64,000 nt of DNA, taken from positions 124,001 to 188,000 of the forward strand of contig NC_011683.1 of NCBI RefSeq assembly GCF_000150955.2, given 5' to 3'. The position numbers were made by a program, and so were the translations under genes. Source of the DNA: Phaeodactylum tricornutum CCAP 1055/1 (taxonomy: Eukaryota > Bacillariophyta > Bacillariophyceae > Surirellales > Neidiaceae). This document shows, piece after piece, positions 1 to 64,000 of the stretch; positions within the stretch are counted from its first letter, which is position 1; every line of letters starts with the position of its first letter. Under the pieces are notes generated by a model. The model was given only the letters and a program-made list of their open reading frames with translations, was not told the DNA's origin and made no database searches.

Positions 1-1034
1 GCCTCAAGTAGTTTGAGTTGAATCACGAAAAAATCATTGAGTTCAGCAGAGAGTTGGGATTGTAAATTGGCCCGAATCTGCTTGCCCAACGATGAGCTGA
101 GAATCGAGGGTGCGTCGGAAGCCTCTTGCTCCAATGTGTCGCTAGCTCGTTGAATAACCGCATCACAGAGACTTCCGAAACCCGGCTCGAATTTTGTGTT
201 GCCTTGATATTCATTCTGCACGAGTTCCACCGTGGACGAGAGTATTTCGCGGGCAGCCGGACCGAGTATACGAGCCGCCGCCAAATCGTCCGCGTTCATG
301 GCAGGCGACCCCATGGAAACAATAGAAGACGCTCCGGGCCAGAGGGAACTTTCCGCACCAACGACAGTGGCCACGAGGGCCATGGCGGCGTCGGGGGTGG
401 TGCTTTTCGCAATTTGCGTCTGCAGCACGCTGGAAGCCTCTGCCGCGGATGCGTACAGAACCTTGGCAAAGACGTCCTGCAAGACGGCCACCGGCTTGCC
501 GTTGGTCACCAAATTAGACAAGACATTTTCCGCAGCGGTTTCCAACTGCCTTTGTATCGTCGCACTGCTGCCGTCGGGTACAATCACCAACAAGTTTGCT
601 TGCGGATTCCCATCGCTCGCGGCCGCTATAATTTTTTCCATAGCCGGGGCCAGATCGTCAAACAATCCTTCGCCGCGAGACAAGTCAGTAGAAGTGGGAT
701 AGTACAGCAAGGTTCCGTCGCACGCCAATGCCGTTTCGGCAACTTCCAACGTTTCGGGCTGGGCAATCGCGAGGCCCCCGTCTGTGCCGACGGCCTTACT
801 TTTGGAAGTTTCACCCGTCAAGATTTGGTGTAGACTTTCCCGTTCCTTCATCGTAACGGATCGGGATGTAATCAAGCAAGCTGTAGTGAGTGACGTACAG
901 CCTTCGGCTTCTAAATCCGAAATAACCGACGAAAGACTCATCGGCAAGCGCGCATCGGAAGAACTGATAATGGATGCTGCCGCATCCCCTAGCAACAGGG
1001 CGGACAATAGACACCCTCGGAAAGACAACTTCAT
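1..1034 (-). CDS. Unknown secreted/ER-entry protein, 5' part only
   Basis: I do not recognise this protein. A start codon at 1032-1034 opens a frame that stays free of stops for about 344 codons to the left edge, so the C-terminus lies outside the window. The N-terminus reads MKLSFRGCLLSALLLGDAAA, a good signal peptide. No aromatic residue follows the likely cleavage site, so plastid targeting is not indicated. The rest is rich in Ala, Ser and Leu with acidic stretches and looks largely alpha-helical, with no transmembrane segment in the visible part. No intron is needed. The region upstream (1035-1801) would hold its promoter. Reading frame and signal peptide are seen directly; function is unknown. 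Confidence 0.7.
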   Translation of the reverse strand, partial: MKLSFRGCLLSALLLGDAAASIISSSDARLPMSLSSVISDLEAEGCTSLTTACLITSRSVTMKERESLHQILTGETSKSKAVGTDGGLAIAQPETLEVAETALACDGTLLYYPTSTDLSRGEGLFDDLAPAMEKIIAAASDGNPQANLLVIVPDGSSATIQRQLETAAENVLSNLVTNGKPVAVLQDVFAKVLYASAAEASSVLQTQIAKSTTPDAAMALVATVVGAESSLWPGASSIVSMGSPAMNADDLAAARILGPAAREILSSTVELVQNEYQGNTKFEPGFGSLCDAVIQRASDTLEQEASDAPSILSSSLGKQIRANLQSQLSAELNDFFVIQLKLLE

Positions 1035-1801
1035 TCTTTTGACACGGAAGTGTTGACTATAAGCTTCCCGTGTACGTCAACGATTCCTCGTTCGTGTGCT
1101 TCCCTTTTAGGTAAAAAGGAAGGGCCCCACTGGCGATTTTTAAAAGCGGGGTTGCTCACAGTCAATGTTGTCGATCAACATCGGCTCTTATCGGTATCCA
1201 CACTCTCGGGGATACGGACGTTCCACTTGGCGTCGAGATGCGAGGGATCAAGCTGATTGCGAGGGCGTCTGTACTTCGTCACACACCGTAGCTGGTTTGC
1301 TCGAGACATGCGTCCGACAACCTCCCGGCATGCACGGACGTACAGCCAAAACCTACATCTTTTCAGTTATTACATAGTATTTTCCACAAGTCCGGTCGGT
1401 GACATATCTCTCTCACGTGTCAATCAACCTAGCTCTTATAAAATATTACGTCTTATTGTTTTGATCAAGCCGTAGGAAACACACCCTTAACGCAACATGC
1501 TTTTCCGAAACCTTCCATTTTGTTCGACGACCTACATCCCTCCTGCTCTCCAGAAAGGTTTTGTCTCACGAGGATATTTGGCAAACCAAGTTCTCCAGAG
1601 ACAGATTTCCTTGCAATGAGTCCGTTGCCATATAGAGAAAACAGATGCTAACAAGAACAAGCCCGTGGCTGCCTGTCTAATCTTTATGAATTTTTTCAAT
1701 CCAAGCGAAGTGGACTTTTTCGATGTTGCCAAAGCTCCCCAATGGTCGACGCACACTGAATTATGTACCAGATATAAATAAACAACTTGGGTGGTTCCTG
1801 C
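1035..1801. other. Intergenic, 767 bp
   Basis: No gene is supported. It should hold the promoter of the leftward gene starting at 1034 and the 3' region of the leftward oxygenase gene ending at 1802. An AT-rich stretch near 1433-1452 is the only notable feature. Confidence 0.5.
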
Positions 1802-2521
1802 TCATGCTCGCGAATGTGGGTACACCAAATCTGTTCGTAATACGTATTTTGTACCATTCGATACGGCATCCGCTTGGTGCAACAAGCAATCATCCCCGTG
1901 CAAGTGCAGCAGCAGACTCCCCACTGTTGGAGGGTAGGCAATGACTTCCCGTTGACCATCGGGACGATCAAAACGTGTCGCTCCACCTTCGCACGCCGAG
2001 AGGTACACCAGAATGGTCATGCGTGTGACGCCTTCCGCCACCACGTCGCTGCCATCCACGTGTTTACCGAACGACATCCCTTTCGTATATTTGTACATTC
2101 GAAGGTTCGAATTGCAAGCCAACGCTGTCAACTGCGGCAATAGTTGCAAGGCTGCAGGACAAGAGCTTGCGAGACGTTGGAAAAGCTGCGCAGCGACGTC
2201 GGCATCGGAAAAACTGTGCCGGTAGCATTCGCGAGACGCCATGATCCGCGTGGAGCGTTGTTGCGTATAGGATGCATTCGAGTCTTCCATGTACCGTATC
2301 CATTGGACACATTCGGACTCGGAAAAGTAGTTAGGAATAACCCATATGTAGCCCGGAAGCAGTGTATCGACGCGGAGACGTATTCCCTGCTGCAGCGACA
2401 CTTCCGGAGGACATGGTGTTTTGTTTCCTGGCTTCTGCCTTGCGTTCACCGATGCTATCTCGGGCTTTTTGCTGCTCTTCTTGGCCATCTCCTCAAACCT
2501 GGCAAAGAGCAGTACCATCAA
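1802..2521 (-). CDS. 2-oxoglutarate/Fe(II) dioxygenase, prolyl-4-hydroxylase type
   Basis: Single-exon 239-residue protein. From about residue 55 it has the double-stranded beta-helix fold of 2OG-Fe(II) oxygenases: the iron ligands are H154 and D156 (HVDG) and H215 (LLHQ), and R229 in YVLRTDLVY is placed to bind 2-oxoglutarate. The strand LVYLSACEGGATRF between them is typical of the prolyl 4-hydroxylase-like group. The N-terminus is Lys-rich with no signal peptide, which fits a cytosolic or nuclear protein. An alternative start is Met12 (2488), whose product begins MAKKSSKKPE. It is divergent from the GT8 gene at 2820 with about 300 bp between. Fold and active site are clear; the substrate is not. 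Confidence 0.85.
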   Translation of the reverse strand: MMVLLFARFEEMAKKSSKKPEIASVNARQKPGNKTPCPPEVSLQQGIRLRVDTLLPGYIWVIPNYFSESECVQWIRYMEDSNASYTQQRSTRIMASRECYRHSFSDADVAAQLFQRLASSCPAALQLLPQLTALACNSNLRMYKYTKGMSFGKHVDGSDVVAEGVTRMTILVYLSACEGGATRFDRPDGQREVIAYPPTVGSLLLHLHGDDCLLHQADAVSNGTKYVLRTDLVYPHSRA

Positions 2522-2819
2522 TAGTTCAAGAGCAAGACTTGTCGGAGAAAAAGTGCAGGCCTTGTAAAGGAGTTGTCGGTAGTAGTCCAGAACAAAATGA
2601 TGCTATTGCTACTTTGGATTGCCGTACGTCCGTCATGCGACTGTCTATCGCTAGGAAAAGACCTCATGGTCCCAAAGGGCAGGAAAACATAGGTAGATTT
2701 GTCGCCTGCCTCGCGCTCTCGGTTGCCCTTTGGGCCTTTTAGCACAGACACTCACGTTTTATGGAAATTCGGACCTTGCACAACTTCCAAACGACACCTG
2801 AAACAAGCCGTTTCCGAAC
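2522..2819. promoter_or_regulatory. Shared divergent promoter region
   Basis: About 298 bp separate the starts of the leftward oxygenase and the rightward GT8 glycosyltransferase. Any promoter elements for the two genes must be close together or shared. I see no distinct motif. Confidence 0.35.
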
Positions 2820-4349
2820 ATGCTTCCTGACATCAAAACATCTCCACCAGAAGCTCAGAAAGCTCATACGATGACGCAGTTCAGGAAACGAATATCGCTG
2901 TTCACCGCCGGTCTCTGGATATTTGCTGTTAGTCTGATCTACTTTGAACGGAAGGAACTTTTTGGGATTCAACAGCCGACGTTTAACACCACAACAGAAG
3001 AACGCTTCGACGAAGCGTACTTGGAGCGGCAGTTACAGCCCGCCAAATATACAGCCGTCAACCGTGTAAAAAGCAAAGACGGTATTTATCCGGCTTCCAA
3101 CCCCATCGTCTTCGAAAAATACCGGAAAGCATCAACAAATTCCAGTCGGGCTGAGCCACGTACGGGTCGGTTTGCCTACGCCTTTATAGTTGGAGGCTGC
3201 AAGCCCGAAAGTCCATCGTACCGCCCCTATATTTACAACATTGCCATATCTACCTATATTCAACGAAAGCGAGGCAGTACCGCAGACGTGATTCTCATGG
3301 TACAGATGGCCTACGCCTCATCACACGAGACTTTACCGCCTGACGACAAGGCACTTTTGGAAAGACTCGGTATTCAAGTGCAATACATTCCCAAAACCAA
3401 GGACGAAAGCTTCTATCGACTCATGCTGGACAAATTTCGCATTCTGCGACTGACTCAGTACGATCGAGTGCTGTTTATGGATTCGGACGCCCTCGCCAGA
3501 ACCAACCTGGACTACTTGTTTATGCTGTCGTACGAGGGAGTCTTAAAGGAAAACTTCATTTTGGCGGGCCCCACGGAGCCCGCAAACGGCGGCTTCTTCC
3601 TGCTCCAGCCTCGACCGGGCGACTGGGAGCGACTGCTCGACATTGTCCGCGTCGCGGAGGAGCGTGGACGCCAAAGTCTACCCTACCCGCACTGGGACAC
3701 AACACTTGGATGGGGACAGGCGATTCCGGCTTTGCAGCCCTACGAAACGCTGGTTTCCGAGAGCCGCACCAAGGCTACCCGATGGGGGTTCCACGGCGCC
3801 TTTGCCGATCAGGGGTTACTGTACCATTGGGTCAAGTACGAACGCCAATCCGTCTCGATCCTCGTAAATCGGGTTGTGCAAAACTGGGGCACGGACGCGG
3901 ACGGGCAACCCAAAATGAAGGAAAAGTTAATTTTCCAAACCTTGCTGGACCGTGTTCCCGAGTCGTCGCACCACCCCAACTTTTGCTGGCGCACGTTCGT
4001 TCGGGTCCGCGCTTGTGTACCACCGCATTCCGACTACGTGCATTTTACCGGCAATCGCAAACCGTGGAAGGCGCTCGGAAGGACACAAAACGCTACTACC
4101 GTGTCAAAGACTCGGTATCGCCGGAGTGTCACCACCGCCGGGCCGCGGGAGTACCGGGGTCAGCAAGAGTACCGAGCGTTCTGGTACGACACGTTGCGGA
4201 CGATGGCGACCGAACTGCACTGGACCATGCCGGCAGTCGAGAGTATCTCCTGGAACCGTACGCACCGTGCCCCACTGGTTAAGTTTCCGCTGCACACGGA
4301 CGCGGCAACGACGCAGTACGCTGCCAGTGTGTGGTCCGAACGCTCGTGA
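2820..4349 (+). CDS. GT8-family glycosyltransferase, type II membrane
   Basis: Single-exon 509-residue protein. A hydrophobic segment at about residues 27-42 follows basic residues (FRKR), as in a signal anchor of a Golgi or ER enzyme. The catalytic domain starts near residue 118 (FAYAFIVGG). It carries YDRVLFMDSDAL, with the metal-binding DxD at residues 221-223, and then PANGGFFLLQPRPGDW, which matches the glycogenin/GT8 pattern of a nucleotide-sugar transferase. The C-terminal part (VHFTGNRKPW) contains the second conserved GT8 block. A second in-frame Met lies at residue 18 (2871) and may be the real start. The donor sugar and acceptor cannot be read from sequence. Confidence 0.85.
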   Translation: MLPDIKTSPPEAQKAHTMTQFRKRISLFTAGLWIFAVSLIYFERKELFGIQQPTFNTTTEERFDEAYLERQLQPAKYTAVNRVKSKDGIYPASNPIVFEKYRKASTNSSRAEPRTGRFAYAFIVGGCKPESPSYRPYIYNIAISTYIQRKRGSTADVILMVQMAYASSHETLPPDDKALLERLGIQVQYIPKTKDESFYRLMLDKFRILRLTQYDRVLFMDSDALARTNLDYLFMLSYEGVLKENFILAGPTEPANGGFFLLQPRPGDWERLLDIVRVAEERGRQSLPYPHWDTTLGWGQAIPALQPYETLVSESRTKATRWGFHGAFADQGLLYHWVKYERQSVSILVNRVVQNWGTDADGQPKMKEKLIFQTLLDRVPESSHHPNFCWRTFVRVRACVPPHSDYVHFTGNRKPWKALGRTQNATTVSKTRYRRSVTTAGPREYRGQQEYRAFWYDTLRTMATELHWTMPAVESISWNRTHRAPLVKFPLHTDAATTQYAASVWSERS

Positions 4350-4549
4350 CTGTTCCGTGGCGATCGTTATTTGGTTCCAATATCTGGGTGTATCTAAGCT
4401 ATAGAGTTACGCTAGCTAGACAGTAAATTAGCAAAGAAGCGAAAGAATTCCGTCGAGACGAATATCAACGAAAGGCTTACCCAGATGCCCCGTTCCGGGG
4501 GTGACACGGTTAGCGTCGCATCCACCAAGTGTGTCGCGGACACGCGACC

Positions 4550-5363
4550 TTAAAGGTAGGGGAATCCGTGTCCGGTAATGGCGGATCCGGTGACCATCCC
4601 ACCGATGGCGACCATGGCGAGACGTCCGTTCTTGAGTTCCTTCAATTGCATTTGTTCTTGCTTGGCGGCGTCCTTGGGGTAGAGCTTGAGGGGATCGAAA
4701 CCAAAGTCTCCGGGCACCCGATCGAATTCGTTCATGTTGGCGAGTGCGGGGAAGGACACGGCTTCCACAAAGCTGATCCAGGCAAAGATTTGGATCATGG
4801 CTTGCGGCAAGGCATCGTGGGCGTCAATGACGTTGGGAATGGCGGCGAAGGAGTAGGCCTCACCGGGGACGCGGACGAACTCGGGCACGACGAATCCCGC
4901 CACCGCGAGCATGGCGGCACGGCCGTGCTTGAGCTCGGACTCGCGGAACCAAGGCACCCACTCGGGAACTTTCTGTCGGACAGCCGCCAGGCCCAAATGC
5001 AGAACAAAGATTGATTGTTGTTGTTGGTAATGGTGGTGAGTAAGGGCGTGCAAGTGTGCCAATAGTAGACAACAACAACGGAGGCGAGCAACCCCTTTGC
5101 TCTCTGCCGTAGCTTACAATTTTATCTATCTATGTGTAGACACACACACACGCGGATGCACGTACCTCCGTCAGACCCAGGGGATCAAAGTTCTTGGATC
5201 CGGTCTTGCCAATGAACATGGGTTCAACGGATTCACCACCGACGTATCCTCGGCAGAATTCTTCGTTCAAGGCGGTAGGCGTCGCCGTTCGGGTAGTCGA
5301 TGAGGAGGCCGGAGCAAAGGCTGCCGCCGAAGTCAAGAGGGACGCAAAGATGATACTCTTCAT
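4550..5363 (-). CDS. Light-harvesting chlorophyll-binding protein (FCP/LHC), two exons
   Basis: Nuclear-encoded plastid antenna protein of 206 residues that binds chlorophyll and carotenoid in thylakoids. Exon 1 is 5363-5166 (66 codons) and exon 2 is 4972-4550; the 193-bp intron begins GTACGT and joins in phase 0 between LGLTE and KVPEW. The presequence has a short signal peptide then AAAFAP, the diatom plastid motif. Helix 1 has the chlorophyll motif FRESELKHGRAAM; helix 3 has LKELKNGRLAMVA; the end is GHGFPYL. The sequence resembles red-lineage Lhcr antennae more than the main Lhcf group, but I cannot prove the subfamily. It lies head to head with a second antenna gene at 6319. Confidence 0.93.
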
Positions 5364-6318
5364 CGTGGATGAATACGAAATAAAGGAATACGGGTTTGTA
5401 AGAGAGAGAGAATAACACAAGTCACACACCGAGTGGTTGCGGAATTGGTGGTATGTGGCAAGGAACAGATTCCAGTGTGGAATTGTGGATTGTTCCGACA
5501 CGCTGTGCGCGGGTTGACGGTGAATTTGTTCGCAAAAATCCTTCAAGCCGACCGAGAGGGTGGGGGGCATCCGAGAGATGTGGACCGGCTAGCCGCCTAA
5601 GTGAAAACTAGCTCTATAGAGGCAACTACTCCCTACTGTGCACTCTGGTGAGTAGTGGACAGCTGGTAGAAAAACGAACTAACATAAACAGTAACTCGTG
5701 TCGGTTTCCAGTTTGGCTCGATCCCACGCCCTGGCTTGGGCCTCATCGCGCTAGATTCCCCCTGTCGTCATCCTCGCGATCTTCTGCCTTCAATATCGGG
5801 TAGCGGTCAGACGCAAACGATCAGAACCTACGTAGGATGTCTACTGGGTATCTTTTCTTCAAGATACCCCCAAAATCGCCTCCTATCCCGCGCTCGGAGA
5901 CGAGACAGACACACGATGCCTACTTACCTACCTACCTATCTACCTACTGCCAACTGCCAATCGACAACGAGGTACTTAATCCACCGGGGATCCCTTCTCT
6001 CGAGCGTCGCAACGTTTGGATCGAGACTGTCGATCTTCACCCTCCACCACGGAGGCACGGTCTCGTTTCACCCAAGTTGGACTTGTCGTGAAAGGAGTGA
6101 CTGGAGCCCTATCCTACTAACAGTACTAGTAGTGGTAGTAGTAGTACTTTCACTTGTCGTAGATTTTAGCAATACGACACTGGCGTGCCGTGTCACGATC
6201 GGGTCCCTCTTCGGGCACACAAAATCTTCCGTTCGTTGGTGCCTTGTAGCAGTCAAACACTCTCTGTCGCTCTCCTGTGATTTCCTTTCGTCACTTTCGT
6301 TCACACCCCTCTTTCACG
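5364..6318. promoter_or_regulatory. Bidirectional promoter region of two antenna genes
   Basis: This 955-bp stretch between the two divergent light-harvesting starts holds no supported gene. It contains simple repeats: a (TACC)n-like run around 5922-5946 and a TAG/GTA-rich run near 6120-6150. Both genes are likely light-controlled from here; that is inference from the gene family. Confidence 0.5.
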
Positions 6319-7033
6319 ATGAAGTTTGCCATTCTCGCTGCGCTCTGCGCGTCATCGGCCTTGGCGTTCACGCCGCAGAAAAGCCGGGTCACCCCGTCCG
6401 TCTCCACGTCCGCCGCCGTCGACGACATGCCGGGAGCGATCAACTTTGCCGCCAAGGAATTCAAGTTCGATCCGCTCAAGTTGGCGGAAACGTACGAACC
6501 ATTCTTGCCCTGGTTCCGCGAGAGTGAACTCCGCCACGGACGTACCGCCATGCTCGCCGTCGTCGGCTTTATCGCCACCGACTTTGTCCGCATCCCCGGG
6601 GAAGCCTACTCCTTCGCCGCCATTCCCAAGACCATTGACGCACACGACGCTCTCCTCAAGTCCGGTCCCATGTACCAGTTGCTCTTGTGGATTGGACTCT
6701 GGGATCTCATCGTTACGGCACCCGCCGCCGTGGCCGCGGCCAAGGGCGAACGCACTCCCGGTGGTACGTGATTGTGCTTTTGGAATTTCTCACCAGGCGT
6801 GTATATGTATACACAATATGAAAACGTATGCACGTGTGTGAAGCTAGTTTCTCACCCGGCACGCCTACTCTTCTTTTCTAGACTTTGGCTGGACCCTGAT
6901 GGCTCCCAAGGATGACGCCAAGATGCAAAAGAAGAAGGATTCCGAATTGCTCAACGGAAGATTGGCCATGGTTGCCGTCGGAGGTATTGCTACTCAGAGT
7001 GTCATTACCGGACACGGCTTTCCCTACATCTAA
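6319..7033 (+). CDS. Light-harvesting chlorophyll-binding protein (FCP/LHC), two exons
   Basis: Plastid antenna protein of 198 residues, paralogous to the gene at 4550-5363. Exon 1 is 6319-6763 and exon 2 is 6882-7033; the 118-bp intron starts GTACGT, ends TTTTCTAG and splits a Gly/Asp codon in phase 1 (RTPG then DFGW). The presequence ends LCASSALAFTP, a plastid entry motif. Helix 1 carries FRESELRHGRTAMLA and helix 3 carries SELLNGRLAMVAVGG; the C-terminus GHGFPYI nearly equals that of its neighbour. The start is the ATG before KFAILAALC, since the upstream in-frame Met would spoil the signal peptide. The mature part aligns closely with its partner, but the introns sit at different places. 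Confidence 0.93.
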
Positions 7034-7305
7034 ACGCCCGCGTGAGCTCCACTCTCTGATTTGGACGACGCCCCCGTAGAATGGTTGGCTAGTAAAACAA
7101 CTCGTTCGGACGCCACTCTAGGTTGTACGCGTGTTTACGTATACACACACTTTCATATATATGTATATGTATTGAATTCTGTGTGTGTGGTAAGAGTCTG
7201 ATACTCTGCTACTGGAGGATGCCCATCGAAAAGTAGTAATCTCGGCGTAGCACACCACCGAGAATGACGAGTCGCATTTCCTCCCCCGGAACATTGACTC
7301 GTCCG

Positions 7306-8379
7306 TTACTGTCGAGCACCGCGTTCCCGTCCGGATCCAAAGTCCAAACTTTTGTAGAGAAATTTGAGCCACGCGGGTTGGTTGGCATCGTCGTCACTAT
7401 TGTTGCTGTCGTCGTTGTCGTCTTGCGTCGTGGCGTAGGCCCAGGCGTACGCGGCCAGGACGACAACGAGATTGGCGGTCCAAATGGCGGCGGTATCCTT
7501 GGTCGCAACGGGAGCGAGGAGTGACACGGCTGGTGTGGCGAGGAAGGCCACGTCGAGGGCCCGTTTTTCCGGTCCCCGGGGCCGACGCGACCGCAAACTG
7601 GGGACAATGAACAACCACCACCACCAGTAGCCGAGGACTTGTACGGAAATATCCATATTGTAGACACTGCTGAACCAATCGAATCGACCGAGCAAGACAG
7701 CCGGATCGGTGGCCATGACGTAACTGAGTCCGAACGAAAGGACGGCTTGGATGAGAAAAACGTTCTTGAGCCAGCCGCGAAAGACGGATCGTCGTTCCAC
7801 AACAAGGTTGGCTTCCTTTTTGGCAATCTTTTGTCGTAAGTCGTCGGCAACGGCACCACCTCCACCCGCGTCAAAGGTGTCTGTGCGGGTGAATGCGTCG
7901 TTGTCGCTGTCGTCCGTCCCGACGGATGCACCCGTAGCGATGGCCAATTCCTGGCGGAGTCCGTACAAATCACGTTCGAGATTGACCACCTTGGCTGGAT
8001 TGAGTAAATCCTCCAATCCGACACCGAAATCACGTTGGATGCCTCGATCGATCGAACGCACAAAGGGATCGTCGGCGGTCAAACTACCGTCATCCGCTGG
8101 TGCCGACCAACCCACGTTGGACAAGGCCGCGGCGGCGTCTCGACGAATCTCGGAGTCGGGACGTTCGCGTACCAACTGTCGTGGTTGTGATTCGGATTGG
8201 GGCGGATCGGGTGTGGATTGTCCGTAACGTCGGGAAGGGGTTGACGGGATGACGAATCGGGATGGACCAAAGGCATCGACTCCCCTCCAAGTCTCATCAC
8301 CCCATGGTGCCCATACGGTTCCTACCAGTATCAGCAATCGCACCGACATTCGATGCGTGGAAGCTGCGACCAATTTCAT
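7306..8379 (-). CDS. Plastid-targeted multi-pass membrane protein of unknown function
   Basis: About 357 residues from the Met at 8379; the frame is open upstream to 8484 but the Met before KLVAAS gives the better presequence. A hydrophobic stretch (VRLLILVGTVWAP) followed by VDAFGPSRF fits signal peptide plus plastid motif. A long hydrophilic region follows, then four hydrophobic segments (around NVFLIQAVLSFGLSY, GYWWWWLFIVPSL, VAFLATPAVSLLAPVA and TANLVVVLAAYAWAY). This suggests an envelope or thylakoid membrane protein. The tail LDFGSGRERGARQ ends at 7306. An alternative frame runs on to 7209 (see findings), so the exact C-terminus is uncertain. No family recognised. Confidence 0.7.
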   Translation of the reverse strand: MKLVAASTHRMSVRLLILVGTVWAPWGDETWRGVDAFGPSRFVIPSTPSRRYGQSTPDPPQSESQPRQLVRERPDSEIRRDAAAALSNVGWSAPADDGSLTADDPFVRSIDRGIQRDFGVGLEDLLNPAKVVNLERDLYGLRQELAIATGASVGTDDSDNDAFTRTDTFDAGGGGAVADDLRQKIAKKEANLVVERRSVFRGWLKNVFLIQAVLSFGLSYVMATDPAVLLGRFDWFSSVYNMDISVQVLGYWWWWLFIVPSLRSRRPRGPEKRALDVAFLATPAVSLLAPVATKDTAAIWTANLVVVLAAYAWAYATTQDDNDDSNNSDDDANQPAWLKFLYKSLDFGSGRERGARQ

Positions 8380-9054
8380 ACAGCGTGACAGCTTTAGACA
8401 AGAAAGCGGATTGGTTTGTGGCGTGAAGACGACTATGGAAATCCAAGGATGGAGGGCAAGAGGGTCCGTGGGTACCACCAACATTAACCTGACACGAGAA
8501 TTTATGGAGAAGGATGATGTGTTGTTGCTGGCGGTGTCGTGCGTCGGGATGGTTTTATGTTACACACTTATTTGGGGAGTGTCCAATATTTTCGAGAACG
8601 GCCTTTCCAGCTATTGTCGTCACGACGTATCTGCAGTGACAATTAAAAAGAAGTCAATGTCTGACTTATCTCAATTCAATTTTCGTCGGCTGGTGTCGTT
8701 CGATATCGGTCTGGCTTGGTCGCAGTCCGCCAACTCTTGGCACCACACTCTAGCTGACGTGGGGAATGGACGACGTTCCCGCAGAGAATATCGGTGTGTC
8801 ACGTAGATATTTCCCACCATATACTGTGACACAGATCAGACTAGGCATCAGGGGTCTCATACGTCACTGTTTCAACCCGTTCGGATACCGATCGGAAGAT
8901 CAATCTACGAACCGAGTAAGTATGGCGTAACAAAACGCACTACCTATACTCACCCGTACTAGAGATAGATAGATAGACTGCCAGAGTACCACCATACGCA
9001 ACAAGTTCGTTCGGCTCTCTCTGTACATCCTCCTTCCACATCCTTCCATTCACC
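8380..9054. promoter_or_regulatory. Divergent promoter region with two TGACGT-type sites
   Basis: 675 bp between the leftward plastid membrane-protein gene and the rightward glutaredoxin gene, with no gene supported. It contains TGACGT at 8755-8760 and its complement ACGTCA at 8861-8866. This core is known as a CO2/cAMP-responsive element in diatoms and is bound by bZIP proteins; its use here is inference. A short GATA repeat lies near 8963-8975. Confidence 0.35.
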
Positions 9055-9972
9055 ATGAAGACTACCGCTTTGCGTCTCTGGAGTGCGTGGAGTTTGACGG
9101 CAACGTCCCACGCGTGGCTGTCGTCGTCGCCGTTTCGATTGGCGTCCCTGCGCCTGCCAACGGCTCGTGCCACCTCCACGTCCAACTTGGACACGGACGC
9201 GACCACGAAGTTTGTTCCTCCCGCACGCGTCGTCCGGGACGTGTTGCCGACGGTCTACGTCTACGACCACTGTCCCTTTTGCGTCCGCGTACGATTCGCT
9301 CTCGGCGTCAAGAACGTGAAACACTACGTCCACTTTCTCGCCAACGACGACGTGCCCACACCGACGGCTCTCGTGGGGAAGAAGATTGCCCCCGTGTGGG
9401 TCTGGCCCGAAGCCGACATCGTCATGGCCGAGTCGCTCGACATTTGTCGACTCGTCGACGCCGATGAGCGCTTCGGACCCGTCCAGGCGATTCGACCCGC
9501 TACGGAACGCACCGACATCCGTGACTGGCAGAAATCCGTACAGTCGCTCCTACGGACCCTCCAACGACCACGTTACGTCGCGACCGGACTCCTACCGGAA
9601 TTCCAACAACGCGATGCCCGGGACGCCTTTGTCGCCAATCATCAACTCCCACCCTACGAAAAAAACGAATGGAAAGGATCCGATGGTCCCACGTTGGCCG
9701 AGAAATGGCAGCTCTATCGTGACGCCCGGGACGCCGATCCGACCCAGCACCTCCAAGCGCTCAACGAGAAACTCGTGGAACTGGACGAACTCCTCGATTC
9801 GGAATATCACTGCTCCCCGGGAGGACTCAGTTACGACGACGTGGATCTCTTCGCCCGACTCCGCTCCGTCACGATCGTCAAGGGTGTCCAGTGGCCGACC
9901 AAATTGAGAGCCTACATGGATTACATGGCGGAACTCGGGGATGTTCCCCTCTACGACGCCATGGCCATGTAA
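9055..9972 (+). CDS. Glutaredoxin 2 (GrxB)-like protein, GST fold
   Basis: Single-exon 305-residue protein. The thioredoxin-like N-terminal domain begins PTVYVYDHCPFCVRVRFALG with redox Cys73 and Cys76 (CPFC), strongly like the YDHCPYC start of bacterial Grx2. The long alpha-helical C-terminal domain ends WPTKLRAYMDYMAELGDVPL, again matching bacterial Grx2 and the GST-like fold. The family reduces protein and glutathione mixed disulfides. The first 50 residues are an extension (ATSHAWLSSSPFRLA) that could be a signal or transit peptide, so a plastid or other organelle location is possible but unproven. The insert between residues about 190 and 230 (YEKNEWKGSDGPTLAEKW) makes it longer than the roughly 215-residue bacterial enzyme. 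Confidence 0.87.
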   Translation: MKTTALRLWSAWSLTATSHAWLSSSPFRLASLRLPTARATSTSNLDTDATTKFVPPARVVRDVLPTVYVYDHCPFCVRVRFALGVKNVKHYVHFLANDDVPTPTALVGKKIAPVWVWPEADIVMAESLDICRLVDADERFGPVQAIRPATERTDIRDWQKSVQSLLRTLQRPRYVATGLLPEFQQRDARDAFVANHQLPPYEKNEWKGSDGPTLAEKWQLYRDARDADPTQHLQALNEKLVELDELLDSEYHCSPGGLSYDDVDLFARLRSVTIVKGVQWPTKLRAYMDYMAELGDVPLYDAMAM

Positions 9973-10247
9973 ACACGAAGACGGTACACTACTACATATA
10001 TACATAAGGCTCGCGAGTAGAGCACTCTAGTTCTAAATGTCAAATTTTCGGGTGTTGTTGCTGTAGTTGTCCGTACCTCCAGGCTCGCACTACAGGAACC
10101 CCGTTCGTACGCTCCGGGCGTACAACAGCCCACCGCACATTCACAAAACGGCCAGAAACTGACCAACCGGCACGAGACAACGAGTGCGGGTTCGTGACTT
10201 TGATTCTCGTACGCAACCCACCACCGTCCATCGAGAGTCGAACCATT

Positions 10248-12065
10248 CTAGTGTGTTGCATCACCAGCACCGCCGCCATCCGCGCCCAGCGTACTCGACG
10301 GTGGTTCGTACCGTCTCGAACTCCGACGGGAACTAGACCGCGGTTTCGATCTCGCACGGGACGACGACCGCCGGGGTGACGCCGAACTCCGAAAGATGCC
10401 ATCGCCCGAGCGTCGAGATTTCCGCGACGATGATCGTCCCGAGCGGCTACTCCCACTCAACAGACGGCGACTCTTCTTACTCCGCGATTCCCGGTATCGC
10501 GAACGTCGGGCCACGGCAAAGGCCAAAAAGGTGGCGACGAACAATAAAAACGCCAGAGTCAAAAAGACATTGGCCAGTAGTCTCGCCAGGGGGGATTCGG
10601 CCAAGTTGTTGTCGGAACTCGTGGAGCGGCCGGACCGGGAATAGAAACTGGAAGATGTTTTGCCAAACGTGGTGTCACCGTAGTTGATACTGAGAATAGT
10701 GCCTTGCGCGTGCGCCATGGCGATACACTCGGCTTCGCAGGTAAAGGAGTCGTGTGAATAAAATTTCCAACACTGATTGATCAAATCGTCATCGTCCGTC
10801 CCGTCGTCACCAATAAAGTAGCCATCCTGGTAGGTGGGATAATCTACACAGGATGTGCAGTACTTGTATTCCTCGTAAACTTCGTTCAAGCTGGTGAGTG
10901 TGTATTCCTGCGCCCCGTACCACCAATCGTAGGCCCAGGATTTGCCGTCATCGTCCGTGGCGTCCTTGGATCCCAGATCGATATCGGACGTCAATCCAAA
11001 GTCGTCAAAGGTCAATCCCAAGCTATCGTCCGGTGTCAAGCAGTACTCGTCCGTGTAGAGGGCCATTTGGAATTTTCCGTAGGGTTTTGGTGCGACACCG
11101 GCGTAAATGGCGGCGCCGTCGCTGGTAGCACCGATCTGCCAACAAACGGCGTCGGTCATGTAGGCGAGTCCGGCCAAAGCCACGACGTATTCGTAGTCGT
11201 CAATGGCCCATAAATGCTTGGAAATTTGTTCAATGTACTGGTAGAATTCTTGGCGATACACTCCGAGCAACTTCCATTCGGTATCACTGGCGTGACAATC
11301 GAGTTTGGAATAGGGACTGTCACCAAAGTATTCCTTGTATTCGTATCCTTGGTAGTTGGGATTGACGTACTGTACATGCCAGTTCGTGTGTATAGGAGGG
11401 TTGCAAAGAAGCAAGCAGACAAGCAAACGTGAAGTGTGAGCAACGAGAGAGAGAGTTCATGCATGCAGAACGAACGTGTGCAATGGCTGCACCCAGTCCG
11501 TGTGTTTGTGTAGATATGCGGAGTGCAATGCAGTGAAAGGAAACTACCATGCCAATGTACGTACCGACGCCCACATCATCCATCGACTACAAGCCACCGT
11601 ATCCTTATTTTGGTTCTGATTCTGGTCTTGCGAATGATGCCCTTCTTCCTCCTTACTGTGATCACAGTCGATAAATCCGCCCAACATCCGGTAGGCTTGG
11701 GCCCACTTGTCGTATTCTTGCGTGGGATCCGCCAGCACGTCTTCGGACACGGCCACGGACGATCCTGCCGTCACGGTGGAACCACCACCCCACCATCCGA
11801 GCGAGCGATCGCCCTGCATGTGCGCAAAGTCGGCCAAGGTAACCGGCTCGATGCCGATCGGTGGCGGCATGGAATGTACGTGTTGTCGAAAACGTTCCTG
11901 TCGCATCCGGATGCGTTCCCGCTGTGCGGCGATGGTGTGATTGTGGAAGATCCGGCGGTCGGCGTCGTGGGGCATCCGGTGGTCGTCGTCCCGGGACCGA
12001 CGCGCCGTCACCATTCCCGCGGTTACTGCCGTAGTGGCGAACGTCCAGAGTCGGCGCAATCGCAT
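10248..12065 (-). CDS. Type I membrane protein with cysteine-containing ectodomain and RS-rich tail
   Basis: Unknown protein of 540 residues in two exons: 12065-11565 and 11369-10248. The 195-bp intron starts GTACGTAC and ends GTACAG, phase 0, joining MMWAS to YVNPNY. A signal peptide opens the protein (LWTFATTAVTAGMVTA). The ectodomain is rich in Tyr, Asp and Trp, with several Cys (YCLTPDD, CTSCVDYP, NQCWKF, FTCEAEC). One transmembrane helix follows (LLANVFLTLAFLLFVATFLA), then a cytosolic tail dense in Arg-Ser pairs. The topology resembles a receptor or cell-surface protein. The RS tail looks like that of splicing factors, but its place after a membrane helix argues against that role. Confidence 0.8.
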
Positions 12066-13488
12066 GGAACGAAAACAACGACTGTGCTGCTGCTGTTGTT
12101 GTTGCTACTGCTGTCTGTCAGTTGGTGTGTGTGTGTTTGTGTATACAGGTATATAGGAACGTGTCGGTCGAGAGGTTCACAACACTCCCAAAAGACAAAC
12201 AATACGGTGTTTGGATCCGAGCGATCGTTGCCTATAATAGAGTCCCGTGTGGAAGGATTGGAACCAGCTCGTCTAGCTGCCTGCTTGCCTCTCTACCTAC
12301 GTGCGTTTGGAATAATAAACGATGGCTTCGACTCGGGCAGCACAGCACAACACTGCACACTACACTACCTGAACAATAGAGGAGTGTTGTGGTTGACAAC
12401 GGTGCTGTGGTGTTCCTTTGGTGGGGCACTCGAGCGTATGCTGTTCTGTCGGGAGCGGGTGTGTGTGTGTGTTTGTGTGTTGCCCGTCCAATCGTGAGAA
12501 CGAAAGGAACAACTGGACGCTGCTGCTCCACGTGAGAAGGATCACAGTACACTTAAAATTTGGTATGCGGGGTGCCCGCTTGTGCGACCATGGACAATTT
12601 GGCACTTCGACGTGACCGAACGAGTGCGAACACCACAGGCGATACCGGTAGAAGACAAAAACTACTACCATTGCGAGCAGTCTCCCTATTGGCGAGGCAC
12701 GTATTATTCGGCACCAGACACCACACCATATGTCCAGTTCCTGTAAAATCTGATGCAATAACGGTTTGTCCAAGGATCCATCGCGTGTCATTTCTTCCGT
12801 TTACTCGGACTCTGTCGCGCCGACCCGGTCAGGGAACGCGTGCCATGTGTACTACCGGCGATCGTGCGAGCGTGAGTGGGACCGATCACGTCCGATCCAG
12901 TCCCGGTCATTTTTGATTCCGGTTCGTGACGACAGTTCCGCCCGGTCGTTACGGGAAACTGTGTTCTGCGTCTTTACTGCGCGCTGTTTGATCTACTTAG
13001 ACTAGCTCTAGAGTACCTGTAGCTAACTAACTAGCGAGCCAGTAGAAGTAGTAGTAGACGAAAGATACCCACTGTTCCGTACCGGTACGAGGACGCGCCG
13101 TGGTCGTCTCGGTGTCCCCCCCACAGAAAACGAAACCGCAACATTCGGAAACTCTCACAGTCAGAGTCAAACCAGAACGGAAAAGTCGCCAAAGAATTTC
13201 AACTCTCGTCGTCACGCACGGCACCCGAGTCCGTTGTTTTTTTTCACTCGTTCTCGTTCTTTCGTGCGCAGACGACAGAATCCTTTCCTCTTTCGCTGTA
13301 CATACACACACATATACACTCCAACGTCAATTCCGGAACGGGCAACTCGTGTCGGTGGTTGTACAGACAGCGGGTGAGAGAGAGAGAGAGAGATCCGCAT
13401 TCGTATTCGGTGTGCTAGAGATTCGACCACAGATTCCCGTTGCTGTTGTGGTTGTTACTGGTGTTGTTGTGATTGTCACTGTCTTCTG
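12066..13488. other. Intergenic, 1.4 kb, simple-sequence rich
   Basis: Between two divergent genes, so it should hold both promoters. It contains GT-rich simple repeats (near 12121-12142 and 12460-12480), a CTG/TTG-rich run near 12085-12115 and an AG run near 13376-13392. Frames here are short and have biased composition; I support no gene. Confidence 0.5.
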
Positions 13489-14939
13489 ATGATCCGCTCG
13501 TGCGTATCTGTACGACTCTTGGTCTGGACATGTTTGGTAGGCTTGGTGCGTTCCGACGATCCCATGGTAGCCTTGGTCTACACTCCGAGTCACACCCGCA
13601 CTCGTCCAGGATATCATCCACCAACTACCGGACACCCTCGGCAATCCTGTCCGTCCGCGTCACCGTACACTACCTTCTTGTCGTCCCAAGGTAAGCATCG
13701 TCACCACGAATCCAGATGTTGGTAGGCACGGGTGTTTTTTTTGATCGAGTTCCACCATCGACCCACGAACGGAAGTGGGGGCGGTTGGAAGGCTCGGGCA
13801 CGGCTCACCCGCAAAGCGTGTCATTGAGAACTCGCACTACTATGCTCAAGTTTTCGTGTGTATGTGCGTATCCAAAGCTAAACTCGCATCCATCACTCAA
13901 CACCAGTGCGTCCCTTTCTACCGTCATTTGTACAGCATCGCAATCCGGAGACGGACACAGTCACCACCATCACACTACTGGACCCCACGTGGACGCCCGG
14001 CCGTCTTCGAGTTTGCCCCTGCGTCCAATGAACAAAAAGAATACGCCCAAAAAGTCACGCCGCAAGGCATCCCGTCGATCACGTGCCAATCCCTTGTCCC
14101 CCGAAGACTTGTCCGATCACGTGTCCAATCTATACATTCACGGACCCGGGGGTGTCCTCCCGCACAAATTCGATACTCTAACCGCGTCGGCCGGTATGCG
14201 CGACGACGGAACGAGCCACTCGCAAGACAATACCCACCTTACCTGCTCCCAGGCTGCCGTCCAACGACTGGACCGTCATCCCGCACTCGTGCTCAATGCC
14301 GATTATCAACCACTAACGTATCTGCCGCTCTCCCTCTGGAGTTGGCAAGATGCCGTCAAGGCTATCTTTTCTGGGAAAGTCACCGTCGTGGACGTCTACC
14401 CGGACGTTACCATCCGTGCTGCATCCTTGGAACTCCCCTTGCCATCCGTCATTGCCCTCAACGAGTACGTCCCCACCTACCAATCCCGCCCCGCCTTTAC
14501 CAAACGCAACGTATTTCTACGTGACGAGTACCGCTGTCAGTACTGCGCGGACCAGTTCCACACCCGCGATTTGTCCCTCGATCACGTCGTCCCAAGGTGT
14601 CGGGGTGGTCGCTTGACCTGGGACAACGCCGTCACCAGTTGTCGACACTGTAACGGACGCAAGGGGTCCCTGGACGTTACCCAGCTCGGCCGGGTCGGGA
14701 TGCGCCTTCAACGATCCCCGCACGTGCCCACACCCTACCAACTCGCTGCTATTGCCGCACGTATGCTTCCCCGTAAGGTGCACCCAACCTGGGAACCCTA
14801 CTTACAAGCTGGAACGAAATCAAAGTCTGCCGCCCGGGAAGCATCCGTCGACGCATCCCGCAAGACGAACGAGTCTGCCGACTCGGTGGATTGCGTATCC
14901 ACGGGCGCCACCACACGGTCGGCCCGAGCCGTTCCGTAA
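13489..14939 (+). CDS. HNH endonuclease-domain protein with N-terminal signal sequence
   Basis: Best model: exon 1 13489-13690, intron 13691-13935 (GTAAGC...TACAG, 245 bp, phase 1), exon 2 13936-14939, giving 401 residues. Exon 2 is read with confidence; exon 1 is my inference from splice ends and phase. The nuclease core is YRCQYCADQF ... LSLDHVVPRCRGG ... WDNAVTSCRHCNGRKG: two CxxC zinc pairs around the DH motif of the HNH fold, close to the McrA-like proteins of bacteria and cyanobacteria. Upstream is the block ALVLNADYQPLTYLPLSLWSW that accompanies this type. Exon 1 encodes a hydrophobic leader (VRLLVWTCLVGLV). Without it, translation could start at 13716 or at an internal Met. Role unknown; DNA or RNA cleavage is the family expectation. 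Confidence 0.78.
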
Positions 14940-15200
14940 CGTGGAGTGGTGCCGACCGTTTTTGGAAGGGAAGGGAAAAACGTGTACAGTCTAGCTGAAC
15001 CAGCCAGGAATCACCCAAACAACCAACAACAACAACGGCGGAAAAACCAGAGTGGCATACGCACACCTACATGTAGACAAACAGTCAAAGTAATCTGAAC
15101 ATTTTTGGACTCACACTTTTTAGGGGAAGCATTCGTTTCGTCAAAAATGTTCACATGTCCGCAGGGCTCAAGGTTACATTTTAATTGTACGTATGTATCT

Positions 15201-18200
15201 TTATCGTGCTACCGGAGGCGGATCACCGTCATCTCCCGACACTGCTTGCGCAGACAGTCGCTCGAAGCGAGCCCGACAGCGCTTCCTTCTATTTCGGCAC
15301 TTGCGCTTGGCCTCTCGCAATCGTCGCAGTACAAGTGCGTCCACCGTACCCCCTTTCTCCATCGTTGCTGGAGTTAATGTGCTGGTACTATTGGTGACGC
15401 ACCTTTCGAGTGCCTCCACCGCATCGGAGTACTTGCCTTTTCCCAACTGGGCTGTACCCAATCGAAAGTACGCTTTGGACAACAAGTACTTGGCTGTTGT
15501 ATACGTTTCCGGAGCCTCGTCGGTTCGCAAAACGTAATCGAATCGGTCTGCATCGCAACTCGACACCCGGACCTCGTTGGGTGTCTGGGCAAACGGTAAA
15601 AGTATTTCCAAAGCAGCCTTGGCACTTTCAATTGATAGGCTTAACAACGATTGTCCCTTCATTAGCGGACAAGGATGAGACGACGAATGCTGTTTTGTCA
15701 ACAAGAGAGCCATATTGAGACGGATTGTTACAAGGAGATGTGTAAGCGGCGACCAAACGGCGATGACTTGCCGGGATCGTTTGTCCGCTCCTGTAACCAA
15801 GGATACGTGCCCCGATAAATCCGTCAAGTAGTTTTCCAAGCTAGGGTACTTCATCATAGCAACGGCGCAGTATTGAATAGCCTTGTCGTACCATCTGGCC
15901 GCCGCGTCCCATTTTCCTTCTTGCATGGCACCATTGCCCGCTATCTTGAGCAGTTTGATCGTCTCCAACAATAACTTTCGACTGCGCAAACAAAACGCCG
16001 AGCGAGGGACCTTCTCGTCTGGAATACTCCAGGCTGGATCTTCATTTTGTTCGGTTTTTTGCTTCGATGGATCCAGCCAGGGTACGAGACAGGGCACCTC
16101 TTCTCCGCCCAATTTACGAAAACACTCTCGTTGAGCCAGAAGGAGAGGAAACTCTTCAATATTAAAATGACTCCGTGGGTCAAAGGAGTCCAACATCATG
16201 TTCGGATCAAAGTAAATCCAGTCGCTGGGGTTATCAGGGACTAAATTGGCTGCATCGATACCCTCGCGTTGTTCAAAAACCCAAGGTTGGGACAGGTTCC
16301 AAGGCAAACCTAGTCGATCGGCTTGGTGACGTAAACGGATCAGAATAATACTGACAGCCACGTCAATCAAGGGATGATTTACCGGCGTTTCCAGTCCTTC
16401 TCGAAGTGCGCCATAGCACTCGTAATGATTTTGTCTCAAAGTCGTTGGCAGCTCTGACAAGGCATTTTCAATGACCGGACGGCTCGCAGCGTTCCCCATG
16501 AGGGGTAAACGAAAAATGGTTTTCATATCATTTGTGCTTGGAATGAAGTCCGGAAGCAGAATTTGTGGGTCTCCATCACTAAAGCGATTCAAAAGTGCTT
16601 GGACACCATTCCATTTGCTCGTTACAGGACTAGGCCTGTAAACGGTGCTCTTGTATTTCTTTTTCCGACCTACCGGTGAGTCGTCCATTTTGTCGTCAAC
16701 CGGAAGAGTTGCACGCCAGAGTTTTGCAGTGGAATCGATCCCGTAAGTTACCAAAAATGGCAGTGAAGGGTGTGGAAGAACACCATTACAGGTGGAGGCG
16801 TCGGCTTTCAAAAAAGAAACCACAGACCCGGTCGCTCGCTCGTATACCCACGCGTGGCCTGAGTCCGACCCGGTGCAAATATACTCGTCGCTTGGCCCCG
16901 CATACTTGGCATTCTTCAAAAACGTGAAGCGATTAAGATGTCCACCATAACTCGCGCTTTCGGATATCGCTTCTGCCGGGTCCGAAGAAAAATTCTTGTG
17001 ATATAAATCTAGCTCATCTATGGATGGTCCCGCTTGGGAGATGGCATTATGGAAGATTGGAAAGGTATATATTTGATCACTTTCGTAAGATACAAGCAAT
17101 TCTTTCCCGTTTTTCGATATATCCAGACCGCTTACAGAAACCCTACCGTTTGTTTCCAGATTTTTTGGCTTGTAGCGTTGAAGTATACGAGATTTGTTGC
17201 CTCCTTCCATTCGAAGGTCGTAAAGACTGACAAATTCAGATGAACCGCCAGTGAAAACATAATTGGATTCGCCTGATCTTCCTCCAGGAGTCCAAAGTGC
17301 ACAAGCTTTACACGAGTCATCGCGGGAGCCCGTCGTGCCGTTTTCCAGCGAACGTAGCAGCGACTGATTCTGTTGCTCTCGAGGCGATAGACGAAGATCA
17401 AAACGGTGCAGACCTCGCTCGCTACAGATGAGGCCCATATTTTCCGTGACCATTTGATGCGAGTAAGCCATAGCCGATCCGAAGCCCAATATGGATGCCA
17501 GATCCTCTTCTCCATGGGGGTGAACAACGACTGAGGACAACTCAGCAGTCAGGTCTGATATACGGAGGTATCCATCAGCACCGCAGGTCAGCACCTTGCC
17601 GGGTTGAAATTTTACTGGCGTCACATGAAATACGTTGCCACGGTGACCCGTTCGGAAGGATACGAGAGGTATCACCCTTCCAGACAACGGCGCTGAGAGA
17701 TTTTTCTTATGTTTGGAAAGTGAAGGTAGTCTTCTTTCTGGTGTTGCCTTGTCCTCGCGATAGCCAAATGGGGTGTGACTCTTCCACGGAATTACTAAGC
17801 CGCTGCCCATGGAATCCCTCAGGTCCCATAACATAATACATCGGTCATCGCCGGACGTTACCAGCTGAGTTGGGCAGTCTCCTGACTCCTTGGTGTACCA
17901 AATTGATTTCTCGCTTTCACAAAAACGCCAGGGGCAGTCCATCCAGCAAGCAGTGTTGATGCATCCGCTGTGTTTAATAGATGCTCTCCTGGACTGAAAT
18001 CCTTCACTGGCTGGAGCAATCCAAGTGGTGGCTGCACCAGATTGTTCGGTCGTTGTACTTTGATTCTGCATATATTGTTCAGAAGCCACTTCATTGGGTT
18101 GAAGATTGTCCTCGCTATTGTTTAAGAGCTGACAGCTCCCGTCGTCGGGACTAGCCTCAGAACCGTCTTCATGGACTGCCGAGTCGATCTCAGAAATCTC

Positions 18201-18597
18201 CTCGTCAGACACAGACTCCTCACTATTCTCAGAAAAGTCATCATGAGCCTGGCTCCCCGAAGAATCGTCATCGTCATATAAGGAGGCAGCAAAAGAGGAT
18301 GGGCCCACGGCCAACATCATGTTGTTCATCCTGGAAGGGTTCCTAAATACGGAGTTCGCAAGAAGTAAGGAAGTATTCCCACAGAAACGGTACCTGAAGA
18401 GGCAGTCACATAAAATATGAACAAGCTTACCATGCGGCCACGTACGAAAGCTTGGCGGGTTGGACGCGAAATCGCTTCTGGGTCCGTTCGAACGGACTTA
18501 CACCGAACTCTTGTCGAGCTTTTAACCAGGAGGGGAGAGACCCACGCCGATTCTGCGAGGACGGGACAAAAGAAGTCGTTTCGAGATCGACCGACAT
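15201..18597 (-). CDS. WD40-TPR protein, WDTC1/DCAF-like (CUL4 adaptor type)
   Basis: Protein of 1098 residues. Exon 1 is 18597-18431 (starting MSVDLETT), the 100-bp intron is 18430-18331 (GTAAGC...TTCCAG), and exon 2 runs 18330-15201; the junction is phase 2 and makes a Trp codon. After an acidic N-terminal region come WD40 repeats, the first containing LVTSGDDRCIMLWDLR, a WDxR (DWD) signature used to bind DDB1 in CUL4 ubiquitin ligases; later ones are LTCGADGYLRISDL, YVFTGGSSEFVSLYDLR and YICTGSDSGHAWVY. The C-terminal third has TPR-like helices (GKWDAAARWYDKAIQYC, KAYFRLGTAQLGKGKYSDAVEALER). WD40 followed by TPR matches WDTC1/DCAF9 and plant ASG2. Being a ubiquitin ligase substrate receptor is inferred from that architecture. 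Confidence 0.85.
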
Positions 18598-19084
18598 AGT
18601 GCAGCTTCTCCAACGCTGCTAGATCCACAGCACGCTGTATCACTTCAATCGAGTCCGTGTATAGTCAACACAAGAATACCAATCTTTGCTCGAAGGGCCG
18701 CGATACTTCTTGTCTTCTGATTCCCAGCGGAAGTCGATTCTGCGTTTGTGTCGATCCACGATTCCTCGGGGCATCAAAATATGCGCATGAATTTGTGAAT
18801 TGACAGTGAGACATCGTCTAGTAGAATGAGGAAATCAATAAGCGAATTAGTTTCAAACATTAAATTTAACATCTAAACTCAGATAGACTCCGAATCCGCT
18901 ACCCTTCAGCACCTACATTCTCGCTAGCTAGTCCAAGAGTTGATTGGTGGGTGCGTGGTTGGGGTATTCCAATAAAAGCATGATTCCAACAATGTTAAGA
19001 CCAGCATGCTTTTCCCTTGGGGGTTTATCATTGCCGCCGCCAGGAATAAAAAAAGGGTTTGTAGTTACCGTAGACTGCGGCTAG
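18598..19084. other. Intergenic, 487 bp
   Basis: Upstream of the leftward WD40-TPR gene and downstream of leftward LSm4. AT-rich around 18800-18890. No gene or clear site seen. Confidence 0.5.
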
Positions 19085-19732
19085 CTACACGTCTGGCGAT
19101 GGACCTCCCCGTCCACCTCTTGCCTCACGACCCCTACCACGACCGCCGCTACTACGACCGCGGCCACGACCGCCTCTCCCACCACCACGGTACCCTCGGC
19201 CCGAATCTCCGGTATCACCGCTTCTTCCACCTTGATCACTGCCGTGGTGCCGGCCACGCCCACCGCTACGTCCCGTACCAGAGGAATCCATCCGCCCACG
19301 CCCGCGTCCTCGTCCACCACGAAATGGCGAATTTCGTTCTTCTTCTTCCTGCTGTGCCGCGGCGGTTTCCAACAAGGACGGTGGCAAGCGCAAATACTTG
19401 ATGCTACTGCCACGAATATAACAAGACGGTAGCTTGGAGAAGTGTTCGCCGTCGGCGCTCGTACAAATGACGTCTTGCAAATTCATGTTCATAAAGGTAT
19501 CACAATTGACGACCCGGCCATTGTAGGTGTCACCGCCTTTGAGTTCAACCAGGATCGGTGAGCCGTTGGCCGCGCGCAATAACGTCAGCGGAAGCTGTAG
19601 TCCGGAATGTTGGTTGGGTCAACCAGAAAAGTAGGGAGGAAATGCTTGGTGAGAGACAAGACTTTCAAAAGAAGTGGACAGCTAGAGGACGTCATAGCAC
19701 AATACAGCAACGCTATGATTGATACGTACCAT
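19085..19732 (-). CDS. LSM4: U6 snRNA-associated Sm-like protein LSm4
   Basis: Subunit of the LSm2-8 ring on U6 snRNA and of the LSm1-7 mRNA-decay ring. The first coding exon is only the ATG (19732-19730), followed by a 135-bp intron (GTACGT...CTACAG); exon 2 is 19594-19085. The joined start MLPLTLLRAANGSPILVELK matches human LSm4 (MLPLSLLKTAQNHPMLVELK) almost position by position. The Sm1 motif is ETYNG-like (DTYNGRVVNCDTFMNMNL) and Sm2 is CYIRGSSIKYLRLP. The C-terminus (about residues 88-169) is a long Arg-Gly-rich tail, as in LSm4 of other eukaryotes, a likely site of arginine methylation. Length about 169 residues. The adjacent rightward gene starts at 20620. Confidence 0.93.
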
Positions 19733-20619
19733 ATTCACAGTCAACACTAGCTTGGTATTTCGTGGATCGACGCAAGAAGGGTCGGAATCTGTTGTCTCTT
19801 TCAAACGATCAGACGAACACTTTGCTGGTCTATTGGGTGCACGAAGCGTTTGCGGAAACAAAAGGATTCACAGTTTTCAGTAGGATTTCTCTCGAGTACT
19901 GCTTTCGCCACCAGCGGTCGGTCTGGGACGGAGTGTGTGCCCGAGTGCCGTCGCGTTGCGATCCCCATGGTCGTCGCCGTCGGCGGTCCGTACCACGACA
20001 ATACCATTCCCTTGCCTTAGGTTGAGGAATGCCAATAGATTCCACATTCCAGTCTTGACGTTACACACGATGTTTACGGCAATTGGCAAAATATATCCGC
20101 AGAACCCTACTTTTCCCTACCCTAGATGTCTCTACGACATTCCCTACCCTAGATGTCTCTACGACATGGAGTCGACGCCATTCTTGGCTATACTACTTAT
20201 GCCGAATCCATTTCATACATAGATTCGTAGACGCCGGCTGGCTTTTATGCTCCCCAACGGACAAGACGGGCCACATCATCGGCGTAAATTCCAATGAGGG
20301 GCATAGGAGAGACGTTACCCATTGTTGCCAGTACCGTGCTTGGGTCCTTTCAACCCGAGGGAGGACAAAAAGTATCGTGGTCCCCCAGAAAATCTCTGCA
20401 ATAGCCCCCCCCAGGCCCCTCCAGGTGTCTGCGGTCGGCCCGAGCAACCATTCTCGCTCTTTCCTACGCGGTGAGCGAGACGTATCCCGTCTTCGGCCAC
20501 GGTAGACCCCGACCCTCGTGCCCTCCTCCTTTGGGTAAAACTTACTCTCCGCTTCGACACAGCGTTTCCGATCTCCACCCAGGTCCAAGGAACACCGTAC
20601 ACTAGTACTGCACAAGGGC
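19733..20619. other. Divergent intergenic region, 887 bp
   Basis: Lies between the starts of LSm4 (leftward) and the EDR2-domain gene (rightward). It carries a perfect 27-bp tandem duplication at 20114-20167. Short frames overlap on both strands here but have no start context, splice logic or recognisable product. Confidence 0.5.
20114..20167. repeat. Perfect 27-bp tandem duplication (two copies)
   Basis: The unit starting TCCCTACCCTAGATG occurs twice without a mismatch, at 20114-20140 and 20141-20167. It is intergenic and looks like a recent slippage or double-strand-break duplication. Confidence 0.9.
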
Positions 20620-21974
20620 ATGTCCGCGAGTGCCGTCTTTTCTTGTTTTACTTGTGGCTACGGAGATAATACTAACAACGACGGAGCCCAGCGGACCGGA
20701 AACGATCTAGTAGCTACTACGTCCTGGACACCGGCACACGCTCCCGGAAACAATTGCGACCGCAGCAGCATGCGTCGGGTTTCGACTTCCCGACGTTCCA
20801 GCGCCAATCAATACCCCGCTTCCATACGCGCGCGATCGTCCGAACGAGCGCACTATAGCGACAAAAGTGACAACGACGGCAACGACGAAACGAACACTTT
20901 CCGTGGCAACACGCTCGACGAAGATTTCAAGGATAGTATGACGTTTGAAGATTCGGAACGCACGGATCGTCCACGTGGCGGATCCTTCCATCGTCGGGCC
21001 ATGAGCGATCCCTACGATGCACAAGAAAACGAAAAGGACAGCGACGAAGACGGTCTCGCCAACGATTTGAACGAATTTCTCGAAGCCCAGAGCGCCACGC
21101 ACTTGCCAACCTTGGCGCGATATCCGGTTGCCGAAACGCGCAATCAGAATTGCTGGAGTGAACCGCCGGTCGACATTTTCAGTGTCCGGGGACCGGATTA
21201 CTTTGCTTCCAAAAAGAAAATCCAGTCGGGGCCGTACTTATTGCAAGCTAGAGGATGTGACTTGTTTCTCAACAACAAGGAAGATAGCTCGGTCAGATTG
21301 GAATCCAAGTAAGTAGCTGTGGGTGCGTGTGTGTGTGTGTGTAATTGTAGCTGTGAGTTCGGCAAGACGATTCCGCACAATCCAAAGGGAAGCAGCAACC
21401 TTTCTATTCACTAGCTGATCCGATATTGCGATCGTTTTTTAGGAGCGATATTATTCTAGGCGGACGTCTCCATTCCACCCCCACCATTTTAGTGAATTTT
21501 CGGTTTCCGTGGGGCTACATGGTTCTGTACTTCGAAGTGCCAGCCAAGCTTGCCCCCTATTTGAAGCGTGAGAAAGGCAAGGTAGATACAGCTTTAAGCA
21601 CCGCGGAACAAACCCTGGCCCGCTGGTTGTTGGGGGATACGAATTACAAGAATGAGCGTCTCAAACTGATTCCTTACGTCGCGCAAGGACCATGGGTTGT
21701 CCGCAACATGGTCACCGGCCGACCCGCTATTATCGGTAAGAAGCTTCCGGTTACGTACCGAATAGAGCAGAACGCCCTGTTTTGCACTCTCGACATTGGC
21801 TCGTCTAGTGCCACGGCCAAACGCATCGTATCGGTCTGCCGGCGCTACATGAGTGCCTTGACGGTCGATATTGGCTTTGTCATTCAAGGTGAGACTCCCC
21901 TAGAACTGCCCGAACAAATGATGGGGTCCGTTCGTATCCATGGCGTCGATCCACTGAAAGCACCACGCGTGTAG
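20620..21974 (+). CDS. EDR2 C-terminal (DUF1336) domain protein
   Basis: Protein of 406 residues. Exon 1 is 20620-21308; the intron is 21309-21442 (GTAAGT...TTTTTTAG); exon 2 is 21443-21974; the phase-2 join rebuilds a Lys codon (LESK then SDIILGG). The first about 170 residues are polar, Ser/Arg/Asp-rich and probably disordered. The second half is the plant EDR2 C-terminal domain: W..PPVDIFSVRGPDYF, KKKIQSGPYLLQARGCDLFL, FRFPWGYMVLYFEVP, and a final MGSVRIHGVDP. In plants this domain occurs alone or with PH and START domains and is linked to lipid binding or membrane association. No PH or START domain is present here. Confidence 0.85.
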
Positions 21975-22168
21975 CCACCGTGTAGATAGTAGTGACTCCC
22001 ATCGTGGCTACCCTTTACAAGGAAGACACCATCCCAGCTATATCCTACACGCTGAGAGAGTTGGACATGTGTGTAAAGTCGGTCGCAATACTCTTTTGTT
22101 TCTACGGTTCTAAAAAGCAGTGGTTACAAGGCAGGCTTGTTAAAAATAAATTGTTGTGATGAGCGCCG

Positions 22169-23166
22169 CTACAAACCCGCCAGCTCCGCTTCCAGTTTCT
22201 TCAGATCGTCCTCTTCTTCCCTAGCCAATACTGGTAATTTTGCGTCTGGAACTGTAGGTAAAGAAAATCCTGACATTTTGGAAGACGATGGCGGAGCCAG
22301 CAATTCGGCTTCCAGATCCATTGCTTCTAACGCGTTCAATTCTTCCAACAATTCGTCCTCGTCCGTTAGCAGTGGATCCACCGGTTGTGCAATCGCTTCG
22401 TTGATCTCGTTCGCCATTTCCATTTCGGCCTTGATGTCATCCATTATATCGTCCACCTTTTCAATGCCGACGTCTGTTCGTATCTTCTTCATGGTCTTAC
22501 TACCCGCTTCCATGGCTTTGAAGGTTTCCGCGTTTTGCGCGGCGGATTCGAGATTGATAACCTGTGTTTCCAAAGTCATCTTCACGTTCTGAATCTTGTC
22601 CACTTCCGACTCGTATAGTTTTTTGCGTTTCATGGCAAACAGTGCTCCTGACGGTCAATCGTACAGAAGGTGAGCAAGGCAGTAGCAGTGGTGTGTCGAC
22701 TGCCTTTGTCTAGGAATTTCGTCTTTCTTGTTTATGATCTCTTACCTTTTTTATCTCCTTTAGCCATTTTCTCCTTGGCCTCCTTAATCATTGAATCCAC
22801 TTTGCGGCTAATGTGCTCTTCCCTATTAAACAAAAAAGGTTGAAGATTAGTGGTGGCACTCTTTCGTTCCAAAAGCTGTCGCCCAGGAACGAATTGTTCA
22901 ATCCAGTCGTCCAAGATCGTCCGCACTTTCGTAGAGAGTAATTGTAATCGTAATCGTTGGTCCAACAATGTACTGTTCCGCGAGAGAATTCCCTATTGAC
23001 CGCGCTCAGAATACAGAGACAATACGCGAGCTAGAACTTACCGTTTCTCCTGATTGGCGATCGATTCACGTAGTTTCACAATGGTCTTTTGGGGGTCTTC
23101 CGGCCGGGCCGCCGACGTCGCCGACACGGTAGAAGGCTCGGTCTTTTTCTTGCCAAACCAATTCAT
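22169..23166 (-). CDS. ESCRT-III core subunit SNF7/VPS32/CHMP4
   Basis: Protein of 226 residues in three exons: 23166-23042, 22822-22746 and 22647-22169. Introns are 219 bp and 98 bp, both starting GTAAG, with phases 2 and 1. The joined protein starts MNWFGKKKTEPSTV and continues through RESIANQEKREEHISRKVD to KKGALFAMKRKKLYESEVDK, which matches the CHMP4 core (AALQALKRKKRYEKQ). Then come TQVINLESAAQNAETFKAM, VDDIMDDIKAEMEMANEINE and an acidic C-terminus (LTDEDELLEELNALEAMDLE) that should carry the Vps4-binding MIM region. SNF7 polymerises on membranes for multivesicular-body sorting, cytokinesis and membrane repair. Confidence 0.93.
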
Positions 23167-23951
23167 TATACTACGTGCACCGTTTCCAATGTTTGGTCCG
23201 TAGCTCCACAAAAACCAATCAAGGAACTGTACAAAAGCAAAATGTACCCGACACGTTCGATGTCTCTATCTGCGAGTTCCAAGCACTGTCTGGGAAGAAG
23301 CGGAACAAGTTTCCTCCTATCAGCGAGAAACCCCCGAAGGACGACTACTGCGGTTTTCCTGCAGCGAATCGTGGGTCGCAAGAGGTCTCCGGGTTCACTC
23401 GTAGTCAGTCTCGCGACTGACAGTCGAAAATCCAAACCAGACGAAATTCTGTGGAATTTTGCAATTCAAACAATGCACTTGAATATTTAAAAGTTTTGGC
23501 AGGCTCCCCAGCTGTTTTATTTCTATACGCAATAATGATGCGAAGACAGACTAGACTGACAGCGAGAAACATGCCACGAGCTGTAAAAAGGAAGAACCTA
23601 CGAAATATATGTGCCTCACTGCCAGTGATGCTGCCTATTCTCGAAAAATGAAGAAGAAAAAATTGACGTTCTCTTCAGTCCAGTTCCGATTGTTACGCAA
23701 CGCTCCTCGAGACATCCTACTCAGTCCGACAGGCAGAAATGACACCAGATTCTTCGTTGGAATTCCGATAGGAGTGTCAGAATCGTTAAGATGCGGGACA
23801 GTTCCTCTCGCTGCGTAGCTACGAACTTCTAATTCTTCTTCCTTCTTTTGATGCTTGACAAGGCCGTTGCGAAAGTTCTACGAGTTGTCCTAATCATACC
23901 ATTTCGCCATTTTCAACAGACTGATGCAGGACGGAAAACTCATTACATACC
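23167..23951. other. Intergenic, 785 bp
   Basis: Divergent promoter region between the ESCRT-III gene and the small secreted protein at 23952. The right half is AT-rich. No gene supported. Confidence 0.5.
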
Positions 23952-24531
23952 ATGGCGTGCTTTCGACAATTGCTCGTCCTGCTCTGGGCGGTGCTACTCC
24001 ATCACGCTCTAGCAGATTCGATCGGCACATCTAGATCTACACCGTTCGCTTTTGCTGGCCGCCGCTTGTTTGCAAGAAGGGATGCGAAGGCACAAAGTAC
24101 CAGTAAGTCAGCAAACGGTGCGTCACGGCCCACTGCTCGTACGATTCATATTCGAATCGTTTACTCCGTCTAATGTCATATCGTTCACTCCGCATGCTTT
24201 CTCAGATCCTTACGGAAGCTACCAAAGCAGGGATGTCTCGCACTTCAAGAAATCGAACGCCATACTACAACAAGGTAAACCTATCGGAGAGGAAGGACCA
24301 CCATCCCTTTCATTCGCTTCTCCTGGAGCGACTTCTTTTGTCGGAGAAGTTTATTACAACGAAGGTGAAGGATCGTCTGCAAAGATGTCATTCAAAGATG
24401 AGGCCGTTGCGCAAATGCAAGCTTCACCGGCTACGATTGCACAATTAAGCCACAATTGGACTTTGAACAATGCCACAAACCAAAGCGCTTTTTTGGCCGA
24501 GGAAGACAGAACATTTTGTTGGAGAGTATAG
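23952..24531 (+). CDS. Small putative secreted protein, unknown
   Basis: Not recognised. Model: exon 1 23952-24102, intron 24103-24205 (GTAAGT...CTCAG, 103 bp, phase 1), exon 2 24206-24531, giving 158 residues. The N-terminus MACFRQLLVLLWAVLLHHAL is a clear signal peptide, probably cleaved before ADSIG or DSIG. The rest is polar with two N-glycosylation-like sites (NWT, NAT, NQS nearby). The protein is short and has no family pattern; AT-rich, gene-poor surroundings leave open that it is a young or decaying gene, or that it has a further exon downstream. Confidence 0.45.
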
Positions 24532-25298
24532 TGGTATGTGTTTTTGGGCTGTTCCTCTTGCGCGAGACCGCGAAGACCTCTGCTTGGCTAGACCTGTCGG
24601 ATTGATCCCGCACATCACTCCAAAAGCTTGTGTGGGTGCTGTTACTAGATAGTTGAAGAGAGTTTGACTGCTTTGAGCGAACAACAGGTGGGATATATGC
24701 AAACATCTAGAAAGTTCGATTCAAAAACCAGGAGTAATGATTAGCGTCTTGTAACGTACCTTTAAGGAGTATGACTGGGTGTGTTTTCCAACGTTTGAAT
24801 TAGTGCCTCGAATGTGAAGAGAATTAGAACGTTCACAGACTCTAAAAGGCTTGGCAAAAGCGTAAAATAAAGAGAAAATACGCTAAAGGGGATGGGAAAA
24901 GGTGAAAAACTCGCTAAAGGGGACAGAACGTGTGCTCTCTAATTAGCTTCATTTGGCGCCAGTATATTGATAAATATCCAAACTATTTGAACTAAATGCC
25001 AAAATATTTGTCAAGGATGCCAACCGTTTCCCAAAGCTGGCCAGCAAGGTATCACTGTCAACACCACTCCCTCCTCTCATTTAAATTTACGGTCCAAACA
25101 TTGCAAACTGAGCATGAGGATAGCCGTCGAAGATATCTTTCCTTCCTTCAAAGCTCTCCAAACTGCATGGTTCAGCCATAAACACGTGCTCAATAAAAGG
25201 TACAGAACTTTGGAGGCAACACCACTGGAACGGACTCGACCCCGCGTCACAATGACGATGATAAAGAAAAGCAGCGTGGATCGGTAGTCCTCGCCACA
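24532..25298. other. AT-rich intergenic, 767 bp
   Basis: No gene supported. A short direct repeat, CGCTAAAGGGGA, occurs near 24880 and again near 24913. Composition differs from the GC-richer genes on either side. Confidence 0.5.
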
Positions 25299-25682
25299 GT
25301 GGAACTGTGGGAACAACATTCCGTCACCGAAAAAACTCTACGCCGGACTCGCAAGCGCTGTACTTACGCCCTCGTTGTCTTGCTGGGAATCGTGGGGCTC
25401 GTACTGGGCGTAACCTTCGGGATTACCAACCGCACGAACAGTCGCACCGACAGCCAAACGACTGCAATAACGGCAAACGACGATACAACTACCGGAGACG
25501 CCAACGGCAATTGTGACAGTTTGGATGGCAACACCGACGATGCACTCTCCGTGTCACAAACGCCCCACTTCGTAGCTTGGCCGGTAGCCACTTCCTGTCT
25601 GGATGAACCATCTCGGCCACTCGTATGGGTTTCTTGTGGCGCCACGACACAACAACAAGTGTTCAAATTACTGACGAATTAG
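25299..25682 (+). CDS. Short single-pass membrane protein or gene remnant
   Basis: Not recognised. A 127-residue frame with a basic N-terminus (RRTRKRC) and one strong hydrophobic helix (YALVVLLGIVGLVLGVTFGI) followed by a Thr/Asn/Asp-rich stretch, then LVWVSCGATTQQQ and an early stop. This looks like the N-terminal, membrane-anchored part of a larger protein. No splice-consistent continuation was found, though coding-like short frames follow to about 26000. It may be a real small gene, a longer gene with an unseen intron, or a degraded copy. Confidence 0.35.
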   Translation: MELWEQHSVTEKTLRRTRKRCTYALVVLLGIVGLVLGVTFGITNRTNSRTDSQTTAITANDDTTTGDANGNCDSLDGNTDDALSVSQTPHFVAWPVATSCLDEPSRPLVWVSCGATTQQQVFKLLTN

Positions 25683-26187
25683 CATTCGCAGACATGTGAA
25701 AGAAGGTGGTGATGCAAATATCATTTTTACAATAGTAATCTGCTGGACCTTATGCTCGTCAGTACTTCAAGCGCATGCGTGGCAAGTATTGTGGCTGATG
25801 AGGTGGTGGTTCCAGACAGCATGGTCATTTCAAGCGGCATCTCACTTTCCATTAAAGACAAAAGCATGACGGTATTCACAATTTTTGCTACAAATCAGAC
25901 GTGGAGACCCGGTACTGAGTCGATAATAATCTGGGAAAGTCAAGACCTCAGCTTCTTGGACATGTTATATTTACAACCAGCAAATATTGGTCACACGTGT
26001 TGAACTATTGACTTTCGATTGGGAAATCTACCATCGCTCCCCAGTTGATACATTCGAAATAGAGTTGAACTCTTTAAACAGTCAGGCTTTGCCAACTGAT
26101 TGGGCATCCACAATTCCAAGTTCTCGCACGATTAGTATAATCAACCCATAGAAACTTACTTTTCTTTCACAACTCTACGAACCCCGT
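25683..26187. other. Intergenic, 505 bp
   Basis: AT-rich. A frame at 25752-26003 has no supporting feature and may be leftover sequence of the gene at 25299. No gene supported. Confidence 0.45.
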
Positions 26188-27129
26188 TTGACATGTTCAA
26201 ATGAAACCATGGAAGAATCATACATGACGAACAACAATTTCATGACTCTGAGAAGATATACTGTTGTAGTATTTCTCAGTGTTGCCATCCTGTTGGATAT
26301 GCAGCTTACTATTATGGGATTTCGCCTTAGGACAGATATTGAACAGCTCGATCGACGGGTCGTCGGAACAATGAATCGTCTCAGAGCAGTCATGTCAAAC
26401 TTAAATGGAAGAGATACAACCGTTTCGCAATCAAACCGACAAACTAGATTTGTGCGTGTACAGCGGAGCAAGGGACCTGTAGAGCGCGATTCGGAATGGA
26501 AGGTTGTAGGGCTAATGTCGGACCCAAGGTGGGAGCACATTGGCCAACTTCAACAAGAATGTAGCAACGCCCTCAAATCATCCAAAGCCTTTTGCATCAT
26601 TCTACAACCAGATGATTCCCGAGTGGAACTGGTGGATGTTGTGATTGCTATGGCTGAGAATGAAAACTTGGCATACGTCGCACACAATCTGAAAACTCAA
26701 GCGCTATTCGTCGAGTTGCTGCCCTGGGTATCCCCAGGGCTTGAATTTGGCCGCGATGCCCCTACATCGTTCGGAATGTTACTGCATGAGTCCAGCGTAA
26801 ATCACGTTGGACTTCCATTGTCGACGGAAAGTCTACCTGCCTGTGAGGAGAACTCAAGCTCCGCAGGTTGCATCAATCAGCAACAAATAAAGCACCAACT
26901 CCGCAGTTTTCGCATAAAGGCGGACTTAATTGCGGAGTCCACGGGCCCTTTTCTGCGAGAAAACACGTCAGGCGGCTTGTGCCGGCATTATGAACAACAG
27001 CTGTCAGGAATCATCCTTTACAATATTCTTTGCCGTCAATATTTAGATCAATCGATTCAGCCTCATCACTTTTTCTGGCAAAATGACACAGCAGAAAGTG
27101 ATGATGACAGCACTATCGCTGAAACATAA
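26188..27129 (+). CDS. Unknown type II single-pass membrane protein
   Basis: Not recognised. Uninterrupted 313-residue frame. After a short hydrophilic start comes one transmembrane segment (YTVVVFLSVAILLDMQLTIMG, about residues 24-44), then a helix likely to form a coiled coil (RTDIEQLDRRVVGTMNRLRAVMSNL). The globular part (residues about 100-300) has several Cys and ends in an acidic tail (DTAESDDDSTIAET). The Met at residue 13 is an alternative start. It stands in an AT-rich, gene-poor stretch. It could be a Golgi or plasma-membrane protein; no catalytic motif is seen. Confidence 0.6.
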   Translation: MTCSNETMEESYMTNNNFMTLRRYTVVVFLSVAILLDMQLTIMGFRLRTDIEQLDRRVVGTMNRLRAVMSNLNGRDTTVSQSNRQTRFVRVQRSKGPVERDSEWKVVGLMSDPRWEHIGQLQQECSNALKSSKAFCIILQPDDSRVELVDVVIAMAENENLAYVAHNLKTQALFVELLPWVSPGLEFGRDAPTSFGMLLHESSVNHVGLPLSTESLPACEENSSSAGCINQQQIKHQLRSFRIKADLIAESTGPFLRENTSGGLCRHYEQQLSGIILYNILCRQYLDQSIQPHHFFWQNDTAESDDDSTIAET

Positions 27130-27412
27130 TGTTGGCATCTAGGTATCTCACGTTTGGAACAACGCTTTGAAATTGAGATTTTCAGACCCTCTCGACCTGT
27201 TCTTGTACTGTAAAAACTAGAATGTATTTTAGAATTCCAATCTCTAGAGACGCAACTCGCTGTTATCAAGTAGATTCCGAGATGCCGGTAAAAAGTCGTT
27301 TTCGACAGAGCAGCCCAATTGTAAAACAGAATAAATTGTAGATAGTTAAAGTGTAAATGGTGTCTCCAAAGTGCTTCAGAGGCAATCCATGCAATCCCTT
27401 CACTACTTCAGT

Positions 27413-28418
27413 TTACAACTGTGAGTCCGTATTCTTGTTATAATCCAAAACGCGATCCACCAAACCGTATTCCATGGCTTCTTGTGCACTCATAAAGTTG
27501 TCTCGGTCCAAATCTTGAATAATACGATCTTGCGTTTGTCCGGTCATCATTGAGTACGATTTGACGAGGTTGTCGCGAATGCGCATGATCTGCGCCGCCT
27601 CAACCTTGATGTCTTCTGCTTGTCCCTGGGCACCGCCCATGGGCTGATGGATCATGGTGCGAGAAGAAGGCAGTGCTAAGCGCTTGCCCTTGCTACCGGC
27701 CCCCAGAATGAAGGAGCCCATACTAGCAGCCAATCCCAAGTTGATCGTAATCACTTCCGACTTGATGTGCTGCATGGCGTCGAAAATAGCTAATCCGGAG
27801 ATAACGGAGCCACCAGGACTGTTAATGTACAAATAAATTGGCTTGGAAGAGTCTTCAGAATCCAAATAAAGCATGACGCCAATGACTTGATTCGCGAGCT
27901 CGTCGTCAATCTCGGCTCCCAGAAAGATAATGCGCTCGCGGTACAAGCGATTGTAGATATCGACCCTGAACCGCGAAACAGGATTGTGAGTTGGGAAAAA
28001 AGTCGCCCACATCAAGCTCTTGTTTCGAAACAGGTACTTACCAATCGGCCGATTGGCTTCCCGGAACTCGATAGGCAACTTTCGGTACACCAATCGGCAT
28101 CATGGTAATCGTAGCTCGGTTGGATCCACGCATTTTGCTGGCGATTACATTTTTCGGAGCTGATGAAATTACGCCGTGAGATCGAGGAACAAACGACGGC
28201 GCTGGTAAAAAAAAATAAAGACCTTTGAGAAAGAATTTTCAGAAATGGAAAGAGTCGTTACTGTGTACGACTCTTTTCTTATATCAGCGGGATCGATCGC
28301 CGACGGAGCTAGAGGCGGAAATGGCACCATTCATGGCACCAAGTCGCAACGCACCATAAGCAGAGACGCTAATTAGCGACGCAAGCGCGGTAGAATAGAG
28401 TAAGGCAAAGGATTTCAT
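27413..28418 (-). CDS. Plastid-targeted Clp protease proteolytic subunit
   Basis: Serine protease subunit ClpP, 258 residues, nuclear-encoded. Exon 3 (27965-27413) carries the core: Ser156 in GLAASMGS, His181 in TMIHQPMGG and Asp230 in DLDRDNF form the catalytic triad, so it is an active ClpP, not ClpR. The upstream exons were rebuilt. Exon 2 is 28201-28042, reading [17 protein letters not shown] before [16 protein letters not shown], and its frame differs from a longer uninterrupted frame over the same DNA. A 76-bp intron (GTAAGT...TTCAG) separates exons 2 and 3. Exon 1, 28418-28355, encodes a signal peptide that joins as SVSAYAPSF, a plastid-type motif; its donor is GTGCGT and the acceptor follows a T-rich tract. 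Exon 1 is the least certain part. Confidence 0.92.
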
Positions 28419-29231
28419 CGTCTGTGTAGAAGAACTTTTAGAGACGTTTTTCGATGCACTATGAATCCAGAGTGTGGACGGCTGCTCCGTTTCCTCACTG
28501 TCAGTCCTTTTTCAACCTTCGTTGGGACGCGACGGGCGGCTGGTTCCACGTACACTCGCTTTTCTTTCTGCGAAGCGAGTTTTCTGGTTGCGATTCATTC
28601 TCAGGTTTCTTCTCGGAGAAGGAAATCTTTCATCTGGTAATGGATTGGTGGAAATGTATCTTATGACTGTCTGTTTACATATTCCAGTGTGGTACAATTT
28701 TTCGATTTCACTGTCAGTTTACGCTCCGTCAATTTGTCCAGTCTGACAGAATAGGAATCAGGTTCATAGGATTGGATTCCGTGTGTGGGTTAATTGTAAA
28801 GCTTACCGTTAGAACTACAAAGAAGCCAAAACATCCACACTGCATTTCGTTCAGTTCAGTGAACGGATTTTGACTTGTGTTAGACTGCGTTTCTTCTAAA
28901 AGTTATCAAACAACGAACGAACAAAACTGAATGCCATCACCTCTTACTTTGTTCTGTCAGTCTGTGGACTTTTCGGTCGAGTGACGGTACTTTGAGCTCT
29001 ACGAGAAGCCTTTCATGAAGCGAAACAGCGTGGGAAAAAACAATTTTCTTTGCCGTAACAACCTATTATCAAACAATCCATATCCAAAAATATATTCCAT
29101 GCATTTATGATTACAAAAGCAACGAAAGTTGCTCGCATGGCGACGCACCCGAGCAACAAGGATTGTTTGGTCCAAAAATCTGTCAACAAAGTCAAGATTT
29201 GTCGAACGTGACCTCACATTTCGACGAATGC
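28419..29231. other. Intergenic, 813 bp
   Basis: Upstream of ClpP and downstream of the small plastid protein; both read leftward. No gene supported; frames here are short and lack recognisable features. Confidence 0.5.
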
Positions 29232-29834
29232 CTAAGCCGACAGCCACGCAGACGACTTTGCCGTTTCGCGGACCAAGATCAGGCCAATAACGGATACAAT
29301 GATGCTCTCAATTAGCATGCGGCCGCCTTTTCTGCGGCCTCTTCTGCTGAACGACGAAGCATGGGTGGCACGTTCCTTCTTGGAAGGCAAAAACTGGCGT
29401 TGACGCCTAGGTTCCGTTGCAACTGCTAACATGCCTACAGTCGTCACAGAACCCTTGAAGCTATGCGTGTCTGTAATCGGCGTTGTCAGTCCATGTTCGC
29501 AGGACTTGGCAACTCCATTGCTGGTCGCGAATGTCTGAATCGATGGTAAGCGGAGTGGTTGAATGCCAGCAATAGCTGAGTAATCAATAGGGAAGTGCCG
29601 GAAAAGAAAAAGTTAGTGTCGATCTGTGACAATACGTACGCAACAGCAAAATTTTTCCGCCGACTTACATTCTGTCGACTCGAATCCTCGCCGAAAGGCT
29701 GGTTTTGATGCCTGAGTTCGAGTGAACAAGATCTGAAAAGGCAGAGCAACAAACGCAAATGCCGTAGCTTTTTCAATGCTGAATGTGGATACGATCGCGA
29801 ACGCCAACAGAAGGAGAATGGTTGATCGTGCCAT
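29232..29834 (-). CDS. Small plastid-targeted protein with C-terminal membrane helix
   Basis: Unknown protein of 169 residues. Exon 1 is 29834-29669, the intron is 29668-29576 (GTAAGT...ACTCAG, 93 bp, phase 1) and exon 2 is 29575-29232. The presequence is ideal for a diatom plastid: a signal peptide (TILLLLAFAIVSTF) then ATAFAFVALP. The mature part is basic, with a run FSRRGRRKGGR just before the final hydrophobic segment (IESIIVSVIGLILV) and the tail RETAKSSAWLSA. This suggests a tail-anchored or single-span thylakoid or envelope protein. Splice phase, presequence and uninterrupted frame all agree; no family is recognised. Confidence 0.7.
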
Positions 29835-31905
29835 GGTGTTACGGATTGCTGATTTGCTTTGCGGTATTGTATGGGCTCGGTATTTTGGAAGGAGGGACGA
29901 CTATGGAATTTCTGTGCCGACCATCTACAATTCTTGTCGCAGTTGCTTCGAATCAATGCTGTTGTTGTCGTTTTCGTCGATAATAAATAAAACATCACGT
30001 ACCCACTCTCTAGTGTTGTAAATACCACACATATGGTTCGGTCCACCCAATTGGAAAAGATTCAGATAACTTAAGTAGAATTTCAAGTACAGTTTAAAAC
30101 AAGATTGACATCCAGCTACGGTTTTAATTTAGTGTACTTTTGCTGATCGGACAAGATTGGTTGAAAAGTAGATATCTATACGCTTAAGGATATATTTACA
30201 AAGCACGGACCCAAGGAGCTATCTAGTCAGCAGGATATAAATACCTTTTATTCCCGGAAACGCGCACGGGACTCAACGATACCCGTATGGATTTCCCTCC
30301 CTGTACGCTATATTTACTGACAGTTACCATTGGATGCCTGACTGTAAGTGTTACCTCTTCCTCTTGTTTGCTGGCAATCGCAGATCGCCCAGTTCCTTGA
30401 TTTCCTGTAAAGATTCTCGAAAATTCCCGTTTTGAAATGGGAAGAACATGAAGAAATCTTTTCGAAAAGTGTGATTTCGAACAAATGATGTGCATTCAGA
30501 ATTTGGTCTGGATCGGTGCGGTCTGTGGCGCACTTTGACGGTGAATCAGTGCGATTCGATCGTCACTATGAGGGTCGCAAGTTCCAACAGTGCCATGCAA
30601 CAAAGAGCCAAGCCGACGTTGTTTCTCCAACGCTCGTCGAGAGACAAAATTAGTCCACCTTTGGCAACGACTGTGGAACGAGGCGTAGCAACGGCAGCCT
30701 CCAGAGTAACTGCCTCTCTGCAAACCACATATTTGTATACGGTGGGCACAGCTTCCGGTATTGACAACGAACGACTTGGTGATGACCGGACGTTACTATG
30801 GCACCCTCCGCGTACAATGCCACTCCAATGCGGTACGACCGTCGTCACGGTGGATTGTTGGCAATCCGCGACCGCCGCAGTGCGCCACGCTGGAATCATG
30901 GGCGCCACTGCCACCGTCCAAGCCGATTTCACCAACCCGCGTAGAACCGGGGCGTCGCTGTGCGCGTGTGAACCGACCAGTTGCCGGTGTGAGTCGTGTC
31001 GTTGGCATTGTCAAGAAGAGTGAGCTTGACGTACTACCGTTGGCGTTGGAGAGGATCGCCTCGGATAAAGGGTTCGACGGAGAACTTGATACAATAACGT
31101 TGGGACCCCGTGGGTGGTGATTGTTTTGAACGTTGCCCCCCCCCCCCGCCCTGTTGATATGGTTGCACTAATTTGCTAGAGGTATTGTGAATAGATGTGG
31201 ATGTCGCTCTGAATCTACTACTAGTTGCCGGGTCCACACTTTAGACTCCAAAGGTCCAAATCAGGACTTACAGTTACACAACCTAGTCTACCGATGACGA
31301 AGGGTAGTGCGTTCTTTCGTGCAAGAGTCACAAGCACAGTCCATTGTTTTACCAGGCCCATCGCGGGAGCCGAACTGACCGTCCTTCCTCCGTCCCTTCG
31401 CTCTGTGCGACATTTGGACGTGTCCATTGCCGAACATGTGTCGTTACGACACACACAGAGGAATAGGTAAATAGGCCCGTGACGGCAGGGTTCGATTTGG
31501 GCACTCACTTGCTATTCCGTGACAGACACATTCCGTCCCGGTGCGTTTTCCACTAGTCTAGAGTGAGCGCACGCACGCAGTGTGTTACCTCGCGTAGACA
31601 CGCTACCCAAGGCTACGGAAGCGGCAGGGCACCATCCGCATCGCCAACGTCTACGAAGGTTCCCTGGTACTGCCACTGCCACACCCGCTGCCACACTAGT
31701 CGTGTATCCACATCCTTCGTTCCATTCTCTCACCAATCTCGAACGTTACACATTCACACTCTGTACTGTGTGTATTGGCAACATTATTAACAATACAGTC
31801 TTGTACTGATTGACTGCGCCAGCATCGATTGATTAATTGATTGATTGAGACGAACGAAGGAACGAATTGATCGTATTGATTTTCTCCGCGAAAGCGCACA
31901 ACGAC
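29835..31905. other. Gene-poor stretch, 2.1 kb
   Basis: The left part (to about 30480) is AT-rich. The part 30490-31240 is more GC-rich and has overlapping frames on both strands (for example 30490-31023 rightward and 30546-30935 leftward), but none shows a domain, signal peptide or splice logic, so I call no gene. A run of about ten C lies near 31138-31147. The right end is the promoter of the gene starting at 31906. Confidence 0.5.
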
Positions 31906-32895
31906 ATGGCTTCGAGTGGTGCGGCGGCGCGGGGTCCCCTGGGTTGGTTGCTGCGATCCACTGGATCTCAATGGCTAGTACTGGGAGCCGGAACGATTTC
32001 CTTCTTCCCGGAGCAAGTCCGGGAAGTCGCCTGGCCGACGGTGAAGAACGCCTTGGGTTTGACGGGGTCCGATGCGGATTGGCCTTCCTTCTCGTTGTTG
32101 TCGTCCCAACGCAGTCTCCGCGCGGACAGCGAGAGTCAACGATCCGTGCCCAGTTCCATCGTCATTCACACCAGCAACGGCAGTAGCACGCAGACGTGGA
32201 TGACGACTATCGTCACTTGGACGGTGGGGGCTACCGCCGTCTGGGTCGCCTACTCGGTCTTTAGCAACTATCTTCCGGATCAGATCAAAACTATGCTGCC
32301 CGTTACCCGCCGCGTCTTTGACAGGGCCACGCAGACGCTGGCCGATCACGTCTTCCACGTCAAGGATGTGCTTGGCAAGCAATTACTCAGACTGACAGCA
32401 CAGCAGGATGAACTCGCCTCGCAACAACAGGAAACCCACAAGGATGTCCGGGTAGTCCAACAGGATATGAAACAGGCACGCCTCGAACTCATGCAACTGC
32501 TGTCCGGTATGGATCGCTGCGAAGTGCGTTTAGAAGATTCGGCTGCCGTACAGTCCTACACGGCCCGGGGAGTCAAGTTGCTAGCCAAGTGCGTCGCCTC
32601 TATTATGCCCGGCAACGAACGGATTGGCCACGAACTCGAACGTTTCCAACGGGATGATTATCCGCTGTTGGACAATACCACGGCCAACCATCCCCACGGT
32701 AGGGACGCGGGTCCCGAAAAGGAACTCTCCTCCAGCCGAACTCCGAAACGAAGCAGCAGTTCCAGTATCCCCTTGCTCAAACGCGAAAGTATGGATCGGT
32801 CACTTTCGGACGAGACGGTCGCGAGCTTGGATAGTATGACGACGAACGATTTGGAGACGCTGCTTAGCACCGGTCGTATCGTTCTCGAAACGTAA
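31906..32895 (+). CDS. DUF1664-like membrane-anchored coiled-coil protein
   Basis: 329 residues from the Met at 31906 (the frame is open 13 codons further upstream). Residues about 20-35 (QWLVLGAGTISFF) are hydrophobic, and a clear transmembrane segment lies near residue 95 (TIVTWTVGATAVWVAYSVF). A long helical region follows (RRVFDRATQTLADHVFHVKDVLGKQLLRLTAQQDELASQQQETHKDVRVVQ in outline), predicted coiled coil. Order and spacing match plant DUF1664 proteins, where a membrane helix precedes a helix that pairs 'K-Q-L-..-E-' repeats. The C-terminus is Ser-rich. Function of the family is unknown; an organelle membrane location is likely. Confidence 0.72.
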   Translation: MASSGAAARGPLGWLLRSTGSQWLVLGAGTISFFPEQVREVAWPTVKNALGLTGSDADWPSFSLLSSQRSLRADSESQRSVPSSIVIHTSNGSSTQTWMTTIVTWTVGATAVWVAYSVFSNYLPDQIKTMLPVTRRVFDRATQTLADHVFHVKDVLGKQLLRLTAQQDELASQQQETHKDVRVVQQDMKQARLELMQLLSGMDRCEVRLEDSAAVQSYTARGVKLLAKCVASIMPGNERIGHELERFQRDDYPLLDNTTANHPHGRDAGPEKELSSSRTPKRSSSSSIPLLKRESMDRSLSDETVASLDSMTTNDLETLLSTGRIVLET

Positions 32896-33046
32896 AATTT
32901 GGAAAAAACATCTTAATACATACACATAGTAAAGTGACAATTACAGTCGAGAGAACGTTGCACACGTTCCCGTCTGTAGCCGAGTAAGTACGGACGTTGG
33001 GTGGTGGGATTTGCACTAGGTAGGTATTTTAGTTGTACACTGTCTT

Positions 33047-36000
33047 TTACTTTTCCATCGTTCCCACCAAGCCGTTGGTAGTCAGCGACGGCGTTTCGAT
33101 TCGCCAGTACGGAGCGTGGGCGTACGAGGACAAGAATTGCTTTACGTGCCGCATATCCGCGTAGGATGACAGCACTCCGGGTTGACCCACCAATCCATCG
33201 TACTCGGCCCGTGCTGCTTGACTGTACACCCGTGAGCTCATCGCACGTCGAGCCGGCGACGACGACGCCAACCGAGCGTCGAAGAAATCCAACACACGTT
33301 GCTTCAGTTCCACCGGACTTTGCTTCGCGTTCGCGTCCGTCACGAGTTCTTCCGTCAAACGCTCCAGTCGACCAAAGTTCGGCGTCCGGAGTCGATCCGT
33401 TAACGTTTCCGTATTGAGAATTTCTCCCCATACTCGCGAAACCTCTTGGGACAGCTTGGTTTCTTCCTCCAGCAGTTGCGCGACGATAGCCGACGCTTCC
33501 ACCGCCATGGCATCCGGCGTCATGGCTTCCAGCTCTCGACGAAACTGCACCAACCAAGCTTCACATCGTTCTTCCATGTACTCGGGGAGGGCGGCACTGC
33601 CCATGACAACAACCGACAGGCCCCAAGCGGTACCGGCAGTCTTACGCGGAAACGCGCTCACTGTATAACCCAACTGTTCCTTGGTACGCAATTGATTGAA
33701 GGCAGAATTGTAAGCCATGTGGGTGATCAAATCAAGAGTGGCAAGACCTTCGTAGCCCAGTTCAAGCTCGCTACCGGCTTGTAGAATGACTTCTACCGCG
33801 TTATTTTCCTCCGAAGCGCTATGAGCGAGATCGGCATAGATCATGGGCAACGTCCGATTCACCACGGCGTCACCAAAAATTAGTGAGGCTTCATCCCGCG
33901 TCGGCAACTTGAGCGATCGGAAACGCGGTGTCTCGACTTCTGAAATGGTGCGTGACTTGTCCAAGAAGACGCGGTCCAAAACCTCGGAAATGCCCAGTGC
34001 GTGCTTCTGATCAATATTCCCCATACATAGGGCCTCGCATTTCAAACGTCCCATGACACAATCCTCGGCAACTTGGGCGCATTCCTCCATGGTCAAGGGA
34101 TCGTGCAAAGCAGCATCTCCTTCCATCTCGTCGACGTAGTTGTCCAAATACCAAACATTTTCTTCAATTAACAATCGCGAATTGTAACTGGCAACTTCGT
34201 ACGGCGTGTCCAAGCGGTAATTCTTCGTTTCTCGCAATAGACTTTCCTGTGCCTTGGCAAAGCGCTTGCGCAAATCTGGGTCGCCACCCTTCATTTCTTG
34301 AATTAGGCTCAATATCCGGGACATGAGCGTTTCTAGCAAAAAGGGCAATTTCTCTGAGTACCCACGAACCGAAATGCGGTATCCACTAGGTGCACAGCTG
34401 ACGCGGTAATTACATCCTGCGATGGAGGCATCGTAAACAAAGGAATTGAGATCATCACTCAAAACTCGTTGAAAGATGCGATTGTATGTCATTGATCGTG
34501 GTGATCGATACACATTGGGAGAAAGAATGGCAACACGAATGAAGGCTTTTGGGACACGCCAGTAACGATCCATTTTGTGCCACAATCGTAAATTTGGACG
34601 ATCCAGCACTAAAACGGGAGGTACCATAATTTCGTCGCTGGTGAGGGTTTCTTTCTTAGCGTCGACTTCTTCGTCACATCGTAAAGAAAAGTCGGTCGGG
34701 ATATAGTTGTTTAGACCCGGTAGCGCCAACCGCGCATCAATCGTCTCGGGAGAGTAGCTTCCCCACGTTTCTATCTGTTCGTTCGACAAGCGCTCTGCCT
34801 GAAACTGCGCACCGTACCATGGCTCTGTTTCCCAAATCGAGCCGTTAGAGTCGTCGGATGACGTTGTTTTCAGGTCGGACGAGACGATGTGCACCATTGC
34901 GTTTTCTGGACGAAATCGATCCAAAAAGGCTTTGGTTACGACGGGATCGAGTAGAGAGGTTTCGGAACCGCCCTTTAGAATACGCGAGTACTCCATTTGT
35001 TCGTCAAACAAGAGCTCTGATGCACTCGAGCAAAAGTCAGTAGGATCGCCATTTTCCCGGAATCGAAAGTTCACTTCCGAGATTTGACGCAGCTCTTCGT
35101 GATGAGCTTCGAACCATTGTGGGTCACTCTCGTATCGCGATCGTACCAGTACGATCCATTGGAAAGTCAAGTCCAAGACCTCGGGATAATTCCGCATGCC
35201 GAGTGGGGTCAGCGACATGGACAGGGAAAAAAGTGCAAAATCGGACGTATCAATACCAATACCGGAACTAAGTCCGGTCAGATAGCCAGCATCGTTCAGG
35301 ACAGCGTGCAACGAACCAGGTGCTTCGTGTCCCAGAATGTGTGACAAAACGCGGTACGGTTTGGAAGTTGTAACGGCCGGATCGTCCAAAGGCGGGGCAC
35401 CAAATAGGAGCTTGATCGTGCGAGACTCGGTAAAGGGAATGATCCGACGGAGTACCCCAAGTTGATCGGGACCATAGGCGGGAACTCCATATACGGCATT
35501 CTCACGGACAAACAAATCCTGACCATCCTCCTTATTCCCCACTCTACGTTTGACACGACGGGGAGCTCCTTCACTGTAGGCCAGGGTCCCAAAGGTTTCT
35601 TCCACGGTCGCTTGTAAGGCATCCAGCGATGCGTGTCCCACTACCGCTAACCGTAAATTGTACGTTTGATAGTAGCGATCCCAAAACCGTTGCAGCTCTC
35701 CCAACAGATGCTCCAACCCAGCTTGTGTTTTGAGGGTATCGTAATTACCACAACCAAATTTGGCGAACGGGTGGGTATCGTTACAAGTACTCTTGATGAG
35801 TTGATAGTTACGCCAGTTGTCACTGGCCTTGCCGTTGCGGTATTCCGAATCGATCGCCTTACATTCCCGCTCGGTTGCGTCGGGATCGAATAGGGGGGCG
35901 ACAAAGAATTGGGCCAAGCGATCCAACGCTCCGGAGAGAGCATCGGACGTGACGTTGGGATTGGTGTTGGGCGTAGTCAGGCAAAAGAAGTAGTTGGTAT

Positions 36001-36691
36001 CTTCCATATCCGTATAGGCGTTGGAAAACCCACCGAATTGCGACAGAAATGTTTCGTACTCGTCCTCGTCGGGATACTTTTCCGTCCCCAGGAAAAGCAT
36101 GTGTTCGTGAAAGTGTGCGAGGCCTGGAATGGTATCGTCAAAGTGTCCGGCTTGGACGTGGACGGATGCCGCTTCAACACCCACGGCACCGGATGCGAGC
36201 TGATCACTGACGATCAAGACTTGCAGGTTGTTGGCCAGCTTTAGGACGCGGTACTGCCGAGGATCGCGTGCGGGTTTGACAAAGGTGTCGTCGTCGGCCA
36301 AGACTAAGGTCTCGTTGTCTCGATGGTTCCTACTGTTAGTAATACTGCTGCTGCTACCACCAGCGACGGAGGCTGTCGTTTTGGCGGTAGTCTCAGACGA
36401 TTCTTCCGTGGCGTCGATGGTAGAAGAGCTCAGTACGAGTGGAATGCGAGGACGGGGTGCCGTGACATGCTTTCGGGCAGCCGCAGTGGCCGTCGCCATC
36501 GTCTGGCTACCGCTGCCTGTTGCTAAAGGCAAACTCCGGGAACTCCAGGAGTTTGCCTCCCCGACGACCCAACAAAGCAGCGCCAGCACGCTTAGCTTGC
36601 GACCGGAAGCGTACATGGGAGAAAACTGTAAACTCCCCGTAAGGCCTATTCCCTTGCCGACCGCAACCGGACACGACCGAGATATTCTCAT
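33047..36691 (-). CDS. Insulysin-type M16 zinc metalloprotease
   Basis: Single-exon protein of 1214 residues. The zinc site is the inverted HxxEH motif, H193-F-H-E196-H197 in GLAHFHEHMLFLG, followed by FGGFSNAYTDMEDTNYFF; a distal Glu lies in ERECKAIDSEYRN. The later M16 domains include EQLGYTVSAFPRK, the Tyr-containing substrate-binding segment of insulin-degrading enzymes. The family cleaves peptides inside a closed chamber of two halves. The N-terminus is unusual: from Met26 (36616) it reads KLSVLALLCWVVGEANSW, a signal peptide or bipartite presequence, then a low-complexity Ala/Thr/Ser linker to residue 140. Classical insulysins lack this, so secretion or organelle targeting is likely. 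The gene is convergent with the DUF1664 gene. Confidence 0.93.
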   Translation of the reverse strand: MRISRSCPVAVGKGIGLTGSLQFSPMYASGRKLSVLALLCWVVGEANSWSSRSLPLATGSGSQTMATATAAARKHVTAPRPRIPLVLSSSTIDATEESSETTAKTTASVAGGSSSSITNSRNHRDNETLVLADDDTFVKPARDPRQYRVLKLANNLQVLIVSDQLASGAVGVEAASVHVQAGHFDDTIPGLAHFHEHMLFLGTEKYPDEDEYETFLSQFGGFSNAYTDMEDTNYFFCLTTPNTNPNVTSDALSGALDRLAQFFVAPLFDPDATERECKAIDSEYRNGKASDNWRNYQLIKSTCNDTHPFAKFGCGNYDTLKTQAGLEHLLGELQRFWDRYYQTYNLRLAVVGHASLDALQATVEETFGTLAYSEGAPRRVKRRVGNKEDGQDLFVRENAVYGVPAYGPDQLGVLRRIIPFTESRTIKLLFGAPPLDDPAVTTSKPYRVLSHILGHEAPGSLHAVLNDAGYLTGLSSGIGIDTSDFALFSLSMSLTPLGMRNYPEVLDLTFQWIVLVRSRYESDPQWFEAHHEELRQISEVNFRFRENGDPTDFCSSASELLFDEQMEYSRILKGGSETSLLDPVVTKAFLDRFRPENAMVHIVSSDLKTTSSDDSNGSIWETEPWYGAQFQAERLSNEQIETWGSYSPETIDARLALPGLNNYIPTDFSLRCDEEVDAKKETLTSDEIMVPPVLVLDRPNLRLWHKMDRYWRVPKAFIRVAILSPNVYRSPRSMTYNRIFQRVLSDDLNSFVYDASIAGCNYRVSCAPSGYRISVRGYSEKLPFLLETLMSRILSLIQEMKGGDPDLRKRFAKAQESLLRETKNYRLDTPYEVASYNSRLLIEENVWYLDNYVDEMEGDAALHDPLTMEECAQVAEDCVMGRLKCEALCMGNIDQKHALGISEVLDRVFLDKSRTISEVETPRFRSLKLPTRDEASLIFGDAVVNRTLPMIYADLAHSASEENNAVEVILQAGSELELGYEGLATLDLITHMAYNSAFNQLRTKEQLGYTVSAFPRKTAGTAWGLSVVVMGSAALPEYMEERCEAWLVQFRRELEAMTPDAMAVEASAIVAQLLEEETKLSQEVSRVWGEILNTETLTDRLRTPNFGRLERLTEELVTDANAKQSPVELKQRVLDFFDARLASSSPARRAMSSRVYSQAARAEYDGLVGQPGVLSSYADMRHVKQFLSSYAHAPYWRIETPSLTTNGLVGTMEK

Positions 36692-37196
36692 CGTAGTAGT
36701 TCTGGTGACAACGAATACAAACAGCGTGCCTGCAAGGAATGCTAACCTTTCGAGTAGCTCACAATTGAAAAGATTTTTTTGGATGTGTCTAGGTTATGTG
36801 CAAAGTAGCAAGGGCAAAGGGTAAAGGAAGCAAGGAAGGAAGGAACGTTTTATGTTTTGGTTTGAGAGTGGAAACTGCACGAACTCCTTCTGTTGGCTCA
36901 CGCAAAAGAGAAACCTCTTTACGGCGATTGCGGGAGCGAGTGTACCTACCTGCCTAGCCCTGGATGGAGTCTCTCGTATGGGAGAATGTGTTGGACCAAC
37001 AAAAATCCGGTACACGGACAGGTGGCAGCTGGTTTATCCATTCCCGTTTAGGAAAAACCAGTCCAGGATACAACGTCAACTGCTCTTTTTTCATAGTGTT
37101 GGATCTTTCTCTTGCGATGCTATTTACTGTATGTTTGTTAGCAGAAACCATGAATTTAGGTATGCCATGGCAACAAAATTAATTTCTCTCTTCCTG
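36692..37196. other. Intergenic, 505 bp
   Basis: Between two leftward genes; it holds the promoter of the M16 protease and the 3' end of the P5A ATPase gene. No gene seen. Confidence 0.5.
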
Positions 37197-40100
37197 TTAA
37201 TCCGGAACGTAGCGGAGTACCATGGATTCCACTTGAAAGGCTAGTACCGTATCAACGACCATGAGACCACTAAGGAATGCCGGAAATCCTACCGTTTGGA
37301 TCAGTGGCATCCACGGCAACGGCACCCCGACACTATTGCTGCCACCCTCCTGCAGGGTTAACAATTCAGTCACGTTGGGTAACGCCGTCAACTGCAATAA
37401 ATCATTCAAGGGTGGAAACACTTCCCATACGCTCAAAGCTAGTATCAAGTAACTAAGCTGCAGCGAACGGTACAACATTCGGTTCTCCCGCAAATCTTGC
37501 ATAAACGGACGACCACGGTAGTTGACGGCGAATGTGTTGATTGTTGACACGCACGTCAATAGAAAGGTGCACGTATTGAGTACGTTAGGGTTGAATGGAC
37601 CATCGGGGACGAGCGAAGGATCGTACGGATCCACCAATCGTAACGACGTTTCCGTGGCCAACAGGATTGCGACAATGTGTACGGCAAACTGCAACCCAAT
37701 TGACAAGAGTGCTTGCCTGGACAAGACCGACACGGGAGGGCGGGTGTGGGACAGCGTTGGTAGCGGCTCGGCGCGCGTAACGAAGAAAAAGAGTGCCGCC
37801 ACGCCCAACCCCAGGACTGTCAACTGCCGATCGCCTTGTTTGACGCCGTGTAGGAACAGCTTGCTCAGTACCATGGCGTTCACCAAGCAATTCACACCCA
37901 GAATTTTGTAAATCTGTAGCATGGTCACCAAAGTACAACGCCCTTGTTGAATGACATCCTTGCAGCACTTTATACTTACGGCACGGGAAGTAAAGGGTGC
38001 TGCAACTGACGCATCACCAAGCTCGACGTTGTCGAGTTCCTCTTGGGCTTCCTGCAATTGATGCAACGATTCCTCCCAGGCATTGTTTGTCGGACGTGCT
38101 CGAGTTGCAGTACCGTTCCTTTTTGCACTCTTTTTCAGTTTGGACATTTTTTTAGCCGCCTTACGCTGCTTGGCCTCCACTTCAGGCGCACTGATGATGG
38201 AAATGCCCACGTGAGCGCGTTTCAGAGCACCAACATCGTTCGTCCCGTCCCCGCACATGAGTGTGTGGTAGCCACCGTGATTGAAAGCCGCAACAACGGC
38301 TTCCTTTTGGTGCGGCGCGTGTCGGGCAAACACAGAAATCAACGGCACTAGATCCTTCAATACGGCTTGTGCTACGGGGTGAAGAAGAATTTGTTTTTCA
38401 TCGGCCGTCGAACTGTTTGATAAATTTGGAGGGCCTTCTGACTGCAGCGCCGCCTCGGCGATCTTGGTCAGAACATCCCCCGAAATACAAAAAGAAGCGC
38501 CATTCAGCTTACTTTTTTCGGCAAAAGTTCTAGTCTTTTCCTTCGACAAAATAATTGGATGGAAATCGCCATCCTTCTCTCTTAGGGCTACACATTCAAA
38601 AGCTGTGAGTACATCGGGCGAGCGCGTAGGCTTTTCTTTTCGTTCTCTTATACGGTATAAGTGTTCCTTTCTAGAGGACTCTCCTGGTACAATTCCCACT
38701 TGTCTAGCAACTTCGCCGGCAGTCAAAATCGCGTCACCCGTAATCATCACGACCTTGTGCCCACTTGCTTGTAGCTCAGCCACAACCGACTTCGAATCCG
38801 GCTTTAGCGGACAATCGAGCACCAAGAATCCAGCAAAGAGAAGTCTTCGTTCGACACTATCTCTACCAAGGTTCTTCAATGCTTGCAACTTGTGAATGGT
38901 TCCGGCTTCTCGGTACGCCATAGCCAGAACACGTCGACCTCTACTCATATGGTAGAAAGAAACTTCGTCGTAGTTGGATGGAATTGCATCGGGCGATAGG
39001 AGCTGTTTGATTGTCTCCGGTGCTCCCTTACTGAGGGCCCACACAGCACCTTCCCCTCCCTCTTCGGAGACCAGAACTGTCATACGCTTGAGCTTTGAAG
39101 AGAACGAGAATCGGTGGAGGATCGTCATCGATTTGCAAATGATTGGTGAGCTCGTAGGATCAACATGCGTAATGACATTGTTCCCTACCAGACGATATCC
39201 CGTGTGAGACAGCACAGCTTGTTCCAGAGGATCACCAACCACACGTGGCAGCTTGTTTCCTCGTTGAAATCCGGCCAGTGCCAGAGAGTGACAAGCAGCC
39301 ATGACTCGCGTCACTGGCCACGGCAGGTCAGTATCATCCGGATGCACCAATCCAGTTTCCTCATCCTTGGTGGTGTTGCCATTGCTTTCAAAAAGGCGAA
39401 CGCCTCGCAAACGCATCTCATCGCTAGTCAACGTCCCTGTTTTGTCGAAGCAGCAAACGTCGACTTCACCAGCCCACGGAATGCGAAAGAGTTCCGTACA
39501 ATGGACTTGTGAGCGTTGTATTAAAGCCGCTACGCTGTTAGTAACAGCAAGAGACAACTCCATAGGCAGCTCGGGCGGAACCACTGACGTCACGATAATT
39601 ACAACATGCAGTACAAGGCGAAATCTATTGCGACGCTCGTCGTACCATCCCTCGTTGAGCACCCACGTCGCGGCGCCAATGGCACATATAATGAGCATCA
39701 AGATAAAAACAAAAGTATCCCAGGTGTGAACACCATCGGCACTTCTAGAAGAATGCGCCATCGTCCGCAGCAGGCTACCTTGGGCAGTTTCAAAGCCAGT
39801 CCGAAGAACAATGCACTTGACGCCTTTATCTGGAGTAATCGTACCCTTTTCATCTAGAGCTTCCTCGGTCGAAGATGATCCGACCAGCAAATTGGTACCG
39901 CCGAACAAAATCGATTCTTTGCAGGCATTGTCTTGTAGATCCAGTCGCATTGATGAATTGCCCTTACTCACATCCAATGCTTGTTTGAGCTGAGGGACGG
40001 ATTCTCCAGTCAACAAGGCCTCGTCACAAACGGCAGTGCCCTTAACCAGCAACAAATCGGCCGGAACGTTGGTAGGTGTCCCGTCCTGAGCCACACTCAG

Positions 40101-41189
40101 CGATACCATATCGCCCGGTACCAATTCTTTGGTCGGTACGTACATCCATTGCAGTCTCAAATTGGTTTTGTCTGTTGCTGCCGTTGTCGGTGCGATGCCC
40201 CGTTGTACCCAAATTCGCTGATCGCCCTTGTGGCCGGCTCGATGCAGTCGTTGCAGGGATTGGAGCCGATTGTAGGCGACGGTAGATTCGAACATGAGTA
40301 GCGCGAACAATGTGAATATAGCGTAGTACCAATACTCGTCCAACGACCACAGGACAACGCAAAAGATTTGAAAGAGGAAAAAAGGTGCGACCAGTTGTTC
40401 ACCAAGCAGCTGCTGAAACGTAGGCAATTGTAACAGCGTTTGATTGGAACCGTATACTTGACTGGCAATTCGGACCTGTTCGAGACTAGAGTGTCCATTC
40501 CAGGACGCGTAAAATTGCCGTGGCAAGTCGACTGGATAGCGTAGCAAACGAAATTGGGGGACTGGCGATGTTTTCGTGGCGTGACATGCCGTTATCTCCG
40601 TTGATTGCCAGAGTAGTATATCCCAGTCCACGTCTTCTACTCGGCATCGGAAGGTGGTATCATGGAACACAATTTGAACTATGTCATTTTCGTCTTTTTG
40701 TACTACGACAATACCGGCATCTTGATCCCCTATATTACTAAGACCAGAGTGGGTAGATTGTACCAATGCGTGCGTCCACGACGCTATTTTATCCCTTGAT
40801 CGCTCCGCCAATTGATACCCGATCGTTGCCTGGAAAATTACGTTCCACTGCGACAGTAAAACGACACTTAGGTGCACAAGCATGGAAGCGATGAAGCATA
40901 CGGTGAACAAGACCTCGTTATCTTCGTCCCGATAGTGAAGATCCGCAAATATTAGACCAGAGTACAATCCAAGAAATGGTCCGACATCGAGTCGAGACAA
41001 GACGCCGCGTTCTTTCAATGGCGATACTTGGTATGCTTGATGTAATGCGGCCTTGTTTTCTTCCGGCAAACTGCCCGAGGGTATGTTGGAAGGCGCAGCT
41101 GTCGTTTCTCTCTCCACCGTGGGTGACTGTGGCGGATCCGTCTCCCTGACGTGTCTGCGATTTCTCAGATTCGCGCTGCCGTTCGTCAT
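37197..41189 (-). CDS. P5A-type P-type ATPase (Spf1/ATP13A1)
   Basis: Single-exon 1330-residue P-type ATPase. The phosphorylated Asp is D582 in CCFDKTGTLTSDE. The P5A hallmark VVPPELPMELSLAV is in transmembrane helix 4. The actuator-domain LTGESVPQ, nucleotide-domain KGAPE, and hinge GDGTNDVGALKRAHVGIS are all present. Several N-terminal hydrophobic segments (LYSGLIFADLHY, VCFIASMLVHLSVVL) are extra helices seen in P5 pumps. P5A ATPases of the endoplasmic reticulum remove mis-inserted membrane helices; that role is known for the yeast and human proteins. A Lys-rich insert (KQRKAAKKMSKLKKSAKR) after the hinge is noticeable. The neighbours share no obvious role. Confidence 0.95.
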   Translation of the reverse strand: MTNGSANLRNRRHVRETDPPQSPTVERETTAAPSNIPSGSLPEENKAALHQAYQVSPLKERGVLSRLDVGPFLGLYSGLIFADLHYRDEDNEVLFTVCFIASMLVHLSVVLLSQWNVIFQATIGYQLAERSRDKIASWTHALVQSTHSGLSNIGDQDAGIVVVQKDENDIVQIVFHDTTFRCRVEDVDWDILLWQSTEITACHATKTSPVPQFRLLRYPVDLPRQFYASWNGHSSLEQVRIASQVYGSNQTLLQLPTFQQLLGEQLVAPFFLFQIFCVVLWSLDEYWYYAIFTLFALLMFESTVAYNRLQSLQRLHRAGHKGDQRIWVQRGIAPTTAATDKTNLRLQWMYVPTKELVPGDMVSLSVAQDGTPTNVPADLLLVKGTAVCDEALLTGESVPQLKQALDVSKGNSSMRLDLQDNACKESILFGGTNLLVGSSSTEEALDEKGTITPDKGVKCIVLRTGFETAQGSLLRTMAHSSRSADGVHTWDTFVFILMLIICAIGAATWVLNEGWYDERRNRFRLVLHVVIIVTSVVPPELPMELSLAVTNSVAALIQRSQVHCTELFRIPWAGEVDVCCFDKTGTLTSDEMRLRGVRLFESNGNTTKDEETGLVHPDDTDLPWPVTRVMAACHSLALAGFQRGNKLPRVVGDPLEQAVLSHTGYRLVGNNVITHVDPTSSPIICKSMTILHRFSFSSKLKRMTVLVSEEGGEGAVWALSKGAPETIKQLLSPDAIPSNYDEVSFYHMSRGRRVLAMAYREAGTIHKLQALKNLGRDSVERRLLFAGFLVLDCPLKPDSKSVVAELQASGHKVVMITGDAILTAGEVARQVGIVPGESSRKEHLYRIRERKEKPTRSPDVLTAFECVALREKDGDFHPIILSKEKTRTFAEKSKLNGASFCISGDVLTKIAEAALQSEGPPNLSNSSTADEKQILLHPVAQAVLKDLVPLISVFARHAPHQKEAVVAAFNHGGYHTLMCGDGTNDVGALKRAHVGISIISAPEVEAKQRKAAKKMSKLKKSAKRNGTATRARPTNNAWEESLHQLQEAQEELDNVELGDASVAAPFTSRAVSIKCCKDVIQQGRCTLVTMLQIYKILGVNCLVNAMVLSKLFLHGVKQGDRQLTVLGLGVAALFFFVTRAEPLPTLSHTRPPVSVLSRQALLSIGLQFAVHIVAILLATETSLRLVDPYDPSLVPDGPFNPNVLNTCTFLLTCVSTINTFAVNYRGRPFMQDLRENRMLYRSLQLSYLILALSVWEVFPPLNDLLQLTALPNVTELLTLQEGGSNSVGVPLPWMPLIQTVGFPAFLSGLMVVDTVLAFQVESMVLRYVPD

Positions 41190-41906
41190 GACAGAATCGA
41201 TTCAGTGTGTGCAGAATTCTCCACTACTTAAAGGTTCAGTAAAGCGTCTTTGTTCTAGTTGGACTCCGGGGCTCCAGTACAACTATTTGTAAATGGGCTT
41301 GCGGCGTGTTCGCCATTGTCTCCGAACGTAGCTTTGGGAATCCATCGGAAGAAGCGGGCGGTCGCGGTCCGGTGGGAAAGGGAAGAATAGAGTTGGGAGT
41401 AAGTTGTGACGGTCAGACGAAGGGGCATGTACATTGTGTCCGAGGTCATTCTCAAGTCATTTGGTCTATGGTGGTATCTCAGGTCAATGACACTACGAAA
41501 AGTTTGTTCCTTCGTGTCTTTTTGTAGAGGGAACAAATCGATGTCTTTGATGTTGCGAGACCACGAATACCGGATAGTTGAAAACTATTATTGCATCACC
41601 TTCGCAAAGTACATGAAATGGTCTCACTGCGCTGACGTAGGTACGTTTCAGCTGCTCTAGTGTACCGAACTTCCGAAGGGATGACTGAGATGTCACGCAA
41701 CCGGCTGAAATGACTGAAAAGATCAACGATCTGGATCGCATCGTTCGGAAAAAGACCCGGGTCGGCTGCGGCCGTCCTATGGGTCTCTCCCAAAGGATGC
41801 CACATTTCCTCCTCGTTTGTGGATACTGACAGTGTACTGCATTCATCCATCCATCCATCCACCCTCGGTTACGGTATCCTTCTACCGGAATCCCCACATT
41901 ATCACC
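41190..41906. other. Divergent intergenic region, 717 bp
   Basis: Lies between the P5A ATPase start and the repeat-protein start at 41907. A run of CATC repeats (41843-41860) sits just before the latter. No gene supported. Confidence 0.5.
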
Positions 41907-42566
41907 ATGGAAGCTCCTCAAGAACGCAAAAGATCGTCCCGATCGAAAAAGAACAGGAACAAGAGCAAGAAAAACAGCAAGAGTGCCAGCGTCAGCAACA
42001 ATCCCAACATTAGCAAGAGTGCCAGCATCAACAACACCCCCAACCCCAGCGCCAGTAATACCCCCGGTCCCAGCATTGCTAGCATCCCCAGCCCCAGCAT
42101 CGCCAACACCCCCAGCCCCAGTATCACTGACACCCCCAACCCCAGTATCAGTATCACCCCCAACGCCAGCGATAGTAACAACCCCGGCCCCAGCGTCACC
42201 AACAGTCCCAGCAGCAGCCAGGGCATCAGCAAGAGCAGCAGCAAGAGTGGTAGCAAGAGCAGTAGCAAGAACAGCAGCAGCAAATCGAACAAGAAGATCA
42301 AAAAGTCCGGTGTCCGCACCAAGTTTCTGATTGAATCGCTGCGCAACGAGTACTATTCCCTACGCGAAGAGAACGACCGCCTCCGCGGTCTCGTGACGGG
42401 CAACCTGCCCGGACCAGCCGCCGAATCCATTCTGGCGACCTGCTTCGACGTGAACGCTCCTCGTGCGCAGTTGGACAACATTGACGAACTGGCTTCGAAA
42501 GTGTCCGGCTCGAATCTTGAAGACGACGACGATGAAGACGAAGAAAACGAAGCGGTTGGCTTTTGA
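41907..42566 (+). CDS. Ser/Pro/Asn repeat protein with leucine-zipper-like coiled coil
   Basis: 219 residues from the Met at 41907; the start is chosen because MEAPQERKRSSRSKKNRNK follows directly and the upstream in-frame codons look like 5' UTR. Layout: a Lys/Arg/Ser-rich basic head; eight copies of an 8-residue repeat of type NTPxPSIx (residues 43-106); a Ser/Lys run; then VRTKFLIESLRNEYYSLREENDRLRGLV in outline, with three leucines at heptad spacing. A conserved-looking block follows (NLPGPAAESILATCFD), and the protein ends in an acidic stretch (LEDDDDEDEENEAVGF). The basic region plus zipper resembles a bZIP dimeriser, but the exact bZIP DNA-contact motif is not present. A nuclear or regulatory role is only a guess. 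Confidence 0.75.
   Translation: MEAPQERKRSSRSKKNRNKSKKNSKSASVSNNPNISKSASINNTPNPSASNTPGPSIASIPSPSIANTPSPSITDTPNPSISITPNASDSNNPGPSVTNSPSSSQGISKSSSKSGSKSSSKNSSSKSNKKIKKSGVRTKFLIESLRNEYYSLREENDRLRGLVTGNLPGPAAESILATCFDVNAPRAQLDNIDELASKVSGSNLEDDDDEDEENEAVGF
42033..42224 (+). repeat. 24-bp coding minisatellite, about eight units
   Basis: In-frame 24-bp units encoding NTPNPSAS, NTPGPSIA, SIPSPSIA, NTPSPSIT, DTPNPSIS, ITPNASDS, NNPGPSVT and NSPSSSQG. Unit edges are clear, with single-base variants between copies, so the array has been maintained as a protein repeat and could vary in length between strains. Confidence 0.85.
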
Positions 42567-43465
42567 ACGCGATCGTTCAGCGACGACGTACTAGAGGGGT
42601 AGTGCGGAGCGCAATGGGAGGATTTCGGATCTCCGAAAACGGATACATACACCCTGTCGACCTGTCGCAACAGATTCCCGACAAGCAGAGTGGATTCTAC
42701 ACAAATTCATACAAACTTTCTTGTTTTTTACAATAAGCACGAACTGTCAAATCAAGTCTCACCTATTTTTGGGGGGCCCCTTCCTCCTAGTCTTCGAGTT
42801 CGGTCGACTCGTCCCCGCCCGAACACGCACGCGCGGTTGTCGGCTCTAGGTGTCTGGATCCGCCGTAATAGGGTAGCGCGGTCGGGCGGTCGGCAGGTTG
42901 AGGTTTCACCGGCAAGGGTGTTTGAAAATTCAAACGCCCTGCGGTCTGTAATGACCGGATAGGATTCCCAAATGCCCCGGAAATGGACATCGTGGGTAGA
43001 TATTTCACACAACCGTTCGTTACTCACGGTCCGTCATTCGCCGCGTGGAAGGTCATCCCGCAAAGTAGCAATAGTCTGTCCTTCTATCCGACGCGCACAG
43101 TTCAACAGGGTGGGGGGCGAACGGGTCGGATGCGGCGGAGGACTGGACTGAACCGACTCTTCCGGACATCCACCAACCCGCACCTGCGTCGGTTGCCCTA
43201 CGGAGCGTGGACCATGTACGCCACAAGGAACCAACGTACGGTACGGTTCGACTACACCCGTCGTAGTCCCATTCGCCGTTTGTTTGGTCTTCCAAAGGCC
43301 TTGGCCGTCCTTGCGTACACACGTGCCGAGATAGTGTTTGACCTGTCGAGAGCAAAGGGACACTAGACGAAAAAAGGAACGAACGAACGAATCAAGGACA
43401 AGCCGACGACTCCTTACTCTTACAATTGCGTTGTTGCGTTCAATTCCTACAGTCTTCTCGGTGTC
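42567..43465. other. Intergenic, 899 bp
   Basis: Between two rightward genes. It should contain the promoter of the CCCH-WD40 gene. No gene supported. Confidence 0.5.
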
Positions 43466-44925
43466 ATGTCGGGCTTTGGTGGAAACTACTCCGGGAGTAG
43501 CAATAACAATAACTACAATAGCGGCGGAGGTCGGGGGAGCGGTCGTGGTGGTGGTGGCAGCAGCGGGCGGTACTCCAACAGCAGCAGCAATTACCGGGGC
43601 GGACGCGGGCGTTCCAGTGGACGGTACAACAACAACAGCCACAGCCGTGGTAGTGGCGGCGGTGGACGTGGGGGACACGTCAATTACGGACCCGCGAAAT
43701 TCAAACCCTGCAAGGATTACACCACGAAAGGTTCCTGTAACAATTCCAACTGTAGTTACGCACACGTGGTCCAACTTCACGGTACCGTCAACGCAACGTC
43801 GCCCAAAAAGGATACGGAGCAAGCTAACAACAACAACAAGGTTACAGCAATAGTAGTAACAACAACACTACGGCGGCGGCCGTGACTTCGGTATCTATTT
43901 GGGAAAATAGCGGTGTCATCAAAATTTTCACCGGCTCCGACGATGGCTTTTGGAGACTCTGGAATACAGCCGGAGGTAATTTTGTCAAAGAATTCGAGTC
44001 ACCCATGAACGGACCCGTTTCGGTCGTACAAGTTGTCAACAACTTTCTGTTTTGCGGATTTGAAGCCGTGTCTCGTGCACTTCCCGACACATCGGTTGGT
44101 ATGGTACACGTGTGGAACTTGCAAAATCCATCCCAACCGCCTCTGGAATTGCACATGGCACCCTTGTTGCCCTACGCACACAACCAAGCCGTCACCGCCC
44201 TCACCATTACCACCGACGCGGGTCCACCCAAGGTTGTCTCCGGCAGTCGGGATGGATCAATCCGTGTCTGGACCTTTCGAGATAACGCCTTTGTGTTGGA
44301 AAGTGATATTCCCGGACACGCCCGGGAAATTACTGGCCTCGTACTCTTACCGGCCAACAATTTGTTATGGAGTTGCGCAATTGACGGCGCCATTCGCATT
44401 TGGGACGTCAGTCAGCCTGCCAAGGCAACCTGTCAATACGCTATCACGGCCGCACCGTCGCCACCGACGAATCCCCCCGCCCCGGGTGGGGCCGCTCCCT
44501 CCGCTGGCCACGGCCACACCGCTGCCGTCACGTCCTTGGTGAATTTCAGCAGCCCCGCCGGTGCCTTTATACTGAGTAGTAGTTTGGACGGAACCATTAA
44601 AGCCTGGAACGGGACAACGGGTGAGTGTGTAGCGAGCGAAACAAACGGCGAAGGCGTCGTGACCATGGTCGTTGCCCAGGACGCGCAAGGCAATCAAGTT
44701 CTACTGATTGGTACGGAATCAGGCAGTATCCTCTGCCGTAACCTAGTGCAAACACCCAAAGCACCGGCATTTTCCCTGCTCTTTATTATGACGAGTTTTT
44801 TTTCGGCTGGACATCAAGGAGCGGTCAAGGCAATTACGGCGGGACCCGCCGCTACCTTTTACACGGGAGGCGCCGACGGCAAACTGCTGGTGCTACAACT
44901 TACGGGCGACCTGCAATTGCAATAA
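43466..44925 (+). CDS. CCCH zinc-finger plus WD40-repeat protein (ZFWD type)
   Basis: Protein of about 466 residues if a 59-nt GT-AG intron at 43782-43840 is removed (phase 1, joining QLHG to YSNSS). Without it the first part (43466-43885) and the WD40 part (frame of 43882-44925) lie in different frames. The first part is a Gly/Asn/Arg-rich RGG region, then a CCCH finger with spacing C-x8-C-x4-C-x3-H (CKDYTTKGSC ... CSYAH). The second part has WD40 repeats: FTGSDDGFWRLWNT, VSGSRDGSIRVWTF, WSCAIDGAIRIWDV, LSSSLDGTIKAWNG and YTGGADGKLLVL. CCCH finger followed by WD40 matches plant ZFWD proteins, thought to bind RNA. The intron lacks a pyrimidine tract, so a sequencing slip in the AAC run is the alternative. 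Confidence 0.82.
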
Positions 44926-45451
44926 AACAGAAACTTTAAAGCCCGGGATAATTTACTGTAAACGACTTCACATTTCGTTTACTCGTTGGCGTATAGAGTT
45001 GGATAGAAGGAATCATACTACCTCTCGAGTGGAAAGGTATTATTATACTCGAAATTGTTTCCTTCGCGGTCGCGTCAGCGCATTGCGGTAGGTACGGCGA
45101 CCGGGTATCCGCGAATCATACGAGTCCTCCCATCGCCGGCAAATTTTGTCACTCGTGAATGACGTTGACACCCACGAATCGTTAGAAAGGCTTCGTCATC
45201 CATCGCTTCCACTACTTCACCGACACAACCGAAGGAAAACCAGCTCGTTGGAATCCCTTTGACATCGGACATTGATGATTCGTATCTTTGCGGCGTTGGT
45301 GGGTGGGACGAAGGAAAAACATCCTCTCGACGCGGCGAAAACAATTCGCGAGCGAACTATCTATACACCGCCACAAATCTCGTCACCGCCTTCGCGACGT
45401 GTTTTCTCCTCAATTCGTAAATATCGCTATAGATCAAAGGAGTGAATCGTC
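44926..45451. other. Intergenic, 526 bp
   Basis: Holds the 3' region of the ZFWD gene and the promoter of isocitrate lyase. A leftward frame at 45075-45344 has no recognisable product and no splice support; I do not call it. Confidence 0.5.
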
Positions 45452-47415
45452 ATGAAATTTACGGTGGCTTCCATCAGTGGTAGCAGCAGTGCATCTCCCA
45501 CCAGCAATGGTGCCACAAAGGAAGACGTTGCCAAGCCCAAGATTCCCCGGGGCCTTCGTGCTTTGCCAGCCGCTGCCGCGTCGAGCCGAGTTTCGCCCGG
45601 GTCGGAGCTTGGAATGCTTCGATCCGAGGCATCTTCCATTGACCAGTGGTGGAAAGATCCGCGTTGGAAGAATACCACTCGAGTGTACTCCTGTAAGTCC
45701 AATCAGATGTCCATTGCTCTCTTGCCGTACCCATTCTGCATAGAGCAAGCTTCTTACCTAAACTCTCTTCTCATAACTCCCGACAGCAACGGACGTGGCT
45801 TGCTTGCGTCCTTCGGCTCAGGCACGCAATAATCTTCGCCAAGCCCCAGGCGTGTCCTTTTCTTCCCAGCAGTCGGACAAACTCTGGAGTCTTTTGGTCC
45901 AGTTGCAAGCCCGCAAGGGCTACTCGCATACCTTTGGCGCACTCGATCCGGTCCAGGTTACGCAAATGGCACCGCATCTCAGCAGTATTTACGTTTCTGG
46001 CTGGCAGTGTTCGAGTACGGCGTCGTCGACGAACGAACCGGGTCCAGACTTTGCCGATTACCCCATGAACACGGTCCCGAACAAGGTCGATCAGTTGGTC
46101 CGGGCGCAACTGCACCACGATCGACGTCAACAACAGGAGCGCAGCGAAGCACTTTTGGCGGGTAAGGATCCGGGACAGCCCGTCGATTACTTGCGACCCA
46201 TTGTGGCGGACGCGGATACCGGACACGGCGGCCTGTCAGCAGTGATGAAACTCACCAAGCTCATGGTGGAAGCGGGTGCGGCGGGTATGCATTTGGAAGA
46301 TCAGAAACCCGGCACGAAAAAGTGCGGACACATGGGCGGCAAAGTTCTGGTGTCGACGCAGGAACACATTGATCGCCTCGTGGCGTCACGCTTGGCCTCC
46401 GATATTCTCGGCGTCAACTTGATTTTGGTAGCCCGTACCGATGCCGAAGCGGCAACTTTGTTGGATAGCAACATTGATGGCCGGGACCACCCGTTTATTC
46501 TCGGGGTCACTACTCCAGGAATGCCGACGTTGCAAGACGCCGTGGCGAAAGCTCCTGCTGGACAGGCCAACCAGGTCACTACGGAATGGACCAAGCAGGC
46601 TAATCTTATGACTTTTGGCGAGGCTGTCTTGGCGACAATTCAGCGTTCATCAAAGCCCGCCTACCAAAAGCGCCAGATGGAGCAACGTTGGATGGCTTCC
46701 AATCCCAATACGCTCAGCAATGCTCAAGCCCGCCGTATGGCAGACGAAATTCTTGGACAAGCGAATGCTGTACGTTGAAAGGCATCTAAAAAAGCTCCAC
46801 ATTTTGCCATTCCAGGCTCTTTTTCTCACGAGCTATTTTCTTGTTTGTCTCCAACAGGTCAATTTCGACTGGGAATCATGTCGGGTCCGCGAAGGTTACT
46901 ACCAGTTGCGCCCTGGCATTGAATATTGCATCCAACGTGCAATCGCGTACGCTCCGTACGCAGACCTTATCTGGATGGAAACCAAGATTCCCGCCATTGA
47001 CGATGCTGCGCAGTTCAGTCGTGGCGTCCACGCTGTACACCCCCACCAAATGCTGGCCTACAATTTGAGCCCCAGTTTCAACTGGGACGCATCAGGCATG
47101 ACAGATTCACAAATCGCGTCGTTCAATGATGATTTGGGTCGTTTGGGGTATGTCTGGCAGTTTATCACACTGGCCGGTTTCCACGGCAACGGCCTTGTTA
47201 TGACGAAACTTGCTCGGGCGTATGGAGATCGGGGTATGATAGCTTACGTCGAGCAGATCCAACGCCAGGAACGCATCCACAAAGTGGAGCTATTGACACA
47301 TCAAAAGTGGTCGGGCGCCGAGCTCGTTGACCAAATGGTAAACGTCGCATCCGGAGGTGTTTCTTCGACGGCCGCCATGGGTGCGGGGGTGACCGAAGCT
47401 CAATTCGGTCATTAA
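45452..47415 (+). CDS. Isocitrate lyase (glyoxylate cycle)
   Basis: Cleaves isocitrate to succinate and glyoxylate. 593 residues in three exons: 45452-45692, 45787-46769 and 46858-47415. The introns are 94 and 88 bp (GTAAGT...GACAG and GTACGT...AACAG; phases 1 and 0). The active-site motif KKCGHMGGK has its cysteine at residue 260. Also present are [12 protein letters not shown] (metal site), [12 protein letters not shown], and [15 protein letters not shown] with [12 protein letters not shown]. The length suits the eukaryotic type. The C-terminus AQFGH is not a peroxisomal SKL signal. The N-terminal 50 residues ([16 protein letters not shown]) are Ser/Ala-rich with few acids, so a mitochondrial presequence is possible. 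Confidence 0.95.
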
Positions 47416-47806
47416 TTGTGAATATACTGAGGCGTCTTCCAGTATCCTACGCCAGGAAACCCGACAACAATAGGTGGATTTAGTGACATAACACGTATTC
47501 TAGGTAGGATGATTGATGGTAACAATAAGCTGCGAGACACTTATTTGAAAAACGATGCCTGGAATCAGTGTTTACAGTTAGTGCACGTTGTAGAATCTTG
47601 TATGTACCATAAACTTTCAATAATGTGTTCACGTATAGAGAAGGAAAATCTGCATTCACTTCGAGAAGAAAAAATATAGGGGTTTCGCGAGTTGACACCA
47701 TTGCGACTTTTGCAAAAGCCACTATAGGTAGATTGCGAATTGGACCTCGAAGCATCTTCGATTACCGATCTAGTCCTGCTGGTGGTGAATTTCGTGGTGA
47801 CAACGG
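47416..47806. other. Convergent intergenic region, 391 bp
   Basis: Lies between the ends of the isocitrate lyase and poly(A) polymerase genes. It should carry both 3' UTRs. No gene seen. Confidence 0.5.
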
Positions 47807-50239
47807 TCAGGACCAGTGCTCGAGACCTTCTTGTAACGTACAGGTGCTGTGTTGTGTTACAGGAGCGGTGGAAGTCGCCTCTGCCAATAGTGCTCGGGTG
47901 TCGTAAGCGTCTTCGGCTGCGTATTCGTCCTCGAAACTGGCTTCAGTTGCCGCATCTCCATCAGTACTAATGCTGCCAAAGCGACCCTTTTTCGCCGGCG
48001 ACACCAAATCGCGCAACGGAGGGGGTCCAGGAGTAGACACACTGGCAGCCGTCGCAGCGTTGAGGACGGGTGATTCGTTTTCTTTACTGGGCACCGCGGT
48101 TTCGTTTTGCGTCAACGCAGCGGGACTGGTTTCATGGTACTTCTTGCGGATAACCGGCGTTTGATGTTGTAGCAATTGCTGCTGTTGGTCTTCTTGAGCG
48201 ATTTCATCCAAGACAAATCGGGGCAAGTTTGGCAAGGTCACGTGCCCTAGACTCAGATCCATCGAACTGTCCCGACCAATCCAACCGTTGACCTGTCGCA
48301 AAAAATCCAATGTCAAGGTCCGGACATCCGCCGTGTCCACGTGAGAGGCGAAACGCAGTCCGATGAAAAAGTGCGCTTCACGAAGTCCATTCAGTTCATC
48401 GTATGGAGCGATTGGGACGTTGCGGTAAAAGAATCGACCGTGGGGCCACGCATGCGAGTCCGGCGTTTCCAAACTCGAAATCAGTACGCGGAGACGACTT
48501 TCTACGAGACGGAACCACGTCACAAAGGCCTCTCCTTGCGGGGCACGTATCGTTGCGTGGACGTAATGCTGATGCCGAAAGACCCAGCCCGCATTGAGGC
48601 TCCATAGTCGATGCCACGGAATTTTGCGTCGGACGGGAACTCCCCGATTGTACGTGGTGTGTGATCGATCCACCCAACGAGCAATCTTATGGGCAGTGTA
48701 TTGCAAAGCTTCCGTCATCCGACGGAGTTGCGGCAAGGCTACGTTGTAGGATGAGTTCATAACGGGATAAGCCGGAGTCAGGATGGGACATACGTGGAGA
48801 CCGTCCCGAATGTGGATAGCGGGATTCCAAGACGGCAACACAGCGGCACCCGGCGGCGGCGTCGTGATACTAGCGTCGTTCAGATCAATCAAGCTCACGG
48901 GCGTAGGCCACTTCCAGTTCGCGAATGTCTCAAAAAAGAGTTGCACGGTATCAGCGATGGAAGATTCTGGATATGCTCGACACACGTAGGCGACAAGTAT
49001 TGCCCAATTGACCCCGCCCCAAAAGCCCAGTACATTACTGTAAACACCCTGAGCTCGAGCCCAGGCCTTGACCATAAGCAGCACCATTTGGAAACGTTCC
49101 AAACCTACTGGTATAACTAGATCTAGCAGTGTTTGCGTAACCCGTGCGCCATTGAGGGAGCGGACTCCCGCAGGATCTTGATCACACAAGTCGGAATCGT
49201 CAATACGGTAGTATAGAGCTGTTGTTGTTGTTGTCGATGCTTGTTCATTGGTGTGTGGCTCTTCAAATTTGGGGTAAATGGAACCACCAGCGCCTGCTTC
49301 CGCGTCAACTCCCGGCTGCCACGGGGGCAAGTGTTGCGGAAGGGTCATCCGCGAGTCGGCCTTCATTGATGATTGCTGACGCCAGGCGATGAGTTTCGTG
49401 GGATCGGCCACACTGACAAACAACATATCCATGGGTAGCGAGGACGCGTACTGGCACTTGAGCACGGGAGTGTACGCGGTGGGAATGGCGTGAATCTGGG
49501 TAAAGGTATTTTGGCTACCGTTAGCGGGGGTGGACAGGAGTTCCACGAAACTGGTAAAGAATTCGTTGCGGGAACAGTGTGGTGGCGCGATTACGAGAAC
49601 GTCTAGATCGGAAGATCCCGGTCGGTGCACCCCCAGACGGTACGATCCAAAGGGAACGATTGTCGGATAGACTGAGAGTTGATCCCGCGACATACCACTA
49701 GTCGAGGTCATTACCGAAGCGGCTAGTGTTCCCGCCCACTGAGCGAGTAGTCGAGTCAGGTCATCCATAGCGTCTCGACGCACACGTTCCTCCTGTGGAT
49801 GGGCTGGAAAACTATCCTTCCAGATTTGCCGAAAGCGTGCGCTTTCCACACCATTGTGGAGTTCTTGTTGTTGTTGTTGTAACAACGAGCCGGAGGAAGA
49901 TTCCTCTCCTTGTGTGGTCTTTTGTAGCGCCAAACGTCGATTTCTTCGACGACGACTCCGGTGACTGGCACGGGAAGAAGTTCGACTGTTGTTCCCGTCT
50001 TCACTCGTACTGCTGTGTTGACTACTGCCAACGGAACTATTACAGGAAGTATTTGGGATCGACATTGCGGCGTGGATAGGACTTCCGGTACCGGCAACGG
50101 AGGCGGGAGAAGTGACGGACGGGGAATATGATCCCGTCATGTACACTGCTTCTCGCGGTCTCCTTTTCACTACGTTCGGATCTTTCTTTTGGTAGAGAAA
50201 GATCGTTTGTGAGGATGATGATGATGTGAATTGCCCCAA
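47807..50239 (-). CDS. Nuclear poly(A) polymerase
   Basis: Single-exon 810-residue protein that adds poly(A) tails to pre-mRNA. The nucleotidyltransferase core has FGSYRLGVHRPGSSDLDVLV near residue 210, giving two catalytic Asp, with the third in LPMDMLFVSV. The central domain carries LNGARVTQTLLDLV and VLLMVKAWARAQGVYSNVLGFWGG, the canonical PAP-alpha sequence, followed by FANWKWPTPVSL. The C-terminal RNA-binding domain lies around residues 560-690. The first about 150 residues are Ser/Arg-rich and low-complexity (SRASHRSRRRRNRRLAL), probably disordered with a nuclear localisation signal. The C-terminal 100 residues are also disordered. Start Met1 is kept; Met34 (MTGSYSPS) is an alternative. 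Confidence 0.92.
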   Translation of the reverse strand: MGQFTSSSSSQTIFLYQKKDPNVVKRRPREAVYMTGSYSPSVTSPASVAGTGSPIHAAMSIPNTSCNSSVGSSQHSSTSEDGNNSRTSSRASHRSRRRRNRRLALQKTTQGEESSSGSLLQQQQQELHNGVESARFRQIWKDSFPAHPQEERVRRDAMDDLTRLLAQWAGTLAASVMTSTSGMSRDQLSVYPTIVPFGSYRLGVHRPGSSDLDVLVIAPPHCSRNEFFTSFVELLSTPANGSQNTFTQIHAIPTAYTPVLKCQYASSLPMDMLFVSVADPTKLIAWRQQSSMKADSRMTLPQHLPPWQPGVDAEAGAGGSIYPKFEEPHTNEQASTTTTTALYYRIDDSDLCDQDPAGVRSLNGARVTQTLLDLVIPVGLERFQMVLLMVKAWARAQGVYSNVLGFWGGVNWAILVAYVCRAYPESSIADTVQLFFETFANWKWPTPVSLIDLNDASITTPPPGAAVLPSWNPAIHIRDGLHVCPILTPAYPVMNSSYNVALPQLRRMTEALQYTAHKIARWVDRSHTTYNRGVPVRRKIPWHRLWSLNAGWVFRHQHYVHATIRAPQGEAFVTWFRLVESRLRVLISSLETPDSHAWPHGRFFYRNVPIAPYDELNGLREAHFFIGLRFASHVDTADVRTLTLDFLRQVNGWIGRDSSMDLSLGHVTLPNLPRFVLDEIAQEDQQQQLLQHQTPVIRKKYHETSPAALTQNETAVPSKENESPVLNAATAASVSTPGPPPLRDLVSPAKKGRFGSISTDGDAATEASFEDEYAAEDAYDTRALLAEATSTAPVTQHSTCTLQEGLEHWS

Positions 50240-50898
50240 CGAACGTTTGGTCGGTCTGATAGGTGGTGGGTTTGACGTGGATCGAATGCGGGTGGTTGTT
50301 CTGTGCGGACAACAGTGAATAGAGACTTACGATTGAGGCAGCTCGGGCTAGTAGACGATGAATGATCAAGATTCGGAGATGCTGATATCATCCAGTGAAC
50401 CAAGAGAAAAAGACATAGGGATCCAGAAAGTACGGGAAGAAAATTACTTATGGGAAAGTCGTTGGGATTCGGTACGGGGATGTTCGACAGCTGTGCTATC
50501 GTTCGGGATCCAATAGAAACGGCAATTCAACTACTAGCTAGTGCCCCCCTATGTCGCATCGTGGTGCAATCCTGGCCGAGGCCGGAGATCCGGCCAGACT
50601 AGCTACCTACCTATATTTGGTATTGTGACACAATATCTGTCACACATTGTCAAGACAGAAACGACTCGGTTGTCCCGATTGTGGAATGCTGTGGAGTAGT
50701 AGGTTTTCGTTGCTAGTAGCGGGTAGGGCCAATCATCGGGTCATTCCCTGATGTCATAGCGACAAAAACAAAGGTGCCGAACGTCCGGTCACCCCGTCGG
50801 ACCAAACGACCTCTGCCATGGTCCACTTTTGCGAAACGCGGACCATGGCGTGACTTGCCCTCGCGTCCGTCTCCCACCAACGTCATTGATAAAGACAC
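50240..50898. other. Divergent intergenic region, 659 bp
   Basis: Separates the divergent poly(A) polymerase and sulfotransferase-like genes. No gene supported. Confidence 0.5.
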
Positions 50899-52609
50899 TT
50901 GCATTGCGTCGCCCTGAATCCATCCACTTCGATTGCGGTCAAACCAACAAAAAGCATGATCCTCGTGCCGCAAACCGACGTGCACGCGGACGGGGGATCG
51001 GAGGACCCGTCCAAGGCCACGCCACTCAGCAGTCGTACTGTCCGCATACCCCAAACTGTCCGAACGAACCAGCGCGCTCGACTTCGGCAACCCCCCGGTA
51101 TCGCGGCTACAGTATCCCAAAAGCCAACACCGAGTCCACTCTGGACCTTCTTGCTACTGGGACTGGTGTTTTGCCTGTTGGATTTTGCCTACATTTTCAA
51201 ATTCGTCATGGACGATCGATTCTATGACGGCCCGCAACCCACGCCTCTCGTTGATCGGAACAACACCAGAGTACCTGGAAAGTCGGATTTTCTAATGCAA
51301 GCACCGCTCATGCCTGATCTTGCAGACGACGAGAACGACAGATCGAGAGACGAGTCCGAAGATACGCAAGAAGATGTCAAAAGCGATGCGGAGGATAGCG
51401 AAGAAGCCGACATGCCATCCACACAAGAAAAGCAAAAAGACACGGCAGGAGTGAAACCTGCCCTCCGTAAGAACGTTCCGAATCACGATGTCGAGACACC
51501 CGCATTTCACGTTGACTTCGACCCATTATCGGAAAGCAGCCACATTCTCAATCTTCTACATGAAGCTGGCGTCGAGCTCAATGCCGAAACGTACGCTCGT
51601 CTCCCGCAATGGTCCGATGTAACTGCATTGTATGGTTCAAAGCCTGTCTTTGTTGGATTGGAAAGCTGCAAGCGGTTCCAGTCGATGGGCATTGCTGCCG
51701 ATCATTTCGTATCGGTTGCCGGTACATTCAATACAGGCACCAACGCCTTGTCGGAAAATCTCATTGCCAACTGCCACATGCCCAAACGCATCAAAAAGTA
51801 CGGCGCGCGAAATCGTGGGGTGCGCTGGCAAGTGAACTGGGGCAAACATACGCCAGTTGGGGACGAACAGTTTCGCCAAGGTCATCGGACTTACAACACT
51901 ACCGATCCTAGCTTGGCAACGGACAACATCTTTCCCGGTGTTGCAATCCGGGATCCCTACAAATGGATGCAGAGTATGTGCCGACACGAGTACGGAGCTA
52001 GATGGCGGCACGACAAATCTCGGCACTGCCCCAATCTAGTACCGAACAATGAGGATCGCGCAGCATTCCCAGTTTTGCGACCGCTCAACGTGACCAGCGT
52101 GCCCGTTCGGGTCGTGTACGCGGAATTTGAGCGACATCACGCCAGTCTAGCGCATTTTTGGAACGATTGGTACCAGGAATACGTCAACGCAACGTTTCCT
52201 CGGTTGCTTGTAAGGTGCGTACATGTGTAGAAGGTGTGCCTTGATTGATTTCAGCTTGAGACGGCGCTTGACTCATTCGCATCGGTTGCTGTTTCTCTAC
52301 AGGTTCGAGGATTTAGTCTTCCATCCCCAACTCGTCACAAAAACGGTTTGCGAATGTGCCGGCGGAGAAATGAACAAGCGCCCATTCAAGTATATTGTGG
52401 AATCGGCCAAGGTCGGCAGCGCACATGGTCCTGAAAAAGCCAAGACGAGCTATGTAGACGCTATCGTCAAGTACGGTACCGAAAAATCGCGATATGACGG
52501 TTTTGAGCCGGCAGATTTAGCATATTTACGCAAGCATTTGAACGCTAACCTGATGCAGCTGTTTGGCTACAAATACCATGACAGTACTTTGGAAGAGGAG
52601 GAAGAATAG
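50899..52609 (+). CDS. Sulfotransferase-like type II membrane protein
   Basis: 540 residues from 50899, or 521 from the Met at 50956. Exon 1 ends at 52214; the 88-bp intron 52215-52302 (GTGCGT...CTACAG, phase 2) rebuilds an Arg in LLVRFEDLVFHP. One membrane segment (LWTFLLLGLVFCLLDFAYIF) is followed by an acidic stem and a lumenal domain. That domain has a P-loop-like SVAGTFNTGTNALSENL and NIFPGVAIRDPYKWMQSM, which fit the PAPS-binding 5' and 3' sites of Golgi sulfotransferases. VRFEDLVFHP is a third typical block. The family transfers sulfate to sugars or proteins; the substrate here is unknown. Seven Glu/Asp-rich residues end the protein. Confidence 0.72.
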
Positions 52610-52800
52610 AAACGGAAGATGCAAAGGAGCTGTTGTAGCCAGTTCCGGAAGAATGGAAGCTACAATATTGTAGCACGGCGGGGTCAAAGAGGCGCAGATA
52701 GCAATGTCGACTGCAAAACGGTGTTATTTATCTGCCACTGCGTTGGAAGATTTGTCGATGTTCATTGCACCAGGAATTTCAGAGATAAGAATGAAACACA

Positions 52801-53992
52801 CTAGTTGGTTTGATAGTTTGGTCCGACCTGTGTGGGCAAACAATTTGGGACTTGTTCAAACCTGCTGAAGTCGCTCTGGTCTAGCCACAGCACTGAAGCC
52901 ACTGTCGGGTTGTTGTCCAGAAGCGCTTCTAACTCAATCAAGCAGATGTCCTCCACCAAAGCGTGCGAAAGGTAGAGCCTCTCTATTGAGGGATTGTGCT
53001 GTAAGGTTGTGATCAACGTACTAGCAGCCCGGATGCCGATGCAATTGCCACGTAAGTCAAGAGTGCGAAGTGTACGCATATCCTGAAAATTCCAGGCGCA
53101 GAAATGTAAGCGATGACGTTTTCAGTCTGCCGCACACTACTGCGATACTTACCTTGGTAGCCGTCGCTATCGCAGTCAGTGTTTTCTCGTCCAGGGAGCA
53201 ATTCTCCAGTCGTAATTCTTTCAATGTAGAGTTGCATATTGCCTCCGAGAAGGCGAGCGAGCGTCCTCCGCTCGTGGTTCCGACTATACGGATGTTTTGG
53301 CAGAAAACAGTTTTCAGATGACGACACCCCCGAATGATATTTGCAAGCAATGTAAGCGAAATGTCATTGTCCCTGCGTCGCTGGCCACCCGATGACGAAG
53401 AGGGAATTGTTTCGGCCTTCGTTGCTGTCTTAGACCTCTGGCCACAACCGCCTACCAAGTGGAGCTGCTTCAACCTAGAAACAGATGATAAAGATTCAAC
53501 GAAGCCAAACTGACGTGATGTGATACTTCGACGAGGAAATAGGACGTGCAGTCGTTCCAAAGTTGAATGGTGCCTCAAGGCACCAGCGAGTGCTTCCCAA
53601 TCTTCCTTGCGCCATTCCATTCCGCTGGGAATAAAAGTAAGCTTTTCGAGATTACGAAAGTGCCACAGCATAGTAGGAACTGCCTGGACATGTGTAAGCG
53701 GATCGCCACGAATAATTAGGTCTACGACACTGTGATTCATGGACCGAAAAGCAACTAGAAAAAGCATCCAAGTCTTCGCACAAAACTTTTCGTTGGTCAG
53801 TTGAATATCAATTCGTTTGCAAGATGATCCAGCCAGAGCTAGATTACGTGCCATACTCTCGGCAACATCGTAGTCTACACTGGACATTATGCGAAGAGTT
53901 TCGAATCTGAAATGGTCAAACGAAGCCTGGCAATGCCCCAATGGAGGGCCAAATCCCGCTTTACAATTACTGTCTTGGACGTCACCGAACAT
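52801..53992 (-). CDS. Leucine-rich-repeat protein, ribonuclease-inhibitor type
   Basis: 373 residues in two exons: 53992-53153 and 53082-52801. The 70-bp intron (GTAAGT...TTTTCAG) is phase 0 and joins IATATK to DMRTLRTLDL. LRR-like units appear throughout: LEKLTFIPSG, LERLHVLFPR, LKQLHLVGG, LKELRLENCSLDEKTLTAIA, LRTLDLRGNCIGIRAASTL and IERLYLSHALVED. These are the 26-29-residue units with a helical side seen in RNI-like proteins. No kinase, NB-ARC or F-box is visible, nor a signal peptide. Protein-protein interaction is the only safe role. Additional 5' exons cannot be excluded. Confidence 0.72.
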
Positions 53993-55131
53993 TTGCTTTG
54001 TTTTCGTTTGCTGACACGACTGTGTGCAATTGCGCTAGAAAGAACGAATATGAAGGACTGAGGAAACTAACTCCGCACCCAGATAGCCGACTCCCTTGTC
54101 TTTGGTCATTGGCGCTGACCCGTGGACGTTGTTCATGAAAACCGGCTTAGAACAGACTTTCGTTCCTTACTACTTTGGCGAAACCTCACTTTTAACACCC
54201 TCTACATGGTCAAACTCTTGATTCTTCTTACCTTCCGTTCAAAGGGATCAGTGGAAATATGTGCGTTTCGAATAGTCGCGTCGTCATTTTTGTGGCACCT
54301 TTTTCTGCTAGCAAAACCCGCGAAATATCGCTCGGTTACGTGGGTGAAAAAGAGGATCCCTAACAAACTTAGGCGTCCGTACTTCCGATTGGCAGAAATT
54401 GTAAAAATGAAGTTAACTGTAAGAAAAAGTACGCACTGCCCTGCCCTGCCCACCCATGACGCAGTCAACCAAACTAATCAATACCAACTATATGCCTCAC
54501 AGTCAGTGAAATTCTAGTCAGGCGGCTGGTGACAATGACTGTCCGTTTGACTTGACGCGTCTGTGGGAAGAATTTCAAAAAAGTGACTACCAGTACCTTT
54601 AATACTTTCTGCTCCATGCCACAAGTACGATAGTTTTCAACCCCAACACTTTTCAGTACTAACAGAATTCAGCAGGAAGGGTTTTCCTTTATTATAGCCT
54701 GGGACTTTCGTCAACCCGCAAAAATGTAAGCAAGAGTACAACGCGGTGTAGGAGGTGAGCGTAAAACAAAGAATCCTCTCTTTACAGCTTCACAACATTA
54801 ACTGTATGTGAGAATTTATCACCCTTTCCCCAATATCTGTAGGTAGGGGAGACGTTGAAATTTTTGGCAAGTAGCGAAAATGGACGGTGTAGAGGAGAGG
54901 ACCGGCCAAGGGCACTCAACACGAGGGAAATATTCGCTCTTTTGCTTATGCAGCAAGTAATCATGCAGAGGTATGGTCTGAATAACAGTGAGTCGGTTTT
55001 TTTTTTTCGGCGAAAGCGAGGTCAACATTTTTAGACCGCATGCCGTACTTGAAACAAGAGCAGCAAAAATGTATCCCTACAGTCAATTAACCAAGCTTCT
55101 AAGAGTCTTAACTCTATAGAGTCGAGCTTTT
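53993..55131. other. Gene-poor stretch, 1.1 kb
   Basis: AT-rich in its middle and right parts. Frames such as 54122-54517 have no domain or coding feature I can use. A run of about ten T lies near 54998-55007. No gene supported. Confidence 0.5.
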
Positions 55132-55948
55132 CTAGTACGAAGTTGCTGATTTTCCAAGTTTTTCGTCGCCCCCAGAGTTTTTGAGGCGTTCATCAGTCGC
55201 ATCAATCATATTAAAAAATCCAATCTCCTCTTCCTGTAAAGGGGAACCATTGTCCGCCTCGTGTACTACTCCGGTAATACCGACACAAGCACCTACCTGC
55301 GTCATTTCGCCGCTAAAGGTACGTTCCGTCTGAAAATCGAAGGAACCCATGTCGGTGCCGTCCCTACCCGTTTGGTATTTGCGCTTGATAACCATGGTAA
55401 AATCGTTGGTGCCCGGCTTAACTTGCCAAGATCCGACGGCTTCGGTCCATATCGGACCATCTGTATCGCCAAACTCCACCGTCCGATCACCTTTGAGGTA
55501 TAGCTCTGTGGTGCAGTTTTCCTTGTCTTCCATCTCTTCCAATTGGTAATATTTGTCTTCGCAGCGAATAGCGAATAGCTTCATACTTCGCGCATCTCGA
55601 GACTGCACGTCAAAAACAATCGTGATAGGAGAAAATTCAACGTTGAGTTATATATTCGACAGTGACAATCAACGCCAGCGTATGGTGTTCGCGCTTCAAA
55701 AGGAAACAAGTGTGCTGGTCGTTTTACTACACCAACCGACACTCTCGCAATCTCAGGTGGATCAGCGAAAGCCAGCAGGCCTTTCGAGCCATATCAGCAA
55801 AGGTTACATTCGATCTAATACATATCTCACAAACTTGATAACTTACGGTAAAGCGATGCTGAGCGATGGCCCTTGAAGAGACAACCCCAAATCCTGACAC
55901 GACAGACATCGTACCGATCAGGAGAGCAGAAATTATAAAGCGCAACAT
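55132..55948 (-). CDS. Plastid-targeted protein of unknown function, beta-rich
   Basis: 190 residues. Exon 1 is 55948-55847 (34 codons), the intron is 55846-55603 (GTAAGT...GTGCAG, 244 bp, phase 0), and exon 2 is 55602-55132. Exon 1 encodes MLRFIISALLIGTMSVVSGF, a signal peptide ending in a G-F plastid-type motif. The mature part is rich in alternating hydrophobic and Thr/Lys/Arg residues and could be a small beta-barrel: AVGSWQVKPGTNDFTMVIKR, then FDFQTERTFSGEMTQVGACV, then IGFFNMIDATDER. I believe similar proteins occur in other algae, but this is memory-level and not proved here. The Met at 55581 (MKLFAI) could start a shorter form that lacks the presequence. Confidence 0.72.
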
Positions 55949-56911
55949 TTTATGCAACGGTTCCAGGCGGAATAGTAAAGGATCAGGCACCAAAGTAGAG
56001 CTGTTGCTGTTGTCGTTGGTCTGCTTTACTTTCAGTACAATGTAAGAACGAATATCTTTACATTCAGTGTCCAGACTCGAGTAGACGAAATTGGGATCAC
56101 CGCGAATCTCACTGTCAAGTTCCAAAACCCACCACCACTTGAAGTCACGTGTCCACGATCCACAATTCTGACGTCATGCATTGAAATTCCGCGCCAGAAA
56201 CTTTCGCCTATTTTTGCTCACAGTGAGGGGTGTAGAATTAGGGCTGGCCATGAGGGACGCTAACCGCACCACGTTGTCGCAGACTAACAGGAATAGTTGC
56301 CAAGCACTAACGGACTGCATCCTAGCCTGCCGGTAGGCATTGGCATCTACTTAAACTGTTTGCCCTATTCTTGGCAAAGAGTGACTATTCTGAGGTTATA
56401 TCATCCTCTTTCATCAGTTTTTGCCGAGGTGTACAAAGAAAGCCAATTCAGTTTATATGCCTCGGTGCGGTCGAGATTGAAAACGAATAAAACCGTTCCT
56501 TCCTTAGATGTCCCAGTGGAGATACTGCAGTTCAATGCCACGCGAGCCACGAACTTGTGCAAAAACTTGAAGACCTGCTCTACAATGTATGTCTTGTACT
56601 TCGCGTCAGGGTCTTGGCGAATTATACTGGGCCCGATACTAGGAATACTGGGATAGATTTTCTATGTCAGGACAGGGCTGCATAAACTCACGATTTGCCA
56701 TTGCTCCTACTGTCCGGCGAAATTGCTTTCTCTAGCATTTTTAAAGTGGTATGTCGTCTACGGACGCATGCCAGTAAAGACAACAGTAAGGAAGACAAGC
56801 ACGGATACGGGGTTGTTCGCACCGAAAACCTCATAAAACGATACAGTCGAAAAAAATATGAGTAGTATGAGTATCTTAGCAACCTTGTGGGGATTGCGAT
56901 GTAAGTAGATG
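55949..56911. promoter_or_regulatory. Intergenic, 963 bp, with CRE and G-box palindromes
   Basis: The promoter of the leftward gene at 55948 should lie at the left. It contains CACGTG (G-box) at 56146-56151 and a full CRE palindrome, TGACGTCA, at 56169-56176. These lie about 200-230 bp upstream of that start codon. Both are bZIP/bHLH-type sites by general knowledge. No gene is supported in this stretch. Confidence 0.4.
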
Positions 56912-58351
56912 TTATTGTTGACGGTCCGGGCGACCGAGCTGCAGAAGCGGCGTATTGAGACGGACTTGTACATTTTTGCCGCGGGTTCGGACGTCAAAGA
57001 CTGCCGCCGCGGTGGGGGGCTTGACGGCCCCTACGATCTTGCCTAGAATGGGAGGATAGGGACACCACTCTCCCCGGACCTGGCCCGACCCGAGGGCAAA
57101 TGCTGTCTTGTGCAACGGGCAAACAATGCAATCTTCGCAACCATCCTTCTGAAGTATCGAGCTGACTTCGAGTTCGGTAAAAAAGCCACTGTCGGGGCCT
57201 TTACTGTTGGAAACATCCGTTTCGGAGTACGACTCTATAAAACTTGTCGTGGACTCTTCCACGGGTAATCGCACGAGTTTGCCCGTCTCGAGTGGCGTCC
57301 CCAAATGGGGACACGAATTGGCCAGGCAGTACAAGGTCCGTCCGTCCGCGGCCGCGATAACGAGTAAATCCAAGCCCGCCACGGTGACGGGTACCATTTC
57401 ACCAGGGGAAATGCGGGTTTTCGGAAAAACATCGAACCATTCTTCGTCAGCACCTTTCGATTTTCCACCGGTACCGTCGCTTCCGTCTCCACCGAAACTG
57501 AAGGACTGTATGTAGTTTTGCAGAACCGATAATGGATTGGTGGAGTTCTTACCTCCCAACGCCACAACGTTTTCGTCGGATGACGATGTGTTGTTACGAG
57601 AGGAAAAGACGCCCAAGATCCGAGTCATTGCGCTCTTTTTTGAGTCGTCTGAATCTTCATCCGCCCCCGGTGTCGCTTTCTTCGTGTCGGTGTAGTTAAA
57701 GAGACTTTGCCATCGACCCGCAGTGCCGGCTAGGAAACCATCGACACTCGATTGCGATTCTTTGGATTCCCGCTGCCGCACGTTGGAAGCTTTGGTCAAG
57801 CTTTGACTTTTACTGACCCTTTTGGAAACACTTATTGTCTTCTTTGGGGCAGTTTTCTGGCGCTTGCTGTTTTGTCGGGCGACTTCCTTTTCAACCACGT
57901 CGTTCCCGCTCTTGGGAAACAAATTACGAAACAGTCCTCCGGAAGACTTCTCGGGCTGTACTGGTTCCGGTATCGGTGCTGGTTCTCGTGTAAACAAGCG
58001 TTTGACTCGACTCCCGAGTCGCTCGGACGAGTCCTCGTCGTTACTGCGACGGCTGTCGTCGTCGTCGATTTCCGACCTTCGCCGTCGTTTGCGGGACGGA
58101 TCTTTCGCGTCACAGCGAGTCAGTGGACGCCGACGAATGGATCGTGTCGTGAATCGTGTCCGCACGCCGCCAATATTGTAAAAGGTTGGCGTAGTGGGGG
58201 TCTCGGACCAGTGTCGTTGTCGTATGGGGGGACAATCCGGTGGCGCCAGTGACCGTGGCACAGATTGTCTACGGAAAGTCTGCGGACTACCAGTCAACCA
58301 AGCGTCCGCTACCATGGTAGATACGACGATATAGAGAACGAACACACGCAT
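56912..58351 (-). CDS. Plastid-targeted Rieske [2Fe-2S] domain protein
   Basis: 479 residues from the Met at 58351 (the frame is open upstream to 58420, but this Met gives the better leader). The leader MRVFVLYIVVSTMVADAWLT is a signal peptide followed by an A-W plastid-like motif. About residues 50-330 are Arg/Ser/Lys-rich and low-complexity. Near residue 344 begins the Rieske centre: YCLANSCPHLGTPLE with Cys and His of the first CxH, and CIVCPLHKTAFALGSG with the second CxxH. The rest of the domain follows and no other catalytic domain is seen. Without an oxygenase domain this is more like a ferredoxin-type or electron-transfer Rieske protein. It is divergent from the MiaB fusion gene. Confidence 0.85.
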   Translation of the reverse strand: MRVFVLYIVVSTMVADAWLTGSPQTFRRQSVPRSLAPPDCPPIRQRHWSETPTTPTFYNIGGVRTRFTTRSIRRRPLTRCDAKDPSRKRRRRSEIDDDDSRRSNDEDSSERLGSRVKRLFTREPAPIPEPVQPEKSSGGLFRNLFPKSGNDVVEKEVARQNSKRQKTAPKKTISVSKRVSKSQSLTKASNVRQRESKESQSSVDGFLAGTAGRWQSLFNYTDTKKATPGADEDSDDSKKSAMTRILGVFSSRNNTSSSDENVVALGGKNSTNPLSVLQNYIQSFSFGGDGSDGTGGKSKGADEEWFDVFPKTRISPGEMVPVTVAGLDLLVIAAADGRTLYCLANSCPHLGTPLETGKLVRLPVEESTTSFIESYSETDVSNSKGPDSGFFTELEVSSILQKDGCEDCIVCPLHKTAFALGSGQVRGEWCPYPPILGKIVGAVKPPTAAAVFDVRTRGKNVQVRLNTPLLQLGRPDRQQ

Positions 58352-58847
58352 ATATTTATAGAGAGAGAGGAAACCAATTCCGAGAGTCTTTTGGACTATA
58401 TCAAGCAATGGCTTGTCCATTCCACCGGCGGGGAAGGAAATTGGGAATCCCTGGGGGATGGTTCGAAATCACATCGGATGGGACGGCCAGGGGGATCTCT
58501 CCCTATTTCCCTCTGGACGTACGGTGCGGGGGTTCCCACGAAGTGGTGTGTGTCACAAAGGCGCGCGTCGGGGAAGATCCATCCGTCGTTGACTTGGGGA
58601 ATCATCAGTCACATGTGACGTGGAAGACGAATGGAATCGCTGGCGCGCCCAGTACTCAGATTTTTATATCAACGGCGTCCGTCCGGCGCCAGATTCCGAC
58701 GGACCAACGGACGGACCGCGTCCGAGGAAAACATCCCCCAATGGCACACAAGCCCTATTCAGCTTTTGATTGTTTTTCGACAGGCACAGTCTGGCTCCGT
58801 ATTGGCGTGGGTCACTTCCCGTGATACTCTCGTACCATTGCGCACGT
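58352..58847. promoter_or_regulatory. Shared divergent promoter region
   Basis: 496 bp separate the starts of the Rieske protein and the parvulin-MiaB fusion. No gene is supported in it. A GAGA-rich run lies near 58361-58369. Confidence 0.4.
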
Positions 58848-61019
58848 ATGACACCGCGGAGAACGAACGGGTCGGCACACCGACCAGGAAGCTGGTGCTT
58901 CATTCGTGTTGCGGTGGTGGTGTTGGTCGTTGGCCGGAGCACGCCGTGGGTGGGGCCCGTGACGGCAACGGCAGCCTTTACGGTCGCACGCTTCGCTCCG
59001 CAGCGTACCAGGAACGCACCGTTGACGTCACGGACGTACACGCCGAACGTGCCGTCGTATGCCACGGCGAGCCCAACTTCCGTGGATCCTTCCCACACCG
59101 TCGTTACCGAAGCTCCACCAGGATGGTTTCCGACTCAGATTCAAAGCACGGTGGACTACGATGCCATTGTCTCGCGCTTGTATCTGCGTCACATTGTGAC
59201 CGAGACGCAAAGCGTTGCCAACCTTGCTGTCCAGCAGTACATGCAAGCCTTGCGTCAAGAAGTCCCGATCTTGTCGGACGAAGACCAGCATCAAGGGAAG
59301 AATCACAACGATCCTTTTGCGCAACTAGCGACTCTCATGTCGGCGTGTGCCGTCACCCGACACGAAGGAGGCAAGATTGGTTGGATGGCGAACGAAGCGG
59401 GAGACGAACTCGAAATCTTTCCCAGAGATGTCGTCCAACAACTGTATGATCGGCAACCCAAAGCGGGTGACATTCACGTCATTCAATCGAGCCAAACGTT
59501 GCAGTGGCATGTCGTGCAAGTCGTGGAATTGTGGATGAAATTCCAAGCCGACGCAATGTACGACGAAGGCCGTGTAGGCTCACACAAGGGCAAAAATGCG
59601 ATTCTACAGCGCGGCAAACTCAAGGGCCTGGGTGTCACACCTTCTATACCGACGTCGATGCAAACGTACCATATCCAAACTTCCGGTTGTCAAATGAATG
59701 TGGCGGATTCGGAGCGCCTTGCCGGGGTCCTTAGGAATGAACTAAACATGCGCGTGGCTGACCAGTCACAAGACGCTGATTTGGTCCTTTTCAATACCTG
59801 CAGTATTCGCGACCATGCCGAACAGAAATTGTACGATGCACTCGGTCCGTACGCTGCCCAAAAGCGCAAAGGACAGAAACAAATGGCCCTCATCGTGACG
59901 GGCTGTGTCGCGCAACAAGAAGGTGAAGCGTTACTGCGACGCGTGCCCGAAATAGATGTCGTGCTTGGACCACAGTACGTGCCTTTTTTGAAAAATGTAT
60001 TGGAGAGCGTCAGCCTTGGACAGCAAATTGTGGCCACTGCGCCAATGTTATTGCAAGAAGACGTGAGTGGAAGCAGTGCAGATTGGAATCACAAGCCTGT
60101 CCGGGGACACGACGTTCGAGCCTGGGTCAACATCATCCATGGGTGTAATGAACATTGCACTTATTGCGTTGTACCGGGTACGCGAGGAATGGAACAGTCG
60201 CGAACGATGGAAGCCATTCTGCAGGAAATAATCGATCTTGGAAGGAGAGGCTATAAGGAGGTGACGTTGTTGGGTCAAAATATTGACGCATACGGTCGAG
60301 ATATGGTCCCAAAGAGAACGTTCGCCGATTTACTCACATTCCTGAATTTTAGGATTCCCCAGGACGATATGCGGATTCGTTACGTCACCTCTCACCCGAG
60401 GTATTTTTCGGACCGTGTGATTGATGCGGTCGCCAACCTGGACAAGGTGTGTGAATGCTTTCACATGCCTTTTCAAGCCGGTGACGATGAAGTATTACGG
60501 CGGATGCGGCGCGGATATACGTACGATTCCTATATGCGCATCATCCGCAAAATTCGGGACAAAGCACCCGATGCGGCCATTTGTGGAGATGTCATTGTCG
60601 GATTTCCCGGTGAGACTGACGAAGGCTTCGAAAAGACGCTCCAACTCATGGAAGAAGTGCATTTTGACAATCTGAACACGTTCGCCTATTCGCCACGACC
60701 GAATACGGAAGCGGCTACTTGGGATGATCAAGTTCCCGACTCAGTCAAAGCCGAACGCCTGCAGCGTGTTCAAACGTTGGCAGCGGAACATGGGCTAGAG
60801 CGCAGCATGCGGTATGTAGGTCGTGTTGTACCCGTGTTGGTAGAAGACGGCAACCCCCGGAATCCCGCACAAGTAATGGGACGCACACGACAAGGCCGTC
60901 AGGTGTATTTTGATGGCGATCTGGCTGCCTTGCGAGGGGAGATAGTGGATGTACATATTACCGAAGCCCGAACGTGGAGTCTCATGGGGGAGCAGGACGT
61001 ATCCGAGCCCAAACTCTAA
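58848..61019 (+). CDS. Parvulin-MiaB fusion: tRNA-2-methylthio-N6-isopentenyladenosine synthase, probably plastid
   Basis: 723 residues from the Met at 58848 (frame open to 58770). A signal-like helix (IRVAVVVLVVGRSTPWV) leads to ATAAFTVARFAP, a plastid-type motif. Residues about 115-245 resemble a parvulin (PpiC) rotamase: RHIVTETQSVANLAVQQY, FAQLATLMSACAVTRHEGGKIGWM, then a Gly/Val C-end (TLQWHVVQVVELW). The rest is complete MiaB: three N-terminal cluster Cys (TSGCQMN, FNTCSIR, VTGCVAQ), the radical-SAM site CNEHCTYC, GEVTL-type core and a C-terminal TRAM domain (VGRVVPVLVEDG...). MiaB adds methylthio to i6A37 of tRNAs reading UNN codons. The parvulin part is not in known MiaB of bacteria or plants, to my knowledge. 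I rate the MiaB call very high and the parvulin call good. Confidence 0.93.
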   Translation: MTPRRTNGSAHRPGSWCFIRVAVVVLVVGRSTPWVGPVTATAAFTVARFAPQRTRNAPLTSRTYTPNVPSYATASPTSVDPSHTVVTEAPPGWFPTQIQSTVDYDAIVSRLYLRHIVTETQSVANLAVQQYMQALRQEVPILSDEDQHQGKNHNDPFAQLATLMSACAVTRHEGGKIGWMANEAGDELEIFPRDVVQQLYDRQPKAGDIHVIQSSQTLQWHVVQVVELWMKFQADAMYDEGRVGSHKGKNAILQRGKLKGLGVTPSIPTSMQTYHIQTSGCQMNVADSERLAGVLRNELNMRVADQSQDADLVLFNTCSIRDHAEQKLYDALGPYAAQKRKGQKQMALIVTGCVAQQEGEALLRRVPEIDVVLGPQYVPFLKNVLESVSLGQQIVATAPMLLQEDVSGSSADWNHKPVRGHDVRAWVNIIHGCNEHCTYCVVPGTRGMEQSRTMEAILQEIIDLGRRGYKEVTLLGQNIDAYGRDMVPKRTFADLLTFLNFRIPQDDMRIRYVTSHPRYFSDRVIDAVANLDKVCECFHMPFQAGDDEVLRRMRRGYTYDSYMRIIRKIRDKAPDAAICGDVIVGFPGETDEGFEKTLQLMEEVHFDNLNTFAYSPRPNTEAATWDDQVPDSVKAERLQRVQTLAAEHGLERSMRYVGRVVPVLVEDGNPRNPAQVMGRTRQGRQVYFDGDLAALRGEIVDVHITEARTWSLMGEQDVSEPKL

Positions 61020-61082
61020 ATCAACACATGGTTGGTGGGTGTTGACTGTTCCTCCTGAATCTTTACTAAGCATTTATGTATC

Positions 61083-61937
61083 CTATATAATCTCGGTTCG
61101 TTCTGATCCATCCACATCCACATCCTCCAGAGGAATCGCGTCCATACTTTCCATTCCGACTTGTTCCGGTTTGTGTTCCACAAAGGAAGTGAGCTGTAGA
61201 TCATCCAATTGTGGTGCGTTATTGGTATCCATTTCCTTATTCGAAGCATTCCTCCGGCCGCGTCGAAGCACTAAAAAGATCGCGCCGGCTACCACAGCCA
61301 GCACCAGGGCAACCAGGATAAATACAACGCCGGCACTAATCCCGTCGTCGCCATCCGTAAAGGCCCGCGTCGCATCCGTATAGGTGAGCTCCTTCTCTGG
61401 TGCGGTTCCCGCAGCGTACTGACAGTGGCGGCCTTCAAATTGCCCCACACACCGACAGCCGGGATGCGGAGATCCGGGCGCAATCGTCTCCAGACAAGAG
61501 CCACCATTCACGCAAAAGGCGTAGGACGATTCGGTGAGACCAGTTTCGCAGGAAACTCCGTGCGGAAACTCGCACTGGTGCCCCGCAAAGGCGGTACCAG
61601 TGCTTGTATAGGCCGTGCTGCAATCGCACCACCACACATCCTCTTTCGTGACGCCATCGTAGTGACCCGCCTCTAGACAGCTGCCGCCGTTGTAGCAGAC
61701 CGTGGCGGTGCCCGCCGGATTCACGGTATCCTCACACAGCGTGAACGGTATGGAGCAGTCAGCACCGGCGAACCCCGCTTTACATCGACACGCTTTCTCG
61801 CAGTCTCTACCTGTGCAGGTCCGAACGACATTAGAGCAGCGACCGTAAGGTCCACAGGCGGGGCTGCACTCTTGTTGGGCGGTCGCGTACTGAAACATTA
61901 GGGAGAGTAATAGGAACAGGCCGAGTCGAATGTGCAT
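61083..61937 (-). CDS. Type I membrane protein with EGF-like repeats
   Basis: About 284 residues from the Met at 61937 (frame open upstream to 62018). It has a signal peptide (LGLFLLLSLMFQYATA). The ectodomain has three or four Cys-rich EGF-like units: CSPACGPYGRCSN..CRCKAGFAGADC, CYNGGSCLE..CDC, and CVNGGSCLE..GCRCVGQFEGRHC. One membrane helix (ISAGVVFILVALVLAVVAGA) is followed by a basic stop-transfer RRGRRN and an acidic cytosolic tail. The topology is that of a cell-surface or endomembrane adhesion or receptor protein. Diatoms have many such EGF proteins; the ligand is unknown. It is convergent with the MiaB fusion, 60 bp apart. Confidence 0.82.
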   Translation of the reverse strand: MHIRLGLFLLLSLMFQYATAQQECSPACGPYGRCSNVVRTCTGRDCEKACRCKAGFAGADCSIPFTLCEDTVNPAGTATVCYNGGSCLEAGHYDGVTKEDVWWCDCSTAYTSTGTAFAGHQCEFPHGVSCETGLTESSYAFCVNGGSCLETIAPGSPHPGCRCVGQFEGRHCQYAAGTAPEKELTYTDATRAFTDGDDGISAGVVFILVALVLAVVAGAIFLVLRRGRRNASNKEMDTNNAPQLDDLQLTSFVEHKPEQVGMESMDAIPLEDVDVDGSERTEII

Positions 61938-62756
61938 TACCCGGTCTCCACATCCATACGTTTTGCCTCGTGTCATGGTTTGAAAAGGAGGGGGTTTGAG
62001 AGGAAAAGGTGCTAGCAATGAGGATTGCTGTAGGGTACCAAAAGGGGGAGGTTTGGATGGAGAGTCTCTTCTCTGTTTTCGGATTCTTTTTGTACCAAAT
62101 GCCGCCGGCTCTGTGGCGCTGTGTAGTTCTGAGTGACTGAGTGAGAAATTCCATAGACGGGATGAAAGGGAAGATCCCTCTCGCCTCGCTAATGGAATGC
62201 AAACAGGTCTACTCTACTAGTAGGCACGGTACGTAGAACATCCCACATTTACTTGTTGAATACCGAAACGACACACTTTTTATTTTGGAACGGATATTAT
62301 TCGTCAAATTTTGTCGTCGCCATTGGCTGGGTCCCTTGTTTCACATTCAAGGAAATCTCTGTACATGGTTTGCTCCGACACTACTTACTCCCTCTACTAG
62401 CTAGGCTGCATTACGTTGCTTGCAATAACGTGCATTGACTCATTCGTTCAGCACTTGCAGTAACTGTAAAGAGAAAGGTCCGGCGAAAACTCGAACTGCT
62501 ACAGGAAACAGAACAATCTGAAGCAGCCAACGAGAATAGCAACCGTTCCATGATAGCACTTGACTTTTCGACCGTGCTGCACTTTGCCAACAGCATGAAG
62601 TTGTGCAGTAGAACGATGTGTATTTGTGTTTCCACTTTTTTAAATTTCGCAACGATGAATATCTAGACCGTGCCGCTAAATGTAAGCAACCATGATTTTT
62701 AGTACACCAACGCAAAACTTGAGACTTTGCCGTTTCCTGCTTCACGAGCAATCCTT
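61938..62756. other. Intergenic, 819 bp
   Basis: Upstream of the EGF-repeat gene and downstream of the leftward NMN adenylyltransferase. No gene supported. Confidence 0.5.
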
Positions 62757-63758
62757 CTAGGCAAACGCATACAACTTGTGCATTTTCATGTAATTGAGTA
62801 CGGCTGGGATCACCATGGACTCTAGCTCACGTTCGTCGCGTGTACTGCGCACTTGACTACTAGATACTTCGTTCAGGCTAGGCAGTGACAACAATTTGGA
62901 TCCGGGCGTTCCTTCGATTCGTTCGAGCAAGGCAGCGTCGCACACTTGCTCTGTTGTCGAATCGACTTTCGATGAATCTGGTTGTCGCTTCAATACCACG
63001 ATACGGCCCTGCAGAAGGTGCAAAACTTGGGCGCTCTCCTTCCACTTGCCGTCTGTCAAGTCTAGAAAGGCGTCGGCGCCTAAACAAAACCAAAACGTCA
63101 CGTCAGGCTCCGTCTCCTGTAGATATTCTAGCAAGGATGCTGTCCCTACGTTAACTTGGTCACGCTCGTATGCCGGCCTACCCGATACCGATGCGAATTA
63201 ATCAAGAAGGGGGAAAACAAAACAAATACAACACATCCAATAAGCCATAGAAGATAAGGAAGTCGCTTTTGGCTATCCATCAGAAAAATGATTTCCCTCC
63301 TTTGTGGTCCATTCACTTACCTTGCGGCTGCAGCTCGTTTCCAGGACTGGTATTCGGCATCCGAAACTGTGGCTATATCCTCAAATGCTAGACGGCACAT
63401 GTTGATTCGATGCTCGAAGGATGCCATTCGCCGCCGCTTTTCCTAACACAAAAGACATCCCGAATTTGAGCACGCTGATACACATATCGCCGACTCTAAT
63501 AGGTGTGCATCGGAAGTCTTTCCCTTCGAGCCGACGTACCCTAAAGGTGTGACGATACACGGGTAACACACGAATGTCGTCGAACGTAGTCCGCAAGGCC
63601 CGAACGATGCCCACATGGCCTCCGTGCCCCGTAGGTGGATCCGCGGATAAGCCAAACAGACAAACCCGTCTATTCATGGAACGGCTTGTACTGCTAGTAG
63701 TATCCAGTTGTTCTATTGTCGGGCGGTAATGTCTTGTCGGGCAGGAAACGTTGTTCAT
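62757..63758 (-). CDS. Nicotinate/nicotinamide mononucleotide adenylyltransferase
   Basis: Makes NAD (or its acid form) from NMN/NaMN and ATP. Three exons: 63758-63540, 63442-63321 and 63177-62757; introns of 97 and 143 bp (GTACGT...GTTAG and GTAAGT...GGTAG), phases 0 and 2. The joined protein has 253 residues, or 226 if the Met at 63677 is used, which begins MNRRVCLFGLSADPPTGHGG. The nucleotide-binding motif is P-T-G-H within that stretch. Exon 2 gives RRRMASFEHRINMCRLAFED and exon 3 continues RPAYERDQVNVGTASLLEYL and TFWFCLGADAFLDL, both typical. The end has EVSSSQVRSTRDERE, the (I/V)SST-x-x-R block. Joining across both introns preserves family sequence, so the model is firm. Confidence 0.9.
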
Positions 63759-64000
63759 TGACAGTGAACGAATATAGAATGGGCCGTTGCGTCGAACAAA
63801 ATATGAACAAAAGCCAAATAGGGAAGTTTAAAATTATAAATATGCATTCAAACATCTTGCACAGATTAGAAAATGACGAGACGCTTCGGTGATACCATTC
63901 GGAGGACACTTTAAAGATCTATTCTATTTGTCGTTTCTCCCGATAGGATTCCGTTCAAGTGCCGGCAGCATCGGTCTAAGACGCACCATGGACTACGCAG
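63759..64000. other. Right-edge sequence, 242 bp
   Basis: Upstream of the adenylyltransferase start and AT-rich near 63790-63850. No gene supported; its right neighbour is outside the window. Confidence 0.5.

Follow-up and report, generated by a model that had tools for sequence, protein, structure and literature searches.

The window analysed here is a stretch of 64,000 nt from Phaeodactylum tricornutum (NC_011683.1:124,001-188,000, forward strand), and coordinates are positions within it unless another contig or locus is named. An open reading frame on the forward strand (58770-61019) is open throughout and has its first ATG at 58848, from which it encodes, as a single open frame, a protein of 723 amino acids (coding sequence 58848..61016, stop codon 61017-61019) with neither internal stop nor intron. 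From the N terminus onward, this protein comprises a putative bipartite plastid leader (58848..58979), a predicted parvulin-type rotamase domain at residues 108-230 (59169..59537), a linker at residues 231-272 (59538..59663), and the three Pfam domains of a MiaB enzyme, UPF0004 (59667..59969), radical SAM (60126..60647), and TRAM (60810..60992). A second protein, P0001 (718 aa), is 99% identical to it.

The divergent neighbor (56912-58420, complementary strand), whose ATG lies about 430 bases from that of the fusion gene, encodes a Rieske [2Fe-2S] protein (Pfam Rieske E 1.4e-10, residues 327-382) with a long N-terminal part ahead of the domain. On the other side of the fusion gene, 61083-62018 (complementary strand) encodes a Cys-rich protein in which EGF-like stretches and a hydrophobic segment were seen by eye, with no Pfam match at E 0.001, and a protein with an HNH endonuclease domain is encoded on the forward strand at 13716-14939 (Pfam HNH_5, E 5.3e-14).

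A complete MiaB of probable cyanobacterial descent

The window protein matched UPF0004 (residues 274-374), Radical_SAM (427-600), and TRAM (655-715) above all Pfam cut-offs, and scored 448.4 bits over residues 273-715 against TIGR01574 (MiaB), for which the cut-off is 355.3. The six cysteines C281, C318, and C353 in UPF0004 and C433, C437, and C440 in the radical SAM domain were invariant in 30 of 30 aligned rows. A preliminary description of this DNA had read here a complete MiaB with six cluster cysteines and a TRAM domain in one uninterrupted frame, and Pfam, TIGR01574, and the reading frame bear this out. For comparison with bacteria we used the best 80 of 579 MiaB loci (65 cyanobacterial and 15 other), in which identity to the window MiaB core was 47-56% for cyanobacteria and 37-43% for the others. 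The MiaB cores of the fusion proteins fall into two clades, A (with the window protein) and B (with a paralogue described below); in a tree of 36 rows (9 of clade A, 17 of clade B, and 10 cyanobacteria), the three groups were each recovered at 100/100, and clades A and B were joined at 100/100, adjoining the 10 cyanobacteria. These comparisons point to a plastid-type MiaB (tRNA i6A37 methylthiotransferase) of cyanobacterial origin, onto which an N-terminal parvulin appears to have been fused. MiaB methylthiolates i6A37 in tRNAs whose codons begin with U, and on plant and algal chloroplast tRNAs the presence of i6A or ms2i6A has been confirmed (PMC8877259).

A divergent parvulin domain ahead of the enzyme

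Pfam profiles recognized the rotamase domain of the window protein below both cut-offs (Rotamase_3, 16.2 bits against 22.5; Rotamase, 15.5 bits against 21.7), with both matches covering residues 147-226. For the window protein alone, the HMMER comparison suggested in the preliminary description thus put the MiaB models far above their cut-offs but left the rotamase models as subthreshold matches. This low score favors a reading of the frame as a chance extension, a mis-assembly, or a wrong gene model in which two genes are read as one, an explanation to which we give almost no weight, since the parvulin fold and its active-site residues are conserved and the same fusion recurs in a paralogue, in named diatoms, and in transcriptome reading frames (see below). 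Among the 11 clade A proteins (including the window protein and its near-copy), 9 matched Rotamase and 9 matched Rotamase_3 at E<=0.1 (best 3.4e-6), and all 26 clade B proteins scanned, out of 120 listed, matched both models at that threshold (best 5.8e-10). P0002, P0007, P0011, P0013, P0142, and P0147 exceeded at least one Pfam rotamase cut-off, with P0138 and P0149 below both.

A structure model of residues 86-262 has the element order b-a-a-a-b-a-b-b, and its top 40 Foldseek rows (E <=0.38) are parvulin-type foldases save 9a7d and 3nrk, whose titles are uninformative; the first non-parvulin fold appears only at E 0.49. All 60 PDB sequences among the domain-profile matches listed were likewise parvulin-type by name or title. 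On the modeled structure, residues ~108-230 have the parvulin fold, so that a rotamase match by structure prediction, which the preliminary description had asked for, is found. The parvulin landmarks that it had named are present in order, but the modeled domain occupies residues ~108-230 rather than 115-245. Past the domain, linker residues 232-248 have pLDDT <50 in the full-length model and are followed by a KLKGxGVxP stretch conserved in clade A; the linker between the parvulin domain and MiaB is probably flexible, judging from this model.

Profile comparisons, whose E-values assume a database of one million sequences, connect the domains of the two clades. With the clade B domain profile, all 10 domains of clade A were recovered at E 5.5e-19 to 4.3e-7; in the reverse direction, the clade A profile matched clade B from E 5.3e-19 (best 12 rows). 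The genome's five other parvulins reached E-values of at least 0.27 with the clade A profile and at least 11 with that of clade B. Built from these five, a profile gave only weak matches to the fused domains, the best being 5.1e-5 for clade A and 8.7e-5 for clade B; the window domain, at E 5.9, ranked second weakest among ten clade A domains. The Pfam Rotamase search of the genome itself returned the five other parvulins and the paralogue on contig C4 and missed the window domain, and such a search is therefore no test of absence.

A duplicated fusion family in diatoms

A search of the genome (27,450,724 bases in 88 contigs) with the whole protein identified a second locus, C4:251364-253335, matching the query from residue 82 onward. 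It encodes a second parvulin-MiaB fusion (L002, 1318-3496), interrupted once, by an intron in the radical SAM portion; its rotamase scores 28.3 bits (cut-off 22.5), and its MiaB core lies above the TIGR01574 cut-off. A third locus, on contig C6, matched the window protein only from residue 273. The C6 protein (L004, 1051-3213) has a MiaB core that scores 364 bits with TIGR01574, just above the cut-off; rotamase profiles found no match in it (E about 0.6), and it forms a separate branch in a core tree (FastTree, 70 rows, rooted arbitrarily on one bacterium). We take it to be probably of the mitochondrial CDK5RAP1 type. In the Pfam search of the genome, which intron-split genes could escape, UPF0004 occurred at these three loci only and no CDKAL1/RimO-type enzyme was seen.

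With the N-terminal region of the C4 protein as query, 165 proteins matched at E<=1 among 1473 candidates; read by eye, each of the 120 matches listed has PF00919, and a rotamase family is present in every one except P0073 and P0097. A repeat limited to proteins of ~594-1890 aa matched 50 of 1485 candidates at E<=5; even the weakest of them reached E 1.6e-23, with nothing between that value and 5. Organism names accompany 13 of these 50 (37 have none), and all are diatom genera: Nitzschia, two Pseudo-nitzschia, Seminavis, Amphora, Mayamaea, Cylindrotheca, Epithemia, Fragilaria, Thalassiosira, Cyclotella, Mediolabrus, and Skeletonema, with the lineage checked for four of them. Amphora is the only named organism among the ten clade A matches. 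No fusion outside diatoms was found among the named matches of these searches, which require shared five-residue words and could therefore miss diverged fusions in other algae.

Both parts are present in seven reading frames (P0046, P0074, P0080, P0101, P0137, P0146, and P0148) from MMETSP, a transcriptome project; the frames are labeled complete (the label of P0046 is itself incomplete). One transcript thus spans parvulin and MiaB in clade B, and for this paralogous clade the seven frames contradict the two separate transcripts that the preliminary description had considered. Existing annotation also records the combination in part, as UniRef names P0118 and P0143 peptidylprolyl isomerase and UPF0004, Radical SAM, and PPIC-type domains all appear in the JGI name of P0077. 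A chance extension of the reading frame or a fusion created by assembly is contradicted, for the family, by the paralogue, the other diatoms, and the transcriptome frames. Sequence comparison instead suggests a duplicated, diatom-wide family, of which this genome keeps clades A and B plus a third MiaB without a parvulin.

A bipartite plastid leader on the window protein is plausible from its sequence. The plastid-type leader of the preliminary description stands insofar as a hydrophobic stretch (residues 16-29) and an ASAFAP-like A42-A43-F44 are present, but the gap between them is long. A simple rule of our own is passed by the window protein despite this gap, and by 7 of the 9 proteins considered in clade A and 90 of the 114 in clade B, against rates of 0.123 and 0.079, respectively, on shuffled sequences. 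P0007 and P0008 fail the rule, and 1 of 10 clade A and 25 of 139 clade B proteins were left out because an N-terminal Met or enough sequence was absent.

History of the fusion

The simplest history suggested by these trees and distributions is one fusion to the plastid MiaB, followed by duplication, before the split of centric and pennate diatoms. A recent fusion in P. tricornutum alone was rejected in view of the paralogue and the tree. An origin of clade A within pennate diatoms was rejected with less certainty (p-AU 0.00114, at a cost of 46.18 log units), in a test whose constraint set 9 clade A and five pennate clade B rows against 10 cyanobacteria and five centric rows, with the other seven clade B rows free; the group was chosen after the tree had been viewed, clades A and B are on long branches, and some pennate and centric labels are provisional or based on the tree.

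Inheritance of the fusion from cyanobacteria was rejected, with no rotamase upstream of the 80 bacterial MiaB loci. Three rotamase profiles run under default filters on three frames upstream of the best 80 of 579 loci found nothing, a few of these loci holding little upstream DNA (L063 only 133 bases). The open frame before the MiaB core was shorter than 100 residues in 75 of the 80, and the five longer ones were all cyanobacterial. The earlier expectation that bacterial MiaB has no parvulin domain holds in these 80 loci (65 cyanobacterial, 15 other).

Active site and proposed role

A domain alignment had 149 rows, 10 from clade A and 139 from clade B, and excluded P0001 because it nearly duplicates the window protein. 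Of its columns, 100 were filled in at least 95% of rows, and nine of these were invariant: H115, C167, G175, G178, W179, K205, G207, D208, and H221. With hhalign, H115 (59190..59192), C167 (59346..59348), and H221 (59508..59510) align to the His, Cys, and His of another parvulin of the genome, which places H115 and H221 at the first and last active-site His of parvulins and C167 at the active-site Cys seen in the Pin1 type, each unchanged in 149 of 149 rows. The chance of these three named columns all falling among the nine invariant ones is 0.0005, computed when the alignment had already been viewed. In human Pin1, the active site uses Cys113, His59, His157, and Ser154 (PMC8716364). The Ser154 position, three residues before the last His, is Ser in 0 of 149 rows (N, Q, E, L, or R in clade A, mostly R in clade B), and the residue two before the last His is Gly in 139 of 139 clade B rows and Q or R in clade A. 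The fused domain is presumably closer to the Par10/SurA type than to the Pin1 type with its phosphate specificity. The active-site residues appear to have been kept since early diatom evolution, in centric and pennate species alike.

We propose, with a probability of about 0.5, that the parvulin domain serves as an in-cis foldase for plastid MiaB. The protein would be imported into the plastid and would make ms2i6A37 on plastid tRNAs. Its MiaB part would arrive unfolded through the plastid membranes, in need of cluster loading and perhaps reloading, and the flexibly tethered parvulin domain could work in cis, by isomerizing prolyl bonds or by binding clients as a foldase, and so help the imported enzyme to fold, to load or rebuild its iron-sulfur clusters, or to stay near its partners. 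In one current scheme (PMC8584467), MiaB breaks down its auxiliary cluster as a sulfur supply, so that the cluster must be restored. The fusion points to the parvulin domain as a candidate aid in maturing or repairing such enzymes, an idea open to direct testing, since the domain lends itself to deletion or mutation in cis.

The conserved active site would also fit a purely binding role. The window protein may have little or no isomerase activity left, given its insertion at ~residues 139-155 and the Q or R that replaces Gly in clade A. A domain that no longer isomerizes might be a docking module, one that attaches to proline-bearing stretches of a partner in the plastid (the ribosome, a cluster carrier, or MiaA) and holds MiaB beside its substrates. 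The preliminary description had offered both ideas, help in folding the enzyme and docking to the plastid translation apparatus, and either may hold. The drift of clade A from the parvulin consensus and the low-confidence, probably flexible linker are in keeping with such a module, but a simple docking surface would hardly seem to call for three active-site residues that are invariant in all 149 rows, and we regard docking as a possibility about half as probable as the foldase role.

The invariance of C167 throughout the alignment is also in keeping with a redox switch, in which the parvulin Cys senses peroxide or the thioredoxin state and tunes MiaB activity or stability; a redox-sensitive Cys beside an oxygen-sensitive enzyme in an oxygen-producing plastid would make sense. 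PMC8716364 reports a pKa of 4.9 for the corresponding Cys69 of PIN1At, which under H2O2 forms a disulfide dimer that thioredoxin reduces, but also that PIN1At tolerates Asp at this position in yeast. Cys is moreover common at the C167 position, being present in 4 of the 5 other parvulins of the genome (sequences read by eye), and its conservation consequently does not show a redox role, which leaves this switch unlikely and somewhat behind docking. The sole exception, L010 (contig C1, complementary strand), is a parvulin in which Asp replaces the active-site Cys and which has a hydrophobic segment at its C-terminal end.

Comparison with known systems

The claim that a parvulin joined to a complete MiaB is an unusual architecture is supported here. 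Among the titles and abstract openings listed from the open-licence literature searched, none names a parvulin-MiaB fusion; the parts are known, and their joining is new as far as that literature goes. Cyanobacterial and plastid MiaB (TIGR01574) shares UPF0004, radical SAM, TRAM, and the six cysteines with the fusion, but differs in the parvulin domain, which was not found in the best 80 of 579 bacterial loci. SurA, PrsA, and Par10 are foldases without an attached RNA enzyme, unlike the diatom fusion, and in SurA both aligned stretches carry Asp at the position of the fusions' invariant Cys.

The nearest likeness in print, one of domain order, is to Arabidopsis STR12/PAR3 (PMC8716364) and wheat TaPar32 (PMC9797600), in which a parvulin lies N-terminal of a sulfur-handling domain as it does here. 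STR12 is reported to have a chloroplast targeting sequence. The partner in these plant proteins is a rhodanese, whereas in the diatom fusion it is a radical SAM methylthiotransferase. A far less probable reading, which we mention as a long shot, is that the invariant Cys takes part in sulfur chemistry as a persulfide carrier or redox sensor serving the MiaB auxiliary cluster, handing over sulfur or gating the rebuilding of a cluster that MiaB may sacrifice at each turnover; the fusion would then be a plastid counterpart of the parvulin-rhodanese STR12. The fusion is of more interest than a lone odd gene because it appears to be old, is duplicated, and has kept its active-site residues. It would also be the second example, after STR12, in which a parvulin and a sulfur enzyme share one chain that starts with a plastid-type leader.
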